A DNA stretch of 64,000 nt, taken from the NCBI RefSeq assembly GCF_010686655.1, contig NZ_JAAGVY010000006.1, positions 1 to 64,000 on the forward strand. Direction: 5' to 3'. Position numbers and translations under genes: made by a program. This document shows positions 1 through 64,000 of the stretch, one piece after another (positions within the stretch are counted from its first letter, which is position 1; every line of letters begins with the position of its first letter). The notes under the pieces are model-generated. The model was not told the origin of the DNA, did no database searches, and worked only from the letters and a program-made list of their open reading frames with translations. This DNA is from Cryomorpha ignava. Lineage in GTDB: Bacteria; Bacteroidota; Bacteroidia; Flavobacteriales_D; Cryomorphaceae.

Positions 1-59
1 ACCATTCCGCTCTCTTGCCAGGCTTGAACCAGAGCAAACATTTTTTCTTGTAACTTCAT
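1..59 (-). CDS. 5' end of an IS66-like accessory transposition gene (partial)
   Basis: An ATG on the minus strand at 59 opens a reading frame that leaves the window at base 1, giving only 19 residues that begin MKLQEKMFALVQAWQESG. The pattern of a short basic start followed by (M)FxLVxxWxxSG resembles the first residues of the small TnpA-type protein that accompanies IS66-family transposases in Bacteroidota. Only the N-terminus is visible, so the family call is tentative. The neighbouring bases up to about 118 would then be the end of the insertion element, which would interrupt a palindromic intergenic repeat that resumes around 120. Confidence 0.4.
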   Translation of the reverse strand, partial: MKLQEKMFALVQAWQESGM

Positions 60-420
60 CAAAATTATTTTCGACAAAGATCAGGCGGGGGTGGGAATTA
101 GGCAATATGGGATGGTCGGGTGGATACCCCGAGGAGCGTCATGTAACAAATTTTATTTAAATCGATTGCAGCCTCGAGAGCAACAAGATCCACGCATCGC
201 TCTACAGGGTATCGACACTGCGGCATTCGCTTTTATACCTCGGGGTCGATACCAATGTCATTTAGTTACTCGGCGTCACGCTCCGCAGCCATCTGTGATG
301 CTGCTGCATAACTTGTCAATCTCCAACTGTTGTCATCTCTTTTAGCCAAACAAGGGTTGAATCTGTATTCACACCCAAAGTGTCATTTAGGTAATTGTTC
401 ACACCATTATATTTAAACAC
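60..420. other. Intergenic segment with repeat debris, no gene supported
   Basis: No convincing coding sequence is visible. An 84-codon open frame on the plus strand (91-345) has no recognisable motif and lies across repeat fragments, so it is probably fortuitous. The segment holds one partial copy of the GATACCCCGAGGAGCGTCAT repeat (about 122-145) and a second piece, CTCGGGGTCGATACC (about 238-252). Both match the fuller copy at 2387-2420. Confidence 0.6.
118..256. repeat. Fragments of a palindromic intergenic repeat
   Basis: Bases around 122-145 read GATACCCCGAGGAGCGTCAT, identical to the right arm and tail of the copy at 2397-2416. Bases 238-252 match its left arm. The left arm of the first copy is replaced by unrelated sequence immediately after the putative IS66-like end, which is what an insertion into the repeat would leave. 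Family membership is inferred from within-window similarity only. Confidence 0.5.
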
Positions 421-1982
421 CTACTCAACAACAAATTTCTTAACAGCAACTTTTTCATCATCAGCAACTCTGATTAAATACATGCCAGAAGGAAAATCAG
501 ACACATCAACTTGCATCTGCTCGCCAAAATAAATTTCATTCAAAAGCATTTTACCGGAGAGATCAAAAACCGTCACCTGACCAGAACCACGTGTGGGGAA
601 ATAGATATTAAGCAGGTTTGAAGCAGGGTTGGGAAAGATTTCTAAAAGTTTATCTATCCTATCCTTTTCATTAAGCCCCACAGTTCCTTTTTTGAGCTTA
701 ACCACGTTGTAACGCGTATACCATCAAACTCACTAAAAAGACCCCCAAGTATAAGGCTACCATCATCTAATTGTGTAACACCAAGAATTGCAGGACGACC
801 CGGACTTCCATTGGGATTATAACCATGTTGATTTTTCAAAACTCTTGAACCTTGAAAGTAATTATACTGGACATAACCATTGTCATTAACCACGGTAATA
901 CAGTTTTGCACAGTATCGTTAAAATGCGTAAACGTACCATAAAGCATATAGTGATTGCTTTCAATCTCTCTGCCGGCAAATAAAGCTTCTTGTCGATAGC
1001 CAAATGTATCTGGATACATTGCTTTAAGCTGTTCCGGATAAAATGATTCATCAAAACTGGCATCAGGTAATAATCTCGCCATTGAAAGCGAATCTTGAGT
1101 TGCAGCAACCACCATTTTATAGCCCGATACCCATATTCTGTCCTGGCTGTCAAGAAGCACTATTTTGGGCTCAATAGCCGCAAAATTTGTGAATTGAAAA
1201 GGTGACACGAAGCTGGTGTCAACCGAAAAATCCGCATTTAAACGTGCTATATGATTGGTTAAGTGTCCATTTATACCCTGAAAATTTCCCGATAAATACC
1301 ACCTATCTTGACTATCTCTATGGATTCTATAAATTGTTACATTTGGATTATTGGGAATGGCTTCAATAATTGGAAAATCAGAGTCGTGATTTCCATCCGA
1401 ATTTAGCCTCGTTAAGGCTCTGTAAAGTTAGGGCTGGAGAGTGTCTGTAGCAATTGCACCACCAATCAGCACTTTTTGATCTTCCTGGACGTAGAGTGAC
1501 CATACATTTTGGACGTTATAAGGATTTGGCTCTGACCAGACGCCCTGAAAATAATCTCCCCATTGCTCACCATTATGGGCTAAAAACCAAAACTCTCCTT
1601 CGTAAGTTACCTTGGCAATACCATGGGTGTTACTCACAAAAATATATCCTCCTTCATGAGCTGTAAGGTATTGTACGCTTTGTGATTCAGCCTCTAACCA
1701 TGGAGCTTCACTCCCATCTGAATAAAGATGAGCAAAGCCGCGATCATCTGTGGTATTCCAAACTGGTGAAGGGTGCATTTGACCGTAACAAATCAAGGAT
1801 CCATCCCCAACATCATATACTCCACCAACTGCCCCACTCCCCCTTACAAAATCTAAAGCGTCAAAGGTAGGATCAACGTAATAAGTAGTGGATTCCTGAG
1901 CATTTAATGAACCTGAGTTTGAAAGTGAATATAATACTATAATTATCAAACTCTTAAAATAATATGGTAGTGCGAGATTCAT
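421..1982 (-). pseudogene. Decayed T9SS-secreted delta-60/WD-like repeat protein (two lesions)
   Basis: Read as one gene this is about 520 codons: a signal peptide (ending LNAQ), a series of short beta-propeller-like repeats (GGxFxxxxG, LxRLNxDGxxD) and a C-terminal T9SS sorting domain starting at FPNPASN and ending KKFVVE. It is a paralogue of the intact 504-residue protein at 19258-20772. Two lesions break it. A TAA at 1428-1430 interrupts a frame that continues with recognisable homology (RALTRLNSDG against RHLVRIDSIG in the paralogue). A two-base CG surplus near 713-716 then shifts the tail out of frame. Removing it restores FDGIRYNVVKLKKG leading into the sorting domain. Three separate open frames therefore remain. 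Sequencing error could explain one lesion but less easily both. Confidence 0.8.
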
Positions 1983-1983
1983 A

Positions 1984-2268
1984 TTAGTGTTGAACTATAA
2001 ATTTGTCTGTAAAAATTTGCTTCTCGTCCTGAATGATTTCGAGAATATAGATCCCAGGTGTTAGTTCTCGTGTATCTAATACAAATAAAGTATCATTTAC
2101 ATCACCTATCGTTCTTGATTGAAGTTTTCTTCCCTCTAAATCAAATACATTTAAAAATGTGTTCTCCTTGGAAAATAAAAGCGAAATTTCCAATTGAATG
2201 AATTCATCTGCTGGGTTTGGTACTGTTTTTACAGAATTCTGCGTATCAAATAAGTCTTCCAAAAACAT
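1984..2268 (-). pseudogene. Isolated T9SS type-A sorting domain, remnant of a larger secreted protein
   Basis: The 94 codons encode almost nothing but a T9SS C-terminal domain: VPNPADEFIQLE, then FDLEGRKLQSR, then PGIYILEI and DKFIVQH at the end. There is no signal peptide, and an in-frame TAA lies about 20 bases upstream of the ATG, so no body can be attached. The domain closely resembles the tail of the beta-helix protein at 20774 (PNPATDFVTVE, FDPLGREVESR, GLYIFTI). As there, the stop codon is followed after one base by the ATG of the delta-60 repeat gene. It is best read as the 3' stump of a lost paralogue. Confidence 0.7.
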
Positions 2269-2386
2269 ACAATTGCAATGTAGTTAGTATTTCTTAAGAA
2301 TAACTTAACTCTGGAATTTTTTTGTCCCTGACCCCACAAAGCGGGATCCGAGACCTGCGGATTAATTCGAAAATGAAATAGTTTGG

Positions 2387-2460
2387 CCTCGGGGTCGATA
2401 CCCCGAGGAGCGTCATGTGACGATTTTTACATAAATGGAATTTAGCCTTGGGATCGATAC
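2387..2460. repeat. Palindromic intergenic repeat, fullest copy in the window
   Basis: Bases 2387-2408 form a perfect inverted repeat: CCTCGGGGT, a four-base CGAT centre, then ACCCCGAGG. The palindrome is followed by AGCGTCATGTGACGATTTTTACATAAATGGAATTTAGCC and a degenerate second half (GGATCGATACTTCTTGAAGCGAC, about 2440-2472). Related pieces occur at 118-256 and 39181-39205. There is no adjacent U-tract, so it is more like a REP-type repeat than a terminator. Confidence 0.6.
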
Positions 2461-2480
2461 TTCTTGAAGCGACAGAATAC

Positions 2481-2507
2481 AAAAAAAGCTCCGCCAAGGC
2501 GGAGCTT
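2481..2507 (-). terminator. Intrinsic terminator after the DUF3467 gene
   Basis: AAGCTCCGCC and GGCGGAGCTT form a perfect 10-bp stem with a two-base loop. On the minus strand it is followed by seven T residues (complement of 2481-2487). It lies about 30 bases downstream of the DUF3467 stop codon and ends the long ribosomal/RNA polymerase transcription unit. Confidence 0.9.
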
Positions 2508-2535
2508 CAAATATCGTAATCAGATAAGGCCAGAC

Positions 2536-2862
2536 TTAAGCCTGCGCCGTAGGTCCGCTAAATCCCATTGGAATCCCGCCATCAGGTCCTTTGGTATTAG
2601 AAATTTTCCCGTGAACGGCTTCAAACTTTGAGATATTATCAGCCAGAGCATTCATTAATCGCTTGGCATGCTGTGGCGTAAGCAAAATGCGCGATTTTAC
2701 TTTTGCCTTTGGCATACCCGGCATTACACGTACAAAGTCTATTACAAACTCTGCATTAGAATGCGTTATTACTGCCAGGTTAGAGTATATCCCATCTGCT
2801 ATATCTTCACTCAATTCGATATTGAGCTGGTTCTGATTTTTATCTTTTTGCTGATCTGCCAT
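2536..2862 (-). CDS. DUF3467 domain protein downstream of rpoC
   Basis: The 108-residue protein has the DUF3467 pattern: NQLNIELSEDIADGIYSNLA, then HSNAEFVIDFVRVMPG, then KVKSRILLTPQHAKRLMNAL. It has no signal peptide or membrane segment and should be cytoplasmic. This small protein is recurrently found directly after rpoC in Bacteroidota (established observation); its function is unknown. The gene starts only about 13 bases beyond a strong hairpin at 2875-2905, so it depends on read-through from rpoC or on a promoter inside the end of rpoC. A terminator at 2481-2507 closes the unit. Confidence 0.88.
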   Translation of the reverse strand: MADQQKDKNQNQLNIELSEDIADGIYSNLAVITHSNAEFVIDFVRVMPGMPKAKVKSRILLTPQHAKRLMNALADNISKFEAVHGKISNTKGPDGGIPMGFSGPTAQA

Positions 2863-2874
2863 AATTTCAAGTAT

Positions 2875-2905
2875 AAAAAAAGGTCTCCCGCTGTGGGAGA
2901 CCTTT
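2875..2905 (-). terminator. Hairpin terminator/attenuator between rpoC and the DUF3467 gene
   Basis: AAAGGTCTCCC and GGGAGACCTTT pair perfectly over 11 bp around a five-base loop. On the minus strand the stem runs into six T residues (complement of 2875-2880). It is symmetric and could act in both directions. It begins 13 bases after the rpoC stop codon, so it probably sets a lower level of expression for DUF3467 than for rpoC. Confidence 0.85.
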
Positions 2906-2917
2906 AAAATTTATAAT

Positions 2918-5900
2918 TTAATTTTTCAATTCGAGTTCTTCCTTGGTCTCGGTTTCTTTGGCTTTGATTAAACGGTCGTAGTCTTCTTTTGAACCTACAA
3001 TTGTTCTTTGATAAGCTTTTAAACCGGTACCTGCAGGAATTAGGTGTCCTACAATTACATTCTCTTTCAATCCGAGAAGATCATCTCGCTTACCGTTTAC
3101 GGCAGCTTCGTTAAGCACTTTCGTAGTTTCCTGGAAAGATGCCGCAGAAATAAATGATTTCGTTTGAAGAGATGCTCTTGTAATACCTTGTAGAAGTGGT
3201 CGTGAAGTTGCTGGAACTGCATCGCGTGCCTCTACCAGTTTCTGATCTTTACGACGCAGCTGCGAATTCTCATCGCGAAGCTTACGTGCAGTAATGATCA
3301 TACCGGCTTTAACATTTGGTGAATCTCCTGCTTCTACAATTACTTTCTTACCATACAAGTTGTCGTTTTCTTCCATGAAGTCAAGCTTCTCGATACTTTG
3401 CTTCTCAAGGAATCTGCTGTCTCCCTGATCTTCAATTTCCACTTTACGCATCATTTGTCTTACAATGATCTCAAAGTGCTTATCGTTAATCTTAACCCCC
3501 TGAAGTCTATAAACTTCCTGAACTTCGTTTACAAGATACTCCTGAACTTTGGTAGGCCCCTGAATAGCAAGGATATCGCTTGGTGTTGTTGCACCATCAG
3601 ATAGTTGCTGTCCGGCTCTTACAAAGTCATTTTCTTGAACAAGGATGTGTTTTGAAAGTGAAACAAGATATTTCTTGGTTTCACCGGTTTTGCTTTCTAC
3701 GATTATCTCGCGGTTACCGCGTTTGATTTTACCGTAAGAAACAATTCCGTCTATCTCACTTACTACAGATGGGTTTGAAGGGTTACGCGCTTCAAAAAGC
3801 TCTGTAACACGTGGAAGACCCCCCGTAATATCCCCTGATTTACCAGCAAGACGCGGTATTTTACCAAGAATAAAACCAGCAGTTACATCCAGTCCTTCCT
3901 GCACACTAACGTGCGCACCTACCGGCAAGTTATACGAACGAACAATCTCTTTCGATTTTTTGTCAACGATATTGATTGTAGGGTTCTTTTTCTTATCACG
4001 ACGCTCAGTAATTACCTTTTCGCGGTATCCTGTTTGCTCATCAACCTCATCGCGGTAAGTAATTCCGTCTTCAAAGTTTTCAAAACGAACAACACCCGTT
4101 CCCTCTGTAATAATTACTGCGTTGTATGGATCCCACTTACAAATAAGGTCTCCTTTCTTAACTTTCTGACTTTCTTTTACCAAAAGTTCAGAACCGTAAG
4201 GAATATTATTTGTAGCGATTACAACTCCGGTTTTGCTGTCGGTAAGGCGCATTTCACCAGATCTACCAACAACAATTACTTTATTAGAACCATCTTTTGC
4301 AACTTGCTCAACAGTACGCAATTCTTCAATTTCAAGAAGTCCGTCTGCTTTTGCTCTAATTTCCGATTCATCGGCAATATTAGAAGCTGTACCCCCAACG
4401 TGGAATGTACGTAGCGTAAGCTGTGTACCCGGCTCACCAATACTCTGAGCTGCAATTACACCTACTGCTTCTCCACGCTCTACCATTCTTCCGGTAGCAA
4501 GATTTCGGCCGTAGCATAAAGCACAAACTCCCGATTTTTCTTCACACGTAAGTACAGAGCGAATTTCTACTTCGTCAATACCAGCATCTTCAATAGCATG
4601 TGCGATTTCTTCTGAAATATTTTCACTCGATCCTACAAGAAGCTCGTCTGATTCGGGATGATAAATATCGTGTACCGAAGTACGTCCCAAAATACGCTCA
4701 TACAAACCTTCTACAACATCTTCGTTTTTCTTAAGCGGTGTAGCAATCAAACCACGTAGGGTTCCACAATCTACTCCACGAATTACAACATCTTGTGCCA
4801 CATCAACAAGTCGTCTGGTTAGATAACCTGCATCAGCAGTTTTAAGGGCGGTATCGGCAAGACCTTTACGCGCACCGTGAGTAGAGATGAAGTATTCAAG
4901 AATTGAAAGACCTTCCTTAAAGTTTGCAAGAATCGGGTTTTCAATAATATCTTGTCCTCCGGTAGCACCAGATTTCTGCGGTTTGGCCATCAATCCACGC
5001 ATACCTGAAAGCTGACGAATCTGCTCCTTAGATCCACGTGCACCTGAGTCAAACATCATATAAATAGAGTTGAAACCCTGATCGTCATTCTTAAGTCTGT
5101 CCATTAGAATATTGGTCAGCTTAGAATTCGTATGCGTCCAGATATCAATGATTTGATTGTATCGCTCATTGTTAGTAATCAGACCCATGGCATAGTTATC
5201 CATTACACCACTTACTTCTTCTTTTGCTTTTTCAACCAATACTTCTTTCTCTGGTGGAATAATAACATCGTTCAGGTTGAACGACAATCCACCTTTGAAG
5301 GCCATCAGGTATCCAAGTTCCTTAATATCATCAAGAAACTGTGCAGCACGCGCCATACCTACTTGCTTAATTACGTCGCCAATAATATCGCGCAACGCTT
5401 TTTTGGTAAGCATTTGATTGATAAATCCTACTTCTCTTGGTACGAGATTGTTGAACAATACTCTACCAGTGGTAGTTTCTATCATCTCTTTCTCTCCTTC
5501 AGTATTTACGTACTTAAAGTTGATATGGGCATGAAGATCAAGTTTGCCTTCATTGTAGGCAATCTCTACTTCTTCAGCACTATAAAAATATTTACCTTCT
5601 CCTTTTACAACCCTGTTCTCATCGGTTTTTCTACCTTTTGTAATATAGTACAATCCAAGAACCATGTCTTGAGAGGGTACTGCAATCGGTGCACCGTTAG
5701 CAGGATTCAAAATATTGTGTGAGGCAAGCATCAGCATTTGCGCTTCCAGAATGGCAGCATTGCCAAGCGGAAGGTGAACAGCCATCTGGTCACCGTCAAA
5801 ATCGGCGTTGAAAGCTGTACAAACCAATGGGTGGAGCTGGATAGCTTTACCTTCTATCAGTTTCGGCTGAAAAGCCTGAATACCAAGTCTGTGAAGGGTT

Positions 5901-7231
5901 GGCGCACGATTTAAAAGAACAGGGTGTCCTCTCAAAACGTTTTCCAAAATATCCCAAACAACAGGCTCTTTGCGGTCAACAATTTTCTTAGCAGATTTTA
6001 CCGTTTTAACAATACCACGCTCTATCATCTTACGGATGATAAATGGCTTGTAAAGTTCAGCTGCCATATCTTTTGGAATTCCACATTCGTGCAACTTCAA
6101 GCTAGGCCCTACAACGATTACCGAACGCGCAGAATAGTCAACACGTTTACCAAGAAGATTTTGACGGAATCGACCTTGTTTTCCTTTCAAACTATCTGAA
6201 AGCGATTTCAAAGGTCTGTTAGATTCTGTTTTAACGGCACTGGATTTACGCGAGTTGTCAAAAAGTGAATCAACAGATTCCTGAAGCATACGCTTTTCGT
6301 TTCTCAAAATTACTTCCGGTGCTTTTATCTCGATCAATCGCTTTAAGCGGTTGTTTCTGATAATTACCCTTCTGTATAGATCGTTCAAATCTGAAGTTGC
6401 AAAACGACCACCATCAAGCGGCACAAGCGGACGAAGCTCTGGTGGAATAACCGGAACTACTTTGATAATCATCCACTCGGGACGGTTTTCAATACGCGTA
6501 TTCGCTTCGCGGAATGCCTCAACAACCTGAAGACGCTTAAGCGCTTCATTTTTACGCTGCTGCGAAGTCTCAGTATCTGCTTTATGTCGCAGATCATAAG
6601 AAAGCTCATCCAGGTTAGTTGTTTTCAGCAAATCGTGAAGTGCATCAGCACCCATTTTTGCAACAAACTTATTTGGGTCGGCCTCGTCGAGGTATTGATT
6701 ATCTTTTGGAAGTGTTTCAAGAATATCGATGTATTCTTCTTCCGTAAGGAAATCCATACGCTCAAGTTGGTCACCTTCAATATTTACGGCAGGACCGGCA
6801 TTTATTACAACATAACGCTCGTAATAAATAACTTGATCCAGCTTCTTAGTCGGAAGACCAAGAAGATATCCTATTTTATTAGGAAGCGATTTAAAGTACC
6901 AGATATGTGCTACAGGAACTACAAGGCTGATGTGCCCCATACGCTCTCTACGCACTTTCTTTTCAGTAACTTCTACACCACATCTGTCGCATACAATTCC
7001 TTTGTAGCGAATGCGCTTGTACTTTCCGCAGTGACATTCAAAATCCTTCACAGGACCGAATATACGCTCGCAGAAAAGGCCATCGCGCTCTGGCTTGTAT
7101 GTACGGTAATTAATCGTTTCCGGCTTTAATACTTCGCCAAAGCTGCGGTTCAGAATCTCTTCCGGAGACGACAGGCTAATGGTGATACTACTAAAGTTTG
7201 AATTTACTTTATTTTCCTTCTTTAAGGCCAT
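2918..7231 (-). CDS. rpoC: DNA-directed RNA polymerase subunit beta'
   Basis: The 1437 residues match the usual length for Bacteroidota beta'. The N-terminal zinc ribbon uses C66, C68, C81 and C84 (CHCGK and CDRCG). The catalytic magnesium loop [12 protein letters not shown] lies near residues 470-480. The second zinc site is formed by VDCGTLRG near 820 and [13 protein letters not shown] near 890-905. Bridge-helix and trigger-loop sequence is present ([20 protein letters not shown]). The gene lies 41 bases downstream of rpoB in the same operon and is followed immediately by a hairpin. Nothing unusual is seen in the core motifs. Confidence 0.98.
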
Positions 7232-7272
7232 CTGTATTGTCCTTTAAATTGAATTATCTCTAAAAACCACTC

Positions 7273-10200
7273 TTAATCGAGTGTAACATTAAGTCCTAAA
7301 CCACCTAACTCGTGGAGAAGTACATTGAAAGATTCAGGAATACCCGGTTCCGGCATATTCTCTCCTTTTACAATGGCTTCATACGCTTTAGCACGACCGA
7401 TTACATCATCAGATTTAACCGTAAGTACCTCGCGAAGTATATTTGCAGCACCGAATGCTTCGAGTGCCCAAACCTCCATCTCTCCAAAACGCTGACCACC
7501 GAACTGGGCTTTACCACCAAGCGGTTGCTGTGTAATGAGTGAGTATGGTCCGATAGAACGCGCGTGCATTTTGTCATCTACCATGTGAGCCAGTTTAAGC
7601 ATGTAGATTACACCTACCGTTGCCGGTTGGTCAAAGAGCTCACCGGTTCCACCATCGCGGAGTTGGGTAACTCCATAAAGCGGAATTCCTGCTTTTACTG
7701 CATACTCATCTATCTGTGCCGGTGTAGCACCATCAAAGATTGGTGTGGCAAACTTAAGTCCGAGTTTCTCTCCGGCCCAACCAAGCACAGTTTCGTAAAT
7801 CTGTCCCAGGTTCATACGCGAAGGTACACCCAGTGGGTTTAACACGATATCTACCGGCGTTCCATCGTCCAGATAAGGCATATCTTCCTGGCGTACAATA
7901 CGCGCTACGATACCTTTATTACCGTGGCGACCTGCCATCTTATCACCTACTTTCAGCTTGCGCTTCTTAGCGATATATACTTTGGCAAGTTTCAAAATTC
8001 CACTTGGAAGTTCATCTCCAATTGTAATCTGGAATTTTTGACGTTTGTGCAGTCCAGCGAAATCGTTAAACTTGATATTGTAGTTGTGAATCAACTTTTT
8101 AATCAAGTCGTTGATATGGTCATCTGTTGTCCAGCGGCTTGGATTTACAATACCGTATTCAATAGCTGCCAGTGCTTTCTGTGTAAACTTAACTCCTTTC
8201 TTGATCTGCTCTTCCTTGAAGTTGTTAAATACTCCTTGCGAAGTTTTACCGGTTACAAGTTTGGCAAGCTTTTCAATCAATTGGGCTTTAAGCTCTGATT
8301 TATCTTTGTCAAAGGCCTTGTCAAGCACGTCAACTTTTGATTTTTCTTCCGTTTTCGATTTAGAAGTTTTTACCGCTTTCGCGAAAAGTTTCTTATCGAT
8401 TACCACTCCGCGCAGCGAAGGAGAAGCTTTAAGAGATGCATCTTTTACATCGCCGGCTTTATCTCCAAAGATTGCCCTAAGAAGTTTCTCTTCCGGTGAA
8501 GGATCTGTTTCTCCTTTTGGTGTAATTTTACCAATAAGGATATCTCCTTCCTTAATATCAGCACCGATGCGAATCATTCCATTCTCATCCAAATCTTTGG
8601 TAGCTTCTTCGCTAACGTTTGGAATATCCGGAGTTAATTCTTCCTGACCACGTTTTGTATCACGCACCTCAAGAATGTACTCATCAATGTGAATAGATGT
8701 AAATATATCTTCGCGAACAACGTCTTCAGAAATAACGATTGCATCCTCAAAGTTGTATCCTTTCCACGGCATAAATGCCACTTTAAGGTTACGACCTATT
8801 GCAAGCTCGCCATTTTCTGTAGCGTATCCTTCACTAAGAACCTGACCTTTAGTCACCTTATCGCCTTTCATTACGATTGGTCTAAGGTTCATGCTGGTCC
8901 CTTGGTTTGTTTTTTGGAATTTGATAAGCGAATACTCTTTCGTATCACCCTCAAAACTTACCAATTGCTCTTCTTCGTTTCGCTTGTAAGTAATTATAAT
9001 CTTCTTAGCATCTACAAAGTCAACAACACCTTCGCCTTCGGCTGTAATAAGCACGCGTGAATCGCGAGCTACCAATGGCTCGAGACCTGTACCTACTATC
9101 GGCGCTTGTGGGCGAAGAAGTGGCACTGCCTGACGCATCATGTTAGATCCCATCAGGGCGCGGTTGGCATCATCGTGCTCCAAAAATGGAATAAGCGATG
9201 CTGCAATAGAAGCTATCTGGTTTGGGCCAACATCAATAAGGTCGATATCCGTAGGTGCAACCACCGGGAAATCTCCTTCTTTACGTGCCTTAACCTGATC
9301 TGCCTCTAATTTTCCTTTTTCAGAAACCTGAGCATTCGCCTGAGCGATCATTTTCTGATCTTCCTCTTCGGCACTTAAGAAAATTGGGTCTTCAGTAAGA
9401 TTTACCATTCCATCCTTAACCGTGCGGTAAGGTGTCTCGATAAATCCGAGTCTGTTTATTTTCGCGAATACACAAAGCGAAGAGATCAGACCAATATTTG
9501 GTCCCTCTGGCGTTTCAATCGTACAAAGACGACCGTAGTGCGTATAGTGAACGTCACGAACCTCGAAACCTGCACGCTCACGCGACAGACCACCAGGCCC
9601 TAGTGCCGACATACGACGCTTGTGCGTAACTTCAGCCAATGGATTTGTTTGATCCATAAATTGCGAAAGCTGGTTAGTACCGAAGAATGAATTAATAACC
9701 GATGACAAAGTCTTGGCATTAATCAAATCTGTAGGTGTAAACACTTCGTTGTCACGTACATTCATACGCTCACGAATAGTACGAGCCATACGGGCAAGAC
9801 CCACACCAAACTGGTTGTGTAGTTGCTCACCAACGGTTCTAACACGTCTATTGCTCAAGTGGTCAATATCATCCACATCGGTATTTGAGTTGATCAAGTC
9901 AATCAAATACTTAATGATCATAATGATATCTTCACGAGTAAGCGTACGCTCTTCGTAACCTGTATCAAGACCTAGTTTTTTGTTGATTCTAAATCGACCA
10001 ACTTCACCAAGGTCATATCTTGTTTCAGAAAAGAACAACTTATCAATAACGCCACGAGCCGTTTCCAAATCTGGTGGCTCTGCATTACGAAGCTGACGGT
10101 AAATATGCTCTACCGCTTCTTTTTCTGAATTTGATGTATCTTTTTGAAGGGTGTTGTAGATAATAGAGAAGTCGGCGCTGTTGGCATTTTCCTTATGGAG

Positions 10201-11088
10201 AATTACCGTTTTAGCACCAGATTCTAAAATCTGTTCTACCTGTTCGTCTTCGATAATAACTTCGCGGTCAATGATTACTTCATTTCGCTCTATCGATACT
10301 ACTTCACCTGTATCTTCATCTACGAAGTCTTCAATCCACGATTTAAGAACCCTTGCAGCGAGTTTTCTACCAAGAAGCTTTTTAGCTCCTGTTTTGGTAA
10401 CTTTCACCTCGTCGGCAAGGTCAAATATCTCGAGGATATCTTTATCGCTTTCAAAACCAATTGCGCGAAGCAATGTGGTAACAGGAAGCTTTTTCTTACG
10501 GTCAATGTACGCGTACATTACCGCATTGATATCGGTTGCAAACTCAATCCACGATCCTTTAAAAGGGATAACGCGTGCTGAGTACAGTTTTGTACCATTG
10601 GCGTGTCGGCTTTGGCCGAAGAACACCCCTGGAGATCTGTGCAACTGCGATACAATAACACGCTCTGCGCCGTTGATCACGAATGATCCACGCGGAGTCA
10701 TATAAGGAATAGTACCTAGATAAACATCCTGAACGATTGTTTCAAAATCTTCGTGTTCAGGGTCGGTACAATATAATTTCAATTTTGCCTTGAGCGGTAC
10801 GGCATGAGTCAATCCACGCTCCACACATTCCTGTATGCTATAACGTGGTGGGTCTATAAAGTAATCCAGAAACTCGAGCACGAATTGATTTCGTGTATCA
10901 GTTATAGGAAAGTTTTCACTAAATACCTTATAAAGACCTTCATGTTCACGGTCTTCCGGATTTGTTTCGAGTTGAAAAAATTCACGAAACGATTTCAGTT
11001 GTACTTCTAGGAAGTCGGGGTAATCAATTAGGTGACGACTAGAGGCAAAACTGATGCGCTCATTAGATTTATTCGTAAGTGTAGCCAA
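7273..11088 (-). CDS. rpoB: DNA-directed RNA polymerase subunit beta
   Basis: The 1271-residue protein carries all beta-subunit landmarks. The rifampicin-pocket segment (near residues 466-500) reads [12 protein letters not shown] then [14 protein letters not shown]. The residues equivalent to E. coli D516, H526 and S531 are unchanged, which predicts a drug-sensitive pocket. [12 protein letters not shown] lies near residue 1050, and the C-terminal clamp sequence ([17 protein letters not shown]) is intact. The gene follows rplL after about 130 bases containing a hairpin at 11149-11182 and precedes rpoC by 41 bases. Confidence 0.98.
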
Positions 11089-11144
11089 GACTAGAGAATT
11101 TGGAGATTAAAGAAGAACGCTGGTTTGCGAAAATAAACGCAAAA

Positions 11145-11184
11145 GGGCTTAGACCACCTACCCGCTTTGGGAGGTGATCTAAAC
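11145..11184 (-). terminator. Imperfect hairpin between rplL and rpoB, possible attenuator
   Basis: TTAGA, CACCT and CCC on one side pair with GGG, AGGTG and TCTAA on the other around a GCTTT loop, with one mismatch and one bulge. On the minus strand it is followed only by a short TTTT run, so termination is probably partial. Partial termination between rplL and rpoB is known in E. coli and lowers polymerase-subunit synthesis relative to ribosomal proteins. A similar role here is inference. Confidence 0.55.
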
Positions 11185-11217
11185 CATAACAATTACTTGT
11201 ATAGGATGTTGTAATCC

Positions 11218-11598
11218 TTACTTAATTTCAACTTCAGCACCAGCTTCTTCAAGTTGTGTTTTAAGTGATTCTGCTTCTTCTTTAGAAACACCTTCCTTAA
11301 TAGGAGCAGGAGCACTATCAACAACAGCTTTGGCTTCTTTGAGGCCAAGACCGGTTAGTTCTTTTACAAGTTTAACAACGCCGAGTTTTGATCCTCCGGC
11401 TGCTTTCAGGATTACGTCGAATGAAGTTTGTACTTCAGCATCACCTTCTGCACCTGCACCTGCACCTGGGCCAGCCATAACTGCTGCCGCTGCTGCCGGT
11501 TCAATACCGTGCTCTTCTTTAAGGTATGCTGCCAATTCGTTAACTTCTTTTACGGTAAGGCCTACCAGTGTATCGCCTAAAGCTTTAACGTCTGCCAT
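11218..11598 (-). CDS. rplL: 50S ribosomal protein L7/L12
   Basis: The 126 residues have the two-domain L7/L12 layout: an N-terminal dimerisation helix region (residues 1-35), an Ala/Gly-rich hinge (about 36-52, [13 protein letters not shown]) and the factor-binding C-terminal domain with [22 protein letters not shown]. It would form the flexible stalk on L10 that recruits elongation factors. It lies 50 bases downstream of rplJ and ahead of the hairpin that separates it from rpoB. Confidence 0.97.
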
Positions 11599-11648
11599 TT
11601 TTATTTGATTTTAGTTCTTGATTCTTATTGTTTGTAAATAATAATTTT

Positions 11649-12167
11649 TTATCGTTCAGATAGTGTTTTTACGAGACCTGCAATGGTGTGACCACCAGAT
11701 TGAAGCGCACCAACAACATTTTTAATTGGAGATTGCAACAACATGATAATATCGCCAATAAGCTCTTCACGAGATTTAATCTCGGTAAGTGCCGTAAGCT
11801 GATCATCGCCTATATAACACATTTCTTCAACGAATGCCGCTTTTAAAATCGGTCTTTCATTTTTCTTTCTAAACTCTTTGATAAGTTTTGCCGGTACATT
11901 CCCTGTATCTGAAATCAGAAGGGAAGTAGGACCTGCAAGTACACCGTAAAGCTCACTGAAATCTTTTCCTTCTACACGTTCGAATGCTTTTTTAAGAAGT
12001 GTGTTTTTAACAACACTCATCTTAACATCCTTCTTGTAGCATGCTCTGCGCAATGCGGAAGTAGTTTCAGAATTAAGCTGTGATGTATCAGCGAGATAGA
12101 TTACAGCTGCAGATGATAAGGTTACGGTCAAATCATCGACAAACTGATTCTTTTGTTCTTTCGTCAT
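11649..12167 (-). CDS. rplJ: 50S ribosomal protein L10
   Basis: The 172-residue protein begins MTKEQKNQFVDDL and shows the L10 pattern through LRRACYKKDVKMSVVKNTLLKKA and YGVLAGPTSLLI. The C-terminal helix (residues about 140-172) is where L7/L12 dimers dock. It lies between rplA (19 bases upstream) and rplL. No obvious autoregulatory leader is visible in the short gap before it, so any L10 feedback control would have to use sequence inside rplA or a more distant leader. Confidence 0.97.
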   Translation of the reverse strand: MTKEQKNQFVDDLTVTLSSAAVIYLADTSQLNSETTSALRRACYKKDVKMSVVKNTLLKKAFERVEGKDFSELYGVLAGPTSLLISDTGNVPAKLIKEFRKKNERPILKAAFVEEMCYIGDDQLTALTEIKSREELIGDIIMLLQSPIKNVVGALQSGGHTIAGLVKTLSER

Positions 12168-12186
12168 TTCTTCGTTTTTTTAACCG

Positions 12187-12879
12187 TTATACCGATACAG
12201 ATTTAGCTTCAACTTTAACACTAGGTGTCATCGTTCCGCTGATGTAGATACTTTTAATATAAGCACCTTTAGCAGCTGCAGGCTTCAACTTAATCAGGCT
12301 TTGAATAACCTCAAAGGCATTCTCTCTGATTTTTTGAGCATCAAACGATGCTTTACCTACAGACGCATGTACGATACCATACTTATCTACTTTAAAATCA
12401 ATCTTACCGGCTTTTACATCTTGTACAGCCTTTGCAACGTCCATCGTTACAGTTCCGGTTTTTGGATTTGGCATTAATCCTCGGGGACCGAGAATTCTAC
12501 CAAGTGCACCAACCTTACCCATTACGTTTGGAGTTGTAATAATTACATCTACATCGGTCCAGCCATTCTTAATCTTTTCTACATACTCGTCAAGACCAAC
12601 AAAGTCGGCACCAGCTTCAACAGCTTCGGCTTCTTTATCAGGATTGCAGAGTACTAGAACGCGAACGTCTTTTCCGGTACCATGTGGCAAAGACACACTG
12701 CCTCTAACCATCTGGTTTGCTTTTCGTGGATCCACGCCAAGTCGAACCGCCAGATCTATTGATGAATCAAACTTAGTATTAGAAATTTCTTTCACAATAC
12801 CAGATGCTTCTTCAAGAGAATAGACCTGTGTAGGATCGTATTTACTTAGCGCTTCTTTTTGTTTTTTTGATACTCGCAT
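12187..12879 (-). CDS. rplA: 50S ribosomal protein L1
   Basis: The 230-residue protein has typical L1 motifs: [21 protein letters not shown] near the N-terminus, [18 protein letters not shown] near the middle, and a C-terminal [19 protein letters not shown]. It binds 23S rRNA at the L1 stalk. It starts 10 bases after rplK stops, as in most bacterial rplKA units. Confidence 0.97.
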
Positions 12880-12889
12880 AACAAAAGTT

Positions 12890-13333
12890 TTAACCGTTAG
12901 AAGGGAATTTTCCCTTTACATTTATTCCCATGCTGCGTGCTGTTCCGGCAACCATCTTCATAGCCGATTCTACATTAAAACAGTTTAAGTCAGCCATTTT
13001 GTCTTCTGCGATCGCTTTTACCTGATCCCAGCTTACTGAGGCTACTTTAATTCTGTTTGGTTCTGCAGAACCAGATTTTAATTTGGCTGCGTCAACAAGC
13101 TGCACTGCAGCAGGCGGAGTTTTGATGATAAAATCAAACGACTTATCACCATAAACGGTAATGACAACAGGTAAAACTTTCCCAGCTTGATCTTGTGTGC
13201 GGGCGTTAAACTGCTTACAAAATTCCATTATATTCACTCCTTTCGCACCGAGTGCCGGCCCTACGGGAGGAGATGGATTAGCAGCTGCGCCTTTAATCTG
13301 GAGCTTTATCAGCCCAGTAACTTCTCTAGCCAT
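12890..13333 (-). CDS. rplK: 50S ribosomal protein L11
   Basis: The 147-residue protein has the L11 N-terminal proline-rich turn ([18 protein letters not shown]), where thiostrepton binds, and the C-terminal rRNA-binding domain ([29 protein letters not shown]). It lies 91 bases downstream of nusG and 10 bases upstream of rplA. Confidence 0.97.
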
Positions 13334-13424
13334 TTCAAGTTTTAATTTATTGTTTATGATAATCAGTAGTCCTGGAAGCGCTCCATTTTACATGGAAAGA
13401 ATACCGGTAAATCCTTAATTTAAT

Positions 13425-13985
13425 TTAACTCTCTTTTTCTACTTGCATATACCCAAGTTCAAGCGGCGTTTTCCTTCCGAAAATTTTAACCATAACCTTG
13501 AGTTTTTTCTTCTCTTCATTTATCTCTTCTATCACCCCATTAAAGTTATTGAAGGGTCCATCAATGACTTTAACGCTCTCGCCCACTACAAATGGGATGC
13601 TCATTTCTTCTTCACTATCGGCAAGTTCATCAACCTTACCGAGTATGCGTTTCACTTCTGCAGCGCGCAATGGTACAGGGTCTCCCCCTTTTTCGGCACC
13701 AAGAAAACCAATTACGTTATTCACGCCTTTGATTACATGCGGTACTTCACCCACCAAATCTGCTTCGATCATTACATAACCCGGAAAGAAATTTCTTTCT
13801 TTACTGATTTTCTTACCGTTTCTAATCTGGAAAACCTTTTCAGTAGGTATCAATACCTGATGAACAAAGTCTTCAAGATTATTTCGTTTCACTTCAAGTT
13901 CAATCTGGTCTTTCACCTTCTTTTCCTTCCCGCTAATCGCGCGAACGACATACCACTTTTTACTTGTAGTTTCAGTCATCGACAT
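13425..13985 (-). CDS. nusG: Transcription elongation/antitermination factor NusG
   Basis: The 186-residue protein combines the NGN domain (KKWYVVRAISGKEKKV to about residue 115) with a C-terminal KOW domain (VGESVKVIDGPFNNFNGVIEEI). NusG binds the polymerase clamp and links it to Rho or to ribosomal protein S10. MSM at the N-terminus allows a start at codon 1 or 3. It follows secE by four bases, the widespread secE-nusG pair. Confidence 0.97.
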   Translation of the reverse strand: MSMTETTSKKWYVVRAISGKEKKVKDQIELEVKRNNLEDFVHQVLIPTEKVFQIRNGKKISKERNFFPGYVMIEADLVGEVPHVIKGVNNVIGFLGAEKGGDPVPLRAAEVKRILGKVDELADSEEEMSIPFVVGESVKVIDGPFNNFNGVIEEINEEKKKLKVMVKIFGRKTPLELGYMQVEKES

Positions 13986-13989
13986 TTGC

Positions 13990-14226
13990 TTAAAGTCCGC
14001 TTATCATTTGGTAAATAAAACCGAGCATTCCCTTCCATTGAAATCCGGGGCCGCTTGCTTCTTGAATACCAAATATATAATCCATTAGAAAAATGATCAA
14101 CGCAATAATTACTGAAGCCACCAGCACAAGAATGCTGCTGCTCTGTAATTGTTTCCACGACGGCCAGGTAACTTTGTGTACCATCTCGTCATAAGATTCC
14201 TGAAAAGTAGTTTTTATGCTAGCCAC
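13990..14226 (-). CDS. secE: Preprotein translocase subunit SecE
   Basis: SecE is a small membrane partner of SecY. The conserved amphipathic stretch ESYDEMVHKVTWPSWKQLQ is followed by one membrane helix (SSILVLVASVIIALIIFLMDYIF). I place the start at the GTG at 14226 (first residues M/V-A-S-I-K), giving 78 residues. The frame is open further upstream to a GTG at 14247, but that codon lies inside tRNA-Trp. The tail after the helix (GIQEASGPGFQWKGMLGFIYQM) is longer than in many short bacterial SecE proteins. Confidence 0.9.
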   Translation of the reverse strand: MASIKTTFQESYDEMVHKVTWPSWKQLQSSSILVLVASVIIALIIFLMDYIFGIQEASGPGFQWKGMLGFIYQMISGL

Positions 14227-14244
14227 TTTATTCTTTTTTAGTTG

Positions 14245-14317
14245 CACGGGTGGTAAGATTCGAACTCACGACACCTGGTTTTGGAGACCAGTGCTCTACC
14301 AACTGAGCTACACCCGT
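14245..14317 (-). tRNA. tRNA-Trp (CCA)
   Basis: A 73-base cloverleaf: acceptor ACGGGTG/CACCCGT, D-arm GCTCAGTTGGTAGAGC, anticodon stem TGGT/ACCA with loop CTCCAAA (anticodon CCA) and T-arm GTGAGTTCGAATCTTAC. The discriminator is G and the 3' CCA is not encoded. It lies between tuf and secE, its usual place in this operon. Confidence 0.97.
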
Positions 14318-14323
14318 ATATTG

Positions 14324-14366
14324 ACAAGTAAAGGTGAACACCTTTTTGATGCTCACCTCGACTTGT
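14324..14366 (-). other. Hairpin between tuf and tRNA-Trp, possible processing structure
   Basis: ACAAGT at 14361-14366 pairs with ACTTGT at 14324-14329 (minus-strand reading), and AGGTGA pairs with TCACCT inside it, forming a long interrupted stem immediately after the tuf stop codon. There is no T-run, so it is unlikely to terminate. A role in releasing the tRNA or protecting the tuf 3' end is inference. Confidence 0.45.
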
Positions 14367-14380
14367 AATTATTGTTTAAA

Positions 14381-15568
14381 TTACGATATAATTTCAGTTA
14401 CCTGACCTGCACCAACGGTACGTCCACCTTCGCGAATAGCGAAACGAAGACCTTTATCCATTGCTACCGGTACGATAAGCTCTACCGTAATTGTAACGTT
14501 ATCGCCTGGCATTACCATCTCACGACCTTCACCTAAAAGAATCTCTCCGGTAACATCAGTTGTACGGAAGTAAAACTGTGGTCGGTATCTGTTGTGAAAT
14601 GGAGTGTGACGTCCACCTTCTTCTTTTTTCAAAACATAGATTTCAGCTTTGAACTTGGTGTGTGGAGTGATAGATCCTGGTTTTGCGATAACCATACCAC
14701 GACGGATAACTGATTTATCGATACCACGAAGTAGCAAACCTACGTTATCTCCCGCTTCACCTCTATTAAGGATTTTACGGAACATCTCAACTCCAGTAAC
14801 AACAGATTTTAATTTCTCAACCTGCATTCCAAGAATTTCAACCTCTTCACCAGAGTTTATGATACCTGTTTCGATACGCCCTGTTGCAACAGTTCCACGA
14901 CCAGTTATAGAGAATACATCCTCTACTGGCATCAAGAATGGCTTCTCGATATCACGTGGTGGCATTTCAATCCAAGAATCTACTGCATCCATCAAGTCTT
15001 TAACCGTTTGAACCCATTTTTCTTCACCATTAAGTGCACCAAGAGCTGAACCCTGAATTACCGGAGAGTTATCTCCATCGTACTCATAGAAAGAAAGAAG
15101 CTCACGAATTTCCATTTCAACAAGCTCAAGAAGCTCTTCATCGTCAACCATGTCAACTTTGTTCATGAAAACTACGATACGTGGAATACCTACCTGGCGA
15201 CCAAGAAGGATGTGCTCACGTGTTTGCGGCATAGGACCATCGGTAGCTGCTACTACAAGAATAGCACCATCCATCTGCGCAGCACCTGTAACCATGTTTT
15301 TTACATAGTCGGCGTGACCTGGACAGTCAACGTGTGCGTAGTGGCGATTTACCGTTGTATATTCAACGTGAGAAGTATTAATTGTTATACCACGCTCTTT
15401 TTCTTCAGGAGCGTTATCAATTGAGTCAAAGCTTTTCATTTCTGAAAGCCCCATACCCGCTAGTACTGTAGTAATCGCTGCAGTTAACGTGGTTTTACCA
15501 TGGTCAACGTGACCGATAGTACCGATGTTAAGGTGTGGTTTGGAGCGATCGAATTGTTCTTTAGCCAT
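14381..15568 (-). CDS. tuf: Translation elongation factor Tu
   Basis: The 395-residue GTPase delivers aminoacyl-tRNA to the ribosome. The G-motifs are GHVDHGKT (from residue 18), [11 protein letters not shown], and NKVDMVDD. The switch-I end reads [12 protein letters not shown]. Domain 2 ([13 protein letters not shown]) and domain 3 ([14 protein letters not shown]-terminal GAGQVTEII) are complete. It sits between tRNA-Thr(GGT) upstream and tRNA-Trp downstream. No second copy is in the window. Confidence 0.98.
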
Positions 15569-15629
15569 TGCTAAGTAATTTTAGTGATTATTTATTGTTA
15601 TTTCAAGTGCATTAAAAATCTCAAAAGTG

Positions 15630-15701
<72 letters not shown>

Positions 15702-15717
15702 TTTTATAAAAAAAATG

Positions 15718-15790
15718 AGCGGGAGACGAGGTTCGAACTCGCGACATTTAGCTTGGAAGGCTAATGCTCTACCAGCTGAGCTACTCCCGC
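15718..15790 (-). tRNA. tRNA-Gly (TCC)
   Basis: A 73-base cloverleaf: acceptor GCGGGAG/CTCCCGC, anticodon stem TTAGC/GCTAA with loop CTTCCAA (anticodon TCC), and T-arm GCGAGTTCGAACCTCGT. It is the third tRNA of the cluster; CCA is not encoded. Confidence 0.96.
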
Positions 15791-15821
15791 TTAATTTTTT
15801 CCGATTGTATTGCAATTCAAG

Positions 15822-15903
15822 TGGGGAGAGCAGGATTCGAACCTGCGAAGGTGAAACCAGCAGATTTACAGTCTGCCCTCGTTGGCCGCTTGAGTATCTC
15901 CCC
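15822..15903 (-). tRNA. tRNA-Tyr (GTA)
   Basis: An 82-base tRNA with a long variable arm: acceptor GGGGAGA/TCTCCCC, anticodon stem GCAGA/TCTGC with loop CTGTAAA (anticodon GTA), a class-II variable arm, and T-loop GGTTCGAATCC. The discriminator is A and CCA is not encoded. Confidence 0.96.
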
Positions 15904-15920
15904 CAAAATGAATTCCAGAG

Positions 15921-15994
15921 AGCCGATGGAGGGACTCGAACCCCCGACCTGCTGATTACAAATCAGCTGCTCTAGCCAGCTGAGCTACATCGGC
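15921..15994 (-). tRNA. tRNA-Thr (TGT)
   Basis: A 74-base cloverleaf: acceptor GCCGATG/CATCGGC, anticodon stem GCTGA/TCAGC with loop TTTGTAA (anticodon TGT), and T-arm GGGGGTTCGAGTCCCTC. It is the first gene of the tRNA-tuf-rpo transcription unit, about 70 bases from the promoter at 16068-16097. Confidence 0.96.
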
Positions 15995-16067
15995 ACAATA
16001 TGAATAAAAAATAGTATGTTTAGAACGTGTTGAGCTATACGGCTCATTCTTCCCTTAAAAAGGTTTG

Positions 16068-16097
16068 CAAATGTACGAAACTTTTCTTCTGCTCAAA
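16068..16097 (-). promoter_or_regulatory. Bacteroidota-type promoter of the tRNA-tuf-secE-rpl-rpo operon
   Basis: On the minus strand TTTG (16097-16094) is followed after 18 bases by TACATTTG (16075-16068). This fits the Bacteroidota sigma consensus of TTTG at -33 and TAnnTTTG at -7. Transcription would start near 16061, giving a leader of roughly 65 bases before tRNA-Thr(TGT). Confidence 0.75.
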
Positions 16098-16405
16098 ACA
16101 CTTTTGAAAAAATTTATTTCAATCCTTAAAAATCTCGTGAAAATAAGGTGTTCTGAGCGCGCGAAGGTGTAAAATATATTTGGTTTGTGCTAGATGGCAT
16201 GATAGAATTTAGCCTTTTTTAGACATGGCGCCGTATCAGTAGAGGGTGTTTTGTTTGGGTTCAAATTTCAATTTCTGTTTTAAACTAGAATGATGATTTA
16301 AGCTGGTGCAAAATTTTGAACTCTCATAGAACTCTACATATATTGAAGGAGAGTCATTTGTAGTAGAACTAGCTCGAGAATAAACGCAATTCATTAATCT
16401 TTGAC
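16098..16405. other. Intergenic, start of accessory island, no gene seen
   Basis: About 300 AT-rich bases between the divergent tRNA operon promoter and the Fic gene promoter. No open frame with recognisable coding character, tRNA or hairpin was found. Confidence 0.6.
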
Positions 16406-16433
16406 TATCTTTGATAGTATCATATGATACTAT
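16406..16433 (+). promoter_or_regulatory. Fic gene -7 element followed by a perfect 20-bp palindrome (candidate operator)
   Basis: TATCTTTG at 16406-16413 matches TAnnTTTG. It is directly followed by the perfect palindrome ATAGTATCAT/ATGATACTAT at 16414-16433, which ends one base before the ATG at 16435. The palindrome would cover the transcription start and the whole short leader. A bound protein there would block initiation. The -33 region is not clear. The C-terminal winged helix of the adjacent Fic protein is the obvious candidate ligand (inference). Confidence 0.65.
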
Positions 16434-16434
16434 T

Positions 16435-17394
16435 ATGGAAAAGCCGCCTTATAAGATTACTTCTGAAATTTTAAATCTAGTTGCCTCAATAGCAATGAAG
16501 CTGGGCGAAGTAAATGCATTGCATATTCACAAACCAAGAACAGAAATCCGAAAAAAGAATCGTATAAGAACGATTCAATCTTCTCTTGAAATTGAAGGAA
16601 ATTCGTTAAGCGAGGCTCAGATTACTGCTTTGATGGACAATAAGAGAGTGATGGCACCTGAAAAAGATTTGCTTGAAGTAAAAAACGCCATCGAAGTTTA
16701 CAATAAAATTGGAGATTTTGATCCCTATAGCCTGAATGATTTAAAAGAAGCCCATCGCATTCTGATGGAACATTTAGTAACAGATGCCGGAAAATTGAGA
16801 ACACGAAATGTGGGTATTGTCCAAGGTTCAGAGTTAAAGCATCTCGCACCAAGTGGCAGCATAGTAATTGGTTTGATGAAAAATCTGATGAGCTACATTC
16901 GGAGGGATTCTGATTTGATTTTGATTAAAAGTTGTGTGTTTCACTATGAATTCGAATACATTCATCCGTTTACTGATGGAAATGGAAGAATGGGCAGGTT
17001 ATGGCAAACGTGTTTGCTGATGCAAAAATTTCCGATATTTGAATTCCTGCCCGTCGAACTATTGATTAAGAAAAATCAAGAAGCATATTACAATGCTTTG
17101 GGTAAGTCGGACAAAATGGGAGAGTCTACTCCGTTCATTACATTCATGCTTACAATCATTCTTCAATCTCTGGAAAACCAACTCAGCTCAAACAATATTA
17201 CGCATAGCCCAACTGATAGAATACGGCTTTACAAAATAAAAATTGGTTCTGACGCTTTTACCAGAAAAGATTACCTGAATAATTTTAAAACAATAAGCCC
17301 GGCAACCGCAAGTAGGGATTTGAGCCTGGCAGTTGAAAATAATATTTTGAAAAAAAAGGGTGAAAAGCGTTTAACAGTTTATCGTTTTACCTGA
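16435..17394 (+). CDS. Fic family AMP-transferase-like protein with C-terminal winged helix
   Basis: Fic enzymes transfer AMP (or another phosphate-linked group) from a nucleotide to a target hydroxyl. The core motif HPFTDGNGRMGR occupies residues 177-188 and is complete, including the catalytic His and the anion-binding GNGR. An N-terminal inhibitory helix motif S50-L-E-I-E54-G55 fits (S/T)xxxE(G/N), the self-inhibiting class with the helix before the Fic core. Residues 255-319 resemble a winged helix-turn-helix (RKDYLNN, SPATASRDLSLAVENNILKKKGEKRLTVY). I chose the ATG at 16435 (319 residues), because the in-frame TTG at 16411 lies before the palindrome. It is the only plus-strand gene in its neighbourhood and has no obvious partner antitoxin, consistent with regulation in cis. 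The target is unknown. Confidence 0.9.
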   Translation: MEKPPYKITSEILNLVASIAMKLGEVNALHIHKPRTEIRKKNRIRTIQSSLEIEGNSLSEAQITALMDNKRVMAPEKDLLEVKNAIEVYNKIGDFDPYSLNDLKEAHRILMEHLVTDAGKLRTRNVGIVQGSELKHLAPSGSIVIGLMKNLMSYIRRDSDLILIKSCVFHYEFEYIHPFTDGNGRMGRLWQTCLLMQKFPIFEFLPVELLIKKNQEAYYNALGKSDKMGESTPFITFMLTIILQSLENQLSSNNITHSPTDRIRLYKIKIGSDAFTRKDYLNNFKTISPATASRDLSLAVENNILKKKGEKRLTVYRFT

Positions 17395-17557
17395 TCTGGC
17401 TGTTATCAGCTCTCCGCAGGTGTTACCGCTCCGCAAGAACACATGACAATAGAGCAACACTTTGATCAGTGAATACAGTGCGTAGGATTAAATGCGGCCG
17501 ACTGTAGTGAAAGTAAATGTCGTAAAGCCCGGATCTGTCTTTAGAGATTGGTTTTAT

Positions 17558-17818
17558 TCAATGAATATAAGCCAGATAAATAACTTCATTTAATACTTCA
17601 TAAAATATGGTTGTCTGTTTGCTTAAAACAGCCTTTCGCATACCTAGCTTATAATTTGAAGATGGTATTAAAAATGGATTTTGAACTATTAATTCCAACT
17701 GATGTGTCAAATTTGATTTAATGGTTTCTACCTCTTTTTCAGACCACTTTCTCCCAATATCTTCTATGATGTTTTCAAGGTTTCTAATTGATTCGTTAGA
17801 CCATCTCAGTTTATAGTC
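17558..17818 (-). pseudogene. RelE/ParE-type toxin remnant without a start codon
   Basis: The frame overlapping the end of the antitoxin remnant reads DYKLRWSNESIRNLENIIEDI, then GRKWSEKEVETI, then NPFLIPSSNYKLGMRKAVLSKQTTIFYEV, then IYLAYIH and a TGA at 17558. This is the usual layout of a ParE/RelE toxin of about 85-95 residues. No ATG, GTG or TTG precedes the conserved part in frame, and a TGA closes the frame 15 bases upstream. The C-terminus may also be cut short. It is too poor to have been called as a normal gene and is probably inactive. Confidence 0.6.
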
Positions 17819-18038
17819 TATATTTCTTCTTCACATCCTCAAATGCCACAGTCTTTCCTTGTCTTATATCTTCCAGGCCTCTTTCAATTCCCGACTTTTG
17901 CGCTAGACTTAAATCATCTCACCAATCATTACCTGATTGTTTTGAATCCTTTACAACTTTCAAAAACTCAACTGTCTCTTCATCTTTCAAATTTGTAAGC
18001 CATTCTATTAATTCCAACTTTAACGCCTCGTGTCCCAT
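17811..18038 (-). pseudogene. Antitoxin-like gene interrupted by an in-frame TGA
   Basis: From the ATG at 18038 the protein runs MGHEALKLELIEWLTNLKDE to GNDW, then meets TGA at 17919-17921. It continues in the same frame for 35 codons (DDLSLAQKSGIERGLEDIRQ, GKTVAFEDVKKKYRL) to a TAA at 17811. Many related Bacteroidota addiction-module antitoxins have WW or WxD at this place, so a TGG to TGA change is the simplest lesion. The intact protein would be 75 residues and would overlap the toxin frame, the normal arrangement. A longer upstream start at 18122 enters the terminator repeat and is unlikely. Confidence 0.7.
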
Positions 18039-18110
18039 TTTTTCTTTCAAATTTACTGAGAATGTTGAAACTTGAAATGCACAACATTTTACAATTAATC
18101 TCCCACAACA

Positions 18111-18158
18111 AAAAAACGCCACTTTTCAGTGGCGCTAAATTTTTTTCTAAAATGTAAT
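18111..18158. repeat. 48-bp direct repeat, copy A, containing a terminator hairpin
   Basis: This segment matches 25424-25471 at 46 of 48 positions. It includes CGCCACT-TTTC-AGTGGCG, a 7-bp stem flanked by A and T runs and so potentially a terminator in either direction, and continues through TTTTTTTCTAAAATGTAAT beyond the hairpin. The identity outside the stem shows these are copies of one sequence rather than two similar terminators. The 7.3 kb between the copies is accessory DNA. Confidence 0.8.
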
Positions 18159-18301
18159 TTGATCGGTCATAGAGCAAAGTCGAGATGGTTTTTAGTTGAA
18201 GTAAAAGTAAGAAATTTACCTTAACATTCTAACTAAGAACAAATAAGGTGATAAAAAAACGGTGAGCTCCGAGGCTTCAGTATTCGTCCACCTTATAAAA
18301 C

Positions 18302-19261
18302 TTACCTCTCAATAATAAGCTTCTGGCTAAAAAGGGTTTTTTCTTTCTCTACCACTACCATATAAAACCCACTGTTCAATTCTCCCACGCAGAGGGATTG
18401 AATATTGAACACCTGAGTGTTTTGTAGCACAACTTTTCCAGTGATGTCGTAAATAGTCAGAGCTTTAATAGAACCATCCCAACGAATGGCATCATACGCG
18501 GGGTTGGGATAGATCAAGCTGCCTTTATCTTGCTGAATGTCTTCAGTGCCTAGAGTAAAGCATGGGCTACTCCCAATGCCATAGGCCAGTTCATCCGAGC
18601 CATAAGTAAGCTCTCCATTTACAAGGTAACATTGGAAATATGGAGACTGAAGAGGGAGAGCCGCACCAGCGGGATTTCCAATTAGGTCATGTGAGCCGCC
18701 AACGGGACCCACACCTTCGAGAATTGGCCCAAAAGCGTACTCCGAATCTTCCAATCCATCATTTATGGGAGAAGTATAAATCACGCGTCTATTGGTAAGC
18801 GGTGAGTTTGGTACCTCTTCCCAAAAAGCTACCGAATCAACAACCACTTTAAAGAGCGGAATTTCATCAGGTTTCATTCCGTCATCACTGTAGCCGTAAA
18901 AGACATCTTTCTGAATCGTCCAAATATCACCAACTTCAGCACCGATGTCATATAGAAAATGCCATTCATCGGCTTCAGTCGAGAAGCGCCATACGGTGTC
19001 ATTTTCGAAGGTCAAATATGCAGCACTCACGAGAGGTTCTTCAATGATTTCATCCAAATAAATCCGAGTGAGAACGCTGGCCTCCTTTTCATCAACAATT
19101 TCGCTTCCATTTACCTCATAATAGGTGTATCCGCACCCGTACTCCTGAAAACAGTAAACATTGTAATACCATTCCTGCCCCTCTTGAAACCATTCTACTT
19201 CATCCTGAGAGTAGCAGGTAAGGGCAATAGCAATAAACAAAAGAGTAAAATAGTTTTTCAT
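18302..19261 (-). CDS. Secreted protein of unknown function with T9SS type-A sorting domain
   Basis: The 319-residue protein has a signal peptide (MKNYFTLLFIAIALTCYSQ), a central part of about 225 residues that I do not recognise (GQEWYYNVYCFQEYGCGY, YGYSDDGMKPDEIPLFKVVVD), and a C-terminal T9SS domain from IYPNPAYDAI to SQKLIIER. It would be carried across the outer membrane and either released or attached to the surface. Its ATG overlaps the TGA of the upstream delta-60 protein (ATGA), so the two are translationally coupled. Single conserved Cys residues in the N-terminal half may form a disulphide (inference). Confidence 0.8.
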   Translation of the reverse strand: MKNYFTLLFIAIALTCYSQDEVEWFQEGQEWYYNVYCFQEYGCGYTYYEVNGSEIVDEKEASVLTRIYLDEIIEEPLVSAAYLTFENDTVWRFSTEADEWHFLYDIGAEVGDIWTIQKDVFYGYSDDGMKPDEIPLFKVVVDSVAFWEEVPNSPLTNRRVIYTSPINDGLEDSEYAFGPILEGVGPVGGSHDLIGNPAGAALPLQSPYFQCYLVNGELTYGSDELAYGIGSSPCFTLGTEDIQQDKGSLIYPNPAYDAIRWDGSIKALTIYDITGKVVLQNTQVFNIQSLCVGELNSGFYMVVVEKEKTLFSQKLIIER

Positions 19262-20772
19262 CTTTTCTGAATGATTAGTTTTATAGTTACTTTCTGATCT
19301 TCTAAGCTGAATACCAAAGTGTAAATCCCTTCGGGCAATAAGGGCAGCGACAAATCTTTAGTTCCAGACTCCAATTCCATATCAAGTATTTTTTGACCAT
19401 GAGAATTGTACATCGTAATTGCGGTGATGTCCTTATTCCACCTGATGTGATCTGCAGTGGGGTTCGGCCAAACAACAATTCCCAGGTCATCTTTGGCTTG
19501 ATTGATTGTTGACACAAAACCATCTTGTTCCAAACGCACCAAACAGCTGTACGGCTCTCCGCCAAAAGAAGAAAATGCCCCACCTATCAATAGTTTATCA
19601 TCGGGCATCCGCGTGATTTGGTTCACTCTTATGAAAGGTAACCCACTTCCATGAGTCCAACCATCCCATTCCGCCTCGTCTGCACCGAAGTTTTCAAAGG
19701 CTTCTGGAATCAGATCCCCGGTTGGGGTTATTTTAAAGATGCGTTTTACAGGTACGCCGTTGTATTCCATGATGCTTCCTCCCATGATAAAACTCCCGTC
19801 GGTATCTTCAAAAGCTAGTCCTGGCACCAAACGGAAAACTTCATCCGATTCGCTGTCGAAAAAAGTATAGGCATCTGGGATATTGAATTCTTCATCAATT
19901 AATCCTTCAGGCGTTAGCTTCAGTAAGGTTCGGTCTTCTAATTCTGCTGTTGAAATATTACAACCCGCACCACAACCCATCCAAAGGTTGCCGCCAGAAT
20001 CAACATTAATTATAGAGACCCATCCATCGCTTTCTACAAATGGACTTACGTAAGTGGTATCTACCGTGAAATCAGCATTGAGCCGTGCTAAGTAATTGGT
20101 TTGATGAGTATTAATTCCAGAAAACTCTCCTGCGAGCCAGTAGTTGCCTTCATCCGTAGCTTTAATGCCTAAAGCGACTCCTGACCATGGTTGACAAATT
20201 ATATCAGGAAAATCTTCAACAGGATCTCCGATGGAATCGATTCGAACTAGATGTCGATAGCCCAGTATTCCTGGATTTATGCTATCTGTGGTGAACCTTC
20301 CAGCAACCAAAAAAGATGTATCAGGAAGAATTAGAATATCTCGATGTATCGTCAAGTTCCCTGGAAAAGAATAAACACTCTTACTGTATTCAAAGAAAAA
20401 GATTTCGTCATCAAGAACTGAACCAGCATCAGGGTGTGGGGGCAGCACTCGATACCCTAATCCGCTACTTTGAGAAAGAATCCCGTCGCGATATAAATAC
20501 GGGGTTCCTCCGAAAAGGTCAAAAACATTATACAACAAGTTCCCATTGAGGTCAACAATAGATTGATCTTCGGCTTCGCTAATGCCACTACTACGGCCAA
20601 AATTTATATATAGATCATTATAGGATTCTCTATATTTAAATCCGTACATGGTTCCCTTCGTGTAATAATCTCCCGTGTCGAAGGTGGGGTCAATTACATA
20701 GTTATTAGTCTGAGCCGATGTAGGATCGGCACAGATTAATGCTAGAATGGCCATATAGATACAACATTTCAT
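19258..20772 (-). CDS. T9SS-secreted delta-60/beta-propeller repeat protein
   Basis: I start translation at the ATG at 20772 (MKCCIYMAILALICADPTSAQ, a signal peptide), giving 504 residues; the frame is open 26 codons further but into the preceding gene. The body has repeated blocks of the kind LxRLNxDFxxDxxY, GGxxxxxxGxxxxxxxKLTPxG and GGAFSSFGGEPYSCLVRLEQDG, the delta-60 pattern that builds a beta-propeller. Residues from about 430 form a T9SS sorting domain (VWPNPTADHI to KLIIQKR). The start follows the upstream stop by one base and the end overlaps the next gene. A doubly broken paralogue lies at 421-1982. Confidence 0.85.
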   Translation of the reverse strand: MKCCIYMAILALICADPTSAQTNNYVIDPTFDTGDYYTKGTMYGFKYRESYNDLYINFGRSSGISEAEDQSIVDLNGNLLYNVFDLFGGTPYLYRDGILSQSSGLGYRVLPPHPDAGSVLDDEIFFFEYSKSVYSFPGNLTIHRDILILPDTSFLVAGRFTTDSINPGILGYRHLVRIDSIGDPVEDFPDIICQPWSGVALGIKATDEGNYWLAGEFSGINTHQTNYLARLNADFTVDTTYVSPFVESDGWVSIINVDSGGNLWMGCGAGCNISTAELEDRTLLKLTPEGLIDEEFNIPDAYTFFDSESDEVFRLVPGLAFEDTDGSFIMGGSIMEYNGVPVKRIFKITPTGDLIPEAFENFGADEAEWDGWTHGSGLPFIRVNQITRMPDDKLLIGGAFSSFGGEPYSCLVRLEQDGFVSTINQAKDDLGIVVWPNPTADHIRWNKDITAITMYNSHGQKILDMELESGTKDLSLPLLPEGIYTLVFSLEDQKVTIKLIIQKR

Positions 20773-20773
20773 C

Positions 20774-23380
20774 CTATCTGACGATGGTAAACTTACCTGT
20801 CTCCACCAATTCATCATTTTGTAAGATGGTGAAAATATACAAACCGTCACTCCAATTCCGCGTATCGAAAAGTTCTTGACCCTTGTACTTCATTCCCAAG
20901 ATACGACTTTCAACCTCTCGACCCAAAGGATCAAAAACAGCTAATCTCGTATTCTCACGAGCTAGGAGAAGTTGGAACTCAACTGTCACAAAGTCGGTTG
21001 CAGGATTAGGGTAGGCTGTAGCGGTGTTTAATTGATCTGCCAATTCTTCTTTGGTAGTCTTGTGTTTTGACACTCTATTATTTTTGGGAGTGCCCTCGGG
21101 TACAACGCATATATTGTAGTGAAAACACAAAGCGTTTTGTGCTTTACTTTGTGCAAGGCCTGCATCATTATTGTCCCCAATTGTGATCAGGGAAGCAATT
21201 TCTGAGCTATTCAATTGAGCAATATTTCGCCCTTGAGTTTCGGCAGTTCCTATCAGACTGTAAAGTGATTTTAGAGTTGATAACTCATCCGTCTGAGCTT
21301 GATCAAGTTTAAAATATACAATCATGGAATCCAATAAAGCAGTTGCCAAAGAAAATTGACTTCTATCAGAATAAGCTGCTGCCCTAGCTATATTGCTTTC
21401 CAAAGTATTGATTCGGCTCAGGTAATAAATAACACTATCTGGTTCGTCCACTTGGTCGTCCAGAAAGTATTTGCTGTTCACCAAGCGTTTGTAGTTGCGT
21501 TGACGTTCAAAGTTTAAATCAGCTAAGGTTCGCTCCATTATTGTACGCAAAGTAGTTTGATCGCGAGCGGCATAAAGCATATCAACCATGTATTGAGGTA
21601 ATGGAATGCCCAATTGAGTGGAGACCACTCTAATAACATTACCGCTTCCCAAGGCATCTGGATTGGCCAACAATACCTCAAGCAGCATTGCGTGCGGCAT
21701 GATTTCGCGAAGTGCGGCGGCAATCAAGACTTGTTCAGAATTGTAGGGAGCACGAGCCATAAGGCTATTTCTCAGATCCCATGCTTGAGAAGGCCAAGTC
21801 AAATCTATTTGAGTGATCATAGCTGGCGTGTTTCCGTCATCGATTATTTCTTGATACGCAAACATAAGACCATTGAACTCGTCTTGGCTTTCGCGAAATA
21901 TATAGGGTGTCGGCAATACTTCTTTCCCTGTGGTATAATTGGAAGGGCAACCCTGTGCATTCGAGACCAAAATCGGCGCTACAAAAGTCCCAGGAGTAAT
22001 CTCACTCGTGGAAGGGGGATTGCTATCGTAAAAGTACTTGAAAGCAAAGTAGGAATCTACGGTGAAATGTGTGTATGTGCTTGGATCTGCATCAGGCGAT
22101 GTGAACGTATTATTGGCGGGTCGGTCAGGCTGGTCACTGCCATGATCTTGACGAGTTCCTGCATTTAAATATTCAAAACTTTGTTGATCTATTGGGTCGT
22201 TTCTTGAAATTCGAAAATCGACATCGTTCCCGCTGTTTAGATTGCAAAGAAATTGCAATCCCCCTAATCCTGCGGGTACTCCCCCTGTGTAATTAGAATT
22301 ACGATTTACCCGATCCGATTCGGCTCCCGTTTGTAGATCGGAGAATTGGTTTTTGTAAATAGCATTCTCAGCTCCCAATGAGTTATAAACCAATACCCCA
22401 TTGCCATCATAAGTAGCACCCGAAGGCTTCTCAATATCGTTCTCTTCGACTCCGTAATGTGTCGTTTCGATAACGTGTATTGCCAGATGATTCTTTGTAT
22501 CCTCCGCTACACCAGCAAATTCTGGAAATGGGTGATTCCCTACTAAGAAATCGTTTTGATAGATCTCGCTAAAACTGGCACCATTAATCTCTACGCCTAT
22601 CATGTTCTCTTCAAATGTACTTTTACGCACAATGATCGGTCGTCCGCTAGTAGTTTCCAACGCTTCTACCGCTTTGTACCATCCTCTAAAAATACTAGGC
22701 ACTTCGTTGTTACAAACCCCTATTTGTTGCGGAATATCCAGACATCTCTCGGTAATAGAGTAATTTGCATCATGGCTGTAAACTCCGATGGAGCGATGCT
22801 CTGTTTCAGAAACAGTACTGGTATTGATGAATTGACAGCCAGAAATGCGAACACGATCTGTTTTCCAAAGAGTAATACGTGCCGCAGGTGGTTCTTCGTC
22901 TTGGTCAACCAAGTAATTATCATTTAGTTCGAAGAGACATTCGTTAAAATAGCTTTGATCTGGTCGGTTTATGGAAGAGTTAGAGGGAGAGAAATTTTGA
23001 TAACTCATAAACTCAACAGCTCTGCGGCAATTGATAAAAGAGGAATTGGTCGCTTGGATAATTCCACCTCTTGCGTTCCAATCATTTCCTAACATATTAC
23101 GCGCACCATTCCTCGCATTTTCAATTATGGCTCCGTTTTTGAGAATCAATCTACCTTGATGGTAATTTCCGCCTGAAATGCTATACTGGTGCTCATCGGT
23201 ATTGCCCGCTACTTCAATACCATGCCAAAAAGTGTTTCTGCAATCGCTGTTGGTGATGGTTCCACCGTCCACTATCAGGGTTGCATTCTGTCTAACAATT
23301 ATCTTCCTTCCTGGGCTCATTTTTAATGTTCCCGTTATGGTAACCGTAGCTCCAGTTTCTATGATCATATCCTGTCCCAC
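20774..23380 (-). CDS. Parallel beta-helix protein with T9SS sorting domain, probably the 3' part of a split gene
   Basis: The 868-residue frame has a right-handed beta-helix region (about residues 1-400, with strings such as GATVTITGTLKMSPGRKIIV and NGAIIENARNGARN), a mostly helical region (about 480-760) and a T9SS domain at the C-terminus (AYPNPATDFVTVE to KFTIVR). It has no signal peptide and only a GTG start, although a T9SS domain is useless without Sec export. The preceding frame, a subtilase with a signal peptide but no sorting domain, ends exactly where this one begins. A net loss of one or four bases near 23385-23395 would account for both. A single protein of about 1310 residues is therefore likely. 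Confidence 0.8.
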   Translation of the reverse strand: MGQDMIIETGATVTITGTLKMSPGRKIIVRQNATLIVDGGTITNSDCRNTFWHGIEVAGNTDEHQYSISGGNYHQGRLILKNGAIIENARNGARNMLGNDWNARGGIIQATNSSFINCRRAVEFMSYQNFSPSNSSINRPDQSYFNECLFELNDNYLVDQDEEPPAARITLWKTDRVRISGCQFINTSTVSETEHRSIGVYSHDANYSITERCLDIPQQIGVCNNEVPSIFRGWYKAVEALETTSGRPIIVRKSTFEENMIGVEINGASFSEIYQNDFLVGNHPFPEFAGVAEDTKNHLAIHVIETTHYGVEENDIEKPSGATYDGNGVLVYNSLGAENAIYKNQFSDLQTGAESDRVNRNSNYTGGVPAGLGGLQFLCNLNSGNDVDFRISRNDPIDQQSFEYLNAGTRQDHGSDQPDRPANNTFTSPDADPSTYTHFTVDSYFAFKYFYDSNPPSTSEITPGTFVAPILVSNAQGCPSNYTTGKEVLPTPYIFRESQDEFNGLMFAYQEIIDDGNTPAMITQIDLTWPSQAWDLRNSLMARAPYNSEQVLIAAALREIMPHAMLLEVLLANPDALGSGNVIRVVSTQLGIPLPQYMVDMLYAARDQTTLRTIMERTLADLNFERQRNYKRLVNSKYFLDDQVDEPDSVIYYLSRINTLESNIARAAAYSDRSQFSLATALLDSMIVYFKLDQAQTDELSTLKSLYSLIGTAETQGRNIAQLNSSEIASLITIGDNNDAGLAQSKAQNALCFHYNICVVPEGTPKNNRVSKHKTTKEELADQLNTATAYPNPATDFVTVEFQLLLARENTRLAVFDPLGREVESRILGMKYKGQELFDTRNWSDGLYIFTILQNDELVETGKFTIVR

Positions 23381-23382
23381 GA

Positions 23383-24702
23383 TTACGTATTGCTTATGGT
23401 TTGATTGTTGGAAAAGACGGGGTTAGGAATATCAGTGGTTTGCAGCGCGGCCAGACAAGCTTGATGTGCATTGATACGACCTGCACCAAGAGAATTGGCG
23501 GGGAAATTTGATGCATCGCTTACGGGATCAGCTGAACTTTGAATGATGCTTAGAATGTCATCGTGATCCAGACAGGGATTAATATTCAAAAGGAGTGCTA
23601 TAACTCCTGCAGTCATGGGAGAAGCCATGGAAGTTCCGCTGCTTCTTGTGTATCCACCGCCTTGTTCAGTCGAGAGAACGGCATACCCTGGGGTACAGAT
23701 ATCTACTTTATCATTGTGGGTGTGTTGCCCTCCAGCGGCAGCCCAAAAATGATTATTTGTTTCTCCAACACTAGTCACGGAGATTACATTGTCATAAGAT
23801 GCAGGATAAACGTATCCATTAGGGTCACTACAACTATTGCCGATATTTCCATTTCCTGCCCCCGCGACGATTATGACCCCATCATCAGTAAGCATATTAA
23901 TGACATTTTGAGTATCTGAATCAGGAGAACAACTCCATATATAACTTACATTGATTATGTCAGCCCCATTTGATGCTGATACCAGTAAGCCGTTTTCCCA
24001 ATTGGGGCCGTCATATATCTTGGCATTAAATCCGATTGAGCTAATTCCAAGGCTGTTATTAGTTTCCGCAGATGCGCAACCAGCGACATGTGTTTTATGG
24101 TAATTAATACCACTGGTAGCTGGATTCTCTATAATTCCATCTAAGTCAGGATGATTGCCTTGTATTCGGCCTGTTTCATTAATTCCTATTATTATCTGAT
24201 TGGCGTTCTGCGATAAATCCCAAGCATTTTCAGCATCAATTAGATCTAATTGCCAATTCGGCCCGTGGATGGGATTCAAAAGATTATAGTCGTTAGGAGT
24301 ATACAAGGGAATTCCCATTTCTTCCTTTATTCGTGCTCGCTCAATGAAGGAATAGTTGATCAAAGAGTCTACAACCGATTCAGCAACTAGAGAATCAACT
24401 ATTATTTCATAGAGCAAATCAAGCCCGTAGGAAGATGCCTGAGGAAAATTCACGATTGCAGGAAGAGCTATGGATATCTTTTGCACACCAAGCGAACTCA
24501 GGTAGTTTTCGAAGTTTTGATCGGTATGAGTGCAAGTTGATCCATTGCAGTTGGGCAGATCTGAGGAGCTGTTAAATTTTACCCAAATCTTGCTATCTTG
24601 TGCTTGGAGATTTCCAATAAATACGACAGTAAAAATCAATAATCCTAAGATCAATGTGGGATAAGATTTCGTGGTTAAGATGGTGTTAATTTTCCATTTC
24701 AT
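23383..24702 (-). CDS. Subtilase (S8) family protein, 5' part of a split gene, with altered catalytic Asp
   Basis: The 439-residue frame starts with a signal peptide (ends GNLQAQ) and an S8 peptidase fold. The catalytic Ser is in SGTSMASPMTAG (near residue 357), the oxyanion Asn in VAGAGNGNIGN, and His in HKTHVAG (near 200) instead of HGTHVAG. Where an Asp is expected (DTG, before HPDL) the sequence reads NETGRIQGNHPDL, so Glu near residue 173 replaces the catalytic Asp. Activity is therefore doubtful. The frame stops after NNQTISNT, the point where homologous proteins continue as YVIxGxDxxIExGATxTITG, exactly the start of the next frame. It heads the four-ORF T9SS cluster. Confidence 0.82.
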   Translation of the reverse strand: MKWKINTILTTKSYPTLILGLLIFTVVFIGNLQAQDSKIWVKFNSSSDLPNCNGSTCTHTDQNFENYLSSLGVQKISIALPAIVNFPQASSYGLDLLYEIIVDSLVAESVVDSLINYSFIERARIKEEMGIPLYTPNDYNLLNPIHGPNWQLDLIDAENAWDLSQNANQIIIGINETGRIQGNHPDLDGIIENPATSGINYHKTHVAGCASAETNNSLGISSIGFNAKIYDGPNWENGLLVSASNGADIINVSYIWSCSPDSDTQNVINMLTDDGVIIVAGAGNGNIGNSCSDPNGYVYPASYDNVISVTSVGETNNHFWAAAGGQHTHNDKVDICTPGYAVLSTEQGGGYTRSSGTSMASPMTAGVIALLLNINPCLDHDDILSIIQSSADPVSDASNFPANSLGAGRINAHQACLAALQTTDIPNPVFSNNQTISNT

Positions 24703-24716
24703 CAGTTGAAGGTTTT

Positions 24717-25189
24717 ATGATTTACTCAAATGTAGATAAAATAAAATGCTTAACTGCCACTTTTCCCAAAAAGCTTAAGAACGTAAAGAGATTATGTTCA
24801 TCACCTCGGATTGTTAAAATGAAAGTGATCCAATCTCTGAATATGCAGGATATCACACACCAAGTCAATAAAAATCTAGTGGCAGACGGGAGTATTATCT
24901 CGGATGGATTGAATAGCTACAATGAATTTAAAAACTACCATGAACACAATCACATGGAGTGCCAACAAAAAAGTGTTCTAAGGTGCTACGTTTGGTGCAT
25001 AAGACTTTTAACAACTCTAAAAGACTTTTGCTGGACATTTATCACAGAATTGATGATGACTTTTTGCAGAATTATTTCAACGAGTTCTGCCGTAATATAT
25101 ACCGCAAATATTTTTACGACAAATTCGATCGAGTGATGATTGCATCAGTATCATTTCGATGGAATTACCTTGGAAAAACAAACGGATGA
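24717..25189 (+). pseudogene. IS1595-family (ISXO2-like) transposase remnant, frameshifted
   Basis: Two overlapping frames share one protein pattern. 24717-24958 gives ITHQVNKNLVADGSIISDGL then NSYNEFKNYHEHNHM. After a shift near 24956 the second frame gives PTKKCSKVLRLVHKTFNNSK, then IYHRIDDDFLQNYFNEFCRN and DKFDRVMIASVSF. This matches the C-terminal half of ISXO2-like DDE transposases, including the closing helix (xLQxYxxEFCxRxNRR). The N-terminal half is missing. It is inactive and marks the island edge near hpf. Confidence 0.7.
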
Positions 25190-25212
25190 GCATTTCTAAT
25201 TTTAGACGCAGA

Positions 25213-25328
25213 ATGAAAAATTCAGAACCAAATCAAGCAGCTAACGAGTCGTTACAAAAGCAGGCCATTGAATAGTTTCGTTCGGGCAAGAGTTTAACCG
25301 ACAAAGACGGTGCTTTTGCGTCTTTGTA
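25213..25328 (+). pseudogene. IS256-type transposase N-terminal fragment with an in-frame stop
   Basis: The ATG at 25213 opens MKNSEPNQAANESLQKQAIE, then TAG at 25273, then FRSGKSLTDKDGAFASL before another stop. The pattern QAIEQFRSGKSLTGKDGAFAPLLKxFLExAL is typical of the N-terminus of Bacteroidota IS256-family transposases, so the TAG replaces a Gln codon. Fewer than 40 codons remain. Confidence 0.6.
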
Positions 25329-25423
25329 AATATTATTTTAAAAGGCTCCTAAAAGGATATCGCTTAAACATTTTCAAATTGCTATCGCCATTTGCGCCGT
25401 CTTACACCCCTCCTTCAATCCAT

Positions 25424-25471
25424 AAAAAACGCCACTTTTCAGTGGCGCTCAATTTTTTTCTAAGATGTAAT
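25424..25471. repeat. 48-bp direct repeat, copy B, with the hpf terminator
   Basis: Copy B of the repeat at 18111-18158 (two differences in 48). The hairpin CGCCACT-TTTC-AGTGGCG at 25430-25447 is followed on the minus strand by six T residues and lies about 30 bases downstream of the hpf stop codon, so here it is a functional-looking terminator for the rpsU-xerC-hpf unit. Confidence 0.8.
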
Positions 25472-25479
25472 GTAAGTCG

Positions 25480-25785
25480 TCAGCTCAAGGTAACTGTGCG
25501 TTTCCCTTTTAACTTATGAATTTGCCTGCGCAGTGCTTCTATTACCAGATCGGTAGATTCTTCAAAAGAATTTGACTGGCGTTTGGCAAAAAGTTCCTTT
25601 CCGGGAACGTTGATCTTAATCTCGGCAATTTTATTGCCCAATTCGTGGTTTTTGTCCAATTTCAAGTAAACTTCAGCCGCGACCATCTTGTCGTGAAAGA
25701 GCTGTAACTTATCTAATTTGGCTTGGATAAAGTCGATGAGCTTAGCGTCTGCTTTAAATTGGATTGAATGAACGTTTACCTGCAT
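25480..25785 (-). CDS. hpf: Ribosome hibernation promoting factor, short form (HPF/RaiA family)
   Basis: The 101-residue protein has the beta-alpha-beta-beta-beta-alpha HPF fold: MQVNVHSIQFKADAKLIDFI, the strand ending KINVPGKELFAKRQSNSFEE, and the C-terminal helix DLVIEALRRQIHKLKGKR rich in basic residues that contacts 16S rRNA. It lacks the dimerisation domain of long HPF. It follows xerC and is transcribed from the rpsU promoter. In related genomes as I recall them, hpf is directly followed by the tRNA-Thr/tuf cluster; here 9.3 kb of accessory DNA intervenes. Confidence 0.92.
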   Translation of the reverse strand: MQVNVHSIQFKADAKLIDFIQAKLDKLQLFHDKMVAAEVYLKLDKNHELGNKIAEIKINVPGKELFAKRQSNSFEESTDLVIEALRRQIHKLKGKRTVTLS

Positions 25786-25816
25786 GTTACGGGTAGTTTT
25801 ATGGTTAGTAATTCGC

Positions 25817-26692
25817 TTAGCCGTTTGGATGGGCCTTGCGGTGAATTTCTTTCAGTTTTTCAATACTATTGTGCGTATATACTTGGGTAGCTGCTAGTGA
25901 GGCATGACCGAGCAATTCTTTAATAGCGTTGAGATCAGCACCGCGGTTAAGCATGTGTGTGGCAAAGGTATGCCTTAACACATGTGGGCTTTTTTTGCGC
26001 AGCGAACTGACCCTTCCAAGGTATGTATTTACTATTTTATAAACAAGTTTTGGATATAAAGAATCTCCTTTTGAGGTAATAAAAAAGAATGACGATGGTT
26101 CAAACTCATGCATTCTTATTTTATAATATGGCTCCATTAAACTGATTACATCCTTACCTACGGGGATAATTCGCTCCTTGTTTCGCTTACCCAAAACCTT
26201 TATTGTTCCCCGCTGAAAATCAACATCATTCGTTTTCAACGTAAGCAGTTCATTGCTTCTGATTCCGGTTTGGTAAAACAACTCTACGATGAGCCGATCG
26301 CGCATTCCTTCAAAGGTATTGGGAAATTGACCCTCAGTATTTAAAGTTTCCATTTCTTCTTCCTCCACATAAATAGGCAAGCGCTTAGAAACTTTGGGAA
26401 GGGTAATTTTTAGAGTGGGATCCTGATCAAAACCCTGAAACTTTCGCCCCCATTTGAAAAAAGATTTAACTGCACTGATCTTTCGACCTACAGACCGAGG
26501 TGAAATATCATTTTCCATAAGCGATACAATCCACGAACGCAACATATCGTGACTTACTTGCTCAATTAAATCTAACTCATAACTGGCATTTAAATAAAGC
26601 CGGAGCTGCTCCAAATCAGAAGTGTATCCTTTGATTGTATGTGCGCTATAGCGCTTTTCGAAAGCGAGATATTCAAGAAATTTTTCGACCAT
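25817..26692 (-). CDS. xerC: Tyrosine recombinase XerC/XerD-type
   Basis: From the ATG at 26692 (MVEKFLEYLAFEKRYS) the protein has 291 residues. An N-terminal SAM-like core-binding domain (to about 95) precedes the catalytic domain with R (QTGIRSNELL), K (VLGKRNKERIIPV), H-x-x-R (HVLRHTFATHML), H (LLGHASLAATQVY) and the nucleophile Tyr in QVYTH. The set is complete. Such enzymes resolve chromosome dimers at dif. An upstream in-frame start at 26710 lies within the rpsU terminator hairpin and is rejected. It lies between rpsU and hpf, the standard flavobacterial neighbourhood, rather than with mobile DNA. Confidence 0.93.
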   Translation of the reverse strand: MVEKFLEYLAFEKRYSAHTIKGYTSDLEQLRLYLNASYELDLIEQVSHDMLRSWIVSLMENDISPRSVGRKISAVKSFFKWGRKFQGFDQDPTLKITLPKVSKRLPIYVEEEEMETLNTEGQFPNTFEGMRDRLIVELFYQTGIRSNELLTLKTNDVDFQRGTIKVLGKRNKERIIPVGKDVISLMEPYYKIRMHEFEPSSFFFITSKGDSLYPKLVYKIVNTYLGRVSSLRKKSPHVLRHTFATHMLNRGADLNAIKELLGHASLAATQVYTHNSIEKLKEIHRKAHPNG

Positions 26693-26724
26693 AAAAAAAG
26701 GCAGAACCATAAAAGTTCTGCCTT
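26693..26724 (-). terminator. Terminator between rpsU and xerC
   Basis: AAGGCAGAAC and GTTCTGCCTT form a 10-bp perfect stem with a seven-base loop, followed on the minus strand by a run of seven T residues. It ends one base before the xerC ATG, so xerC and hpf expression would depend on read-through. Confidence 0.85.
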
Positions 26725-26748
26725 AAATATCTAAATAAAAACGATACT

Positions 26749-26940
26749 TTATTCCTGTTCGGAACGAATTTTATTAATATAAACCGCTTTTAACTTTTGT
26801 TTTCTATTAATGATAGAGGGTTTAATGAAAGCCTGACGCGCTCTAAGTTCTTTAATAACTCCAGTGCGGTCAAATTTCTTTTTAAACTTCTTTAGGGCTC
26901 TTTCTATGTTTTCGCCTTCTTTTACAGGAATGATAAGCAT
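26749..26940 (-). CDS. rpsU: 30S ribosomal protein S21
   Basis: The 63-residue basic protein starts MLIIPVKEGENIERALKKFK and includes KKFDRTGVIKELRARQAFIK, the S21 signature. It binds near the anti-Shine-Dalgarno end of 16S rRNA. The promoter at 26971-27001 lies directly upstream and a terminator follows within 25 bases. Confidence 0.96.
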   Translation of the reverse strand: MLIIPVKEGENIERALKKFKKKFDRTGVIKELRARQAFIKPSIINRKQKLKAVYINKIRSEQE

Positions 26941-26970
26941 GTCGTGTTGTCCTTAATTTTTTTGAGAGTG

Positions 26971-27001
26971 CAAATATACTTATTTTTTCAATCTAATTCA
27001 A
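26971..27001 (-). promoter_or_regulatory. Promoter of rpsU-xerC-hpf
   Basis: On the minus strand TTGA (27001-26998), a 19-base spacer and TATATTTG (26978-26971) fit the Bacteroidota -33/-7 pattern with one mismatch at -33. Transcription would start near 26964, about 25 bases before rpsU. Confidence 0.7.
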
Positions 27002-28138
27002 TTAACTGAGTATTTTTCTTGAAATAACCAGTTTTTGGATTTCACTAGTTCCTTCGCCTATTGTACAGAGCTTGCTGTCGCGATAAAACTTCTCTGCCGG
27101 AAAGTCTTTGGTATAACCATATCCGCCAAAAATCTGAACACCTTCGGTAGCAACTCGAACACAGGTTTCGCTGGCATAATATTTTGCCATTGCCGACTTT
27201 AATGTTACATCTTGCCCTGTGTTTTTAAGATAAGCTGCCTGTAATGTTAGCAATTCAGATGCTTCAATATCTGTAGCCATATCAGCTAGTTTAAAAGCTA
27301 TAGCCTGAAATTTGGAAATTGGCTGCCCGAACTGTTCTCTTTCCTTGCTGTACTTGAGCGCGGCGTCGTATGCTCCTTTTGCAATTCCTACCGATAAGGC
27401 AGCAATTGAAATACGGCCACCATCGAGTACTTTCATTGCCTGAATAAAGCCTTGACCTACTTCGCCAAGCACGTTTTCCTGTGGTATACGGCAGTCTTCA
27501 AAAATCATCTCTGCAGTTTCTGATGCGCGCATCCCGAGCTTATTTTCTTTTTTGCCGGCCTTAAAGCCTTTGGTGCCACGCTCTACAACGAAAGCCGTTA
27601 TGCCCTTAGAGTCAAGCAATTCGCCCGAGCGAGCCAAAACTACGGCCACATCGCCACTAATGCCGTGAGTAATCCAGTTTTTAGCGCCATTCAGCACCCA
27701 CTCATTACCTTCTTTTACTGCCGTGGTTGTCATACGCAGGGCATCGCTACCCGTATTGCTTTCGGTAAGACCCCAAGCTCCTATCCACTCACCGGTCGCT
27801 AGTTTGGGAAGCCAACGCTTCTTTTGTTCTTCATTGGCGAAAGCCAAAATATGACCTGTGCATAAAGAATTGTGCGCGGCAACAGACAAGCCGATAGATC
27901 CGCATATACGCGATACTTCAGTAACCGCAGTATAATACTCATTGTAACCAAAACCTGCTCCGCCATATTCTTCGGGTACCAACACCCCCAATAAGCCAAG
28001 CTCACCCATTTTCTTCATTACATCGACGGGGAAATGCTGACGCTCGTCCCAATCCATGAAATGCGGACGAATTTCTCTCTCGCCGAAATCGCGAACCATT
28101 TGGGTTATCATTTTTTGGTTTTCACTTAATTCATTCAT
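27002..28138 (-). CDS. Acyl-CoA dehydrogenase
   Basis: The 378-residue FAD enzyme oxidises acyl-CoA to trans-2-enoyl-CoA. Family signatures are [14 protein letters not shown] (FAD/substrate binding, near residue 120-135), the mid-domain [19 protein letters not shown], and the C-terminal [19 protein letters not shown] followed by [12 protein letters not shown], whose Glu in the EGT is the usual catalytic base of short-chain enzymes. Exact chain-length specificity (butyryl, isovaleryl, 2-methylbutyryl) cannot be read off. It stands 30 bases after apt in the same direction. Confidence 0.93.
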
Positions 28139-28168
28139 GATTTCTAATTATTGAAAATGTCATTTAAT

Positions 28169-28702
28169 CTAGTTATAACGCACCAGGCTTATAATTGGTT
28201 TATCAAACCGCACCAGTTTTTCGCGGCCTTTTAAATCATCAAGCTCAATCAGAAAAGAAAATCCGGCAACAATACCCTCTTCTTTTTCAATTAATTGAGC
28301 TGCTGCACCGGCTGTGCCACCGGTGGCGAGCAAATCGTCGTGCACCAGCACGTTCATTCCTTTCTTTATGGCGCCCTTATGCACTTCTATTTCGGCAGAG
28401 CCGTATTCTAAATCGTATTTAAAATTTACCGTTTCAGCCGGTAGCTTCCCTTTTTTTCTCACAATGATAAATGGAACATTGAGTTCCATTGCGAGAGGCA
28501 AGCCAAACAAAAACCCTCTGCTTTCTACCCCGGCTACCGCATCGACTTTCACGCCGTGGTAGAGTTTTACAAACTCAGCAACAATGGCCCTACTTACTAC
28601 GGGATTTTCTAAAATGGGTGTAATATCTTTAAACTGGATACCGGGTTTTGGAAAATCAGGTATAGTTCTGATTGTATTCCTGATAGCCACATTTACATCC
28701 AT
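28169..28702 (-). CDS. apt: Adenine phosphoribosyltransferase
   Basis: The enzyme salvages adenine with PRPP to give AMP. The PRPP loop reads VLVHDDLLATGGTAGAA, and IPDFPKPGIQFKDITPIL and GVESRGFLFGLPLA are diagnostic of Apt. I start at the ATG at 28702 (MDVNVAIRNT, 177 residues). The open frame extends to a TTG at 28711 that overlaps the preceding gene's stop. It is closely linked to the upstream helix-hairpin-helix gene, whose stop at 28708 lies just before it. Confidence 0.94.
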   Translation of the reverse strand: MDVNVAIRNTIRTIPDFPKPGIQFKDITPILENPVVSRAIVAEFVKLYHGVKVDAVAGVESRGFLFGLPLAMELNVPFIIVRKKGKLPAETVNFKYDLEYGSAEIEVHKGAIKKGMNVLVHDDLLATGGTAGAAAQLIEKEEGIVAGFSFLIELDDLKGREKLVRFDKPIISLVRYN

Positions 28703-28707
28703 AATTG

Positions 28708-29664
28708 TCAAAAAATTAAATAAGGTGCAAGTTTAACGCATAATTCGGCATTCACCAAACCTGTAGCACAAAGCTGCTCCAAATTTCTAAAGCTTTTTTC
28801 AGTTTCGCGTCTGGCTATAATTTTATTGGCCAGAGCAAAATCAACGTATGGATGTGCTGAAAGTTCTTGAGCCGTTGCAATATTTACATTTATCTTTCTA
28901 ATTTTCGTTTTGTCAATGGTTACCTTTTCGGCAAATTTATCAATCGTTTCCGGAGTCATTTTATAAAGCTCTAACAATTGAGCCAGAGAATGATAACCGC
29001 CAAGTTCATCGCGATAGCGAATGATTTCACGGGCGTAAAAGGATCCAATATACGGCAGCTTCTTTAATTCAGTTGTATCTGCCCGATTCAAATCGCAGGT
29101 ATATGGTTTGTATTCGTAGTTTTCTACTAAGGTGGTATCGCTCCATTTTATTGTATCACGCTTCCGCGAATGGTCATCAGGAGAATATTCGGTTTTATAA
29201 AAATTGGTTTTTGGGTTAGCAACCTTATCCGGATAGTTTTCAGGAAGGTCTATGAAAGGTTCCAAATCACTATATCGATTCTCATCAACAAAAAATAGCT
29301 TTCTGAAATCGGTTTTAACATGAAATTCAGCACCGGCTTTTTGATAATTGCGTAGTGTTTTTATTTCCTTTTCAGAAAAACCAAGAGCAGCATATCCCGA
29401 GTCGCTCAAAGTATTGGGATTGAAAAGGAAGATGTCTGAAGTTATCTCTTCTGTGCCATTTTCAAATCCCTCTTCGGCGGAAGCCAACTGCTTTAAAGAA
29501 TCCATAAGCGCCATGAATTCTGAAGGATCTTTTACCGGTGGCTTATACCAAATATAATATGCTTGTGATGCGAGAACTAAAACAGTAAGAATGGCAAGAA
29601 TTGCGATAGTACCGTTTCGCTCTTCTCTATGATGCCTGAAATATGCCACAAGATTTCTGAACAT
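28708..29664 (-). CDS. Membrane-anchored helix-hairpin-helix protein (ComEA-like C-terminus)
   Basis: The 318-residue protein has one N-terminal membrane helix (about residues 20-38, IAILAILTVLVLASQAYYIW), a region with little recognisable fold, and tandem helix-hairpin-helix motifs in the C-terminal third (LNRADTTELKKLPYIGSFYA, then INVNIATAQELSAHPYVDFALA). Such motifs bind DNA without sequence specificity. ComEA-type proteins bind incoming DNA in transformation, but this protein is longer and no other competence genes are in view, so a role in DNA uptake is unproven. Confidence 0.75.
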   Translation of the reverse strand: MFRNLVAYFRHHREERNGTIAILAILTVLVLASQAYYIWYKPPVKDPSEFMALMDSLKQLASAEEGFENGTEEITSDIFLFNPNTLSDSGYAALGFSEKEIKTLRNYQKAGAEFHVKTDFRKLFFVDENRYSDLEPFIDLPENYPDKVANPKTNFYKTEYSPDDHSRKRDTIKWSDTTLVENYEYKPYTCDLNRADTTELKKLPYIGSFYAREIIRYRDELGGYHSLAQLLELYKMTPETIDKFAEKVTIDKTKIRKINVNIATAQELSAHPYVDFALANKIIARRETEKSFRNLEQLCATGLVNAELCVKLAPYLIF

Positions 29665-29862
29665 TGCGCATAGACTTTAGACATGTGTATTTGAAGGAAA
29701 ACTTTGCATCGCCACAGATTTTCAACAAAATAGGAATTTTGCTGAAATAAAAAGAGCCATCTGAGAAAAAATTTATAAATTTTTACTGCAAACCAGTTCT
29801 AAACACAAATTTATGCAGTACATAAATGCATCCTAATTTTCGCTTTAAAACGAAAACTCAAA

Positions 29863-31923
29863 TTACTTAAATCTCTTAATCGTGCCTTCTTTAATTCCTT
29901 TAAAATACGATTTGAGATCTGCCCGCACTTCGCCCGAGAGAAGGAATAATCCCAAAATGTTGGGAAAAGCCATTCCAAGAATCATTAAATCAGAGAAATC
30001 GAGTACGCTACCCAATCCAACAGACGACCCTATCACCACGAAAATAAGGAAAAGAAGCTTGTAGCTATATTCTGATGCTTTGGTGCTCCCAAAAAGATAA
30101 CTCCACGCTTTTAAGCCATAGTACGACCACGATATCATAGTAGAGAATGCAAAGAGTACAATGGCAACAAGTAAGACCCAGTCAAACCATGAGAATACGC
30201 TGCTAAATGCTGCTGAGGTTAGTTCAGAACCATTCATGCCACCCGCATCGTTGGCGAATCCTGTAAATATTAACACCAAGGCTGTCATGGTACATACCAC
30301 AACGGTATCTATAAATGGCTCTAAAAGTGCAACAATCCCCTCACTAATAGGGTACTTGGTTCGAGATGCTGAGTGGGCGATAGATGCTGATCCGACACCT
30401 GCTTCGTTAGAGAATGCGGCGCGTTGAAATCCGATAACCAATACTCCAATCACGCCACCTCTAAGAGCCGATGGCGAGAATGCTCCATGCCAAATAGCGC
30501 TTAATGCAGCGTGCAAATTCTCAATATTCATGAAAATAATAATCAAAGCAAACCCAACGTAAACGGCCACCATAAATGGCACTATTTTATCGGTTACTCT
30601 AGCTATACTTTTGATACCACCGACAATAACAAGACCTACAAAAATGGCGAGAATAACGCCAAATAAAGCGCCATTATCCTGAAAAAGAGGCACCTTAGCA
30701 GACACCTGTACAAATGCCTGATTTGCTTGAAACATATTGCCGCCACCAAAAGATGCACCAATACATAAAATGGCAAAAAGAACGGCGAGTACTTTTCCAA
30801 GTCCGGCCATATTTCTGCGTTTTAAGCCTTCGCTCAAGTAGTACATCGGCCCACCTGACACTTCGCCTTTTTCGTTTATTTTTCGGTACTTAACACCGAG
30901 GGTACATTCCACAAATTTGCTGGCCATACCGAGCAAACCTGCCACAATCATCCAGAATGTTGCTCCTGCCCCACCCACAACGATGGCCACGGCTACACCG
31001 GCTATATTTCCGAGACCAACGGTTGCTGAAAGTGCAGTAGTTAATGCCTGAAAGTGAGACACCTCACCTTTATCGCTGGGATCGCTATACTTACCGCGCA
31101 CCAAATTGATGGCTTGCTTTACTCCGGTAAAGTTTATGAAACCCATTCTAATTGTGAAAAACAAGGCGCCCAAAATAAGCCAAACTACTATAAGTGGAAT
31201 AGCATTTTTTTGAATTGTACCATTAGGTTTTAGAACAGGACGCGGCGTATCATATACTACCGTTCCGAAAACAGCAGTATTGGCCTTAGCAATAGATGCA
31301 ACATCTGAGCGGTCGAATACTATTTCACCTTCCGAAAACCAATGATGGATTTTACCGGGCTCAGCCGCGTAAATAGTAATTGTATCGTTGGTGTTTCTGC
31401 GCAGCAAGGCAAGTTTATCTCCTTCTTTAACTTCGGCACCTTCGGGCTGAAACCATTTCATCAGGAATATTTTTTCTACATTTTCCTGCTTATAGCCTGT
31501 TGCGAATACGCGCTTTTCGTCGGCATAAACCACGGGGTCGTATAGGCCGAAAGTTGCAAATGGATCCCAAAAGAGTACAGAGAACAAACCATTTACCACC
31601 GGCAAAAACACTGAATTTATAGCTTCTTCTGTAGATGTCGCCGGAATTTTGCCTTCGAGTCTTATTGTATCGCCAGTCGCATCGCTAACGGCAACATTAA
31701 ATGTTACACCTTCCGTTAGTCCCGTGCTCATATCAGAATCTAACTCGGTATCTTCGTTAGACCATTGGTATTTATAAGGCGGTGTACCCGAAAGAATAAT
31801 TACCTGAGCTCTACCGTCATTAATAGTTTCACTATCATTTGCTACTTCTAATTTAGCATTAAGCTGGGCGTTAAGATTTATAGTCAGAAATAGTGCGACT
31901 AAAAGGTAAATGGCTTTCTTCAT
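29863..31923 (-). CDS. Alanine/Na+ symporter (AGCS family) with SprB-like and lipoyl-like periplasmic extension
   Basis: Residues from about 245 onward are a complete AGCS transporter: FTGVKQAINLVRGKY, ALSATVGLGNIAGVAVAI, GVIGVLVIGFQRAAFSNEAGVGSA and about 11 membrane helices. AGCS proteins import alanine or glycine with Na+ or H+. The unusual part is the first 240 residues: a signal peptide (to NLNAQ), a SprB-type repeat (NDGRAQVIILSGTPPYKYQW, GLTEGVTFNVAVSDATGD) and a compact beta-rich segment reminiscent of a biotinyl/lipoyl barrel-sandwich fold (MKWFQPEGAEVKEGDKLALL, YAAEPGKIHHWFSEGEIV). No lipoylated Lys motif is seen in that segment. The extension should be periplasmic. Its function is unknown. 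Confidence 0.9.
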   Translation of the reverse strand: MKKAIYLLVALFLTINLNAQLNAKLEVANDSETINDGRAQVIILSGTPPYKYQWSNEDTELDSDMSTGLTEGVTFNVAVSDATGDTIRLEGKIPATSTEEAINSVFLPVVNGLFSVLFWDPFATFGLYDPVVYADEKRVFATGYKQENVEKIFLMKWFQPEGAEVKEGDKLALLRRNTNDTITIYAAEPGKIHHWFSEGEIVFDRSDVASIAKANTAVFGTVVYDTPRPVLKPNGTIQKNAIPLIVVWLILGALFFTIRMGFINFTGVKQAINLVRGKYSDPSDKGEVSHFQALTTALSATVGLGNIAGVAVAIVVGGAGATFWMIVAGLLGMASKFVECTLGVKYRKINEKGEVSGGPMYYLSEGLKRRNMAGLGKVLAVLFAILCIGASFGGGNMFQANQAFVQVSAKVPLFQDNGALFGVILAIFVGLVIVGGIKSIARVTDKIVPFMVAVYVGFALIIIFMNIENLHAALSAIWHGAFSPSALRGGVIGVLVIGFQRAAFSNEAGVGSASIAHSASRTKYPISEGIVALLEPFIDTVVVCTMTALVLIFTGFANDAGGMNGSELTSAAFSSVFSWFDWVLLVAIVLFAFSTMISWSYYGLKAWSYLFGSTKASEYSYKLLFLIFVVIGSSVGLGSVLDFSDLMILGMAFPNILGLFLLSGEVRADLKSYFKGIKEGTIKRFK

Positions 31924-32023
31924 GGTGTAATTTAGTGGTGCAAAATAAAGATATTCGGCATTCTGGGGCGCTAAAAAACTAAATTTATGCGTGCCATCAA
32001 AATTAACTCTAAAAGAAAGGCGG

Positions 32024-32257
32024 TTACAAATCCCAGATAGTAGGCTTATGCTTCAGCTTAAAGTATGATTTATGCTCTAAGAAAAAAGCCATAACAAGAT
32101 AAATAATGAGTGGTGAACCCAGTGTAATAAAAGATAGATAGATGAAGTAAAGACGCACTTTTGAGGTGGCTATACCGAGCTTATCGCCCCACCAGGCGCA
32201 GACTCCAAAAGCTCGTTCTTCAAAGAAATTATAGATGTGACTAATGAGCTTTTCCAT
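32024..32257 (-). CDS. PspC domain membrane protein
   Basis: The 77-residue protein carries the PspC core: FGVCAWWGDKLGIATSKVRLYF, then a membrane helix (IYLSFITLGSPLIIYLVMAFFL). Short PspC proteins of this kind are common in Bacteroidota and are linked to envelope stress in other phyla; the role here is not known. Its start overlaps the end of the DUF2851 gene by 17 bases, indicating translational coupling. Confidence 0.85.
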   Translation of the reverse strand: MEKLISHIYNFFEERAFGVCAWWGDKLGIATSKVRLYFIYLSFITLGSPLIIYLVMAFFLEHKSYFKLKHKPTIWDL

Positions 32258-33533
32258 GGTTTTTTAAAATTTGTATCCCTACTTTACAATTTAAGCAGCG
32301 CAATTGTTCGCAATAATTTTTCTTTAAGCCAATTAATCCCTGCGAGTCAAAAGCATTTTGAGATTTAAAACCCAATTCACTGTACTTTTTAATAATTTGA
32401 TTGCTCTCTGCCGGCAATTGCTCGAGCAAACTTACGGCCTTTTCTTGAAAACTACCATCTTTATTATAATTAGCAAGTGCAAAAAGGAAGGGAACTACTG
32501 CATTTATTATCAATAGATGGACTGTGCTTTGCCCCAGGCGCTTTATTGCAGGTTCGCTCTCTGACTTAAGTGTGTAGTGGGTAAGCCAGAAACCTTTGTC
32601 CAAAACACTGTGAAATATTTCTTCATAGCCTTCCAGCGTTTTAAGCTCAATGAGCTGCTGTGCAAGCGCATGATGAGCTGTGTATATTTCTGCCATTTGC
32701 GCGATTCGAACCGCTGGGAAATTGGGTGGTCTCAACCTAAATAATTTCCAGGCACTTGCGGGCATTGGCAAAAGCTGATATTTTATTTGCTGAAGGGAAT
32801 AAATCTTTATTAAGTTGTCTACGAAAGAATTTCCACTCTCGGCTTCATCTAAAAATCCAGCCTGGCCAAGCAGCAAAGCTTGTAATTCTTCAGCCGATTT
32901 GCGGTTTTTGCGCACCAGGCTAAACGGGGTAATAATGGCAAGCTGCTCAAAAGGCATAGCGTTCACTTTCAGCCCGATAGCTTTACAGAAAACGCGGTAA
33001 AAAGTCCCTTCAATATCTCCATTTGTGGTGCGCAGCAAATCGTGGCAATCTTCTGATTTCATTTGCAGCCTTTCTACCGCGGCCGCCTGTATTGCCGATG
33101 TTTTTACAATATCGGGAACGTCATTCAGAAGACCTTCGCAGGCAATAAATTTGGCCTTTTTAACCCACGACTTATAATAGCGATAGGTTTGATAATCTAT
33201 TAAATCTTTTAGCGTTAAAACGGGAATTTCCTGACCGCTTTTGTCCAGCACAGGTTTATCGGCGGTGTAGACCACATGAAGAATGACATTGTCGTAGGCG
33301 GGGTCGTTTTGGTGATTGTGGTTGTACCAGTCAGATGCATTGGTATGAATCTCAATATTTCCAGCCCAAACAGTGTCGCCAATTCTTATCCGCGCATTGA
33401 GAAAGTCAGGGCCGGCATTTGTGTTGTGCATTCCCGGCTTCAATACCTGCAATGGCTCACCATCTTTACAGTTCAGCTCGCGCTGCGTAAAGTTTTGGTA
33501 TTTCCAGACATAGTGAAGAAAGTCCTCGTTCAT
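32241..33533 (-). CDS. DUF2851 family protein
   Basis: The 430-residue protein starts MNEDFLHYVWKYQNFTQREL and includes GMHNTNAGPDFLNARIRIGD, GNIEIHTNASDWYNH and NDPAYDNVILHVVY, all characteristic of DUF2851, a cytoplasmic family restricted mainly to Bacteroidota and with no assigned function. The conserved His/Asp/Asn residues in the N-terminal part suggest an enzyme active site (inference). The gene lies between pyrF and the PspC gene. Confidence 0.88.
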   Translation of the reverse strand: MNEDFLHYVWKYQNFTQRELNCKDGEPLQVLKPGMHNTNAGPDFLNARIRIGDTVWAGNIEIHTNASDWYNHNHQNDPAYDNVILHVVYTADKPVLDKSGQEIPVLTLKDLIDYQTYRYYKSWVKKAKFIACEGLLNDVPDIVKTSAIQAAAVERLQMKSEDCHDLLRTTNGDIEGTFYRVFCKAIGLKVNAMPFEQLAIITPFSLVRKNRKSAEELQALLLGQAGFLDEAESGNSFVDNLIKIYSLQQIKYQLLPMPASAWKLFRLRPPNFPAVRIAQMAEIYTAHHALAQQLIELKTLEGYEEIFHSVLDKGFWLTHYTLKSESEPAIKRLGQSTVHLLIINAVVPFLFALANYNKDGSFQEKAVSLLEQLPAESNQIIKKYSELGFKSQNAFDSQGLIGLKKNYCEQLRCLNCKVGIQILKNHGKAH

Positions 33534-33548
33534 GGAAAAAAATTTCCA

Positions 33549-34373
33549 TTAAATTAATCCTTTTTTTTGAAGAATCAATTTCATTTCGGCAGAAATTCTT
33601 TTTGCTTCGCTCCCGGCAGCTTCAGCAAAGTACTCATCTCTACCTGCATAAATTATAGAACGCGAAGCATTTACTAATAGTCCCACATCGCTATTGAGGC
33701 CATTTTCGGCAACATCTGCCAGGCTACCACCCTGCGCTCCTACACCGGGAACCAAGAAAAAATGTTCTGGCACCATAGCGCGAATTTCTTTAATATATTC
33801 GGGTCGTGTGGCACCAATCACGTACATCATATTGTTTGGGCTTCCCCAGGTACACGATGTGCGAATTACTTTTTGATAGAGTTTTTCAACTCCACCATCC
33901 ATGATTTCCAACTGAAAATCATCGGCACCGGGATTTGAAGTCAGCGCCAGAAGAACGACCCATTTATCTTCAAATTCCAAAAAAGGTTTTACGCTATCGC
34001 TTCCCATGTAGGGTGCAACCGTAACCGAATCGAAGGCCATGTTTTTAAAAAATGCCTCGGCGTATTTGGTGGCGGTATTCCCAATATCACCCCGCTTGGC
34101 ATCGGCAATTGTAAAATGGCTTTCGCCGATGTACTCAATGGTTTTTTGCAGCGACTGCCAGCCAAACAACCCCATACTTTCGTAAAATGCCAAGTTGGGT
34201 TTATACGCCACACAATGATCTCGCGTAGCGTCTATTATAGCCGCATTAAATTCAAAAATAGGGTCTTCATATTCGTGAAGATGAAGGGGAATTTTATCTA
34301 AATCGGGATCGAGCCCCACGCAAAGAAAAGATCCGCGCGACTTGATAAGGTCTATTAACTTCTCGCGGTTCAT
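33549..34373 (-). CDS. pyrF: Orotidine 5'-phosphate decarboxylase, type 2
   Basis: The enzyme makes UMP from OMP in pyrimidine synthesis. The 274 residues fit the long type-2 subfamily: FLCVGLDPDLDKIP at the N-terminus, the catalytic ADAKRGDIGNTATKYAEAFF with the essential Asp-Lys-Asp arrangement, and FFLVPGVGAQGG for phosphate binding. It begins four bases after prfA ends, in a prfA-pyrF-DUF2851 run. Confidence 0.95.
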   Translation of the reverse strand: MNREKLIDLIKSRGSFLCVGLDPDLDKIPLHLHEYEDPIFEFNAAIIDATRDHCVAYKPNLAFYESMGLFGWQSLQKTIEYIGESHFTIADAKRGDIGNTATKYAEAFFKNMAFDSVTVAPYMGSDSVKPFLEFEDKWVVLLALTSNPGADDFQLEIMDGGVEKLYQKVIRTSCTWGSPNNMMYVIGATRPEYIKEIRAMVPEHFFLVPGVGAQGGSLADVAENGLNSDVGLLVNASRSIIYAGRDEYFAEAAGSEAKRISAEMKLILQKKGLI

Positions 34374-34376
34374 GAT

Positions 34377-35465
34377 TTATTGTGTTACGCTTTCCTTCAA
34401 TTTTTCTGCATTTTCTGCAACCTGCAGCGCCTCAAGCATTTCAGTGATATCTCCATCCATAAAACCCGATAAATTGTAAAGGTTCATATTGATCCGGTGA
34501 TCGGTTACACGCCCTTGTGAGTAATTGTAGGTTCTAATCTTGGCACTCCTGTCGCCACTCGAAACCATAGATTTACGAATTTTAGAATCAGCAGCTAGTT
34601 TTTTCTCAAGCTCCATTTCGTATATCCGTGTGCGCAAAACGCTCAGTGCTTTTTCGTGGTTTTTAAGCTTCGATTTTTGATCCTGACATTGAGCCACAAT
34701 ACCTGTAGGTATGTGGGTGAGCCTGATAGCCGAGTACGTGGTATTTACAGATTGTCCACCCGGCCCCGAAGAGCAATAGCTGTCTACCCTGATATCAGAA
34801 TCTTTCACATCAACATCAAATTCTTCAGCTTCAGGAAGCACGATTACCGTAGCGGCAGAGGTATGTACCCGCCCTTGGGTTTCGGTTTGAGGCACACGCT
34901 GCACACGGTGCACGCCACCTTCGTATTTTAACGTTCCGTATACCTTATCGCCGGTTACATTAAAAATTATCTCTTTATAACCGCCCGATGACCCATAATT
35001 GGTGTCAACGATTTCGACTTTCCATCCCTTAGATTCAATATACTTGGTGTACATACGAAACAGATCGCCGGCAAAAATACTGGCTTCATCTCCACCCGTT
35101 CCGCCGCGAATCTCCATAATAGCATTTTTCGAATCATCGGGATCATTTGGTATGAGCAAAACCTTGATTGCATCTTCTTGCTTTTCCTTTTCTTCTTCCA
35201 ATTCGGCAACTTCCATTTTTGCCATTTCGCGAAACTCTTCGTCCTTCTCGTTGCGCGCCATGTCTTTAGAATTTTTTAAATTCTCAACCAATAAAACGTA
35301 AGAGTCATAGGCTCTTACCACTGGTTCCAGCTCTTTGTATTCCTTTGTCAACCTCACATATTGCTTCATGTCGGCGATCACTTCGGGATCTACTATGCTC
35401 TTGCCTATCTCCTGATAGTGATCTTTAACCGATCCAAGCCTTGCAATTATTTCTCTTTCTTCCAT
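34377..35465 (-). CDS. prfA: Peptide chain release factor 1
   Basis: The 362-residue factor releases peptides at UAA and UAG. The GGQ loop reads [15 protein letters not shown], and the codon-recognition tripeptide position of RF1 reads PQT in [17 protein letters not shown] rather than the RF2 SPF. I use the ATG at 35465 ([12 protein letters not shown]). The open frame extends to 35531, but that part overlaps the purM 3' end and looks unrelated. It starts one base after the purM stop codon. Confidence 0.95.
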
Positions 35466-35466
35466 T

Positions 35467-36639
35467 TTATTTATAATTAAATGTACCGGCAGAAGTTGTG
35501 ATAGTAAGTTTTTTCTCTTCAGATTCTTCAACTCTACCCACTATGCGCGCTTCTATTCCAAAACTTTCGGCAATCTGCATCATTTCAGAAGCCGAATCTC
35601 TATCGGTATAAATCTCCATCCGGTGACCCATATTAAATACTTTATACATTTCTTCCCAGCTCGTTCCAGATACTTCCTGAATTAACGCAAACAGAGGCGG
35701 CACCGGAAAAAGATTGTCTTTCACCACATGATTTTTGTCAATAAAGTGAAGCACTTTTGTTTGCGCTCCCCCACTGCAATGCACCATGCCGTCAATCTTC
35801 TTTCTATGCGATTGTAAAATTGCCTTAATTAATGGCGCATAGGTTCGCGTAGGCGATAAAACCGATTTGCCAACTGTATCGGGTAAGCCCCGCACCTTAT
35901 CGGTAAGTGCGTATTTACCGCTATACGTCAATTCTTCGGGCACTGCATTGTCAAACGTTTCGGGATACTTTTCAGCTACCGACTTATTAAAAACATCATG
36001 CCGGGCAGATGTAAGGCCATTGCTGCCCATCCCTGCATTGTATTCACTTTCGTAAGATGCCTGCCCAAAAGAGGCAAAACCAAGAATAACATTGCCCGGT
36101 TTAATATTCGAATTATCAATTATTTCGCTTCGCTTTGCGCGGGCGGTTACGGTGCTGTCAACAATTATCGTACGCACCAGGTCGCCCACGTCGGCAGTTT
36201 CGCCACCGGTAGAGAATATTCCAATTCCCTGATCTCTCAGTTGTTCCAAAAGTTGTTCAGTTCCCTGAATAATTTCCTTAATAACCTCGCCCGGTATCAG
36301 ATGTTTATTTCGCCCAATGGTTGAGCTTACCAAAATTTGATCTGTTACACCAACGCAAAGCAAGTCGTCAATATTCATCACAATAGCATCTTGTGCAATT
36401 CCTTTCCACACCGATATATCGCCAGTTTCTTTCCAGTAGGCATAAGCCAATGACGATTTTGTACCGGCTCCATCGGCGTGCATTACGATGCAATGGTCAT
36501 CACTACCGGTTAAAAAATCGGGTATAACCTTGCAAAAGGCTTTTGGAAAAAGACCTTTATCAATTCCGGCTATTGCTGCGTGCACATCTTCCTTTCCTGC
36601 GCTTACGCCACGTGCCTGATATCTTTTTTCGGTGCTCAT
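35467..36639 (-). CDS. purM: Phosphoribosylformylglycinamidine cyclo-ligase (AIR synthetase)
   Basis: The enzyme closes the imidazole ring in purine synthesis, using ATP. The 390 residues match the longer Bacteroidota form. Motifs include [20 protein letters not shown] and [20 protein letters not shown] in the N-terminal ATP-binding half and [16 protein letters not shown] in the C-terminal half. It heads the purM-prfA-pyrF run and lies just after the terminator of the PorE-like gene. Confidence 0.95.
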
Positions 36640-36648
36640 TTCTGGCTA

Positions 36649-36685
36649 TAAAAAAAAGCATTCCGGCCATACAGCCAGAACGCTT
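36649..36685 (-). terminator. Terminator after the PorE-like gene
   Basis: AAGCGTTCTGGC and GCCGGAATGCTT (minus-strand reading) form a 12-bp stem containing two G-U pairs around a six-base loop, followed by eight T residues. The wobble pairs form only in the minus-strand RNA, which fixes its direction. It lies 20 bases after the upstream stop codon. Confidence 0.85.
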
Positions 36686-36704
36686 TTCAATTATTTAAAA
36701 TACG

Positions 36705-38705
36705 CTAATTATCTTGTTGTTCCTTCGGAATGTAGTCAAAGCTCTGTACCGAGAATTCTGTTCTTCTGTTTTTCTGGTGCGCTGCTTCTTTTTCTTCTTC
36801 GGTTTTCATTTTAGCAATCTGGGCATCAGTAATTCTCAAACGAGATTCTCCATACCCTTTTGCCACCATTCGCTCTGCTGGGATACCCTTTGACTCAAGA
36901 TATGCAACACAACTTTGTGCACGTCGTTGAGAGAGGTCTTTATTATTGGCATCAGAACCGCGTGAATCTGTATGTGCCTGAAGTTCAATAATTATTGTAG
37001 GGTTATCTACCAAAGTTTGATAAAGGAAATCAAGCGAATCTTTAGAATTCACCTCAGCATTCACCTGTAGTTCTGCTTTCGCGAAAGCGTAACGTACTTC
37101 GGGAAATTCAATAGGTTTATCAGGATTGGTAAAAGTAATAAAGTATTCTTTCAAGAAAGTTGTTGACTCATTAAGCCCTACTGTGCTAATCTGATCTTTT
37201 GCCACCAGATAGTCAGGCTTTGAAACTTCGATTGAGTAATTTGTTTCCGGATTGATGTATCTTTCTTCTCCTTTAATTTCGAAAGTAAAGGCTCCGCCAC
37301 CGTCGCTTAAGGCTTCAAACGAAGCTCCGTCGCTTCCCACGACTTTCACAGTAGCTTCTGGTACGGGTAGTTGGGTATCTTTATCGTATACTACACCTTC
37401 CAGCGCAAAAAGCAGAGGCGGCATATTAAATGAATAGATATCATCTTTTCCTTTTCCGCCATTTCTATCACTCGTAAGGTATCCACGCTCTGAATCACCT
37501 TCCCAAATTATTCCAAAATCGTGCCCTATTGAGTTTATCGGAACTCCGAGATTTTCAACATTATTCCAGGTATTATCTCCCGAAGTTTCAGCGCTAAAAA
37601 TATCGAGACCACCCATTCCAATACGTCCGTCTGATGCGAAATAAAGTCGTCCATCTTTGCGAATAAACGGAAACATTTCATTTCCATCTGTATTGATATC
37701 AGGCCCGAGGTTTACGGCTTTTCCGGCTGTGCGCGATGCCTTATCAAAAGGTGCTATCCAAAGATCTTTTCCACCTATTCCGCCGGGCATATCGCTAGCG
37801 AAAATGAGGTATGAGCCGTCGTTTGTCAATGTGGGGTGTCCTACTGTTGTAACATCAGTACTCTCTTCATTTTTTAGCGGAACAAGCTGAGCAGTACTCC
37901 AGTTATTGTCCACTTTTCTGGTTAGAAATATATCACAGCCCTTGTTTTGATCCTTATCGCTTTCGCAACGCGTAAAAAACATCATTGACTTATCGTCGGA
38001 AAGCACGGGAGTAGCTTCATTGTGCTCGGTATTGATGCGATAGGTAAGTCTTTCAGGCTCGCTCCATTTTCCTTTCGAATCGCGGGTTGCGAAGAAAATA
38101 TCCTGAAAGCTCTCGCCGGTGCGCTGATCAATTTCAATACCCTGAGCGCCCTGACGTGATGAGCTAAAATAGATAGTATTATATTCATTATCGGCCCATC
38201 CTGTTCCAAAGTCGTACTCATTAGAGTTGAGCAGCACTTCATTTTGTACGATATATCTGGAAGGCTTATCAAGCATTTCTTGGGCCAGAGTGGCTTCTGC
38301 AAGACCTTCGTCGGCCATATTATCGCCGGGGCTACTGGCTTTGTATTTATTGTAATTTTCTATTGCTTGTTTAAAATCACCTTGGCGGTGATAGGCTTGC
38401 GCCAAATACAAGAATGCTTTTGGATCGTCGAACTGCGCTTTCAACGCTTTATTATACCAAATAATCTGCTGATCATAATCGAGGGTATGGCGGTAAGATT
38501 CGGCTATTTGAAAAAGCATTCTGGCCTTTTCATCCGCATCAGAGGTTTTCGCGTACGCCTTTTTATACATATCTATGGCACCATAGTACGCCTCATTATT
38601 GTAGGCGTTGTCGGCTTCTTTAATAAGTCTCTCAGTTTGAGCCATTGCTAGCGTTCCGCTAAAAGCGAATAAGGCAACCAAGAGGAAGTTTCTAATAATT
38701 TGCAT
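36705..38705 (-). CDS. PorE-like T9SS-associated protein: TPR, PD40 repeats, CNA-B-like, OmpA domain
   Basis: The 666-residue protein has a signal peptide (to LAMAQ), TPR helices (about 22-135, DMYKKAY, QAYHRQGDFKQAIENYNKY), six-blade PD40/WD40-type repeats (about 160-420, IYFSSSRQG, LIFASDMPGGIGGKDLW, LYFASDGRIGMGGLDIF), a carboxypeptidase-regulatory-like beta domain (about 435-505) and a C-terminal OmpA peptidoglycan-binding domain (LQAHTDSRGSDANNKDLSQR). This is the domain order of P. gingivalis PorE, which anchors the T9SS to peptidoglycan. Bacteroidota often have several paralogues of this layout, so assignment to the T9SS is likely rather than certain. Confidence 0.8.
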   Translation of the reverse strand: MQIIRNFLLVALFAFSGTLAMAQTERLIKEADNAYNNEAYYGAIDMYKKAYAKTSDADEKARMLFQIAESYRHTLDYDQQIIWYNKALKAQFDDPKAFLYLAQAYHRQGDFKQAIENYNKYKASSPGDNMADEGLAEATLAQEMLDKPSRYIVQNEVLLNSNEYDFGTGWADNEYNTIYFSSSRQGAQGIEIDQRTGESFQDIFFATRDSKGKWSEPERLTYRINTEHNEATPVLSDDKSMMFFTRCESDKDQNKGCDIFLTRKVDNNWSTAQLVPLKNEESTDVTTVGHPTLTNDGSYLIFASDMPGGIGGKDLWIAPFDKASRTAGKAVNLGPDINTDGNEMFPFIRKDGRLYFASDGRIGMGGLDIFSAETSGDNTWNNVENLGVPINSIGHDFGIIWEGDSERGYLTSDRNGGKGKDDIYSFNMPPLLFALEGVVYDKDTQLPVPEATVKVVGSDGASFEALSDGGGAFTFEIKGEERYINPETNYSIEVSKPDYLVAKDQISTVGLNESTTFLKEYFITFTNPDKPIEFPEVRYAFAKAELQVNAEVNSKDSLDFLYQTLVDNPTIIIELQAHTDSRGSDANNKDLSQRRAQSCVAYLESKGIPAERMVAKGYGESRLRITDAQIAKMKTEEEKEAAHQKNRRTEFSVQSFDYIPKEQQDN

Positions 38706-39530
38706 CTGGAAATTTTTTTGTTACAGCTTCTAAATTAGTCCCGAAAATAAACATAAAGTTCGGATTTTGACGATAAGTATGCAAAACAAGAAAAAAAAAT
38801 TGAGATAATCCGTTTTTTCTGCGAGATGAATTGGTTTGAAACTGGGTTTCTAGCTAACTTTCCAATCCCTCACAATTCTCCCCTGTTTGTCTTTTTAAAA
38901 CCTGCAGAGATTTGAATAAAACACATACCCCTTCCATATTTTTGAATGCGATGAAGTGGCCGACAAAATGTGATTTGACCGTAGTTGCACCTTAGTTAGG
39001 TATAGCGTTGCACCTTAGTAGGCTTTTAAAAATACCGTAGTTGAGTATTGAGTTTGTCTTTGCTTAATATTTTGGTGGGCACTCGTTTATCAGGCCGTAA
39101 AACATGAAAGCCGTTTTCTTACTCTTTTACGATTTTCCCGGTTCGGATTATTATCCCCTGTCAGGATTTGAATTACCGCAGGGTGGATACCTTGCAGAGC
39201 ACGTCGGAGCGAAGCAATTTTATGCTTAAAATATAAAAAGCCTATATCGCAAACAAAAATTTCGGTTTGCTTAATCAAGTGATTCATCTCGCTTTGTCAG
39301 CCTGATATTTATTGGATTTTCACCATTAAAAAAACTACAAATGATAATGGGTTGAAAGCCTGCAGAATTCTTCGGATGCTAAATTCAAAGACCCCAAAGG
39401 TTGGTGAACCTTTGAGGTCTGATGACAAATATTTTCTATCGGATGGTTATCAACGCTCTGGAGGTCTTAGGTAGCCGTCGTATCAATCAATATCATGAAA
39501 CTCCAATCACCAAAAACTAAAAACTAAAAA
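38706..39530. other. Gene-free stretch with repeat debris
   Basis: No convincing gene is seen in these 825 bases. The sequence GTTGCACCTTAGT occurs twice within 25 bases near 38984 and 39006. A degenerate relative of the palindromic repeat (GGTGGATACC, then GAGCACGTCGGAGCGAAGC) lies at 39181-39215. A hairpin lies at 39389-39420, and a short tandem run of AAAACTA lies at about 39510-39535, just beyond the glutamine synthetase stop codon. A 65-codon frame at 39090-39287 (minus) crosses the repeat and is probably fortuitous. Confidence 0.6.
39389..39420 (-). terminator. Long hairpin downstream of glutamine synthetase III
   Basis: AGACCTCAAAGGTT and AACCTTTGGGGTCT (minus reading) form a 14-bp stem with one mismatch and a four-base loop. 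It lies about 110 bases after the gene's stop codon. The following T-rich run is short (CTTTGAATTT), so termination efficiency is uncertain and it may instead be a dispersed repeat. Confidence 0.5.
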
Positions 39531-41720
39531 CTATCTTGTAAACAGCAACTCCCGCAATTTCGGCATTGGCCATAGCTGATCATCAACCAGAAGTTCCAGT
39601 TTATCAACCTGATACCTTATTTCTCCCATGGTTGGTTTTACCTTATCGCAATATGCAATTGCCGCATCGTAGGTGTCTTCAATTTTATTTGCTTTTTTAC
39701 GCTCTTCCACCATTTCATCAACCTTGGTTTTAATAATTTCTACGCGTTCCGAAATTTCTTCTACAATTTGAAGCTGCGTTTTGGTGGCTTTAAGTGCTGA
39801 TGCCTGATTTAGAATTTGATTAATTCCAAGCACATTTTGAATCAGCATGGTCTGGTATCCCAAAGCAACAGGAATGATATGACTGAGGGCAATATCTCCG
39901 CAAATGCGCGATTCAATCTGGATCTGCATCTTGTATTTTTCAAGCTCTATTTCTACTCTGGCTTTTAACTCGCGCTCAGTAAGCACATTTTGTTTTACGT
40001 AGAGATCTATTACTTTTTTGGTGTCGAGCATAACAATAGCACGAGGTGCATCTTTTACATTCGATAAGCCCCGCTTTTTTGCTTCGGCCACCCATTCTTC
40101 GCCATACCCATTTCCTTCAAAACGAATATTTCTTGAATGCTTAATGAGCTTCTGTAGCTCTTTAATAATCGCCTCGTCCTTTTTAACACCCTTGCCAATT
40201 TCGATATCAATCTTGTCTGCAAATTCACCTAATTGCTGCGACACCATAACATTTAGCGCAGTCATCGGCACACCGCAATTGGCCGTAGAGCCCACAGCCC
40301 TAAATTCAAATTTATTTCCTGTAAAGGCAAATGGTGAAGTGCGGTTTCTATCGGTATTATCCAATAAAATCTCGGGTATTTTACCGATGTCAAGCTTTAG
40401 TTGCGTTTTGTCGTCGGGAGTCATTTTTCCGGCTTTCACGCTTTTTTCTAATCTATCAAGCACACGAGTAAGTTCAGACCCAATGAAAACAGAGATAATA
40501 GCAGGTGGAGCTTCGTTGGCACCCAGTCTGTGGTCGTTTCCGGCATTGGCAATATGGGCTCTTAGTACATCAGCGTAATCGTGAATTGCGGCGATGGTAT
40601 TAACCATGAAAGTGAGAAACTGGAGATTTGTTTTCGGATTCTTACCAGGTGAGAGCAAGTTGACTCCGGTATCCGTAGCGAGCGACCAATTATTGTGCTT
40701 TCCGCTTCCGTTTAGGCCTGCAAATGGTTTTTCGTGAAGCAAAATTCTGAAATTGTGCTTGCGGGCTATCTTTTCTAGCAGATCCATCAACAAGAGGTTA
40801 TGGTCATTGGCCAGATTTGTTTCCTCAAACATGGGAGCCACTTCAAACTGATTTGGGGCAACCTCATTGTGCCGCGTGGTAACCGGAATACCAAGCAAAT
40901 GCGATTCCGTTTCAAAATCGCGCATAAACATGTGGATACGCTCGGGAATTGATCCAAAATAATGATCATCAAGCTGTTGCCCCTTTGCGGGATTGTGTCC
41001 AAAAAGTGTCCTTCCGGTAAATTGAATATCGGGACGTGTATTGTAAAGTGAGCTATCAATCAAAAAATACTCCTGCTCCCAGCCAAGCGTAGAAATAACT
41101 TTGGTAACATTTTTATCGAAATACTTGCATACCCGTGTAGCAGATTTATCAATACTGTGCAGCGCTTTGAGAAGCGGCATTTTATTGTCGAGCGCTTCGC
41201 CGGTATACGAAATAAAAATGGTGGGAATGCACAACGTACGCCCAATTAAGAAAGCCGGCGACGAAGGATCCCATGCGGTGTATCCGCGGGCTTCAAACGT
41301 ATTTCGGATTCCACCACTCGGAAAGGAAGAAGCATCGGGCTCTTGCTGTGTAAGATTCGCACCGGCAAATTTCTCAATGGCCTTTCCACCGCCAAGAGGT
41401 GTAAAAAAGGAATCGTGCTTTTCGGCCGTAGAGCCAGTAAGCGGCTGAAACCAGTGGGTGTAATGCGTTGCGCCCATAGAGATAGCCCAATCTTTCATTG
41501 CCGAGGCTACCTGATCTGCAACAGCGCGTGGAATACGTTTACCAGTATTCATAGATTCATTTACAGACTGCAAGGCATCATCTGCAAGATATTCTCGCAT
41601 CTTGTCCATTACAAAGACACGTTTTGAGAAATAATCTGAAATTTTTACTGAGGGAGTTTCGACGTGAATCGGTTTACGATCCAATACATCTTCGAGTGCT
41701 TTAAAGCGAAAGCTTGCCAT
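39531..41720 (-). CDS. glnN: Glutamine synthetase type III
   Basis: The 729-residue enzyme makes glutamine from glutamate, ammonia and ATP and belongs to the large GSIII form typical of Bacteroidota. Diagnostic stretches are GWEQEYFLIDSSLYNTRPDI, VTTRHNEVAPNQFEVAPMFE, HEKPFAGLNGSGKHNNWSLA and NRTSPFAFTGNKFEFRAVGS. The C-terminal part is the GSIII-specific helical region. It stands alone, with a gap of about 140 bases to the antiporter gene upstream. A possible -7 element TATTTTTG lies on the minus strand at about 41747-41754, without a clear -33 match. Confidence 0.95.
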   Translation of the reverse strand: MASFRFKALEDVLDRKPIHVETPSVKISDYFSKRVFVMDKMREYLADDALQSVNESMNTGKRIPRAVADQVASAMKDWAISMGATHYTHWFQPLTGSTAEKHDSFFTPLGGGKAIEKFAGANLTQQEPDASSFPSGGIRNTFEARGYTAWDPSSPAFLIGRTLCIPTIFISYTGEALDNKMPLLKALHSIDKSATRVCKYFDKNVTKVISTLGWEQEYFLIDSSLYNTRPDIQFTGRTLFGHNPAKGQQLDDHYFGSIPERIHMFMRDFETESHLLGIPVTTRHNEVAPNQFEVAPMFEETNLANDHNLLLMDLLEKIARKHNFRILLHEKPFAGLNGSGKHNNWSLATDTGVNLLSPGKNPKTNLQFLTFMVNTIAAIHDYADVLRAHIANAGNDHRLGANEAPPAIISVFIGSELTRVLDRLEKSVKAGKMTPDDKTQLKLDIGKIPEILLDNTDRNRTSPFAFTGNKFEFRAVGSTANCGVPMTALNVMVSQQLGEFADKIDIEIGKGVKKDEAIIKELQKLIKHSRNIRFEGNGYGEEWVAEAKKRGLSNVKDAPRAIVMLDTKKVIDLYVKQNVLTERELKARVEIELEKYKMQIQIESRICGDIALSHIIPVALGYQTMLIQNVLGINQILNQASALKATKTQLQIVEEISERVEIIKTKVDEMVEERKKANKIEDTYDAAIAYCDKVKPTMGEIRYQVDKLELLVDDQLWPMPKLRELLFTR

Positions 41721-41859
41721 GTGGTGAGAGAGGTTTTATTTACGGCAAAAATAAACCCAGAAAAGCGGAAAAAATAGAAATATTTTTGATTTTTTTCAAC
41801 ACCCCAAAATTTTAGAGGGGTGCGCTTAGTTTTTTTAAGCTTTTTCGTGGAAACACCCC

Positions 41860-42825
41860 CTACAAAATAGGCCCAGATAGCAATAAATACATAAATGTAA
41901 TATAAGATGCTAGCAAAACGAATCCTTGCCAGCGGCCCATTTTAAAACCGACAATACTTAAAGGCAAAATGAGAAATGAGGTGCCGAGCATCCAGAAAAT
42001 ATCGTTGTCCATTATTTCCTGCGCCACTTGTATGGGCTGAATAAGCGATGTGACCCCCAGTATGGCAAGAATATTAAAGAGGTTGGAACCAATTATATTT
42101 CCCAATGAAATATCCTGCTCTTTTTTAAACGCCGCAATAACAGATGCTGCCAGCTCGGGCACGCTAGTGCCAAATGCTACAAGGGAAATGGCAATAACGC
42201 GATCTGAAATCCCGAAATCGCGCGCCACCGTTTCTGCACCTTCCAGAAACCATTTGGCGCCAAAAATAAGTCCAGCAGTTCCTAAAATAATGTAAAGAAT
42301 AAAAACCCAATAGCTTTTTGACTTTGATTTTTCATCATTCGAAGTTTCGGATGTTATTGAATTTGCTTCGGCCTTGAGCCTTTTCTTTCTAACACGGTAA
42401 AAGCTGTAAGAAATAAAGCTCACAAGTAATGTGAGGAAAATAATTCCGTCAAGCCTTGAAATAACTCCATTCAATGCAAACGCGTAAAATAAAACGCTTG
42501 CCAAAATCATTACAACCCAGTCGTAACGCAAGGAATCTCGCTTAATTGCAATTGGAAAAATAATAACGGTAATACCGAGAATCAACGCTACATTGGCAAT
42601 ATTGCTTCCTATTACGTTGCCTATGGCTATATCGGGCTTACCCGCGAGTGCCGCCTGCACAGTAACCACCATCTCTGGCGATGATGTACCGAGTGCAACT
42701 ACCGTCATACCCACCAGCATGGGTGGAACTTGAAGACGAAAGGCAATTCCGGATGCACCTTTAACCAAATAATCACCCCCAAAAACCAGGATAACAAGAC
42801 CGGAAATAATGAGAATAAACTCCAT
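41860..42825 (-). CDS. Na+/Ca2+ exchanger family (CaCA) antiporter
   Basis: The 321-residue membrane protein has the two inverted alpha repeats of the CaCA family: VVALGTSSPEMVVTVQAALA with GNVIGSNIANVALILG in the first half, and LVAFGTSVPELAASVIAAFK with GNIIGSNLFNILAILG in the second. The paired acidic residues in GTSxPE bind cation. About ten membrane helices are predicted by eye, split by a charged cytoplasmic loop (residues 150-170). It follows tatA by three bases and is probably cotranscribed. Confidence 0.92.
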   Translation of the reverse strand: MEFILIISGLVILVFGGDYLVKGASGIAFRLQVPPMLVGMTVVALGTSSPEMVVTVQAALAGKPDIAIGNVIGSNIANVALILGITVIIFPIAIKRDSLRYDWVVMILASVLFYAFALNGVISRLDGIIFLTLLVSFISYSFYRVRKKRLKAEANSITSETSNDEKSKSKSYWVFILYIILGTAGLIFGAKWFLEGAETVARDFGISDRVIAISLVAFGTSVPELAASVIAAFKKEQDISLGNIIGSNLFNILAILGVTSLIQPIQVAQEIMDNDIFWMLGTSFLILPLSIVGFKMGRWQGFVLLASYITFMYLLLSGPIL

Positions 42826-42828
42826 AAA

Positions 42829-43062
42829 CTATTTATCTTCTTCTTTACGCTTATCCTCAAATGTATCTTTCATTTGATCTTTTACAGAGTTTGCCGAGTT
42901 TTGAATATCACGCTGTATGTCAGATGTGGCATCTTTTACTTGACGGATTGTGCGCCCCATAGTGCGTGCAATGCCGGGTATCTTATCAGCACCAAAAAAT
43001 ATAAGTATAAACAGCAGTATGACAAATATTTCACCACCACTAACTCCAAAAAGAAGGATCAT
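42829..43062 (-). CDS. tatA: Sec-independent translocase subunit TatA
   Basis: The 77-residue protein has the TatA layout: a short N-terminal membrane helix (GGEIFVILLFILIFFGADKIP), then an amphipathic helix (GIARTMGRTIRQVKDATSDIQ) and a charged tail. It forms the pore of the twin-arginine pathway with TatC, which is not in this window. It leads the tatA-antiporter pair. Confidence 0.88.
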   Translation of the reverse strand: MILLFGVSGGEIFVILLFILIFFGADKIPGIARTMGRTIRQVKDATSDIQRDIQNSANSVKDQMKDTFEDKRKEEDK

Positions 43063-43080
43063 TGTCTTTTAATTCTGGTG

Positions 43081-43105
43081 CAAATGTAAAAAGCCTCTCT
43101 GTACA
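43081..43105 (-). promoter_or_regulatory. Possible promoter for tatA
   Basis: TACATTTG on the minus strand (43088-43081) fits the -7 consensus and lies about 20 bases upstream of the tatA ATG. The nearest TTTG lies only about 15 bases further upstream, inside the secDF terminator hairpin, shorter than the usual spacing, so this is a tentative call. Confidence 0.4.
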
Positions 43106-43119
43106 AAAGAGAGGCTTTT
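43088..43119 (-). terminator. secDF terminator
   Basis: AAAAGCCTCTCT and AGAGAGGCTTTT form a 12-bp stem with a seven-base loop about 25 bases after the secDF stop codon. The stem carries its own A/T-rich base and would work in both directions. Confidence 0.85.
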
Positions 43120-43142
43120 CAATATTATTTCAAACTATTAAT

Positions 43143-46100
43143 CTAAACAGTAGCTTGTACTTCGCGTTTTGGGGCTTCTTCGAGACTCGCACCAGTTTTG
43201 TCAGATAAATCAACAACCAATGGAGACGCAACGTAAAGCGAAGAATATGTTCCTACAAATACACCGAGCATCAGCGCAAAGATAAATCCGCGGATAGACT
43301 CACCACCAAAAATAAAGATGATAAGCAAAACGACAAAGGTGGTAAGCGATGTATTAACGGTACGCGAGAGTGTATCGTTCAAGGCTTTATTTATCACATG
43401 TGCCATTTTTTCTTTACGGTGCTCTGCAATATACTCCCGAATACGGTCAAATACAATTACCGTATCGTTAATAGAGTAACCAACTACAGTGAGTATGGCT
43501 GCAATAAATGCCTGATCAATCTCTAATGAGAATGGAAGAAAACCGTGAAGCAACGAGTAGAACCCGAGTACAATTATAACATCGTGAAACATTCCAGCAA
43601 TAGCTCCTACACCATATTGCCATTTTCTAAATCGGAACACGATATAGGCAAAGATGATAAGCAGCGCAAAGAACACTGCCGACAAAGAAGATGATTGGAA
43701 GTCATCTGAAATGGATGGATCTACTTTACGAGATTCAATAACTGTATATGGATCGTTGAGTTGATCAAGACCTTCATTAAGTGCTTGTTCTACGCGCGAA
43801 TCTGCATCGGTAGCATCATTATCTACCAAAAACTTAGTAGTAATTTTTACCTGATTTGAAGCTCCGAAAGTTTTAACCTCCGGCTCAAGCTTGCGTCCTT
43901 CTTCAACAAACGATGCTGCAAGAACATTACGAACCTCCTCAAGATCTGCCGGTTTGTCAAATCTTACTGTATAGGTTCTACCTCCTGTAAAGTCAACACC
44001 GAAATTCAGACCACGCGTTAATAAACTACCTACACTGATCAAAATCGCAACAGCTGAAATGATGTACGCAATTTTTCTCTTTTTGATAAATGGAATCGTG
44101 CTATTGGTCAAAATTTCTTTAGACCAGCTCATCCAGAATGAAAGGGTTTTTCCTTTTTTCAGTCGGGTATCAAAAATAAGTCGGGTAATAAAGATTGCAG
44201 AGAAAAGCGATGTAAAAATACCGATTATCAAAGTTGTTGCAAATCCTTTTATAGGCCCTGTACCAAGGGTTACAAGTACTATCGCCGTAAGAAGGGTTGT
44301 AAGGTTGGCATCGATAATTGCCGAGTAGGCTTTACTGTAACCTTCCTTCACAGCAGCTTTAACGCTTTTGCCGTTTCGCAATTCCTCTCTTATTCGTTCA
44401 TAGATAAGAACGTTGGCATCTACGGCCATACCGATGGTAAGTACGATACCCGCAATTCCCGGAAGGGTAAGTGCCGCCTTTAGGGATGCCAGCGCACCAA
44501 TAAGGAAGAATAAGTTTGCTATAAGAGCAATGTCAGAAACAAGTCCGGCACCTCTATAATAAAATATCATATATAAAAGCACCACAGCAAGTGCAATTCC
44601 AAATGACAAAAGACCGTCATCAATATTCTGCTGACCCAAAGAAGGTCCTACAACGGACTCATCAACAATATTGGCAGGTGCTGGAAGAGCACCAGCTTTC
44701 AAAAGGTTTGAAAGATCGAGCGCTTCTTGAATTTGATCATTCCGCGAGCCCTGGCCCATGCTAATTGAAGACTGTCCTGTTGGGATTTCGCTTTGAACCA
44801 CCGGAGCCGAATACACATAATTATCAAGTACGATAGCTACAGTGCGTTTCGGATTTTGAGAAGAAGCTTCACGGGTTATATCTTTCCACGCTCTTGCTCC
44901 TTCGCTGTTCATCAGCATAGAAACTTCTACCTGTCCGGTCATATCGTATTGCTGCGAAGCATCTACTATTACAGAACCATCAAGTGGAGCTTTATTATCT
45001 CTCGTATCTACTTTAATAGCGTAAAGACGCATTACATTTCCCGCTCCGGGAGCAGGCTCTGCAGACCATAATAATCTAAGATCATTTGGCAAGATAGCCT
45101 GAACCACTTGTTCTTTTAACATACGGTTTACCGCTCCCGTATCACTTACCGCTGCATAACCAACAACAGATCCCTGTGCAGGACCTCCGTTTTGAGTAAG
45201 CGCCGGGTTCAATTTTGAGAAAAGGGGTAGCTTTTTCAGTTGTTCTGCCTGTGTAAGTTCAGCAGATTTGGCAGCATCTGTCGTATCAGAACCATCTTCT
45301 GAATCAAGACCCAAAAGTTCTGCTTCAGTAAGTGTAGTATCTGTAGCCGCTTGAGCGGTTTCAAGTGTATCTTCGGCAAGCTCGTCTAGCGCGCTGGTAT
45401 CAACCAAAGTGGTATCTAAATCAACACCATTGGTCTCATCTTCATAATCGTTTGGATTGTAATATTCGCTAAGAGCAGTATTTGCCTGATCTAAATAACC
45501 CAGAATTTCAGAATTCTCATAGGTATTCCAGAATTCGAGGTTGGCAGTACTTTTAAGCTGCTTTCTTACGCGGTCTTTATCTTTAACACCCGGTAGTTCA
45601 ACCAGAATTCTACCAGAGAATTGTTGCTTCTGGATAGTCGGTTGGGTTACACCAAATTTATCAATACGTGTTCTGAGAATTTTCTCAGTATTGTTGATGG
45701 CAACTTTTGACTCTTCCTGAAGAATGTCAAGAATCTCTTGGTTTGAAGCATCGCGTGGAAATCGTTCCTTATTATCACGGCTGTGAAATACAGAAGCCAT
45801 TTGCTCATCCGGGAAATTTTTATTCCAGGCTTCGCCAAATAGCGTTACGAAATCAGACTGCGAGTCTTCCCGCATCTTTTTTGCTTCATTTACCGCAGTA
45901 ACTAGTTGTTCGTTTTGAACATTATTACTCAGATTCAAAATTAAATCGGGAATAGAAACCTCAAGGGTTACACTCATACCACCGGCCAAATCGAGACCCA
46001 GATTGATCTGTTTCGATTTGCTCTCTTGGTACGTGTATCCAAAAAGAGGGTAAATCTCCGTATTTGAATTTTGCGCCAAATATTGCGTTTTGTATTTCTC

Positions 46101-46289
46101 CAGAAGATTTGACTCTTCCAATAGTGAAAGTTCTTCACTTGTTGCCGTTCTTACAGAATCTACTTTGTATGCAGCAACCTCTTCCGCTTTATTTTCGAAA
46201 GAAGCCGTTACAAATGAAAATGAGATTTGAAAAAGGCAGGCCAGAGCCAATAGAATGGTAAATAGCCAAATAGCACCTTTGTTTTGCAT
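43143..46289 (-). CDS. secDF: Fused protein translocase subunit SecDF
   Basis: The 1048-residue fusion assists Sec export using the proton gradient. It has two six-helix RND-type halves: a SecD part (QINLGLDLAGGMSVTLEV, GQGSRNDQIQEALDLSNLLKAGALPAP, GMAVDANVLIYERIREELRNG) and a SecF part (GLNFGVDFTGGRTYTVRF, GYSINDTVIVFDRIREYIAE). The SecD half carries a strongly acidic Asp/Thr/Ala-rich insertion at about residues 280-350 between the two conserved parts of the first periplasmic domain. It has its own promoter at 46321-46351 and terminator at 43088-43119. Confidence 0.95.
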   Translation of the reverse strand: MQNKGAIWLFTILLALACLFQISFSFVTASFENKAEEVAAYKVDSVRTATSEELSLLEESNLLEKYKTQYLAQNSNTEIYPLFGYTYQESKSKQINLGLDLAGGMSVTLEVSIPDLILNLSNNVQNEQLVTAVNEAKKMREDSQSDFVTLFGEAWNKNFPDEQMASVFHSRDNKERFPRDASNQEILDILQEESKVAINNTEKILRTRIDKFGVTQPTIQKQQFSGRILVELPGVKDKDRVRKQLKSTANLEFWNTYENSEILGYLDQANTALSEYYNPNDYEDETNGVDLDTTLVDTSALDELAEDTLETAQAATDTTLTEAELLGLDSEDGSDTTDAAKSAELTQAEQLKKLPLFSKLNPALTQNGGPAQGSVVGYAAVSDTGAVNRMLKEQVVQAILPNDLRLLWSAEPAPGAGNVMRLYAIKVDTRDNKAPLDGSVIVDASQQYDMTGQVEVSMLMNSEGARAWKDITREASSQNPKRTVAIVLDNYVYSAPVVQSEIPTGQSSISMGQGSRNDQIQEALDLSNLLKAGALPAPANIVDESVVGPSLGQQNIDDGLLSFGIALAVVLLYMIFYYRGAGLVSDIALIANLFFLIGALASLKAALTLPGIAGIVLTIGMAVDANVLIYERIREELRNGKSVKAAVKEGYSKAYSAIIDANLTTLLTAIVLVTLGTGPIKGFATTLIIGIFTSLFSAIFITRLIFDTRLKKGKTLSFWMSWSKEILTNSTIPFIKKRKIAYIISAVAILISVGSLLTRGLNFGVDFTGGRTYTVRFDKPADLEEVRNVLAASFVEEGRKLEPEVKTFGASNQVKITTKFLVDNDATDADSRVEQALNEGLDQLNDPYTVIESRKVDPSISDDFQSSSLSAVFFALLIIFAYIVFRFRKWQYGVGAIAGMFHDVIIVLGFYSLLHGFLPFSLEIDQAFIAAILTVVGYSINDTVIVFDRIREYIAEHRKEKMAHVINKALNDTLSRTVNTSLTTFVVLLIIFIFGGESIRGFIFALMLGVFVGTYSSLYVASPLVVDLSDKTGASLEEAPKREVQATV

Positions 46290-46320
46290 GCGAATTGATT
46301 TGCGATTTTTTATCGAGCCG

Positions 46321-46351
46321 CAAATATAGATTTAAATGAGTAATTTCCCAA
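46321..46351 (-). promoter_or_regulatory. secDF promoter
   Basis: On the minus strand TTGG (46351-46348), a 19-base spacer and TATATTTG (46328-46321) fit the Bacteroidota promoter pattern with one weak position at -33. The start site would lie near 46314, 25 bases upstream of the secDF ATG. Confidence 0.7.
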
Positions 46352-46490
46352 TCCAGTTTCAAAACCATTTAAAATAATGTAGGGCATTGACAATCTGACG
46401 TGTATAATTTAGTCGGGGAAAATAATTTCTCTATATATACTTTACGAATTGTTAAAGTCTGACGTTTTTTTTAGAATCAAACACAGTACG

Positions 46491-48740
46491 ATGAATTTTC
46501 GCTTATTGTTACTACTTACCTTAATCCCGCAGGCATTTTACGCCCAGATGGTAGTTAGTCCGTCTTCGGACATCCCTGTTTTCATGCAAAATCAATCCCA
46601 AATTCGCAATCCGTGGACCGGTGGAATGAACGCTGCGCAAATTTCTATGATTGATGCTGATTACGACGGAAATGAAAATGATATTTTTCTTTTCGACAAA
46701 GCCGGCAACCGCGTTTTAATCTTTACCGGCGAAATGGAGGGTGGTGAAAGAATGTATAATTTCAGGCCGGAGCTTTCGCGAAATTTTCCTGCGCTCAAAT
46801 CATGGGCGCTCATGCGCGATTACGACTGCGACGGCAAACGCGATATTTTTACATACAGTACTCTGGGTGGTGCCTTTGCGGTATATCGCAATACCGGAAC
46901 GGCCGAGACAGGAATAAGTTTTGAATTGGTTAATCAGTCTGTTCAGAGTTATTACGCCTTTAATACAACCCAGTTTGGTACCAATATATATGTATCGAGC
47001 CAAGATGTTCCGGCTATTTTTGATTTTGATGGTGATGGCGATCTTGACATTTTAAATTTCAGTGTTAACGGAACTATGGTCGAGCTTCACCTTAATTTTT
47101 CTATTGAGAACACAGGTTCTTGCGGACTAGACAATTTTGAATTGAAGAATAAATGCTACGGCAGGTTTGTAGAAGGTAGCGAAAACAACGGAATCATCAC
47201 CGATCCCGCATTGGTTGATGCGGCATGTAGCTTTAATGTCGTTAATCCAAAAGCTAATGATACAGAAGCTAAAGGCGCCAGACACGTAGGCTCAACAATT
47301 CTCGCTTTTGATGCAAATCAAGACGGGCTCGTAGAAATCATTCTCGGTGATGTGAGCTATACAAACCTCACCTATTTGGAAAATAATGATCGTCCTGCTC
47401 CACTTGTTGATAGCGTTGGATATATCTCTACAGATTTTCCAGCAGATTTTGGGGCTCCGGCTGTAGATATCGATAATTTTCCGGCGGGTTTTTATGAAGA
47501 CATTAACGGTGACGGAATTCGCGATTTAATTGTTGGTGTAAACAATCTCGATGGGGCGGCCAACAAAAAATCTATTTGGTATTACGTAAATAATGGCGCC
47601 GATAATTTGCCCAATTTCGAATTTATCCAAACAGATTTTCTCCAAGATCAAACCATTGATTATGGCGAAGCATCGGCTCCGGCGTTTTTTGATTACAACG
47701 GTGATGGACTTATGGATATTGTGATTGGCAGCCGAGGCGAATTTATTGATATGGGCAATTATAAACCAACACTCGCTCTATATATCAATACCGGCACAGC
47801 TTCCAGTCCTGCATTTACATTACAAGATCCTGACTGGTTAAGCGTATCAACCTTAAATATAGGTCAGTACATTACTCCAACTTTTGGCGATATAGATGCC
47901 GATGGCGACATAGATCTTATTGTTGGTTGCGCTTCGGGCGAACTTTATCTTTTCGAAAACACAGCAGGTGCGGGAAATACTGCGAGCTTTTTCCTTTCGG
48001 GAAATGTGCTTGCGGGTAGTGAAATTTTAGACGTCGGTCAAAACAGTGCTCCGCAATTGTTTGATTTAAACCAGGATGGGAAGCTCGATCTGATTATAGG
48101 CGAGCGAAACGGAAATTTGAATTATTACCAAAACACAGGAACTTCAGTCAATGCTCAATTTACCTTTATCGCAGATACCCTTGGCGGCGTATCGAGCGTG
48201 GAGCCCAATTATTTTGTGGGCAATAGCAGCCCGCATTTTTACACATTTATTGGCGAGACCTATCTAGCAGTGGGCGGCGAAGCCGGAAGAATACATGTAT
48301 ATAACGGTATAGCCGATAACCTCACCGGCGATTTTAACCTGGTTAGCCTTCACGCTTTTGAGGTTAATACCGGCCTGCTGAGCAAACCCTATATCCTTGA
48401 TGTAAATACAGATGGTATTCCCGATTTATTTCTTGGCAGCATAGGTGGTGGCGTAAGCCTTTTTATGGGCGATTATCTATTGGGACTAACCGACACCAAA
48501 AAGAAAAACAGTCTACTTAAAATTTATCCCAATCCGGCCAATGATAAGATACGTGTTGATTTAGTTGATAAGGAAGATTCAAATTTAAGTTATAATTTGT
48601 ATTCCCTTTCGGGGATGTTGACGCAGAGAGGAATTGTGCAAAACGGAATTATTGATATCAGCAGACTGGCTACAGGTATGTTTATTCTGGAAATTGATTC
48701 GTCGGGAATTATCTATCGTGGCAAGGTGGTGAAGGAGTAA
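46491..48740 (+). CDS. Secreted FG-GAP/VCBS-repeat protein with T9SS type-A sorting domain
   Basis: From the ATG at 46491 (MNFRLLLLLTLIPQAFYAQ, a signal peptide) the protein has 749 residues. At least eight calcium-loop-like units recur: IDADYDGNEND, RDYDCDGKRD, FDFDGDGDLD, FDANQDGLVE, EDINGDGIRD, FDYNGDGLMD, GDIDADGDID, FDLNQDGKLD and LDVNTDGIPD, each followed by a short hydrophobic strand, as in VCBS/integrin-like beta-propellers. The T9SS domain starts at KIYPNPANDKIRVD. An upstream ATG at 46449 is in frame but would place 14 polar residues before the signal peptide. It is divergent from secDF. Adhesion or surface display is inferred. Confidence 0.88.
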   Translation: MNFRLLLLLTLIPQAFYAQMVVSPSSDIPVFMQNQSQIRNPWTGGMNAAQISMIDADYDGNENDIFLFDKAGNRVLIFTGEMEGGERMYNFRPELSRNFPALKSWALMRDYDCDGKRDIFTYSTLGGAFAVYRNTGTAETGISFELVNQSVQSYYAFNTTQFGTNIYVSSQDVPAIFDFDGDGDLDILNFSVNGTMVELHLNFSIENTGSCGLDNFELKNKCYGRFVEGSENNGIITDPALVDAACSFNVVNPKANDTEAKGARHVGSTILAFDANQDGLVEIILGDVSYTNLTYLENNDRPAPLVDSVGYISTDFPADFGAPAVDIDNFPAGFYEDINGDGIRDLIVGVNNLDGAANKKSIWYYVNNGADNLPNFEFIQTDFLQDQTIDYGEASAPAFFDYNGDGLMDIVIGSRGEFIDMGNYKPTLALYINTGTASSPAFTLQDPDWLSVSTLNIGQYITPTFGDIDADGDIDLIVGCASGELYLFENTAGAGNTASFFLSGNVLAGSEILDVGQNSAPQLFDLNQDGKLDLIIGERNGNLNYYQNTGTSVNAQFTFIADTLGGVSSVEPNYFVGNSSPHFYTFIGETYLAVGGEAGRIHVYNGIADNLTGDFNLVSLHAFEVNTGLLSKPYILDVNTDGIPDLFLGSIGGGVSLFMGDYLLGLTDTKKKNSLLKIYPNPANDKIRVDLVDKEDSNLSYNLYSLSGMLTQRGIVQNGIIDISRLATGMFILEIDSSGIIYRGKVVKE

Positions 48741-49230
48741 GCAAGGTTTCAATCGACAATGGTTTCAATCGACAATGGTTTCAATAGGCAAATGAGAAGT
48801 AGGTGAAGATAAATTGGCAATGGGCAATTTGCAATAGGCAATAACAACGATCTTAATTACAACTCAAATCTTTCCATTTAAATTATAATACTCACTATAT
48901 CGTGATGTGAACTCCCTTTCCTGCATCCGACGTAGCTTTTCGCGGAGAGGAATGCACAAGGGCGGCAATGGTTTCAATAGGCAATGAGCAATGAGCAATG
49001 AGCAATGAGCAATAGTCAACAACGATCTTAATTACAACTCAAATCTTTCCATTTAAATTATAATACTCACTATACCGTGATGTGAACTCCCTTTCCTGCA
49101 TCCGACGAGGCTTTTCGCCGACGACCGAAGGGAGTGGTATGTAGAGGAATGCACAAGGGCGGCAATGGTTTCAATAGGCAATAGGCAATGAGCAATAGGC
49201 AATGACAGACAAGTTTAGAAGTTAGTGAAA
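48741..49230. repeat. Tandemly duplicated intergenic stretch with GGCAATGAGCAAT-type microrepeats
   Basis: A block beginning AACAACGATCTTAATTACAA at 48843 recurs at 49018 with near identity through CTGCATCCGACG, AGGAATGCACAAGGGCGGCA and ATGGTTTCAATAGGCAA. The second copy carries roughly 20 extra bases (GACCGAAGGGAGTGGTATGT) within it. Between and around the copies are short arrays of TGAGCAA (four units at about 48983-49011), AATAGGCAATG, and a 16-base unit GGTTTCAATCGACAAT repeated at 48746-48778. No gene is seen. Confidence 0.8.
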
Positions 49231-49260
49231 AAAAAGTCTCGCCAGATGACGAGACTTTTT
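49231..49260 (-). terminator. mdh terminator, bidirectional
   Basis: AAAAAGTCTCG and CGAGACTTTTT form an 11-bp perfect stem with an eight-base loop. It lies about 27 bases after the mdh stop codon, with A/T runs on both flanks. Confidence 0.88.
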
Positions 49261-49286
49261 CAAAAAACTTTTAATGATGTCGCGGT

Positions 49287-50228
49287 TTATGACGACATTA
49301 CATCCATATTATCCAAAACTTCCATTACTTCTTTTACAGAATTTGCAGAAGAGTAAAGCATTTCTTTTTCTTCGTCATTCAGCTTGAGTTCAATAATTTC
49401 CTCAATTCCGTTTTTGCCAAGTTTTGTAGGCACGCCGAGGTAAATATCATTCAGACCATACTCACCTTGCAGCCATGCACAAGTTGGGAAAATACGTTTT
49501 TGATCGCGCACTACTGCCTCAACCATTTGCGCTGCAGCAGCACCAGGTGCATACCATGCAGAAGTGCCCAAAAGATTTACAATCTCACCACCACCTTTTT
49601 TGGTGCGCTCAATAATTGCATTCAGTTTACTCTTATCAATAAGTTCAGTAACAGGAATTCCGGCTACTGTAGTATATCGCGGAAGCGGAACCATCGTATC
49701 GCCATGACCACCCATCAATACTGCCTGAATGTCTTTTGGTGAGCAATTAAGTTCAGTGGCGATAAATGCACGGTAGCGCGCAGTATCTAGAACACCGGCC
49801 ATACCGAATACTCGGCGCGAATCGATTTTTGCCGTAAGGTAAGCGGCATACGTCATTACATCAAGCGGATTGCTCACAATAATAATCTTTGCATCAGGTG
49901 AATGCTCAATAGCTTGTGCGGTAACATTTTTTACGATGCCGGCATTCGTAGCTATTAAATCGTCGCGGCTCATACCAGGCTTACGCGGAAGACCCGAGGT
50001 GATTACAATTACTTCAGATCCGGCCGTTTTTTTATAGTCATTTGTAGAGCCTATCGTGCGGCTATCGTATAAATTGATAGGCGAAGTTTCCCAAATATCC
50101 AATGCCTTACCCTCGGCAAAACCTTCTTTGATATCCAGTAAAACAATTTCATTTGCAATTTCGTGATGTGCAAGTACATTCGCACACGTAGCACCTACAT
50201 TTCCGGCACCTACAACTGTTACTTTCAT
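49287..50228 (-). CDS. mdh: Malate dehydrogenase
   Basis: The 313-residue NAD-dependent enzyme interconverts malate and oxaloacetate in the TCA cycle. It belongs to the LDH-like group: the nucleotide fold GAGNVGATCANVLA at the N-terminus, substrate Arg in GLPRKPGMSRDDL, NPLDVMTYAAYL, and the catalytic His in GGHGDTMVPLPRY. Product choice (malate rather than lactate) follows from the Arg in the mobile loop. It is a single gene with its own promoter and terminator. Confidence 0.95.
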   Translation of the reverse strand: MKVTVVGAGNVGATCANVLAHHEIANEIVLLDIKEGFAEGKALDIWETSPINLYDSRTIGSTNDYKKTAGSEVIVITSGLPRKPGMSRDDLIATNAGIVKNVTAQAIEHSPDAKIIIVSNPLDVMTYAAYLTAKIDSRRVFGMAGVLDTARYRAFIATELNCSPKDIQAVLMGGHGDTMVPLPRYTTVAGIPVTELIDKSKLNAIIERTKKGGGEIVNLLGTSAWYAPGAAAAQMVEAVVRDQKRIFPTCAWLQGEYGLNDIYLGVPTKLGKNGIEEIIELKLNDEEKEMLYSSANSVKEVMEVLDNMDVMSS

Positions 50229-50265
50229 ATTATTTTGAAATTTTCTGTGAGTTTACTTTGAGGTG

Positions 50266-50273
50266 CAAATATA
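50266..50273 (-). promoter_or_regulatory. mdh promoter -7 element
   Basis: TATATTTG on the minus strand (50273-50266) matches TAnnTTTG and lies 38 bases upstream of the mdh ATG. The -33 position about 19 bases upstream reads GTTAG, a weak match. Confidence 0.6.
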
Positions 50274-50712
50274 ATATATACACTTGACTCTAACTTCATA
50301 ATAAAAACAAATCGCCACTGTACTGCAATTTAGATTCATAAAAAATAAGTGATTAAAAAAATTGTATTTCCCAATATGCACAATGGTTTCTGTATGTTTC
50401 GAAATGAAAAATGATTCGATTTAGACAATCAATTTAACTCCGATATTTTCATCTGAATTGAATAAATGTATATTTAGCACCAATTTCGGAAAACAAGATT
50501 GCAGAAAGACCGTAAAGAATTTATCGCTGTTGAAGTTGAATGCACTCAATAAAAACAGAGGAATTTAGAGATATTACCTTTAGAAAAACGGTATATATAT
50601 TTCTTTACAACTTTCATATTATTGTACTTAATAAGAAAAATAGTAGCCTACCACATTTAATAATAGGCAAGAATTTAAAAATAAATGGCAACCATCAACC
50701 CAACACGCCGTC
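50274..50712. other. Intergenic, AT-rich, between divergent mdh and sigma factor genes
   Basis: No gene is supported. A 63-codon plus-strand frame (50540-50731) is compositionally AT-driven, has no motif and overlaps the sigma factor start, so it is rejected. The leader of the sigma factor gene probably lies here. Confidence 0.6.
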
Positions 50713-51321
50713 TTGGCAATGCTTAGTGTAAACAACATCAGTGAAGATCAGCTTAAAATGCTGGTTGACGGTTGCGTACGAAATCATCGTAAAAGCCAGG
50801 AAATGGTCTATAAGATGTTTTACGGCAAGATGATGTCGGTTTGCAGGAGGTACACCAAAAACGAAGATCAGGCGAAGGATATTCTTCAGGATGGCTTTAT
50901 CAAGGTTTTTAAAAACATTGAAAAGTTTAATTTTGACGGATCTTTTGAAGGTTGGATTAGAAGAATTGTAGTCAATACGGCGATAGATTTTACGCGTAAA
51001 GCCAAAAATGACTACCTTTTAATGAACGAAAACCAATCGCTCGAAGATTTTGAGAATGATCTGCTCGATGAAAGTGTTGAAGAAGATTATGATACTCCCT
51101 TTAAAGTGAGTGATGTAATCGCCGGAATGGAACAACTTTCAAATGCATACCGTACAGTATTTAACCTGTACGTTTTTGAAAATTATTCACATCAGGAAAT
51201 TGCCGACGCGTTGAAAATAAGTGTTGGCACGAGCAAGTCAAATTTGGCAAAAGCCCGTGCAAACCTTAAGAAAATATTGACTAAAGAATTGGAGAAAAGA
51301 AATGGCGAATCAACTAGATAA
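50713..51321 (+). CDS. ECF-type RNA polymerase sigma factor
   Basis: The 202-residue protein has sigma region 2 (QEMVYKMFYGKMMSVCRRYT, DQAKDILQDGFIKVFKNIEKF, FEGWIRRIVVNTAID) and region 4 (LSNAYRTVFNLYVFENYSHQEIADALKISVGTSKSNLAKARANL), with no regions 1 or 3. The start may be codon 1 or the Met at codon 3. Its end overlaps the next gene by 20 bases, the normal arrangement for a sigma factor and its anti-sigma. The large surface-protein genes that follow are candidate targets. An acidic linker (EDFENDLLDESVEEDYD) joins the two regions. Confidence 0.93.
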   Translation: MAMLSVNNISEDQLKMLVDGCVRNHRKSQEMVYKMFYGKMMSVCRRYTKNEDQAKDILQDGFIKVFKNIEKFNFDGSFEGWIRRIVVNTAIDFTRKAKNDYLLMNENQSLEDFENDLLDESVEEDYDTPFKVSDVIAGMEQLSNAYRTVFNLYVFENYSHQEIADALKISVGTSKSNLAKARANLKKILTKELEKRNGESTR

Positions 51322-52540
51322 ATTTGACGAACTGATCAAGCAAAGCTTTGATGGTTTTGAAGTACCTTATGATCCACAACATTGGGATGACCTGCAGGCA
51401 AACTTAGACTCAACTACGCCGAGTCTTACCAGCTATTTTGGGGCTATCACCACCGGGTTGGTTGCTACAAGCGTTGTGTTTATCGCCATGTTGTTCTTCT
51501 TCTCTGATGCTCAAATACAAAATCCAAAACATATAAATGTTGACGAAATTACGGCAGAACATTTAGGGGAAGAAGGGAATGAGAATGCAAGTCAAAAATC
51601 TGCGATTGAAAATAATACAGCAGAGCTTAGTGAAGAATCTGATAGTGACGCTACAGTTTCTGAAGATGATAATGCTATTGCTGAGACTAAGGCAGTAAAT
51701 GCTAAAGCTGATAAGGCAATAAGTAAAGAGAAAACAAATTATGCTAAAGCCGAAGCATTAAAAACTCCGGTTAAAAACATCAAAGGAACTGCGGGTGCAG
51801 AAAGTGTATCTCGTGTGAGAACAGGGTGTACCGGATTGGTAATAAATTTTGATGCCTCAGAAGAATACGGTTCTGATGCCAAATATCTTTGGAATTTTGG
51901 CGATGGCTTTTTTAGCAATGAGTCAAACCCATCTCATACATTTAATAAAGAAGGTGTATTTGACGTATCGCTTTCGGTAACATCAAAAACTACAGGTCAA
52001 ATTTCATCAAATGTTGTGCAGGCGATGATAGAAGTAAAAGAAGCTCCTGTTGCTAATTTGGATGTAAATATTGAAAGCCTCTCATCTATTTCCATTAAAA
52101 ACGACAGCTATAATGCCAGCGATTTGGAATGGAATGTGGACGGCAAAATGCTAATCGACAAAAACGAAATTAATATTAGCGTAGTTGACAATACCCGCCA
52201 AAACCTGGTGATGAGTGTTAGCAATGACGGTGGTTGTACCGATACGCTCGAAACAGTGATCAATAGTGTAGTTGCAGGGTCAGAGTTTCCACGTGCCCTC
52301 GGTTCATCATTTGGTGCAAGTTTTGCTCCGGGCGCTATTTTAGATTCAGGCGACGTGAAATCGATCAAAATTTTCGAAAAATCTTCAGGCAAGCTTGTTT
52401 TTGAAGGGTCGGGAAATAAAGGTTGGAACGGTACCGAACTAAATGGAGAGCCGGCGCATAAAGGTGCTTACAAGTGGCTTATGGCGGTTAAAAAATCCGG
52501 ATCTATCGATATCTACAAAGGAGATATAGAGTTGCGTTAA
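51302..52540 (+). CDS. Membrane anti-sigma-like protein with PKD domain and type-B-sorting-domain-like C-terminus
   Basis: The 412-residue protein begins with a cytoplasmic motif common to Bacteroidota anti-sigma-like proteins (DKFDELIKQSFDGFEVPYD then PQHWDDLQANL), has one membrane helix (about residues 45-67, AITTGLVATSVVFIAMLFFF), a low-complexity acidic/Lys-Ala linker (to about 170) and a PKD domain (CTGLVINFDASEEYG, KYLWNFGDGFFSNESNPSHTF). The last 80 residues (VKSIKIFEKSSGKLVFEG, GWNGTELNGEPAHKGAYKWL) follow the layout of the gliding-motility-associated type-B sorting domain (iydRxGxxVFxxxxxxxxWdGxxxGxxxxxGxYxY). It lacks a cleavable signal peptide, so it would stay in the inner membrane. 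It overlaps the sigma factor gene by 20 bases. Confidence 0.82.
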   Translation: MANQLDKFDELIKQSFDGFEVPYDPQHWDDLQANLDSTTPSLTSYFGAITTGLVATSVVFIAMLFFFSDAQIQNPKHINVDEITAEHLGEEGNENASQKSAIENNTAELSEESDSDATVSEDDNAIAETKAVNAKADKAISKEKTNYAKAEALKTPVKNIKGTAGAESVSRVRTGCTGLVINFDASEEYGSDAKYLWNFGDGFFSNESNPSHTFNKEGVFDVSLSVTSKTTGQISSNVVQAMIEVKEAPVANLDVNIESLSSISIKNDSYNASDLEWNVDGKMLIDKNEINISVVDNTRQNLVMSVSNDGGCTDTLETVINSVVAGSEFPRALGSSFGASFAPGAILDSGDVKSIKIFEKSSGKLVFEGSGNKGWNGTELNGEPAHKGAYKWLMAVKKSGSIDIYKGDIELR

Positions 52541-53151
52541 GCCTCACATCAGCCTAGTTACATTCTTTGAGCTTCATTTTTAAATTCTTTGGGCTGATCT
52601 ATATTGGAGGGTTAGCGATCTCGCTAATACTAGGGTGAGAATATATTGGGAGCTTTCAGGTTCTATTTCAAAATAATGACTTCCTCCAAAAAAATTCTGA
52701 ACAAGTTCACATAACTCAAAAAATCCGTTATTAGTTTTGGTTGCCGCACTCGGAATTTTATTCCCAACCTAATTCATATTTGAATAGAAATAAGAAATCT
52801 ACTTTTCGCAGAGATTTCAGTCTCAAATGAAATTTTCGGAATTCAGCTTACTCTTGCATTCCTAATTAGTATTTGCACTCAGTTTATAACAATAGATTAA
52901 AGATTAGTTCGTAGCCTGAAAAAAGGGCACATCTGTTTATTCCACTATAAATCTGTGCAATAAGCTACATAATAGAATTCCTTTGAACAGAGCCTGAAAG
53001 AAAATCAAAGTGAATTGTATTCATACGAGCAACTTCTTAGATAGTTACTCGTCATTCTTTCACCAGATGCCATATAAACACATTTGAAGTAGATTTCCAT
53101 AGATGACTTTTATATCTTTGGACTTTACGCTCAAAACCAACCATTCAGAGA
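52541..53151. other. Leader region of the large surface protein, no gene
   Basis: These 611 bases hold no supported gene. A short inverted repeat TTAGCGA/TCGCTAA with a two-base centre lies at 52612-52627. TATCTTTG at 53113-53120 fits a -7 element about 32 bases upstream of the next ATG, without a matching -33 element. That would be compatible with use of an alternative sigma factor such as the ECF protein upstream (inference). Confidence 0.5.
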
Positions 53152-56100
53152 ATGATGAAAATGTTTACTAAAAGAATTTTATCGATTGCGATCATAATGC
53201 TTAGCCTTGCAATGGCTAATAACGCTAGTGCGCAAGATACCTTATCATGGACTTCTAGTCCCTCACCCATTAATGGAGCCTATGAACCAGGAAGCATCGT
53301 AACATTTTGTTTCACAGTTGAAATAAATCCGCTTATTGGTGGAGCAAACTGGTTCCATGGTCTTGTTTTGAACATCCCTACTGGTTGGGATTATACCAGT
53401 ATTACGAATACCTCAGCACCGCCGAGCTGCACCGGAAGTGGGGGTGGTAATTGGGCGTTTTATCAAAATGGTCCGGATGGTCCCGGTTTTTATTACGATT
53501 CAGGAACCGGTGGGCCGCTTGATGGGAACCCCGGAAATAACTGGGGAGATCCGTGTTCTACAAACCAACTTCCAGACGACTTTACCTTTTGTTTTGATAT
53601 AACAGTCGGTTCGCCCCATTATGATGTGAATGGATTTCTTGATGGATATGATTGTGGTCCCGGTGGAAACGATATAGATGGAAGTTCGATTACGCCTTCA
53701 GTTACCTTTACCGGAGATGGAGAGACAGGCTCATGGGGTGGCACTTATGCCCCCACGCCACCGGTTTCTAGCGATCCTATTACAATTAAATGCTGTGATG
53801 CCGAAGCGGGGGTAAGCCCCGGCACGCTCCCAATTTGTGAAACTGGCAATTGGAACTTATTTGATGAGCTTGGAGATACGTTTGATGGAATTCCGCCTGA
53901 TACAGGTGGTGTGTGGACCTATGAAGGTGAGCCAGCGTATTCATGGACAAACCCGTGGTCACCTGCGGATAGCACTTGGTTAGGAACTTTTGATCCTACT
54001 ATCGACCCACCTGGTGAATACACCTACACAGTTACTCTGATTGACACAGTTACTGCTGACACTTGTACAAGCGCCACCACGATCATTATGGAGTTTATTT
54101 CGCTCGGAACTGTACAAAACATTGCAGATTGTAGTGGTACTCCTACTAATATTCTCCCTTTAATTACGAATTTCATTATACCCGCCGGGGGTACATGGAC
54201 CGACCCGGTTGGTACCCCTCTGGTCGGCGCCACAGTAGATCCGAATGTAAACCCTCCTGGTTTATATACCTATTCTTACTATGACGCCGGAATGTGTCTT
54301 ACAACTTTACAAGTACAAGTTACCTTTGCAACCGGCGGTGCTGCAGGTTCGCCGGGCACAGTTGATATATGTACATCTGATGCAGGATGCTTTTCACCGT
54401 TTACAGCGCTCCAGGGCAATCCTACCGCGGGTGGGAATTGGATCGTTTATGACTCTACAGGTTTTATATTTCTTGATTATTTGCCTGAATGGAATATATG
54501 TCTAGATATGTCAACCTATCCAAGCACGGTGCCAAATGGTTATGTCGGTGACTTTTTATTCAAATATCTTCTTGGTGCACCTCCATGTGATCCTGTGTTG
54601 GTGGATGTAACTGTAAATATTTTTGCCCCTGTAAATACAGGGGCGAACACCGTTACTTCGCTTTGCGTCACAGATGCTCCAGTAGAGCTTCATACACTGG
54701 TTGGCGGTGACCCAGGATTAGAATGGAATCAGGGTGGTACTGTAATACCTGATTTATTAGACCCCTCCACTTATGCTGCAAATACTAGTTTAAGTTTATA
54801 CTATGAAGGTGGTCTGGCGGGAACATCATGTGTGAGCTCTACGCTCCTTCAATTAACTATCTTGCCAACTTATGCATATGCCGGCGAGAACAATACGATA
54901 AATGTTTGTACGGCAGACGCGTTCATACTAATGAGAGACTCCATACCTGACAATGGAACAGATGTGGTGCAAAACGGTGGTACATGGCAAGACAATGCGG
55001 GAAATCCTACAAACACAGATTATTTTGTACCGGGTACAAGTGCTCCGGGAACTTATGTGTTTACTTATAATATTGTTAGTCCGTGTGCTACGGATCAATC
55101 TACACTCACAATAATTGTTGAGCCTACCCTTAATCCTGGAACAAGCGGCATACTTGATATCTGTTCAAATGAAACAAACGTTGCTCTAAGCGGTGGCCTT
55201 ACCGGTACTTTTGATACAGGAGGCACATGGACAGATGCATCAGGCATAGTGGTTCCGGGTGGAACTGTTAATGGAAATGCAGTAACAAATGGTGCTGTAT
55301 ATACCTATACCGTTGGTAGTGCACTTTGTGCGCAAACTGCAACTGTAACGATCAATGTAATTCCTGCGCCAAATGCTGGAGTATTAACAACTACGCCCCA
55401 GACATATTGTGATTCTGATGCGCCTATTGATTTAATGACACTTTTCACGACTCCCCCATCTGTATTGCCTTCACCCGGTGTGGCAGGCTGGACAAATCCC
55501 GGCGGAGCAACCGTTACCACAGTCAATCCGTCAAGTGGATCTTCAGCTTCGGGAGTTTATACTTATACAATTCAAAATTCCGGATGCGGACAAGCAAGTG
55601 TTTCTATCACCATAACTATTAATGATACTCCAAATGCAGGAACAGATGGAACATTAACCGTTTGCCCGAATGGTACAGGAACAGTTGATCTAATTAATTC
55701 TCTTGGTGGAAGCCCTGCCCCCGGCGGAACATGGACAGGCCCATTCGGTGGTGGTTTTAGCGGAAGCTTTAACCCGGCCACCCCAGACGCAGCAGGAGTT
55801 TATACTTACACCGTTGGAACTACTTGTACAGATCAAGCTACGGTTACAGTATCTTATGATGTATTGCCAAATCCGGGTATTTCTAGTACAGTTACCGTTT
55901 GTGCCGGTGATCCTGCCTTCAATCTGATTGATGAACTGGGAACTGGAGCAGTTTTAGGGAACTGGAGTTTTGGCGGAAGCGACACTTCTGGCACATTCAC
56001 CCCCGGAACAAGTAGTCCCGGTGTTTATACCAATACGGTAACCGCCGGTACATGCCCATCAGTAACTGCTACCCTTACGGTAAATGTTACAGCCCTGCCA

Positions 56101-59100
56101 AATGCAGGTGCCGACGCTACCGTAACTTTCTGCGAAACTGCAGGAATTGTTGATTTGACAAGTTACTTAAATGGAACTCCTACCACAGGTGGATCATGGG
56201 CAGACGCAGGCGGAATGACAGTTTCAAACTCACTGAATGTTGCCACACTTTGCGGAAGCAGCCTTGTATATACTTATACCGTTGGCTCCGGAACATGTAG
56301 TTCGTCAGCAGTATTGAGTTTTGATGTAATATGCTCGCCAAGTGCCGGTTCGGGTGGAACTCTTGATTTATGTTCGGACAACGGATCGTTCTCATTATTT
56401 GATGGATTGACCGGACCTTATGACACCCCCGGAGTTTGGACAAATAGCATTAACACTGTCGTTTCGAACCCTACAAATATGAATCCTGCCACTTTAGGCA
56501 CCGGCGATACCTTTACTTATACTGTTGAAGCCTTGCCATGTGCTGCCGCTTCCGCAGATGTTGTTGTATCTATCACCCCTGAAATTACTACTGCAAACCT
56601 GGATGTATCTTGTACTTCTTCTCAAACAACTTATATTGTAGGTTTTAGTATTTCGGGGGGCGATGGCTCTTATTCTAATTCAGGAACAACATCAGGTTCT
56701 ATTTCAGGTGGAATTTTTACCTCTGACCCAATAAATGTAGGAACTGATTACAGCCTAATTATTTCTGATGGAAGTGCTTGTGGAGACATCACTGTTTCAG
56801 GTGTTTCGCCTAATTGTAGTTGTCCGACTACGGCCAGCTTTGCATCAGGAAATGAAACAATATGTATCGGAAGCTCAACTGATATTGAAATGAACCTCGG
56901 TGGAGGAATTGATGGAAATTATGGTTTTGTATACAATGATGGAACGGACGACATCATGGTTTCAAATGCAAGTAACGGACATATAATCTCTGTGACTCCT
57001 ACAGTTACTACTACCTATACTTTGGTAAGTGTAACTGATGGATTTTGTACTAATCCAATCAGCGGCTCTGTAACTATTACGGTAGATCCATTAAACGATG
57101 CCGGAAATGATGTTCCACAAGATTATTGTGGAAATGGCTCAAACTTGGTATTAACCCCAGCGACCGGAGAACCAACCGGAGGAACTTTTTCGCCAGCTTC
57201 TATTGCACTCTTGCCTGCTAATTCCGGTGACTATAACTACACGATGTCAGGTGGCCAATGTCCGCCGGATGTTGCAGTTTATACTATAAATATTGACGCA
57301 CCGCTTGCTACTACGTCTGTACAGACAACTTGTGAATCAAATCAAACTGAATATACGGTAACAATAGTGATTACAGGTGGCACATCGCCTTATAGTGTAG
57401 ATGGAAACGAAATTGCAGGAAATAGCTTTACTTCTTCTGTAATCGCAATGGGCACTAACTATAGTTTTGATATTGACGATTCAGGTGCCTGCGGACAAAT
57501 TACGGCATCTGGACTTTCACCAAACTGTAACTGCCCGGTTAACGCCAGCTTCAGTACTGGTAACCAAACTATTTGTATTGGAAGTTCAACGAGTATTGGC
57601 CTTAACCTTACAGGTGGAATCGATGGAGATTATACTGTTTCCTATACTGCCGGAGGCTCACCTCAGTCATTGTCTGGTCTTTCAGATGGTGCTGTTATAA
57701 CAGTGAGCCCGACCACAACGACTACTTACACCCTGACAGGAGTTGAGGATAGCAATTGTCCGGGCTCTGTAAATGGAAGCGTAACAATAACTGTTGAACA
57801 ATGGCCTAATGCTGGCGGAGATATAAGTGCTGAATACTGTGCAGACGGAACTGTGTTAGTCTTGACACCGGCATCAGGTCAGCCTTCCGGCGGATCTTTC
57901 AGTCCGGCTTCTGTCACTAAAGATGTTGCCAACTCGGGTGTTTTCACTTATACAATGTCGGGAAATGTTTGTCCGGATGATCAGGCAAACTACACAATTG
58001 ATTTTATTCAGGAACTTGAAGTTATTGATTTAACTGCCGTTTGTTCTTCAAATCAATTAGAATACACGGTTTCCTATACAATTTATGGTGGTACACCTCC
58101 CTATATTATTAATGGTGGTTCGCCTATCTACTCAACGAACTTTTCGGAGGTTAAAGTTTTTGCCTCGAATCCTACTTATAACTATACAATTTCAGACAAT
58201 GGCCCTTGTGCAGATGTGGTTATTTCAGAAACAGCGCCGGATTGTAATTGTATTGCCGAAGGTTCAATAACCGGATCGCAAGCAATTTGCAACGGCGACG
58301 GTGCAGAGATAACTTTTAACGGAATAGGTGATGCCCCATTCAATATTACCTACACCAATTCTGTTTCGACACAAACAACACCGCTTAATTCAATTAACAA
58401 CGGACATGTTATTACGGTATATCCTACTGTAACAACAACTTATACGCTTGAAACTGTTAGCGATTCGTATTGCGAGGGAGTTGTATCTGGTAATTCTGTG
58501 ACAATCACGGTTGACAATCCAGTGGTAATTTCGGGAGTAACTGAAATATGTAATACTACCGCCGAAGGCTATGTTGTAGAATTTTCTTACACCGGTGGTG
58601 TGGGTCCATTCACTTTCAGTCCCGGAAATACATCTTCAACACCAGGTGTTTATACGAGTCCGGTTTACCAAAGCGGAAGCGGGTATAGCATTACAGTTAA
58701 CGATGCGGGAGCTTGTCCACAACAGATTGTTTCAAGCCCTGGTTATACTTGCGCTTGCCTAAGCGATGCCGGAACGATACCGACACCTGACTTTGAAGTT
58801 TGCTACGGCGAGTCAGCTACTGTAACGACAAATAATTCTAATCTCGATGGAAATGATGTATTGCAATACATTCTTCACGATGGTGATGGTTCTTCTATAG
58901 GAAATGTTATTGCCACCTCGACGAACGGAACGTTTGTATTTAACTATGGATCTATGACACCGGGTGCTGCATATTATATAACTGCCGCTGTTGGAAATAA
59001 TATCGGCGGTGGAAATGTGAACCTCAACGGGTCATGTACTTCTCTTTCGAATGCTGTGCAAGTGGTAATGAATCCACTTCCTACGGCTTCCATCACAGGA

Positions 59101-60915
59101 GGATCAATTGTGTGTGTTGGTGAAGCAGTAGACTTGGAGATTACTTTTACTGGCGGGGCACCTTATGACTTTGTTTATAAAATTGATGGCGCGACGCAAG
59201 GATCTAATACTATTCCAACCGGAAACACCTTTACACTCACCGTATCTCAGCCGGGTAACTATACGCTGGAGTCTGTTAGCAATACTTGCACCGGAACAGT
59301 TTCCGGGTCAGCAATTGTGCAGAATTATGAAACTCCAACTGCCACCCTAAGTGGTGAGCCTACTGTTTGTGAAGGCAGCGGCGATGGCCCACAAGTAGCC
59401 CTTACCGGAAATGGACCTTGGAATCTTGTTTACACAATTGATGGAGTGGAGCAACCACCGGTTACTACCAACTTCGTAACTTATACCATTCCGGTAGAAA
59501 CGGATGGCAATTATGCCCTCGTTTCTGTAGAAGGATCATATTGTTCAGGAACGGTAAGTGGAAGTCAGAATGTAACCATTCTTGATGCACCTACTGCTTC
59601 GATTACAGGCGGTGGTACCGTTTGTGCCGGAGACTCTGCAACATTTGATGTAAGTCTTTCGGGTATTTCTCCATGGACAGTTCAGTATACTGTAGATGGA
59701 GTGCCACAGAATCCGCTAACCGGAATTACTTCTGGTTACAGCTTTGAATCGAGTGTGGATGGTGATTATGTGCTGGTGTCAGTTACCGATGCAAATTGCT
59801 CGGGCGAAGTTCTAGCAAGCCAGGCTGCGCTTATTGTAAATCCATTGCCCACCGCTGAAGTTACTACTAACAAGTCTTCGGTATGTATTGGTGAGGAACT
59901 TCAATTGGGAATAGATCTGGAAGGTGTACCACCATATAGCGTAACCTACGTTTTAAATGGTGATACAATCGTTGCTACAGGTCTTTACAGCGACTTTATG
60001 AAAACATTATCGCCTGTAAATCCTGTAACTTTTGAAGTAATATATGTTTCAGACGGTTCAAACCCAACCTGTTCTTCAGATGTAATAGACCTTACATATA
60101 TTGATGCAGTGGCACTGCCAAACGCACCCGTTCTTACAGATGACACGATTTGTGCAACAAATGGTCCTGTAACTATCGGAGTAAATGCTGCACCCGGTTT
60201 AACGTATAGCTGGAGTCCGGAAACGAGTTTATCAAGTCCGAATACTTCAAATACGCTATTCCAGCCTTTCTTAAGCGGGCCGGTTGCCAAAGACTTTAAG
60301 TACGTATTAACTGCTACGAATGGAGAATGCTCTGCAAGAGATACCATGATCGTTACAGTAGATCCGGGGCCACAGGCGCGCTTCTCTTATACACCCGATC
60401 CGATTTCGAGTGAAGACCCAACCGTTTTCTTCAAAAACAATACGGTTGGAAGAGACAATGTGATCTACTTCTGGGAATTTGATTCACTTGACACTTCAAA
60501 TGATTTTGAGCCATCGTACAAGTTCCCCGATGGAATTAATGACAGCTATACCGTGAGCTTAACTGCTATAGATCCTGTAACCGGATGTGTGGATGATTAC
60601 AAAGACATTCTGAAAATCAAGCCCGAAATGCTGATTTATGTTCCTAGCGCATTTACTCCCGATGGCGATGGCAAGAATGATTTATGGGCACCTGTGCTTA
60701 CGAATGTAGATGCCGATAATTTTAAACTTACAGTTTACGACCGCTTAGGTGTATTGGTATTTACCACTACAGATGTAAAACAAAAGTGGAACGGGAATAA
60801 AATGAACGGCAATTACTATGTTGAACCCGGAGTGTATGTTTGGATGATTGAAACCAAGAACCAAGTATCGCTTGAAGAAGTTAATATGAAAGGAATAGTA
60901 ACGGTAGTAAGATAA
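53152..60915 (+). CDS. Giant T9SS-secreted repeat protein with type-B (gliding-motility-associated) sorting domain
   Basis: The 2587-residue protein has a signal peptide (ends NNASAQ), an N-terminal domain rich in Gly, Pro and Cys (to about 220), roughly ten 75-90 residue repeats of one type (pattern NAGxxGTLxxCxxxxxxxL, GGTWTxP, GVYTYTV; about 225-1150), units of a second type (CxxSFxTGNxTICIGSSTxI; about 1160-1880), four units of a third type (PTASITGGxxVCxGExxxxxV; about 1975-2260), a PKD-like domain (about 2405-2490), and the type-B sorting domain (YVPSAFTPDGDGKNDLW, VYDRLGVLVF, WNGNKMNGN, GVYVWMIE; about 2492-2587). Paired Cys recur in each repeat. Such proteins are surface adhesins or motility adhesins related in design to SprB; the ligand is unknown. 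Alternative starts lie at 53155 and 53161. Confidence 0.88.
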   Translation: MMKMFTKRILSIAIIMLSLAMANNASAQDTLSWTSSPSPINGAYEPGSIVTFCFTVEINPLIGGANWFHGLVLNIPTGWDYTSITNTSAPPSCTGSGGGNWAFYQNGPDGPGFYYDSGTGGPLDGNPGNNWGDPCSTNQLPDDFTFCFDITVGSPHYDVNGFLDGYDCGPGGNDIDGSSITPSVTFTGDGETGSWGGTYAPTPPVSSDPITIKCCDAEAGVSPGTLPICETGNWNLFDELGDTFDGIPPDTGGVWTYEGEPAYSWTNPWSPADSTWLGTFDPTIDPPGEYTYTVTLIDTVTADTCTSATTIIMEFISLGTVQNIADCSGTPTNILPLITNFIIPAGGTWTDPVGTPLVGATVDPNVNPPGLYTYSYYDAGMCLTTLQVQVTFATGGAAGSPGTVDICTSDAGCFSPFTALQGNPTAGGNWIVYDSTGFIFLDYLPEWNICLDMSTYPSTVPNGYVGDFLFKYLLGAPPCDPVLVDVTVNIFAPVNTGANTVTSLCVTDAPVELHTLVGGDPGLEWNQGGTVIPDLLDPSTYAANTSLSLYYEGGLAGTSCVSSTLLQLTILPTYAYAGENNTINVCTADAFILMRDSIPDNGTDVVQNGGTWQDNAGNPTNTDYFVPGTSAPGTYVFTYNIVSPCATDQSTLTIIVEPTLNPGTSGILDICSNETNVALSGGLTGTFDTGGTWTDASGIVVPGGTVNGNAVTNGAVYTYTVGSALCAQTATVTINVIPAPNAGVLTTTPQTYCDSDAPIDLMTLFTTPPSVLPSPGVAGWTNPGGATVTTVNPSSGSSASGVYTYTIQNSGCGQASVSITITINDTPNAGTDGTLTVCPNGTGTVDLINSLGGSPAPGGTWTGPFGGGFSGSFNPATPDAAGVYTYTVGTTCTDQATVTVSYDVLPNPGISSTVTVCAGDPAFNLIDELGTGAVLGNWSFGGSDTSGTFTPGTSSPGVYTNTVTAGTCPSVTATLTVNVTALPNAGADATVTFCETAGIVDLTSYLNGTPTTGGSWADAGGMTVSNSLNVATLCGSSLVYTYTVGSGTCSSSAVLSFDVICSPSAGSGGTLDLCSDNGSFSLFDGLTGPYDTPGVWTNSINTVVSNPTNMNPATLGTGDTFTYTVEALPCAAASADVVVSITPEITTANLDVSCTSSQTTYIVGFSISGGDGSYSNSGTTSGSISGGIFTSDPINVGTDYSLIISDGSACGDITVSGVSPNCSCPTTASFASGNETICIGSSTDIEMNLGGGIDGNYGFVYNDGTDDIMVSNASNGHIISVTPTVTTTYTLVSVTDGFCTNPISGSVTITVDPLNDAGNDVPQDYCGNGSNLVLTPATGEPTGGTFSPASIALLPANSGDYNYTMSGGQCPPDVAVYTINIDAPLATTSVQTTCESNQTEYTVTIVITGGTSPYSVDGNEIAGNSFTSSVIAMGTNYSFDIDDSGACGQITASGLSPNCNCPVNASFSTGNQTICIGSSTSIGLNLTGGIDGDYTVSYTAGGSPQSLSGLSDGAVITVSPTTTTTYTLTGVEDSNCPGSVNGSVTITVEQWPNAGGDISAEYCADGTVLVLTPASGQPSGGSFSPASVTKDVANSGVFTYTMSGNVCPDDQANYTIDFIQELEVIDLTAVCSSNQLEYTVSYTIYGGTPPYIINGGSPIYSTNFSEVKVFASNPTYNYTISDNGPCADVVISETAPDCNCIAEGSITGSQAICNGDGAEITFNGIGDAPFNITYTNSVSTQTTPLNSINNGHVITVYPTVTTTYTLETVSDSYCEGVVSGNSVTITVDNPVVISGVTEICNTTAEGYVVEFSYTGGVGPFTFSPGNTSSTPGVYTSPVYQSGSGYSITVNDAGACPQQIVSSPGYTCACLSDAGTIPTPDFEVCYGESATVTTNNSNLDGNDVLQYILHDGDGSSIGNVIATSTNGTFVFNYGSMTPGAAYYITAAVGNNIGGGNVNLNGSCTSLSNAVQVVMNPLPTASITGGSIVCVGEAVDLEITFTGGAPYDFVYKIDGATQGSNTIPTGNTFTLTVSQPGNYTLESVSNTCTGTVSGSAIVQNYETPTATLSGEPTVCEGSGDGPQVALTGNGPWNLVYTIDGVEQPPVTTNFVTYTIPVETDGNYALVSVEGSYCSGTVSGSQNVTILDAPTASITGGGTVCAGDSATFDVSLSGISPWTVQYTVDGVPQNPLTGITSGYSFESSVDGDYVLVSVTDANCSGEVLASQAALIVNPLPTAEVTTNKSSVCIGEELQLGIDLEGVPPYSVTYVLNGDTIVATGLYSDFMKTLSPVNPVTFEVIYVSDGSNPTCSSDVIDLTYIDAVALPNAPVLTDDTICATNGPVTIGVNAAPGLTYSWSPETSLSSPNTSNTLFQPFLSGPVAKDFKYVLTATNGECSARDTMIVTVDPGPQARFSYTPDPISSEDPTVFFKNNTVGRDNVIYFWEFDSLDTSNDFEPSYKFPDGINDSYTVSLTAIDPVTGCVDDYKDILKIKPEMLIYVPSAFTPDGDGKNDLWAPVLTNVDADNFKLTVYDRLGVLVFTTTDVKQKWNGNKMNGNYYVEPGVYVWMIETKNQVSLEEVNMKGIVTVVR

Positions 60916-60984
60916 AAGCTAAAGTTTACTTTATGCAACTTAGCTATCTTTATACCGTCAATAGTTTATCAAGTTTGAAACCAT

Positions 60985-61413
60985 ATGAAATCCATTAAAC
61001 TAACCATTGTATTATTGGCACTGCTCTCTTTTGAAAGCGGGCACGCTCAAACGGCAGAAGATTATGCCGCCGTATCTGAATTTTTACCTGCAGAAGAATT
61101 GTCTTCAGCTCAGGAAAATCAAGCCAGATTTGCGCAATTTGCCTACCTCAACAGGCATGGCTACTATTTGGGAAATACAGGAGGCAAAGATTTCTCTACG
61201 TTCCCGGATATCTCCGAAGTGAATGCTTTCTATTCAGGTGTTCCTGAAATAAGCCTACAGCTAATTGAAACCGGGGAACTAAATTTAATGGCTTATAGTT
61301 TTGAAATGAAACGCAACGCCTACAATTATTACAGAGTACCCGGAAGCGATAAAGTTTTGGTTATTCTTCCAATGAATCTGAGTCTACAAAGAATAAACTC
61401 CGAAATTAAGTAA
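60985..61413 (+). CDS. Small secreted protein of unknown function
   Basis: The 142-residue protein has a clear signal peptide (MKSIKLTIVLLALLSFESGHAQ) and a mature part of about 120 residues without Cys. I do not recognise the family. The mature part contains FAQFAYLNRHGYYLGNTGGK and a hydrophobic C-terminal stretch (DKVLVILPMNLSLQ). It has no T9SS domain, so it should stay periplasmic unless it moves with a partner. It sits between two large T9SS cargo genes, two bases upstream of the second, so an accessory role for one of them is plausible. Confidence 0.7.
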   Translation: MKSIKLTIVLLALLSFESGHAQTAEDYAAVSEFLPAEELSSAQENQARFAQFAYLNRHGYYLGNTGGKDFSTFPDISEVNAFYSGVPEISLQLIETGELNLMAYSFEMKRNAYNYYRVPGSDKVLVILPMNLSLQRINSEIK

Positions 61414-61415
61414 GC

Positions 61416-64000
61416 ATGAGAAAATCTTTAGATATTATACACTTTAAGGATTGGATTAATCCTATCGCTGTTTTCTGTGTATTTCTCATTTTCACAACTG
61501 GGATTTACGCGCAAGACACTTATATTATTGAGAATGGAACAGTAACGGCTTGTGAGGGTAATTTTATTGACGATGGGGGTGCTGGAGGACTACCTTATAC
61601 CCCGGGAAATGATTATACATTTACAATTTGCCCGGAGAATGCCGGTGATGTGGTTTCGGTGATTTTTAATGCCTTCGCGCTTTACCAAAGTCCCAATCCA
61701 AACAATAGTGACTACCTGTATATCTACGATGGCGATGACGCGACAGCTGTAAGTCTGGGAAGCTACACTGGTAGCTCCTTACAAGGACTACCGGTAACAG
61801 GGACAGTTGGCAATACAACTGGCTGTCTTACTTTTGTATTTAATTCTAATCCCAACGGTGGTGGAACCTTTCCTGGTTGGGAGGCTGCGATTGAGTGCAC
61901 GACTCCCTGTGCCACACCTACTTCAGCATCAGAGATTGTAGATCCAGAACCCGAGGGACCCGCTCAATCAATAGGTGTATGTTTAAATGCACCTGTAACT
62001 TTCGGTGATATGGGATCTTATGCAGAACCCACATTCGCTTTGCAATATTGGGTTTGGAATTTTGATGATGGCAATATCGACACGCTAACAGCTCCAACTG
62101 ATATAACCCATTCTTTTACTGAACCAGGTGAATACCTAGTGACATTATCAGTAATTGACTTTAATGGCTGCCGAAGCTTAAATGTTGACCCGCTTCAAGT
62201 TTTGGTAAGTACTATCCCGGTCTTTAATACGGCATTTGAAACACCTGTTTGTGTAGGAGCCGGAGGAACAACAATAGACGGAAGTGCTGTACAAAGCGTA
62301 ACCTGGACGGCCCTTCCTCCGCAGGTAGTTTCCGGCACTACCTATTTGGCAGATGGTGCGGGGTTTCAGTATTCCAGTTGCCTGACTTTTGATTTTTTTG
62401 AGGCAGGCGCCACTTTGGAAGACTGCAGTGACTTGCTGAATGTTTTTATGAACATAGAACATTCATATTTAGGAGATCTTGGTATTTCTATAACCTGTCC
62501 TAATGGAACATCAGTAATGCTGTTGGATCAAGGTCCAAATAGTGGAGGAGCTACTTATTTAGGAGAGGCTGTAGATGAATTTAATTTAGGACCACCACCC
62601 GAAGATGACGACGATGTGCCCGGTATTGGATATGATTATGGATGGTCGCCAACAAGCACTAATGGTTTTATTTACGATGATGCCAATGCAACCGACCTGA
62701 CTTACGTCAACCAATCTGGAGGGCAGGAGACCAACCATTCTGTGGCTAATCCGGGTCTTTACGAAAGCAATGAGGATATGTGTATTCTCGAAGGTTGCCC
62801 GCTCAATGGAGATTGGTGTATTAACGTTACTGACTTTTTAGCATCGGATAATGGAAATATTTTCGCTTGGGGCATCAGCTTTAATCCGGCGCTATTTCCC
62901 GATGTTACTACTTTCACGCCTATCGTTGGTCTTGATCAGGACTCTACCTGGTGGGAAGGCCCAAATGTGGGAAATACTTCAGGTGACGGTAATACGATTG
63001 AAACCACTTATACCACTCCCGGAAATTATGACTATACATTTTATGCGACCAATAATTTCGGCTGCACATTTGATACCACTGTTACCGTAGAAGTAATAGT
63101 AGGCCCTGAAATAACAGCAGGACCAAATGTAACTTACTGCAGCGAACCAGTGCTTCTTGAAGCTGGCTTAGCTAACTCTCCGGCTCAATGTAGCGACGCT
63201 GCAGGAACTTATGACCTTTGTTTTGCAAATAATTCGAATTACGAATTCACATATTGCCCTAATAACCCGGGAGATGGCTCTACCTTTATGGAACTGGTTA
63301 TTAACAGTGGTAACGCTGATTGGGGCGATAACTTCACCGTTTATGACGGTGATGATATTACTGCCCCGGAGATTGGGAATCCGAACGGTGACTTGGGTGG
63401 GTTGAGCTATACGGCTACCAATCCCACAGGCTGTCTCACAATTTCAATGGCTACCAATGGTTTTTCGAGTTGCGAAAGCGGTGAATATCCACCTATAAAT
63501 TACACAGTGACTTGCGGAGGCGGTTCCGAACTGGTTTGGTCGTGGTCTCCGACTACGGGCTTATCAAACCCAAACATTCAAAACCCGACTGCTGAAGTAA
63601 CTCAGACTACAGTTTATACGGTTTCAGCCTACCCCGCTGGATTTCCGGGATGTATAATCGTTGACCAGGTAACTGTATCTCCAGATGCACTTGCTAATCC
63701 GGGTATTGATACTGACACAACACTTTGTTACAACTCACCTATCACATTTTTAACAGACTACCTCGATGGCGATCCTGCCCTGAATGGTGACTGGACAGAT
63801 GCCGCAGGAAATACAGTACCGAACCAGTTCAATCCTTCAAACTATGTGGACGGTGGAAATTTTGACTATACTTATTTAGTAACTAACGGAATCTGCGAAG
63901 GAACATCTAACCTGCAGTTAACAATTTTACCTGCAACAAATACCACCTGCTGTCAAACGAACGCAATGGCCGGTACCGATGCTACCGCTTGTGCTTTAAC
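61416..64000 (+). CDS. Large secreted CUB/PKD/P-domain protein, 5' part (runs off the window)
   Basis: The ATG at 61416 opens a frame that is uninterrupted to the window end (861 codons, incomplete). After a signal peptide (ends TTGIYAQ) come a CUB-like domain (about 40-140, TACEGNFIDDGGAGG, DYLYIYDGDDATAV), a PKD domain (about 185-270, YWVWNFDDGNIDTLT, HSFTEPGEYLVTLSVID), a proprotein-convertase-type P domain (about 315-485, HSYLGDLGISITCPNGTSVM, LNGDWCINVTDFLASDNG), more PKD-like sequence, a second CUB-like domain (about 585-690, CSDAAGTYDLCF, FTVYDGDDITAPEIG) and a GGxW/TYLV repeat like those of the giant protein upstream. No catalytic domain is visible. A T9SS domain is expected beyond the window edge. 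Confidence 0.85.
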   Translation, partial: MRKSLDIIHFKDWINPIAVFCVFLIFTTGIYAQDTYIIENGTVTACEGNFIDDGGAGGLPYTPGNDYTFTICPENAGDVVSVIFNAFALYQSPNPNNSDYLYIYDGDDATAVSLGSYTGSSLQGLPVTGTVGNTTGCLTFVFNSNPNGGGTFPGWEAAIECTTPCATPTSASEIVDPEPEGPAQSIGVCLNAPVTFGDMGSYAEPTFALQYWVWNFDDGNIDTLTAPTDITHSFTEPGEYLVTLSVIDFNGCRSLNVDPLQVLVSTIPVFNTAFETPVCVGAGGTTIDGSAVQSVTWTALPPQVVSGTTYLADGAGFQYSSCLTFDFFEAGATLEDCSDLLNVFMNIEHSYLGDLGISITCPNGTSVMLLDQGPNSGGATYLGEAVDEFNLGPPPEDDDDVPGIGYDYGWSPTSTNGFIYDDANATDLTYVNQSGGQETNHSVANPGLYESNEDMCILEGCPLNGDWCINVTDFLASDNGNIFAWGISFNPALFPDVTTFTPIVGLDQDSTWWEGPNVGNTSGDGNTIETTYTTPGNYDYTFYATNNFGCTFDTTVTVEVIVGPEITAGPNVTYCSEPVLLEAGLANSPAQCSDAAGTYDLCFANNSNYEFTYCPNNPGDGSTFMELVINSGNADWGDNFTVYDGDDITAPEIGNPNGDLGGLSYTATNPTGCLTISMATNGFSSCESGEYPPINYTVTCGGGSELVWSWSPTTGLSNPNIQNPTAEVTQTTVYTVSAYPAGFPGCIIVDQVTVSPDALANPGIDTDTTLCYNSPITFLTDYLDGDPALNGDWTDAAGNTVPNQFNPSNYVDGGNFDYTYLVTNGICEGTSNLQLTILPATNTTCCQTNAMAGTDATACAL

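Follow-up and report, generated by a model that had tools for sequence, protein, structure and literature searches.

A cargo-like tag on a membrane switch that probably governs giant secreted surface-protein genes in Cryomorpha ignava

The adjustment of cargo synthesis to export in bacteria with a type IX secretion system (T9SS) is, to our knowledge, a largely open question. It is raised by a 64,000-nucleotide stretch of Cryomorpha ignava DNA (the window), in which a likely sigma factor lies together with its candidate promoter, a putative sensor that resembles cargo, and the cargo genes. With these components in one window, and with the sigma/sensor pair recurring across the order, the question becomes directly testable by the deletion of one domain. 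The locus probably encodes a membrane switch governing genes for giant secreted surface proteins, and the cargo-like tag on this switch suggests that the cell adjusts surface-protein production to its export capacity.

An ECF sigma gene and its anti-sigma-like neighbour

The sigma gene (50713..51321, plus strand), read from a TTG start, encodes a product matching the Pfam models Sigma70_r2 (E 4.1e-16) and Sigma70_r4_2 (E 5e-13) as well as the superfamily model TIGR02937 (92.9 bits, cut-off 42.9). Its start codon is uncertain, since the first ATG (50719) lies 6 nt past the -10 box. The sigma ORF overlaps by 20 nt a second plus-strand ORF (51302..52540, ATG start) for a membrane anti-sigma-like protein of 412 aa, as the first-pass annotation had described. 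That annotation also proposed an anti-sigma-like architecture beside an ECF sigma gene, which is borne out by the sigma profile scores and by 60 further loci of the order, all of which carry an ECF sigma gene directly upstream and a terminal type-B C-terminal domain (CTD). In a sigma tree, a branch of support 0.80 set 104 of the 106 sigma factors from family loci apart from all 25 outside sigma factors. A search of the region 50200-53400 against Rfam gave no match at gathering scores.

The N-terminal part of the anti-sigma-like protein (residues 1-48; 51302..51445, plus strand) bears the motif FDExxKxxxxxxExPYDxxxW and is a putative sigma-binding domain, a role to which gene order and shared architecture point. 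The respective profile (A2, residues 1-79) matched in 111/120 genomes of the order and in 78/296 genomes of the phylum, and an ECF sigma gene was found directly upstream of such a domain in 27 of 28 loci taken from the phylum search. Against the PDB, the N-terminal profile gave nothing convincing, the matches being repetitive designed proteins and other weak ones. The only hydrophobic span called by the hydropathy scan is internal (residues 49-67; 51446..51502, plus strand) and represents the single predicted transmembrane span. It is followed by a tether (residues 68-168; 51503..51805, plus strand) which is polar and of low complexity, judging from hydropathy and composition, and presumably periplasmic. 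From the span to the first cysteine of the subsequent PKD domain there are 108 mostly polar residues in the window protein, and in the 22 of 24 family members with a span called the tether measures 99-173 residues.

A C-terminal end homologous to that of T9SS cargo

Beyond the tether, the plus-strand ORF encodes a PKD domain (residues 169-236; 51806..52009; PKD_4 E 5.7e-13), an Ig-like domain (52010..52288) and a degenerate type-B CTD (residues 330-412; 52289..52537). The PKD part of the structural model resembles collagenase PKD domains (best Z 9.7, rmsd 2.2, 74 residues), while the Ig-like domain is homologous to the one at the same position in cargo, according to the comparison of profiles A3 and A4. 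CHU_C, a type IX secretion signal, is the Pfam model that best fits the last 86 residues taken alone, at E 4.4e-4 and 20.7 bits, which is under the gathering score of 27 bits; TIGR04131 reaches E 0.045 and 13.9 bits (cut-off 35). Judged by its own sequence alone, the window copy is thus a sub-threshold type-B CTD, and its identity is supported by the family: among 24 full-length members, the window protein included, CHU_C matches 17 (best E 2.3e-16) and TIGR04131 matches 10 (best E 1.4e-9) at E 0.01. An HMM built from cargo CTDs only matched 16 of these 24 with E values of at most 3.7e-7; the remaining eight belong to the window's own family (f1), in which the window protein gave 0.062 and the rest no match.

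In a profile-profile comparison (hhalign), the anti-sigma end aligned with the cargo end, represented by the window's cargo and its relatives, with a probability of 100 and E 4.6e-43 over 187 columns. The earlier claim that the protein ends in a homologue of the type-B sorting domain therefore holds, whereas its restriction of the unit to residues 330-412 does not: the homologous unit comprises the last two domains, Ig-like and CTD. No unrelated domain scores better than CHU_C on residues 330-412. FlgD_ig was rejected as a name for this end (E 0.027 vs 4.4e-4; the list of families matched by the 24 members at E 0.01 does not include it), as was the polycystin model TIGR00864, which matches 22/24 members, covers residues 194-278, on the PKD side, and stays far under its cut-off (19.5 of 1861 bits for the window copy). 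In addition, the anti-sigma profile matches the Aureispira surface protein GhpA at residues 5800-5889 of 5,898 (E 2.8e-16). The AF2 model of the anti-sigma segment consists of successive Ig-like sandwiches. Its mean pLDDT is 86.9, with values under 50 at segment residues 160-169, and confidence is low at the expected FTPNGDG position. A fold search with this model was led by PKD and Ig-like domains and contained no T9SS CTD among the matches listed, which proves nothing; the CTD of the cargo model matched the T9SS substrate CTD 8glk_D of NucA (Z 9.4, rmsd 1.8, 73 residues).

The closest cargo is encoded downstream on the plus strand. Cargo 1 (53152..60915) is a secreted T9SS type-B protein of 2,587 aa, the C-terminal 171 aa of which score 43.5 bits with TIGR04131 (cut-off 35) and E 1e-16 with CHU_C; its type-B CTD (60631..60912) ends in TVVR. 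Cargo 2 (61416..63998, plus strand) continues past the window end and has its type-B CTD at contig positions 64947-65216. The RWG triplet occurs in none of 102 anti-sigma CTDs and in 102 of 111 cargo CTDs, and by text match R[WYF]G is found in 2/102 and 107/111, respectively. F[TS]P[DN] is present in 40/102 anti-sigmas vs 101/111 cargo proteins, while WxG is general (99/102 and 111/111) and [YF]xW occurs in 89/102 anti-sigma CTDs. RWG is not universal in cargo, since cargo 1 has RLG and nine of the 111 other cargo ends are devoid of it. The window anti-sigma lacks FTPNGDG and RWG and carries WxG, GxYxW and a C-terminal KGxIxLR; in five distant members APN[AS]F[TS]P[DN]xDGxND is retained. The type-B CTD of SprB has five conserved motifs, each required for secretion or shuttle recognition, and motif mutants are not secreted (PMC12618676). 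We infer that RWG is one of these motifs (A-E). Its absence from all 102 anti-sigma CTDs, which the first-pass annotation had not foreseen, is compatible with a pseudo-substrate. Given that the window's family also lacks FTPNGDG, the window CTD may have ceased binding a shuttle.

Across the 60 further loci of the order, the PKD model matches in 34 and a type-B cargo gene does not adjoin in 35; the CTD is kept despite PKD divergence and the missing cargo neighbour, and thus constitutes the conserved part. At the loci fetched from another family (f8), no type-B cargo was found among the next three ORFs. A phylum search with the full-length profile, for which five candidates were scored per genome, is uninformative on absence outside the order, because these lists were filled by PKD cargo; the search was repeated with the N-terminal profile, at most 19 candidates being scored per genome. 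A T9SS marker was present in all 120 order genomes examined (SprA in 118, GldM in the other two). The suggested survey of T9SS co-occurrence hence found no pair-bearing genome without the T9SS among these 120, but it is a weak test, as the system is near-universal in the order. PorP/SprF genes are absent from the window's contig, and the 15 over the cut-off elsewhere in the genome do not single out a cognate shuttle.

A common promoter motif before the sigma operon and cargo genes

The window contains three sites of the pattern GCAAC-N16-CGTC vs 0.14 expected, a number reached in none of 100 dinucleotide shuffles. All three sites are on the plus strand and constitute putative ECF promoters, on window and locus counts: 50688..50712 precedes the sigma/anti-sigma operon, pointing to autoregulation, 53029..53053 precedes the 2,587-aa cargo 1 and is also backed by genome pattern counts, and 60935..60959 precedes the second cargo operon. 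The last is missed by the stricter genome pattern because T, not R, stands ahead of GCAAC. A match with a spacer of 17 (GCAAC-N17-CGTC) at 55507, within cargo 1, was set aside as a probable chance occurrence.

A perfect promoter was found before the sigma gene in 36 of 47 loci vs 0.1 expected, a set that includes one non-member (L119, Lacibacter) and counts near-identical genomes separately. When the next same-strand gene exceeded 250 aa (mostly cargo) and the gap exceeded 150 nt, it was preceded by a perfect promoter in 6/14 loci and by one with at most one mismatch in 10/14 (0.4 expected); a closely following gene of this size was preceded by none (0/18), as expected for one shared operon. 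First-order Markov randomisations served as controls in the locus and mini-CTD promoter tests. The strict pattern gave six matches in the window's own genome vs one in the control; two belong to the window's sigma gene and cargo 1 and one to a type-B cargo gene of about 900 aa. Most of the sites in three genomes of the window's family stand before the sigma operon or before T9SS-type cargo. Beyond this family a cargo identity of the targets is less evident: among the 27 N16 sites not belonging to sigma genes, seven precede large secreted-looking genes, three a small membrane protein and 12 other genes or none, while five lie inside ORFs. The N16 promoter had no match in two of three f8 genomes scanned. 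The combined N15/N16 pattern was noisy (in G045, G051, G406, G031 and G386, forward and reverse matches did not exceed the control), and we thus rely on the N16 sites and the window's family.

GCAAC-N16-CGTC is the probable promoter of this sigma factor. Being common to the sigma operon and cargo genes, it supports, as motif evidence, the earlier proposal that the sigma factor drives cargo expression. As in the FlgM type of regulation, the substrates of the machine appear in the sigma regulon, by motif and not by transcription, in the window and in its family.

The pseudo-cargo end as a proposed sensor, its alternatives and related systems

The cargo-like end together with the promoter sites before cargo genes points to a probable cargo-driving sigma factor held by an anti-sigma tipped with pseudo-cargo. 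The reading that we prefer, at a probability of about one half, is a Dma-like membrane anti-sigma with a T9SS pseudo-substrate as its sensory end. The sigma/anti-sigma pair, the one span with its long tether, the cargo-homologous end, the family-wide loss of RWG and the common promoter are firm at the level of sequence, to which the reading adds a presumed binding to the T9SS. The sigma factor would be retained by the N-terminal domain at the inner membrane, and the tether would extend the CTD to the outer membrane; there the CTD may be taken for cargo, by a shuttle of the PorP/SprF type or by the SprA translocon. The missing RWG and the membrane anchor would prevent export of the protein, and real cargo would contend for the same shuttle or translocon sites. 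Most likely, free sites would lead to the pseudo-substrate being engaged or pulled, the sigma factor being freed and more cargo being made, while export saturated by cargo would let the anti-sigma disengage and re-bind the sigma factor. Cargo gene expression would thereby be tied to export capacity in a FlgM-like manner. The opposite polarity is also conceivable; the "idle" and "blocked" states of the machine, both named as triggers by the first-pass annotation, are in fact opposite signals.

In proteins from outside the order, this N-terminal domain is accompanied by OMP_b-brl_2 in 15 of 27 cases and by OMP_b-brl in nine, and by a type-B CTD in none (0/27); elsewhere in the phylum it thus often appears joined to a Dma-like outer-membrane beta-barrel. 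Dma itself is described as consisting of a sigma-binding domain, a transmembrane helix, a disordered tether and a beta-barrel (PMC13088901), and type-B CTDs are described as binding PorP-like barrels (PMC9143113). The CTD might accordingly replace the Dma barrel and only dock the tether to an outer-membrane shuttle barrel, sensing the state of the outer membrane or envelope and not cargo load. We consider this unlikely, though worth attention, as the promoter sites of the three window-family genomes mostly concern the sigma operon and T9SS-type cargo rather than envelope repair, and a mere anchor has no need to lose RWG in every member.

It is improbable that the PKD, Ig-like and CTD domains now form an ordinary periplasmic binder, for instance of unexported cargo or a glycan, with no tie to the T9SS. 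The window copy, with FTPNGDG and RWG both gone and a model of Ig-like sandwiches that is poor in confidence at the FTPNGDG site, would suit such a role, but the family retains WxG, [YF]xW and, in 40/102, F[TS]P[DN], and its end persists despite PKD divergence and without a cargo neighbour. An end homologous to an export signal, on a tether whose 99-173 residues could cross the periplasm, also brings to mind a protein with its N-terminus in the inner membrane and its PKD domain and CTD threaded via SprA to the surface, where it would sense the outside. With RWG absent in 102/102 and SprB motif mutants not secreted (PMC12618676), this is highly improbable.

The preferred reading, a Dma-like anti-sigma with a pseudo-substrate end, combines features of several known systems. 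Dma, as described, shares the N-terminal sigma-binding domain beside an ECF sigma gene, the one transmembrane helix, the long disordered tether and a C-terminus meant for the outer membrane (PMC13088901); the single span and long tether of the window protein, as seen in hydropathy and composition, agree with that description. However, the window protein ends in PKD, Ig-like and type-B CTD domains and not in a beta-barrel, and its likely regulon is T9SS cargo, whereas that of Dma is vesiculation or PULs. The sigma partner of Dma belongs to group ECF21. Type-B cargo with PorP/SprF shuttles (SprB-SprF, PG1035-PorP) is homologous in the last two domains, while the anti-sigma has an internal span and a sigma-binding-like domain, no signal peptide and no RWG. 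FlgM, the anti-sigma of the late flagellar genes, is soluble and exported. As with FlgM and sigma-28, the sigma factor here probably supplies a machine with substrates and the anti-sigma bears the signal of that machine, but the present anti-sigma is tethered and probably not exported, and the machine is the T9SS instead of a T3SS.

In the PorXY-SigP-PorA pathway of Porphyromonas gingivalis, T9SS genes are served by an ECF sigma factor that a CTD protein influences, the targets being genes of T9SS components (PMC7712824). That pathway differs in its two-component system and surface PorA, in a CTD located outside any anti-sigma and in a regulon of T9SS components. The SM6 promoters of Flavobacterium psychrophilum, which are of ECF type with a CGT box, precede T9SS genes and one sigma/anti-sigma pair; there the targets include the machine parts PorU and GldN, and section 15 of that paper mentions no anti-sigma CTD (PMC9723704). 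Our literature search, with most subscription papers outside its reach, found no anti-sigma described as carrying a T9SS CTD. If the preferred reading is true, the export-coupled anti-sigma logic known from flagella extends to the T9SS, and Dma-type anti-sigmas are modular at their outer-membrane end.

More tentatively, we suggest that throughout this Bacteroidota order an RWG-less, tethered pseudo-cargo may match the output of T9SS surface proteins to export, and that the sigma factor of the window's family probably directs, in addition, the production of a CTD-only mini-protein, which could act as a free competitor or reporter of shuttle load. In this family, the mini-protein is devoid of the RWG tryptophan in 8/8 genomes. 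Finally, the second cargo operon opens with a gene (60985..61413, plus strand) for a small secreted-looking protein of 142 aa, and similar genes of about 136-150 aa occur among the cargo genes of relatives.

The anti-sigma and its cargo-like end

The anti-sigma-like ORF of the window (51302-52540, forward strand, 412 aa) shares 20 nt with the ECF sigma ORF at 50713-51321. Its N-terminal segment, carrying the motif FDExxKxxxxxxExPYDxxxW, is connected by a single hydrophobic span (residues 49-67) and about 108 mostly polar residues to a PKD domain (residues 169-236, E 5.7e-13), behind which an Ig-like domain leads into a terminal domain some 80 residues long. The sigma-overlapping membrane protein described in the first-pass annotation, with one span, an N-terminal motif and a PKD domain, is thus confirmed. 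A gene that we take, from its sequence, to be malate-dehydrogenase-like (49287-50228) adjoins the sigma gene divergently, as in loci of several families; in family f9 a different gene, presumably tRNA-thiolase-like, occupies that place.

The annotation had also claimed that the protein ends like the type-B C-terminal sorting domain (CTD) of the type IX secretion system (T9SS). The last domain of the window's own copy scores below the cut-offs of both available models (20.7 bits against CHU_C, cut-off 27; 13.9 bits against TIGR04131, cut-off 35). However, among 24 full-length family members, window copy included, 17 match CHU_C and 10 match TIGR04131 at E 0.01 or better. An HMM of 27 cargo CTDs, free of anti-sigma sequences, matched 16 of the 24 (E 3.7e-7 or better); the remaining eight all belong to the window's own family, f1, in which the window copy gave E 0.062 and the other seven no match. 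Profile-profile comparison of 23 anti-sigma ends with 28 cargo ends, the window's cargo first, yielded a probability of 100, with E 4.6e-43 across 187 columns, covering both the Ig-like domain and the CTD. The anti-sigma profile also matches the Aureispira surface protein GhpA (5,898 residues) at residues 5800-5889 (E 2.8e-16), and the classic CTD start, e.g. LLAPNAFTPDGDGLNDLF, is retained in the more distant anti-sigmas L016, L019, L026, L027, and L029. AlphaFold2 models of the anti-sigma and cargo ends were both confident (mean pLDDT 86.9 and 93.1, respectively) and are similar in CTD strand order, although the former is uncertain around the place where FTPNGDG is missing. Judged by its sequence, the end is a degenerate type-B sorting domain, and the claim of a type-B-like end holds in that form through the family matches and the profile-profile result.

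Aligning 102 distinct anti-sigma ends with 111 distinct cargo ends shows what sets the former apart. In the RWG triplet, 0% of anti-sigma but 95% of cargo ends have the W, and 11% vs. 97% the R. The WxG motif retains both its W and its G (100 and 97% of anti-sigma ends, 100% of cargo ends for both), and at the second aromatic of YxW a W is found in 94% vs. 37%. Text matching in the last 95 residues gave RWG in 0/102 anti-sigmas and 102/111 cargo, R[WYF]G in 2/102 and 107/111, F[TS]P[DN] in 40/102 and 101/111, and WxG in 99/102 and 111/111, respectively. Counting against a strict reading, the window's first cargo (53152-60915, 2,587 aa), which lies outside the 111, has RLG at the RWG position. 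According to passages in Paillat et al. (2025, PMC12618676), the SprB type-B CTD has five conserved motifs, each required for secretion or shuttle recognition, and we infer that RWG is one of them. With both RWG and FTPNGDG lost, the CTD of the window's anti-sigma family may by now serve a different function.

Distribution of the domain

The first-pass annotation had called for a survey of co-occurrence with the T9SS. Of 120 genomes from the order, 111 match the N-terminal profile (residues 1-79) and 118 match SprA, the remaining two having GldM; as every genome examined thus carries a T9SS marker, co-occurrence is a weak test here. The C-terminus was checked in 60 fetched loci from 59 genomes, chosen by hand and for the most part following the ranking of matches. 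All 60 have an ECF sigma gene directly upstream and a type-B CTD at the end, and 34 match the PKD model. In 18 loci a type-B cargo is one of the two same-strand genes that follow, whereas 35 have no such neighbor, 5 run off the locus and 2 stop at its edge; the constant is therefore the CTD and not the neighbor. The named relatives include MAGs labeled Flavobacteriales, Cryomorphaceae, Crocinitomicaceae, and Vicingaceae, which makes Flavobacteriales the probable order.

Across a phylum-wide sample of 296 genomes the profile matched in 78, three of them within the order. Of 28 loci fetched from this sample 27 have the sigma gene upstream, and none of the 27 fetched from outside the order carries the CTD, while 15 of them match OMP_b-brl_2. 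The sigma tree places 104 of 106 family-locus sigmas, and none of 25 outside ones, on one side of a branch (support 0.80), and the two that fall elsewhere are L119, from a Lacibacter locus that lacks the CTD, and the second paralogue L247.

L247 (genome G392) belongs to a second, shorter sigma/anti-sigma pair, with ORFs of ~270-310 aa seen in other f8 genomes; it was the one inspected, and its C-terminus is likewise a type-B CTD that lacks RWG. Outside the order, another variant of the N-terminus heads a polar protein of ~225-265 aa with no recognized barrel or CTD (L251, L258, L261, L262, L265, L266, L274, and L276; the next same-strand gene runs off the locus).

A shared promoter motif

An unbiased search for spaced words upstream of sigma genes (5-mer, gap 13-19, 4-mer) returned GCAAC-N16-CGTC in 26 of 46 sequences, while no word exceeded 6 in three randomized sets. 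Of 47 loci, 36 carry a perfect site (N15-17) ahead of sigma (0.1 expected), in most cases no more than ~50 nt from where the first in-frame start lies. We then considered the next same-strand gene of >250 aa behind the anti-sigma, a cargo in most loci. Among the 14 loci with a gap above 150 nt, the site is perfect in 6 and has one mismatch or none in 10 (0.4 expected); with gaps of up to 150 nt there was no perfect site and one single-mismatch site among 18, as expected for one transcript. In the window GCAACY-N15-CGTC matches exactly three times (0.14 expected; 0/100 shuffles reach three), before sigma (50688), before cargo 1 (53029), and before the second cargo operon (60935), formed by a small secreted-looking protein (60985-61413, 142 aa) and cargo 2 (61416-63998, running past the window end). 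Motif position and co-conservation make it likely that this is the promoter used by the sigma. Genes similar to the 142-aa one (~136-150 aa) recur among cargo genes of another family.

In the window's whole genome RGCAACY-N15-CGTCW has 6 matches (control 1): sigma, cargo 1, a ~900-aa type-B cargo (TIGR04131 above cut-off), a 727-aa secreted protein with an end read as type-A, a small membrane protein, which we take to be DUF5684-like, and one antisense match inside an ORF, probably chance. Three genomes of the family hold 16 N16 sites, three each before sigma, the adjacent cargo, the ~900-aa cargo and the small membrane protein, and one each before a mini-CTD protein, a pair of a 127-aa gene with a 1,011-aa secreted gene, and a type-A-like gene; the sixteenth site is chance. 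The suggestion that the sigma drives cargo genes is strengthened by the sites before sigma, cargo 1 and the second cargo operon, and its regulon is likely T9SS cargo.

This picture is weaker outside the family. Across all 12 scanned genomes there are 47 N16 sites, and two f8 genomes have none. Outside the window's family there are 4 sigma sites and 27 others: 7 before large secreted-looking genes (two with an end read as type-B), 3 before the small membrane protein, 5 inside ORFs, and 12 before other genes or none. There, the adjacent cargo usually lies within 150 nt behind the anti-sigma and needs no promoter of its own.

A ~140-aa DUF5684-like membrane protein, as we presume it to be, follows the motif in six genomes of two families (L353, L324, L328, L340, L344, and L347). 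Three f9 genomes have paired promoter-like matches ~80 bp apart with no same-strand ORF called behind (L338:262 and 344; L341:337 and 417; L342:4600 with G045:C2:2090494), where perhaps a short gene or RNA follows. An identical 26-bp match occurring three times, 82 bp apart (G000:C17:56058-56247), looks like a repeat array.

A proposed tethered pseudo-substrate and a possible free counterpart

FlgM sets sigma activity for flagella, and something similar may apply here. The simplest joint reading, and the most likely one, is that a tethered pseudo-substrate would sample the availability of shuttle or translocon and then set sigma activity. This reading draws on the likely cargo regulon, on a layout shared with the Dma anti-sigmas of Bacteroides (sigma-binding-like domain, transmembrane span, tether, and outer end, according to part of PMC13088901), and on the binding of type-B CTDs to PorP/SprF-like barrels (as passages of PMC9143113 and PMC12618676 have it). 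The genome encodes 15 PorP/SprF proteins above cut-off, none on the window's contig. As to polarity, release of sigma by free sites is tentatively favored. Of the first-pass proposal of a decoy coupling cargo expression to export, the cargo-like end is confirmed and the interpretation supported in part, the promoter evidence adding to it. In a related precedent, parts of PMC9723704 describe F. psychrophilum SM6 ECF promoters preceding T9SS machine genes and one sigma/anti-sigma pair. We file the protein as a putative Dma-like ECF anti-sigma with a T9SS pseudo-cargo domain as its outer end in place of the Dma beta-barrel; it stands outside Dma because it lacks the barrel, and is not a typical type-B CTD because RWG and FTPNGDG are missing.

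Each of the 8 genomes in the window's family has one gene for a small protein made up almost entirely of a signal peptide plus a type-B CTD (126-133 aa; L354:1902-2285 on contig C86 of G000, and L356-L363, with L360 called as 164 aa from an upstream in-frame start). It may have taken over part of the role of the family's anti-sigma CTD, and it is an appealing, though speculative, candidate to serve as a free competitor of the anti-sigma or as its reporter. The W of RWG is absent in 8/8, an FTPNGDG-like stretch is retained, and the genes have a perfect promoter in 5/8 and one with at most one mismatch in 6/8 (0.32 expected).
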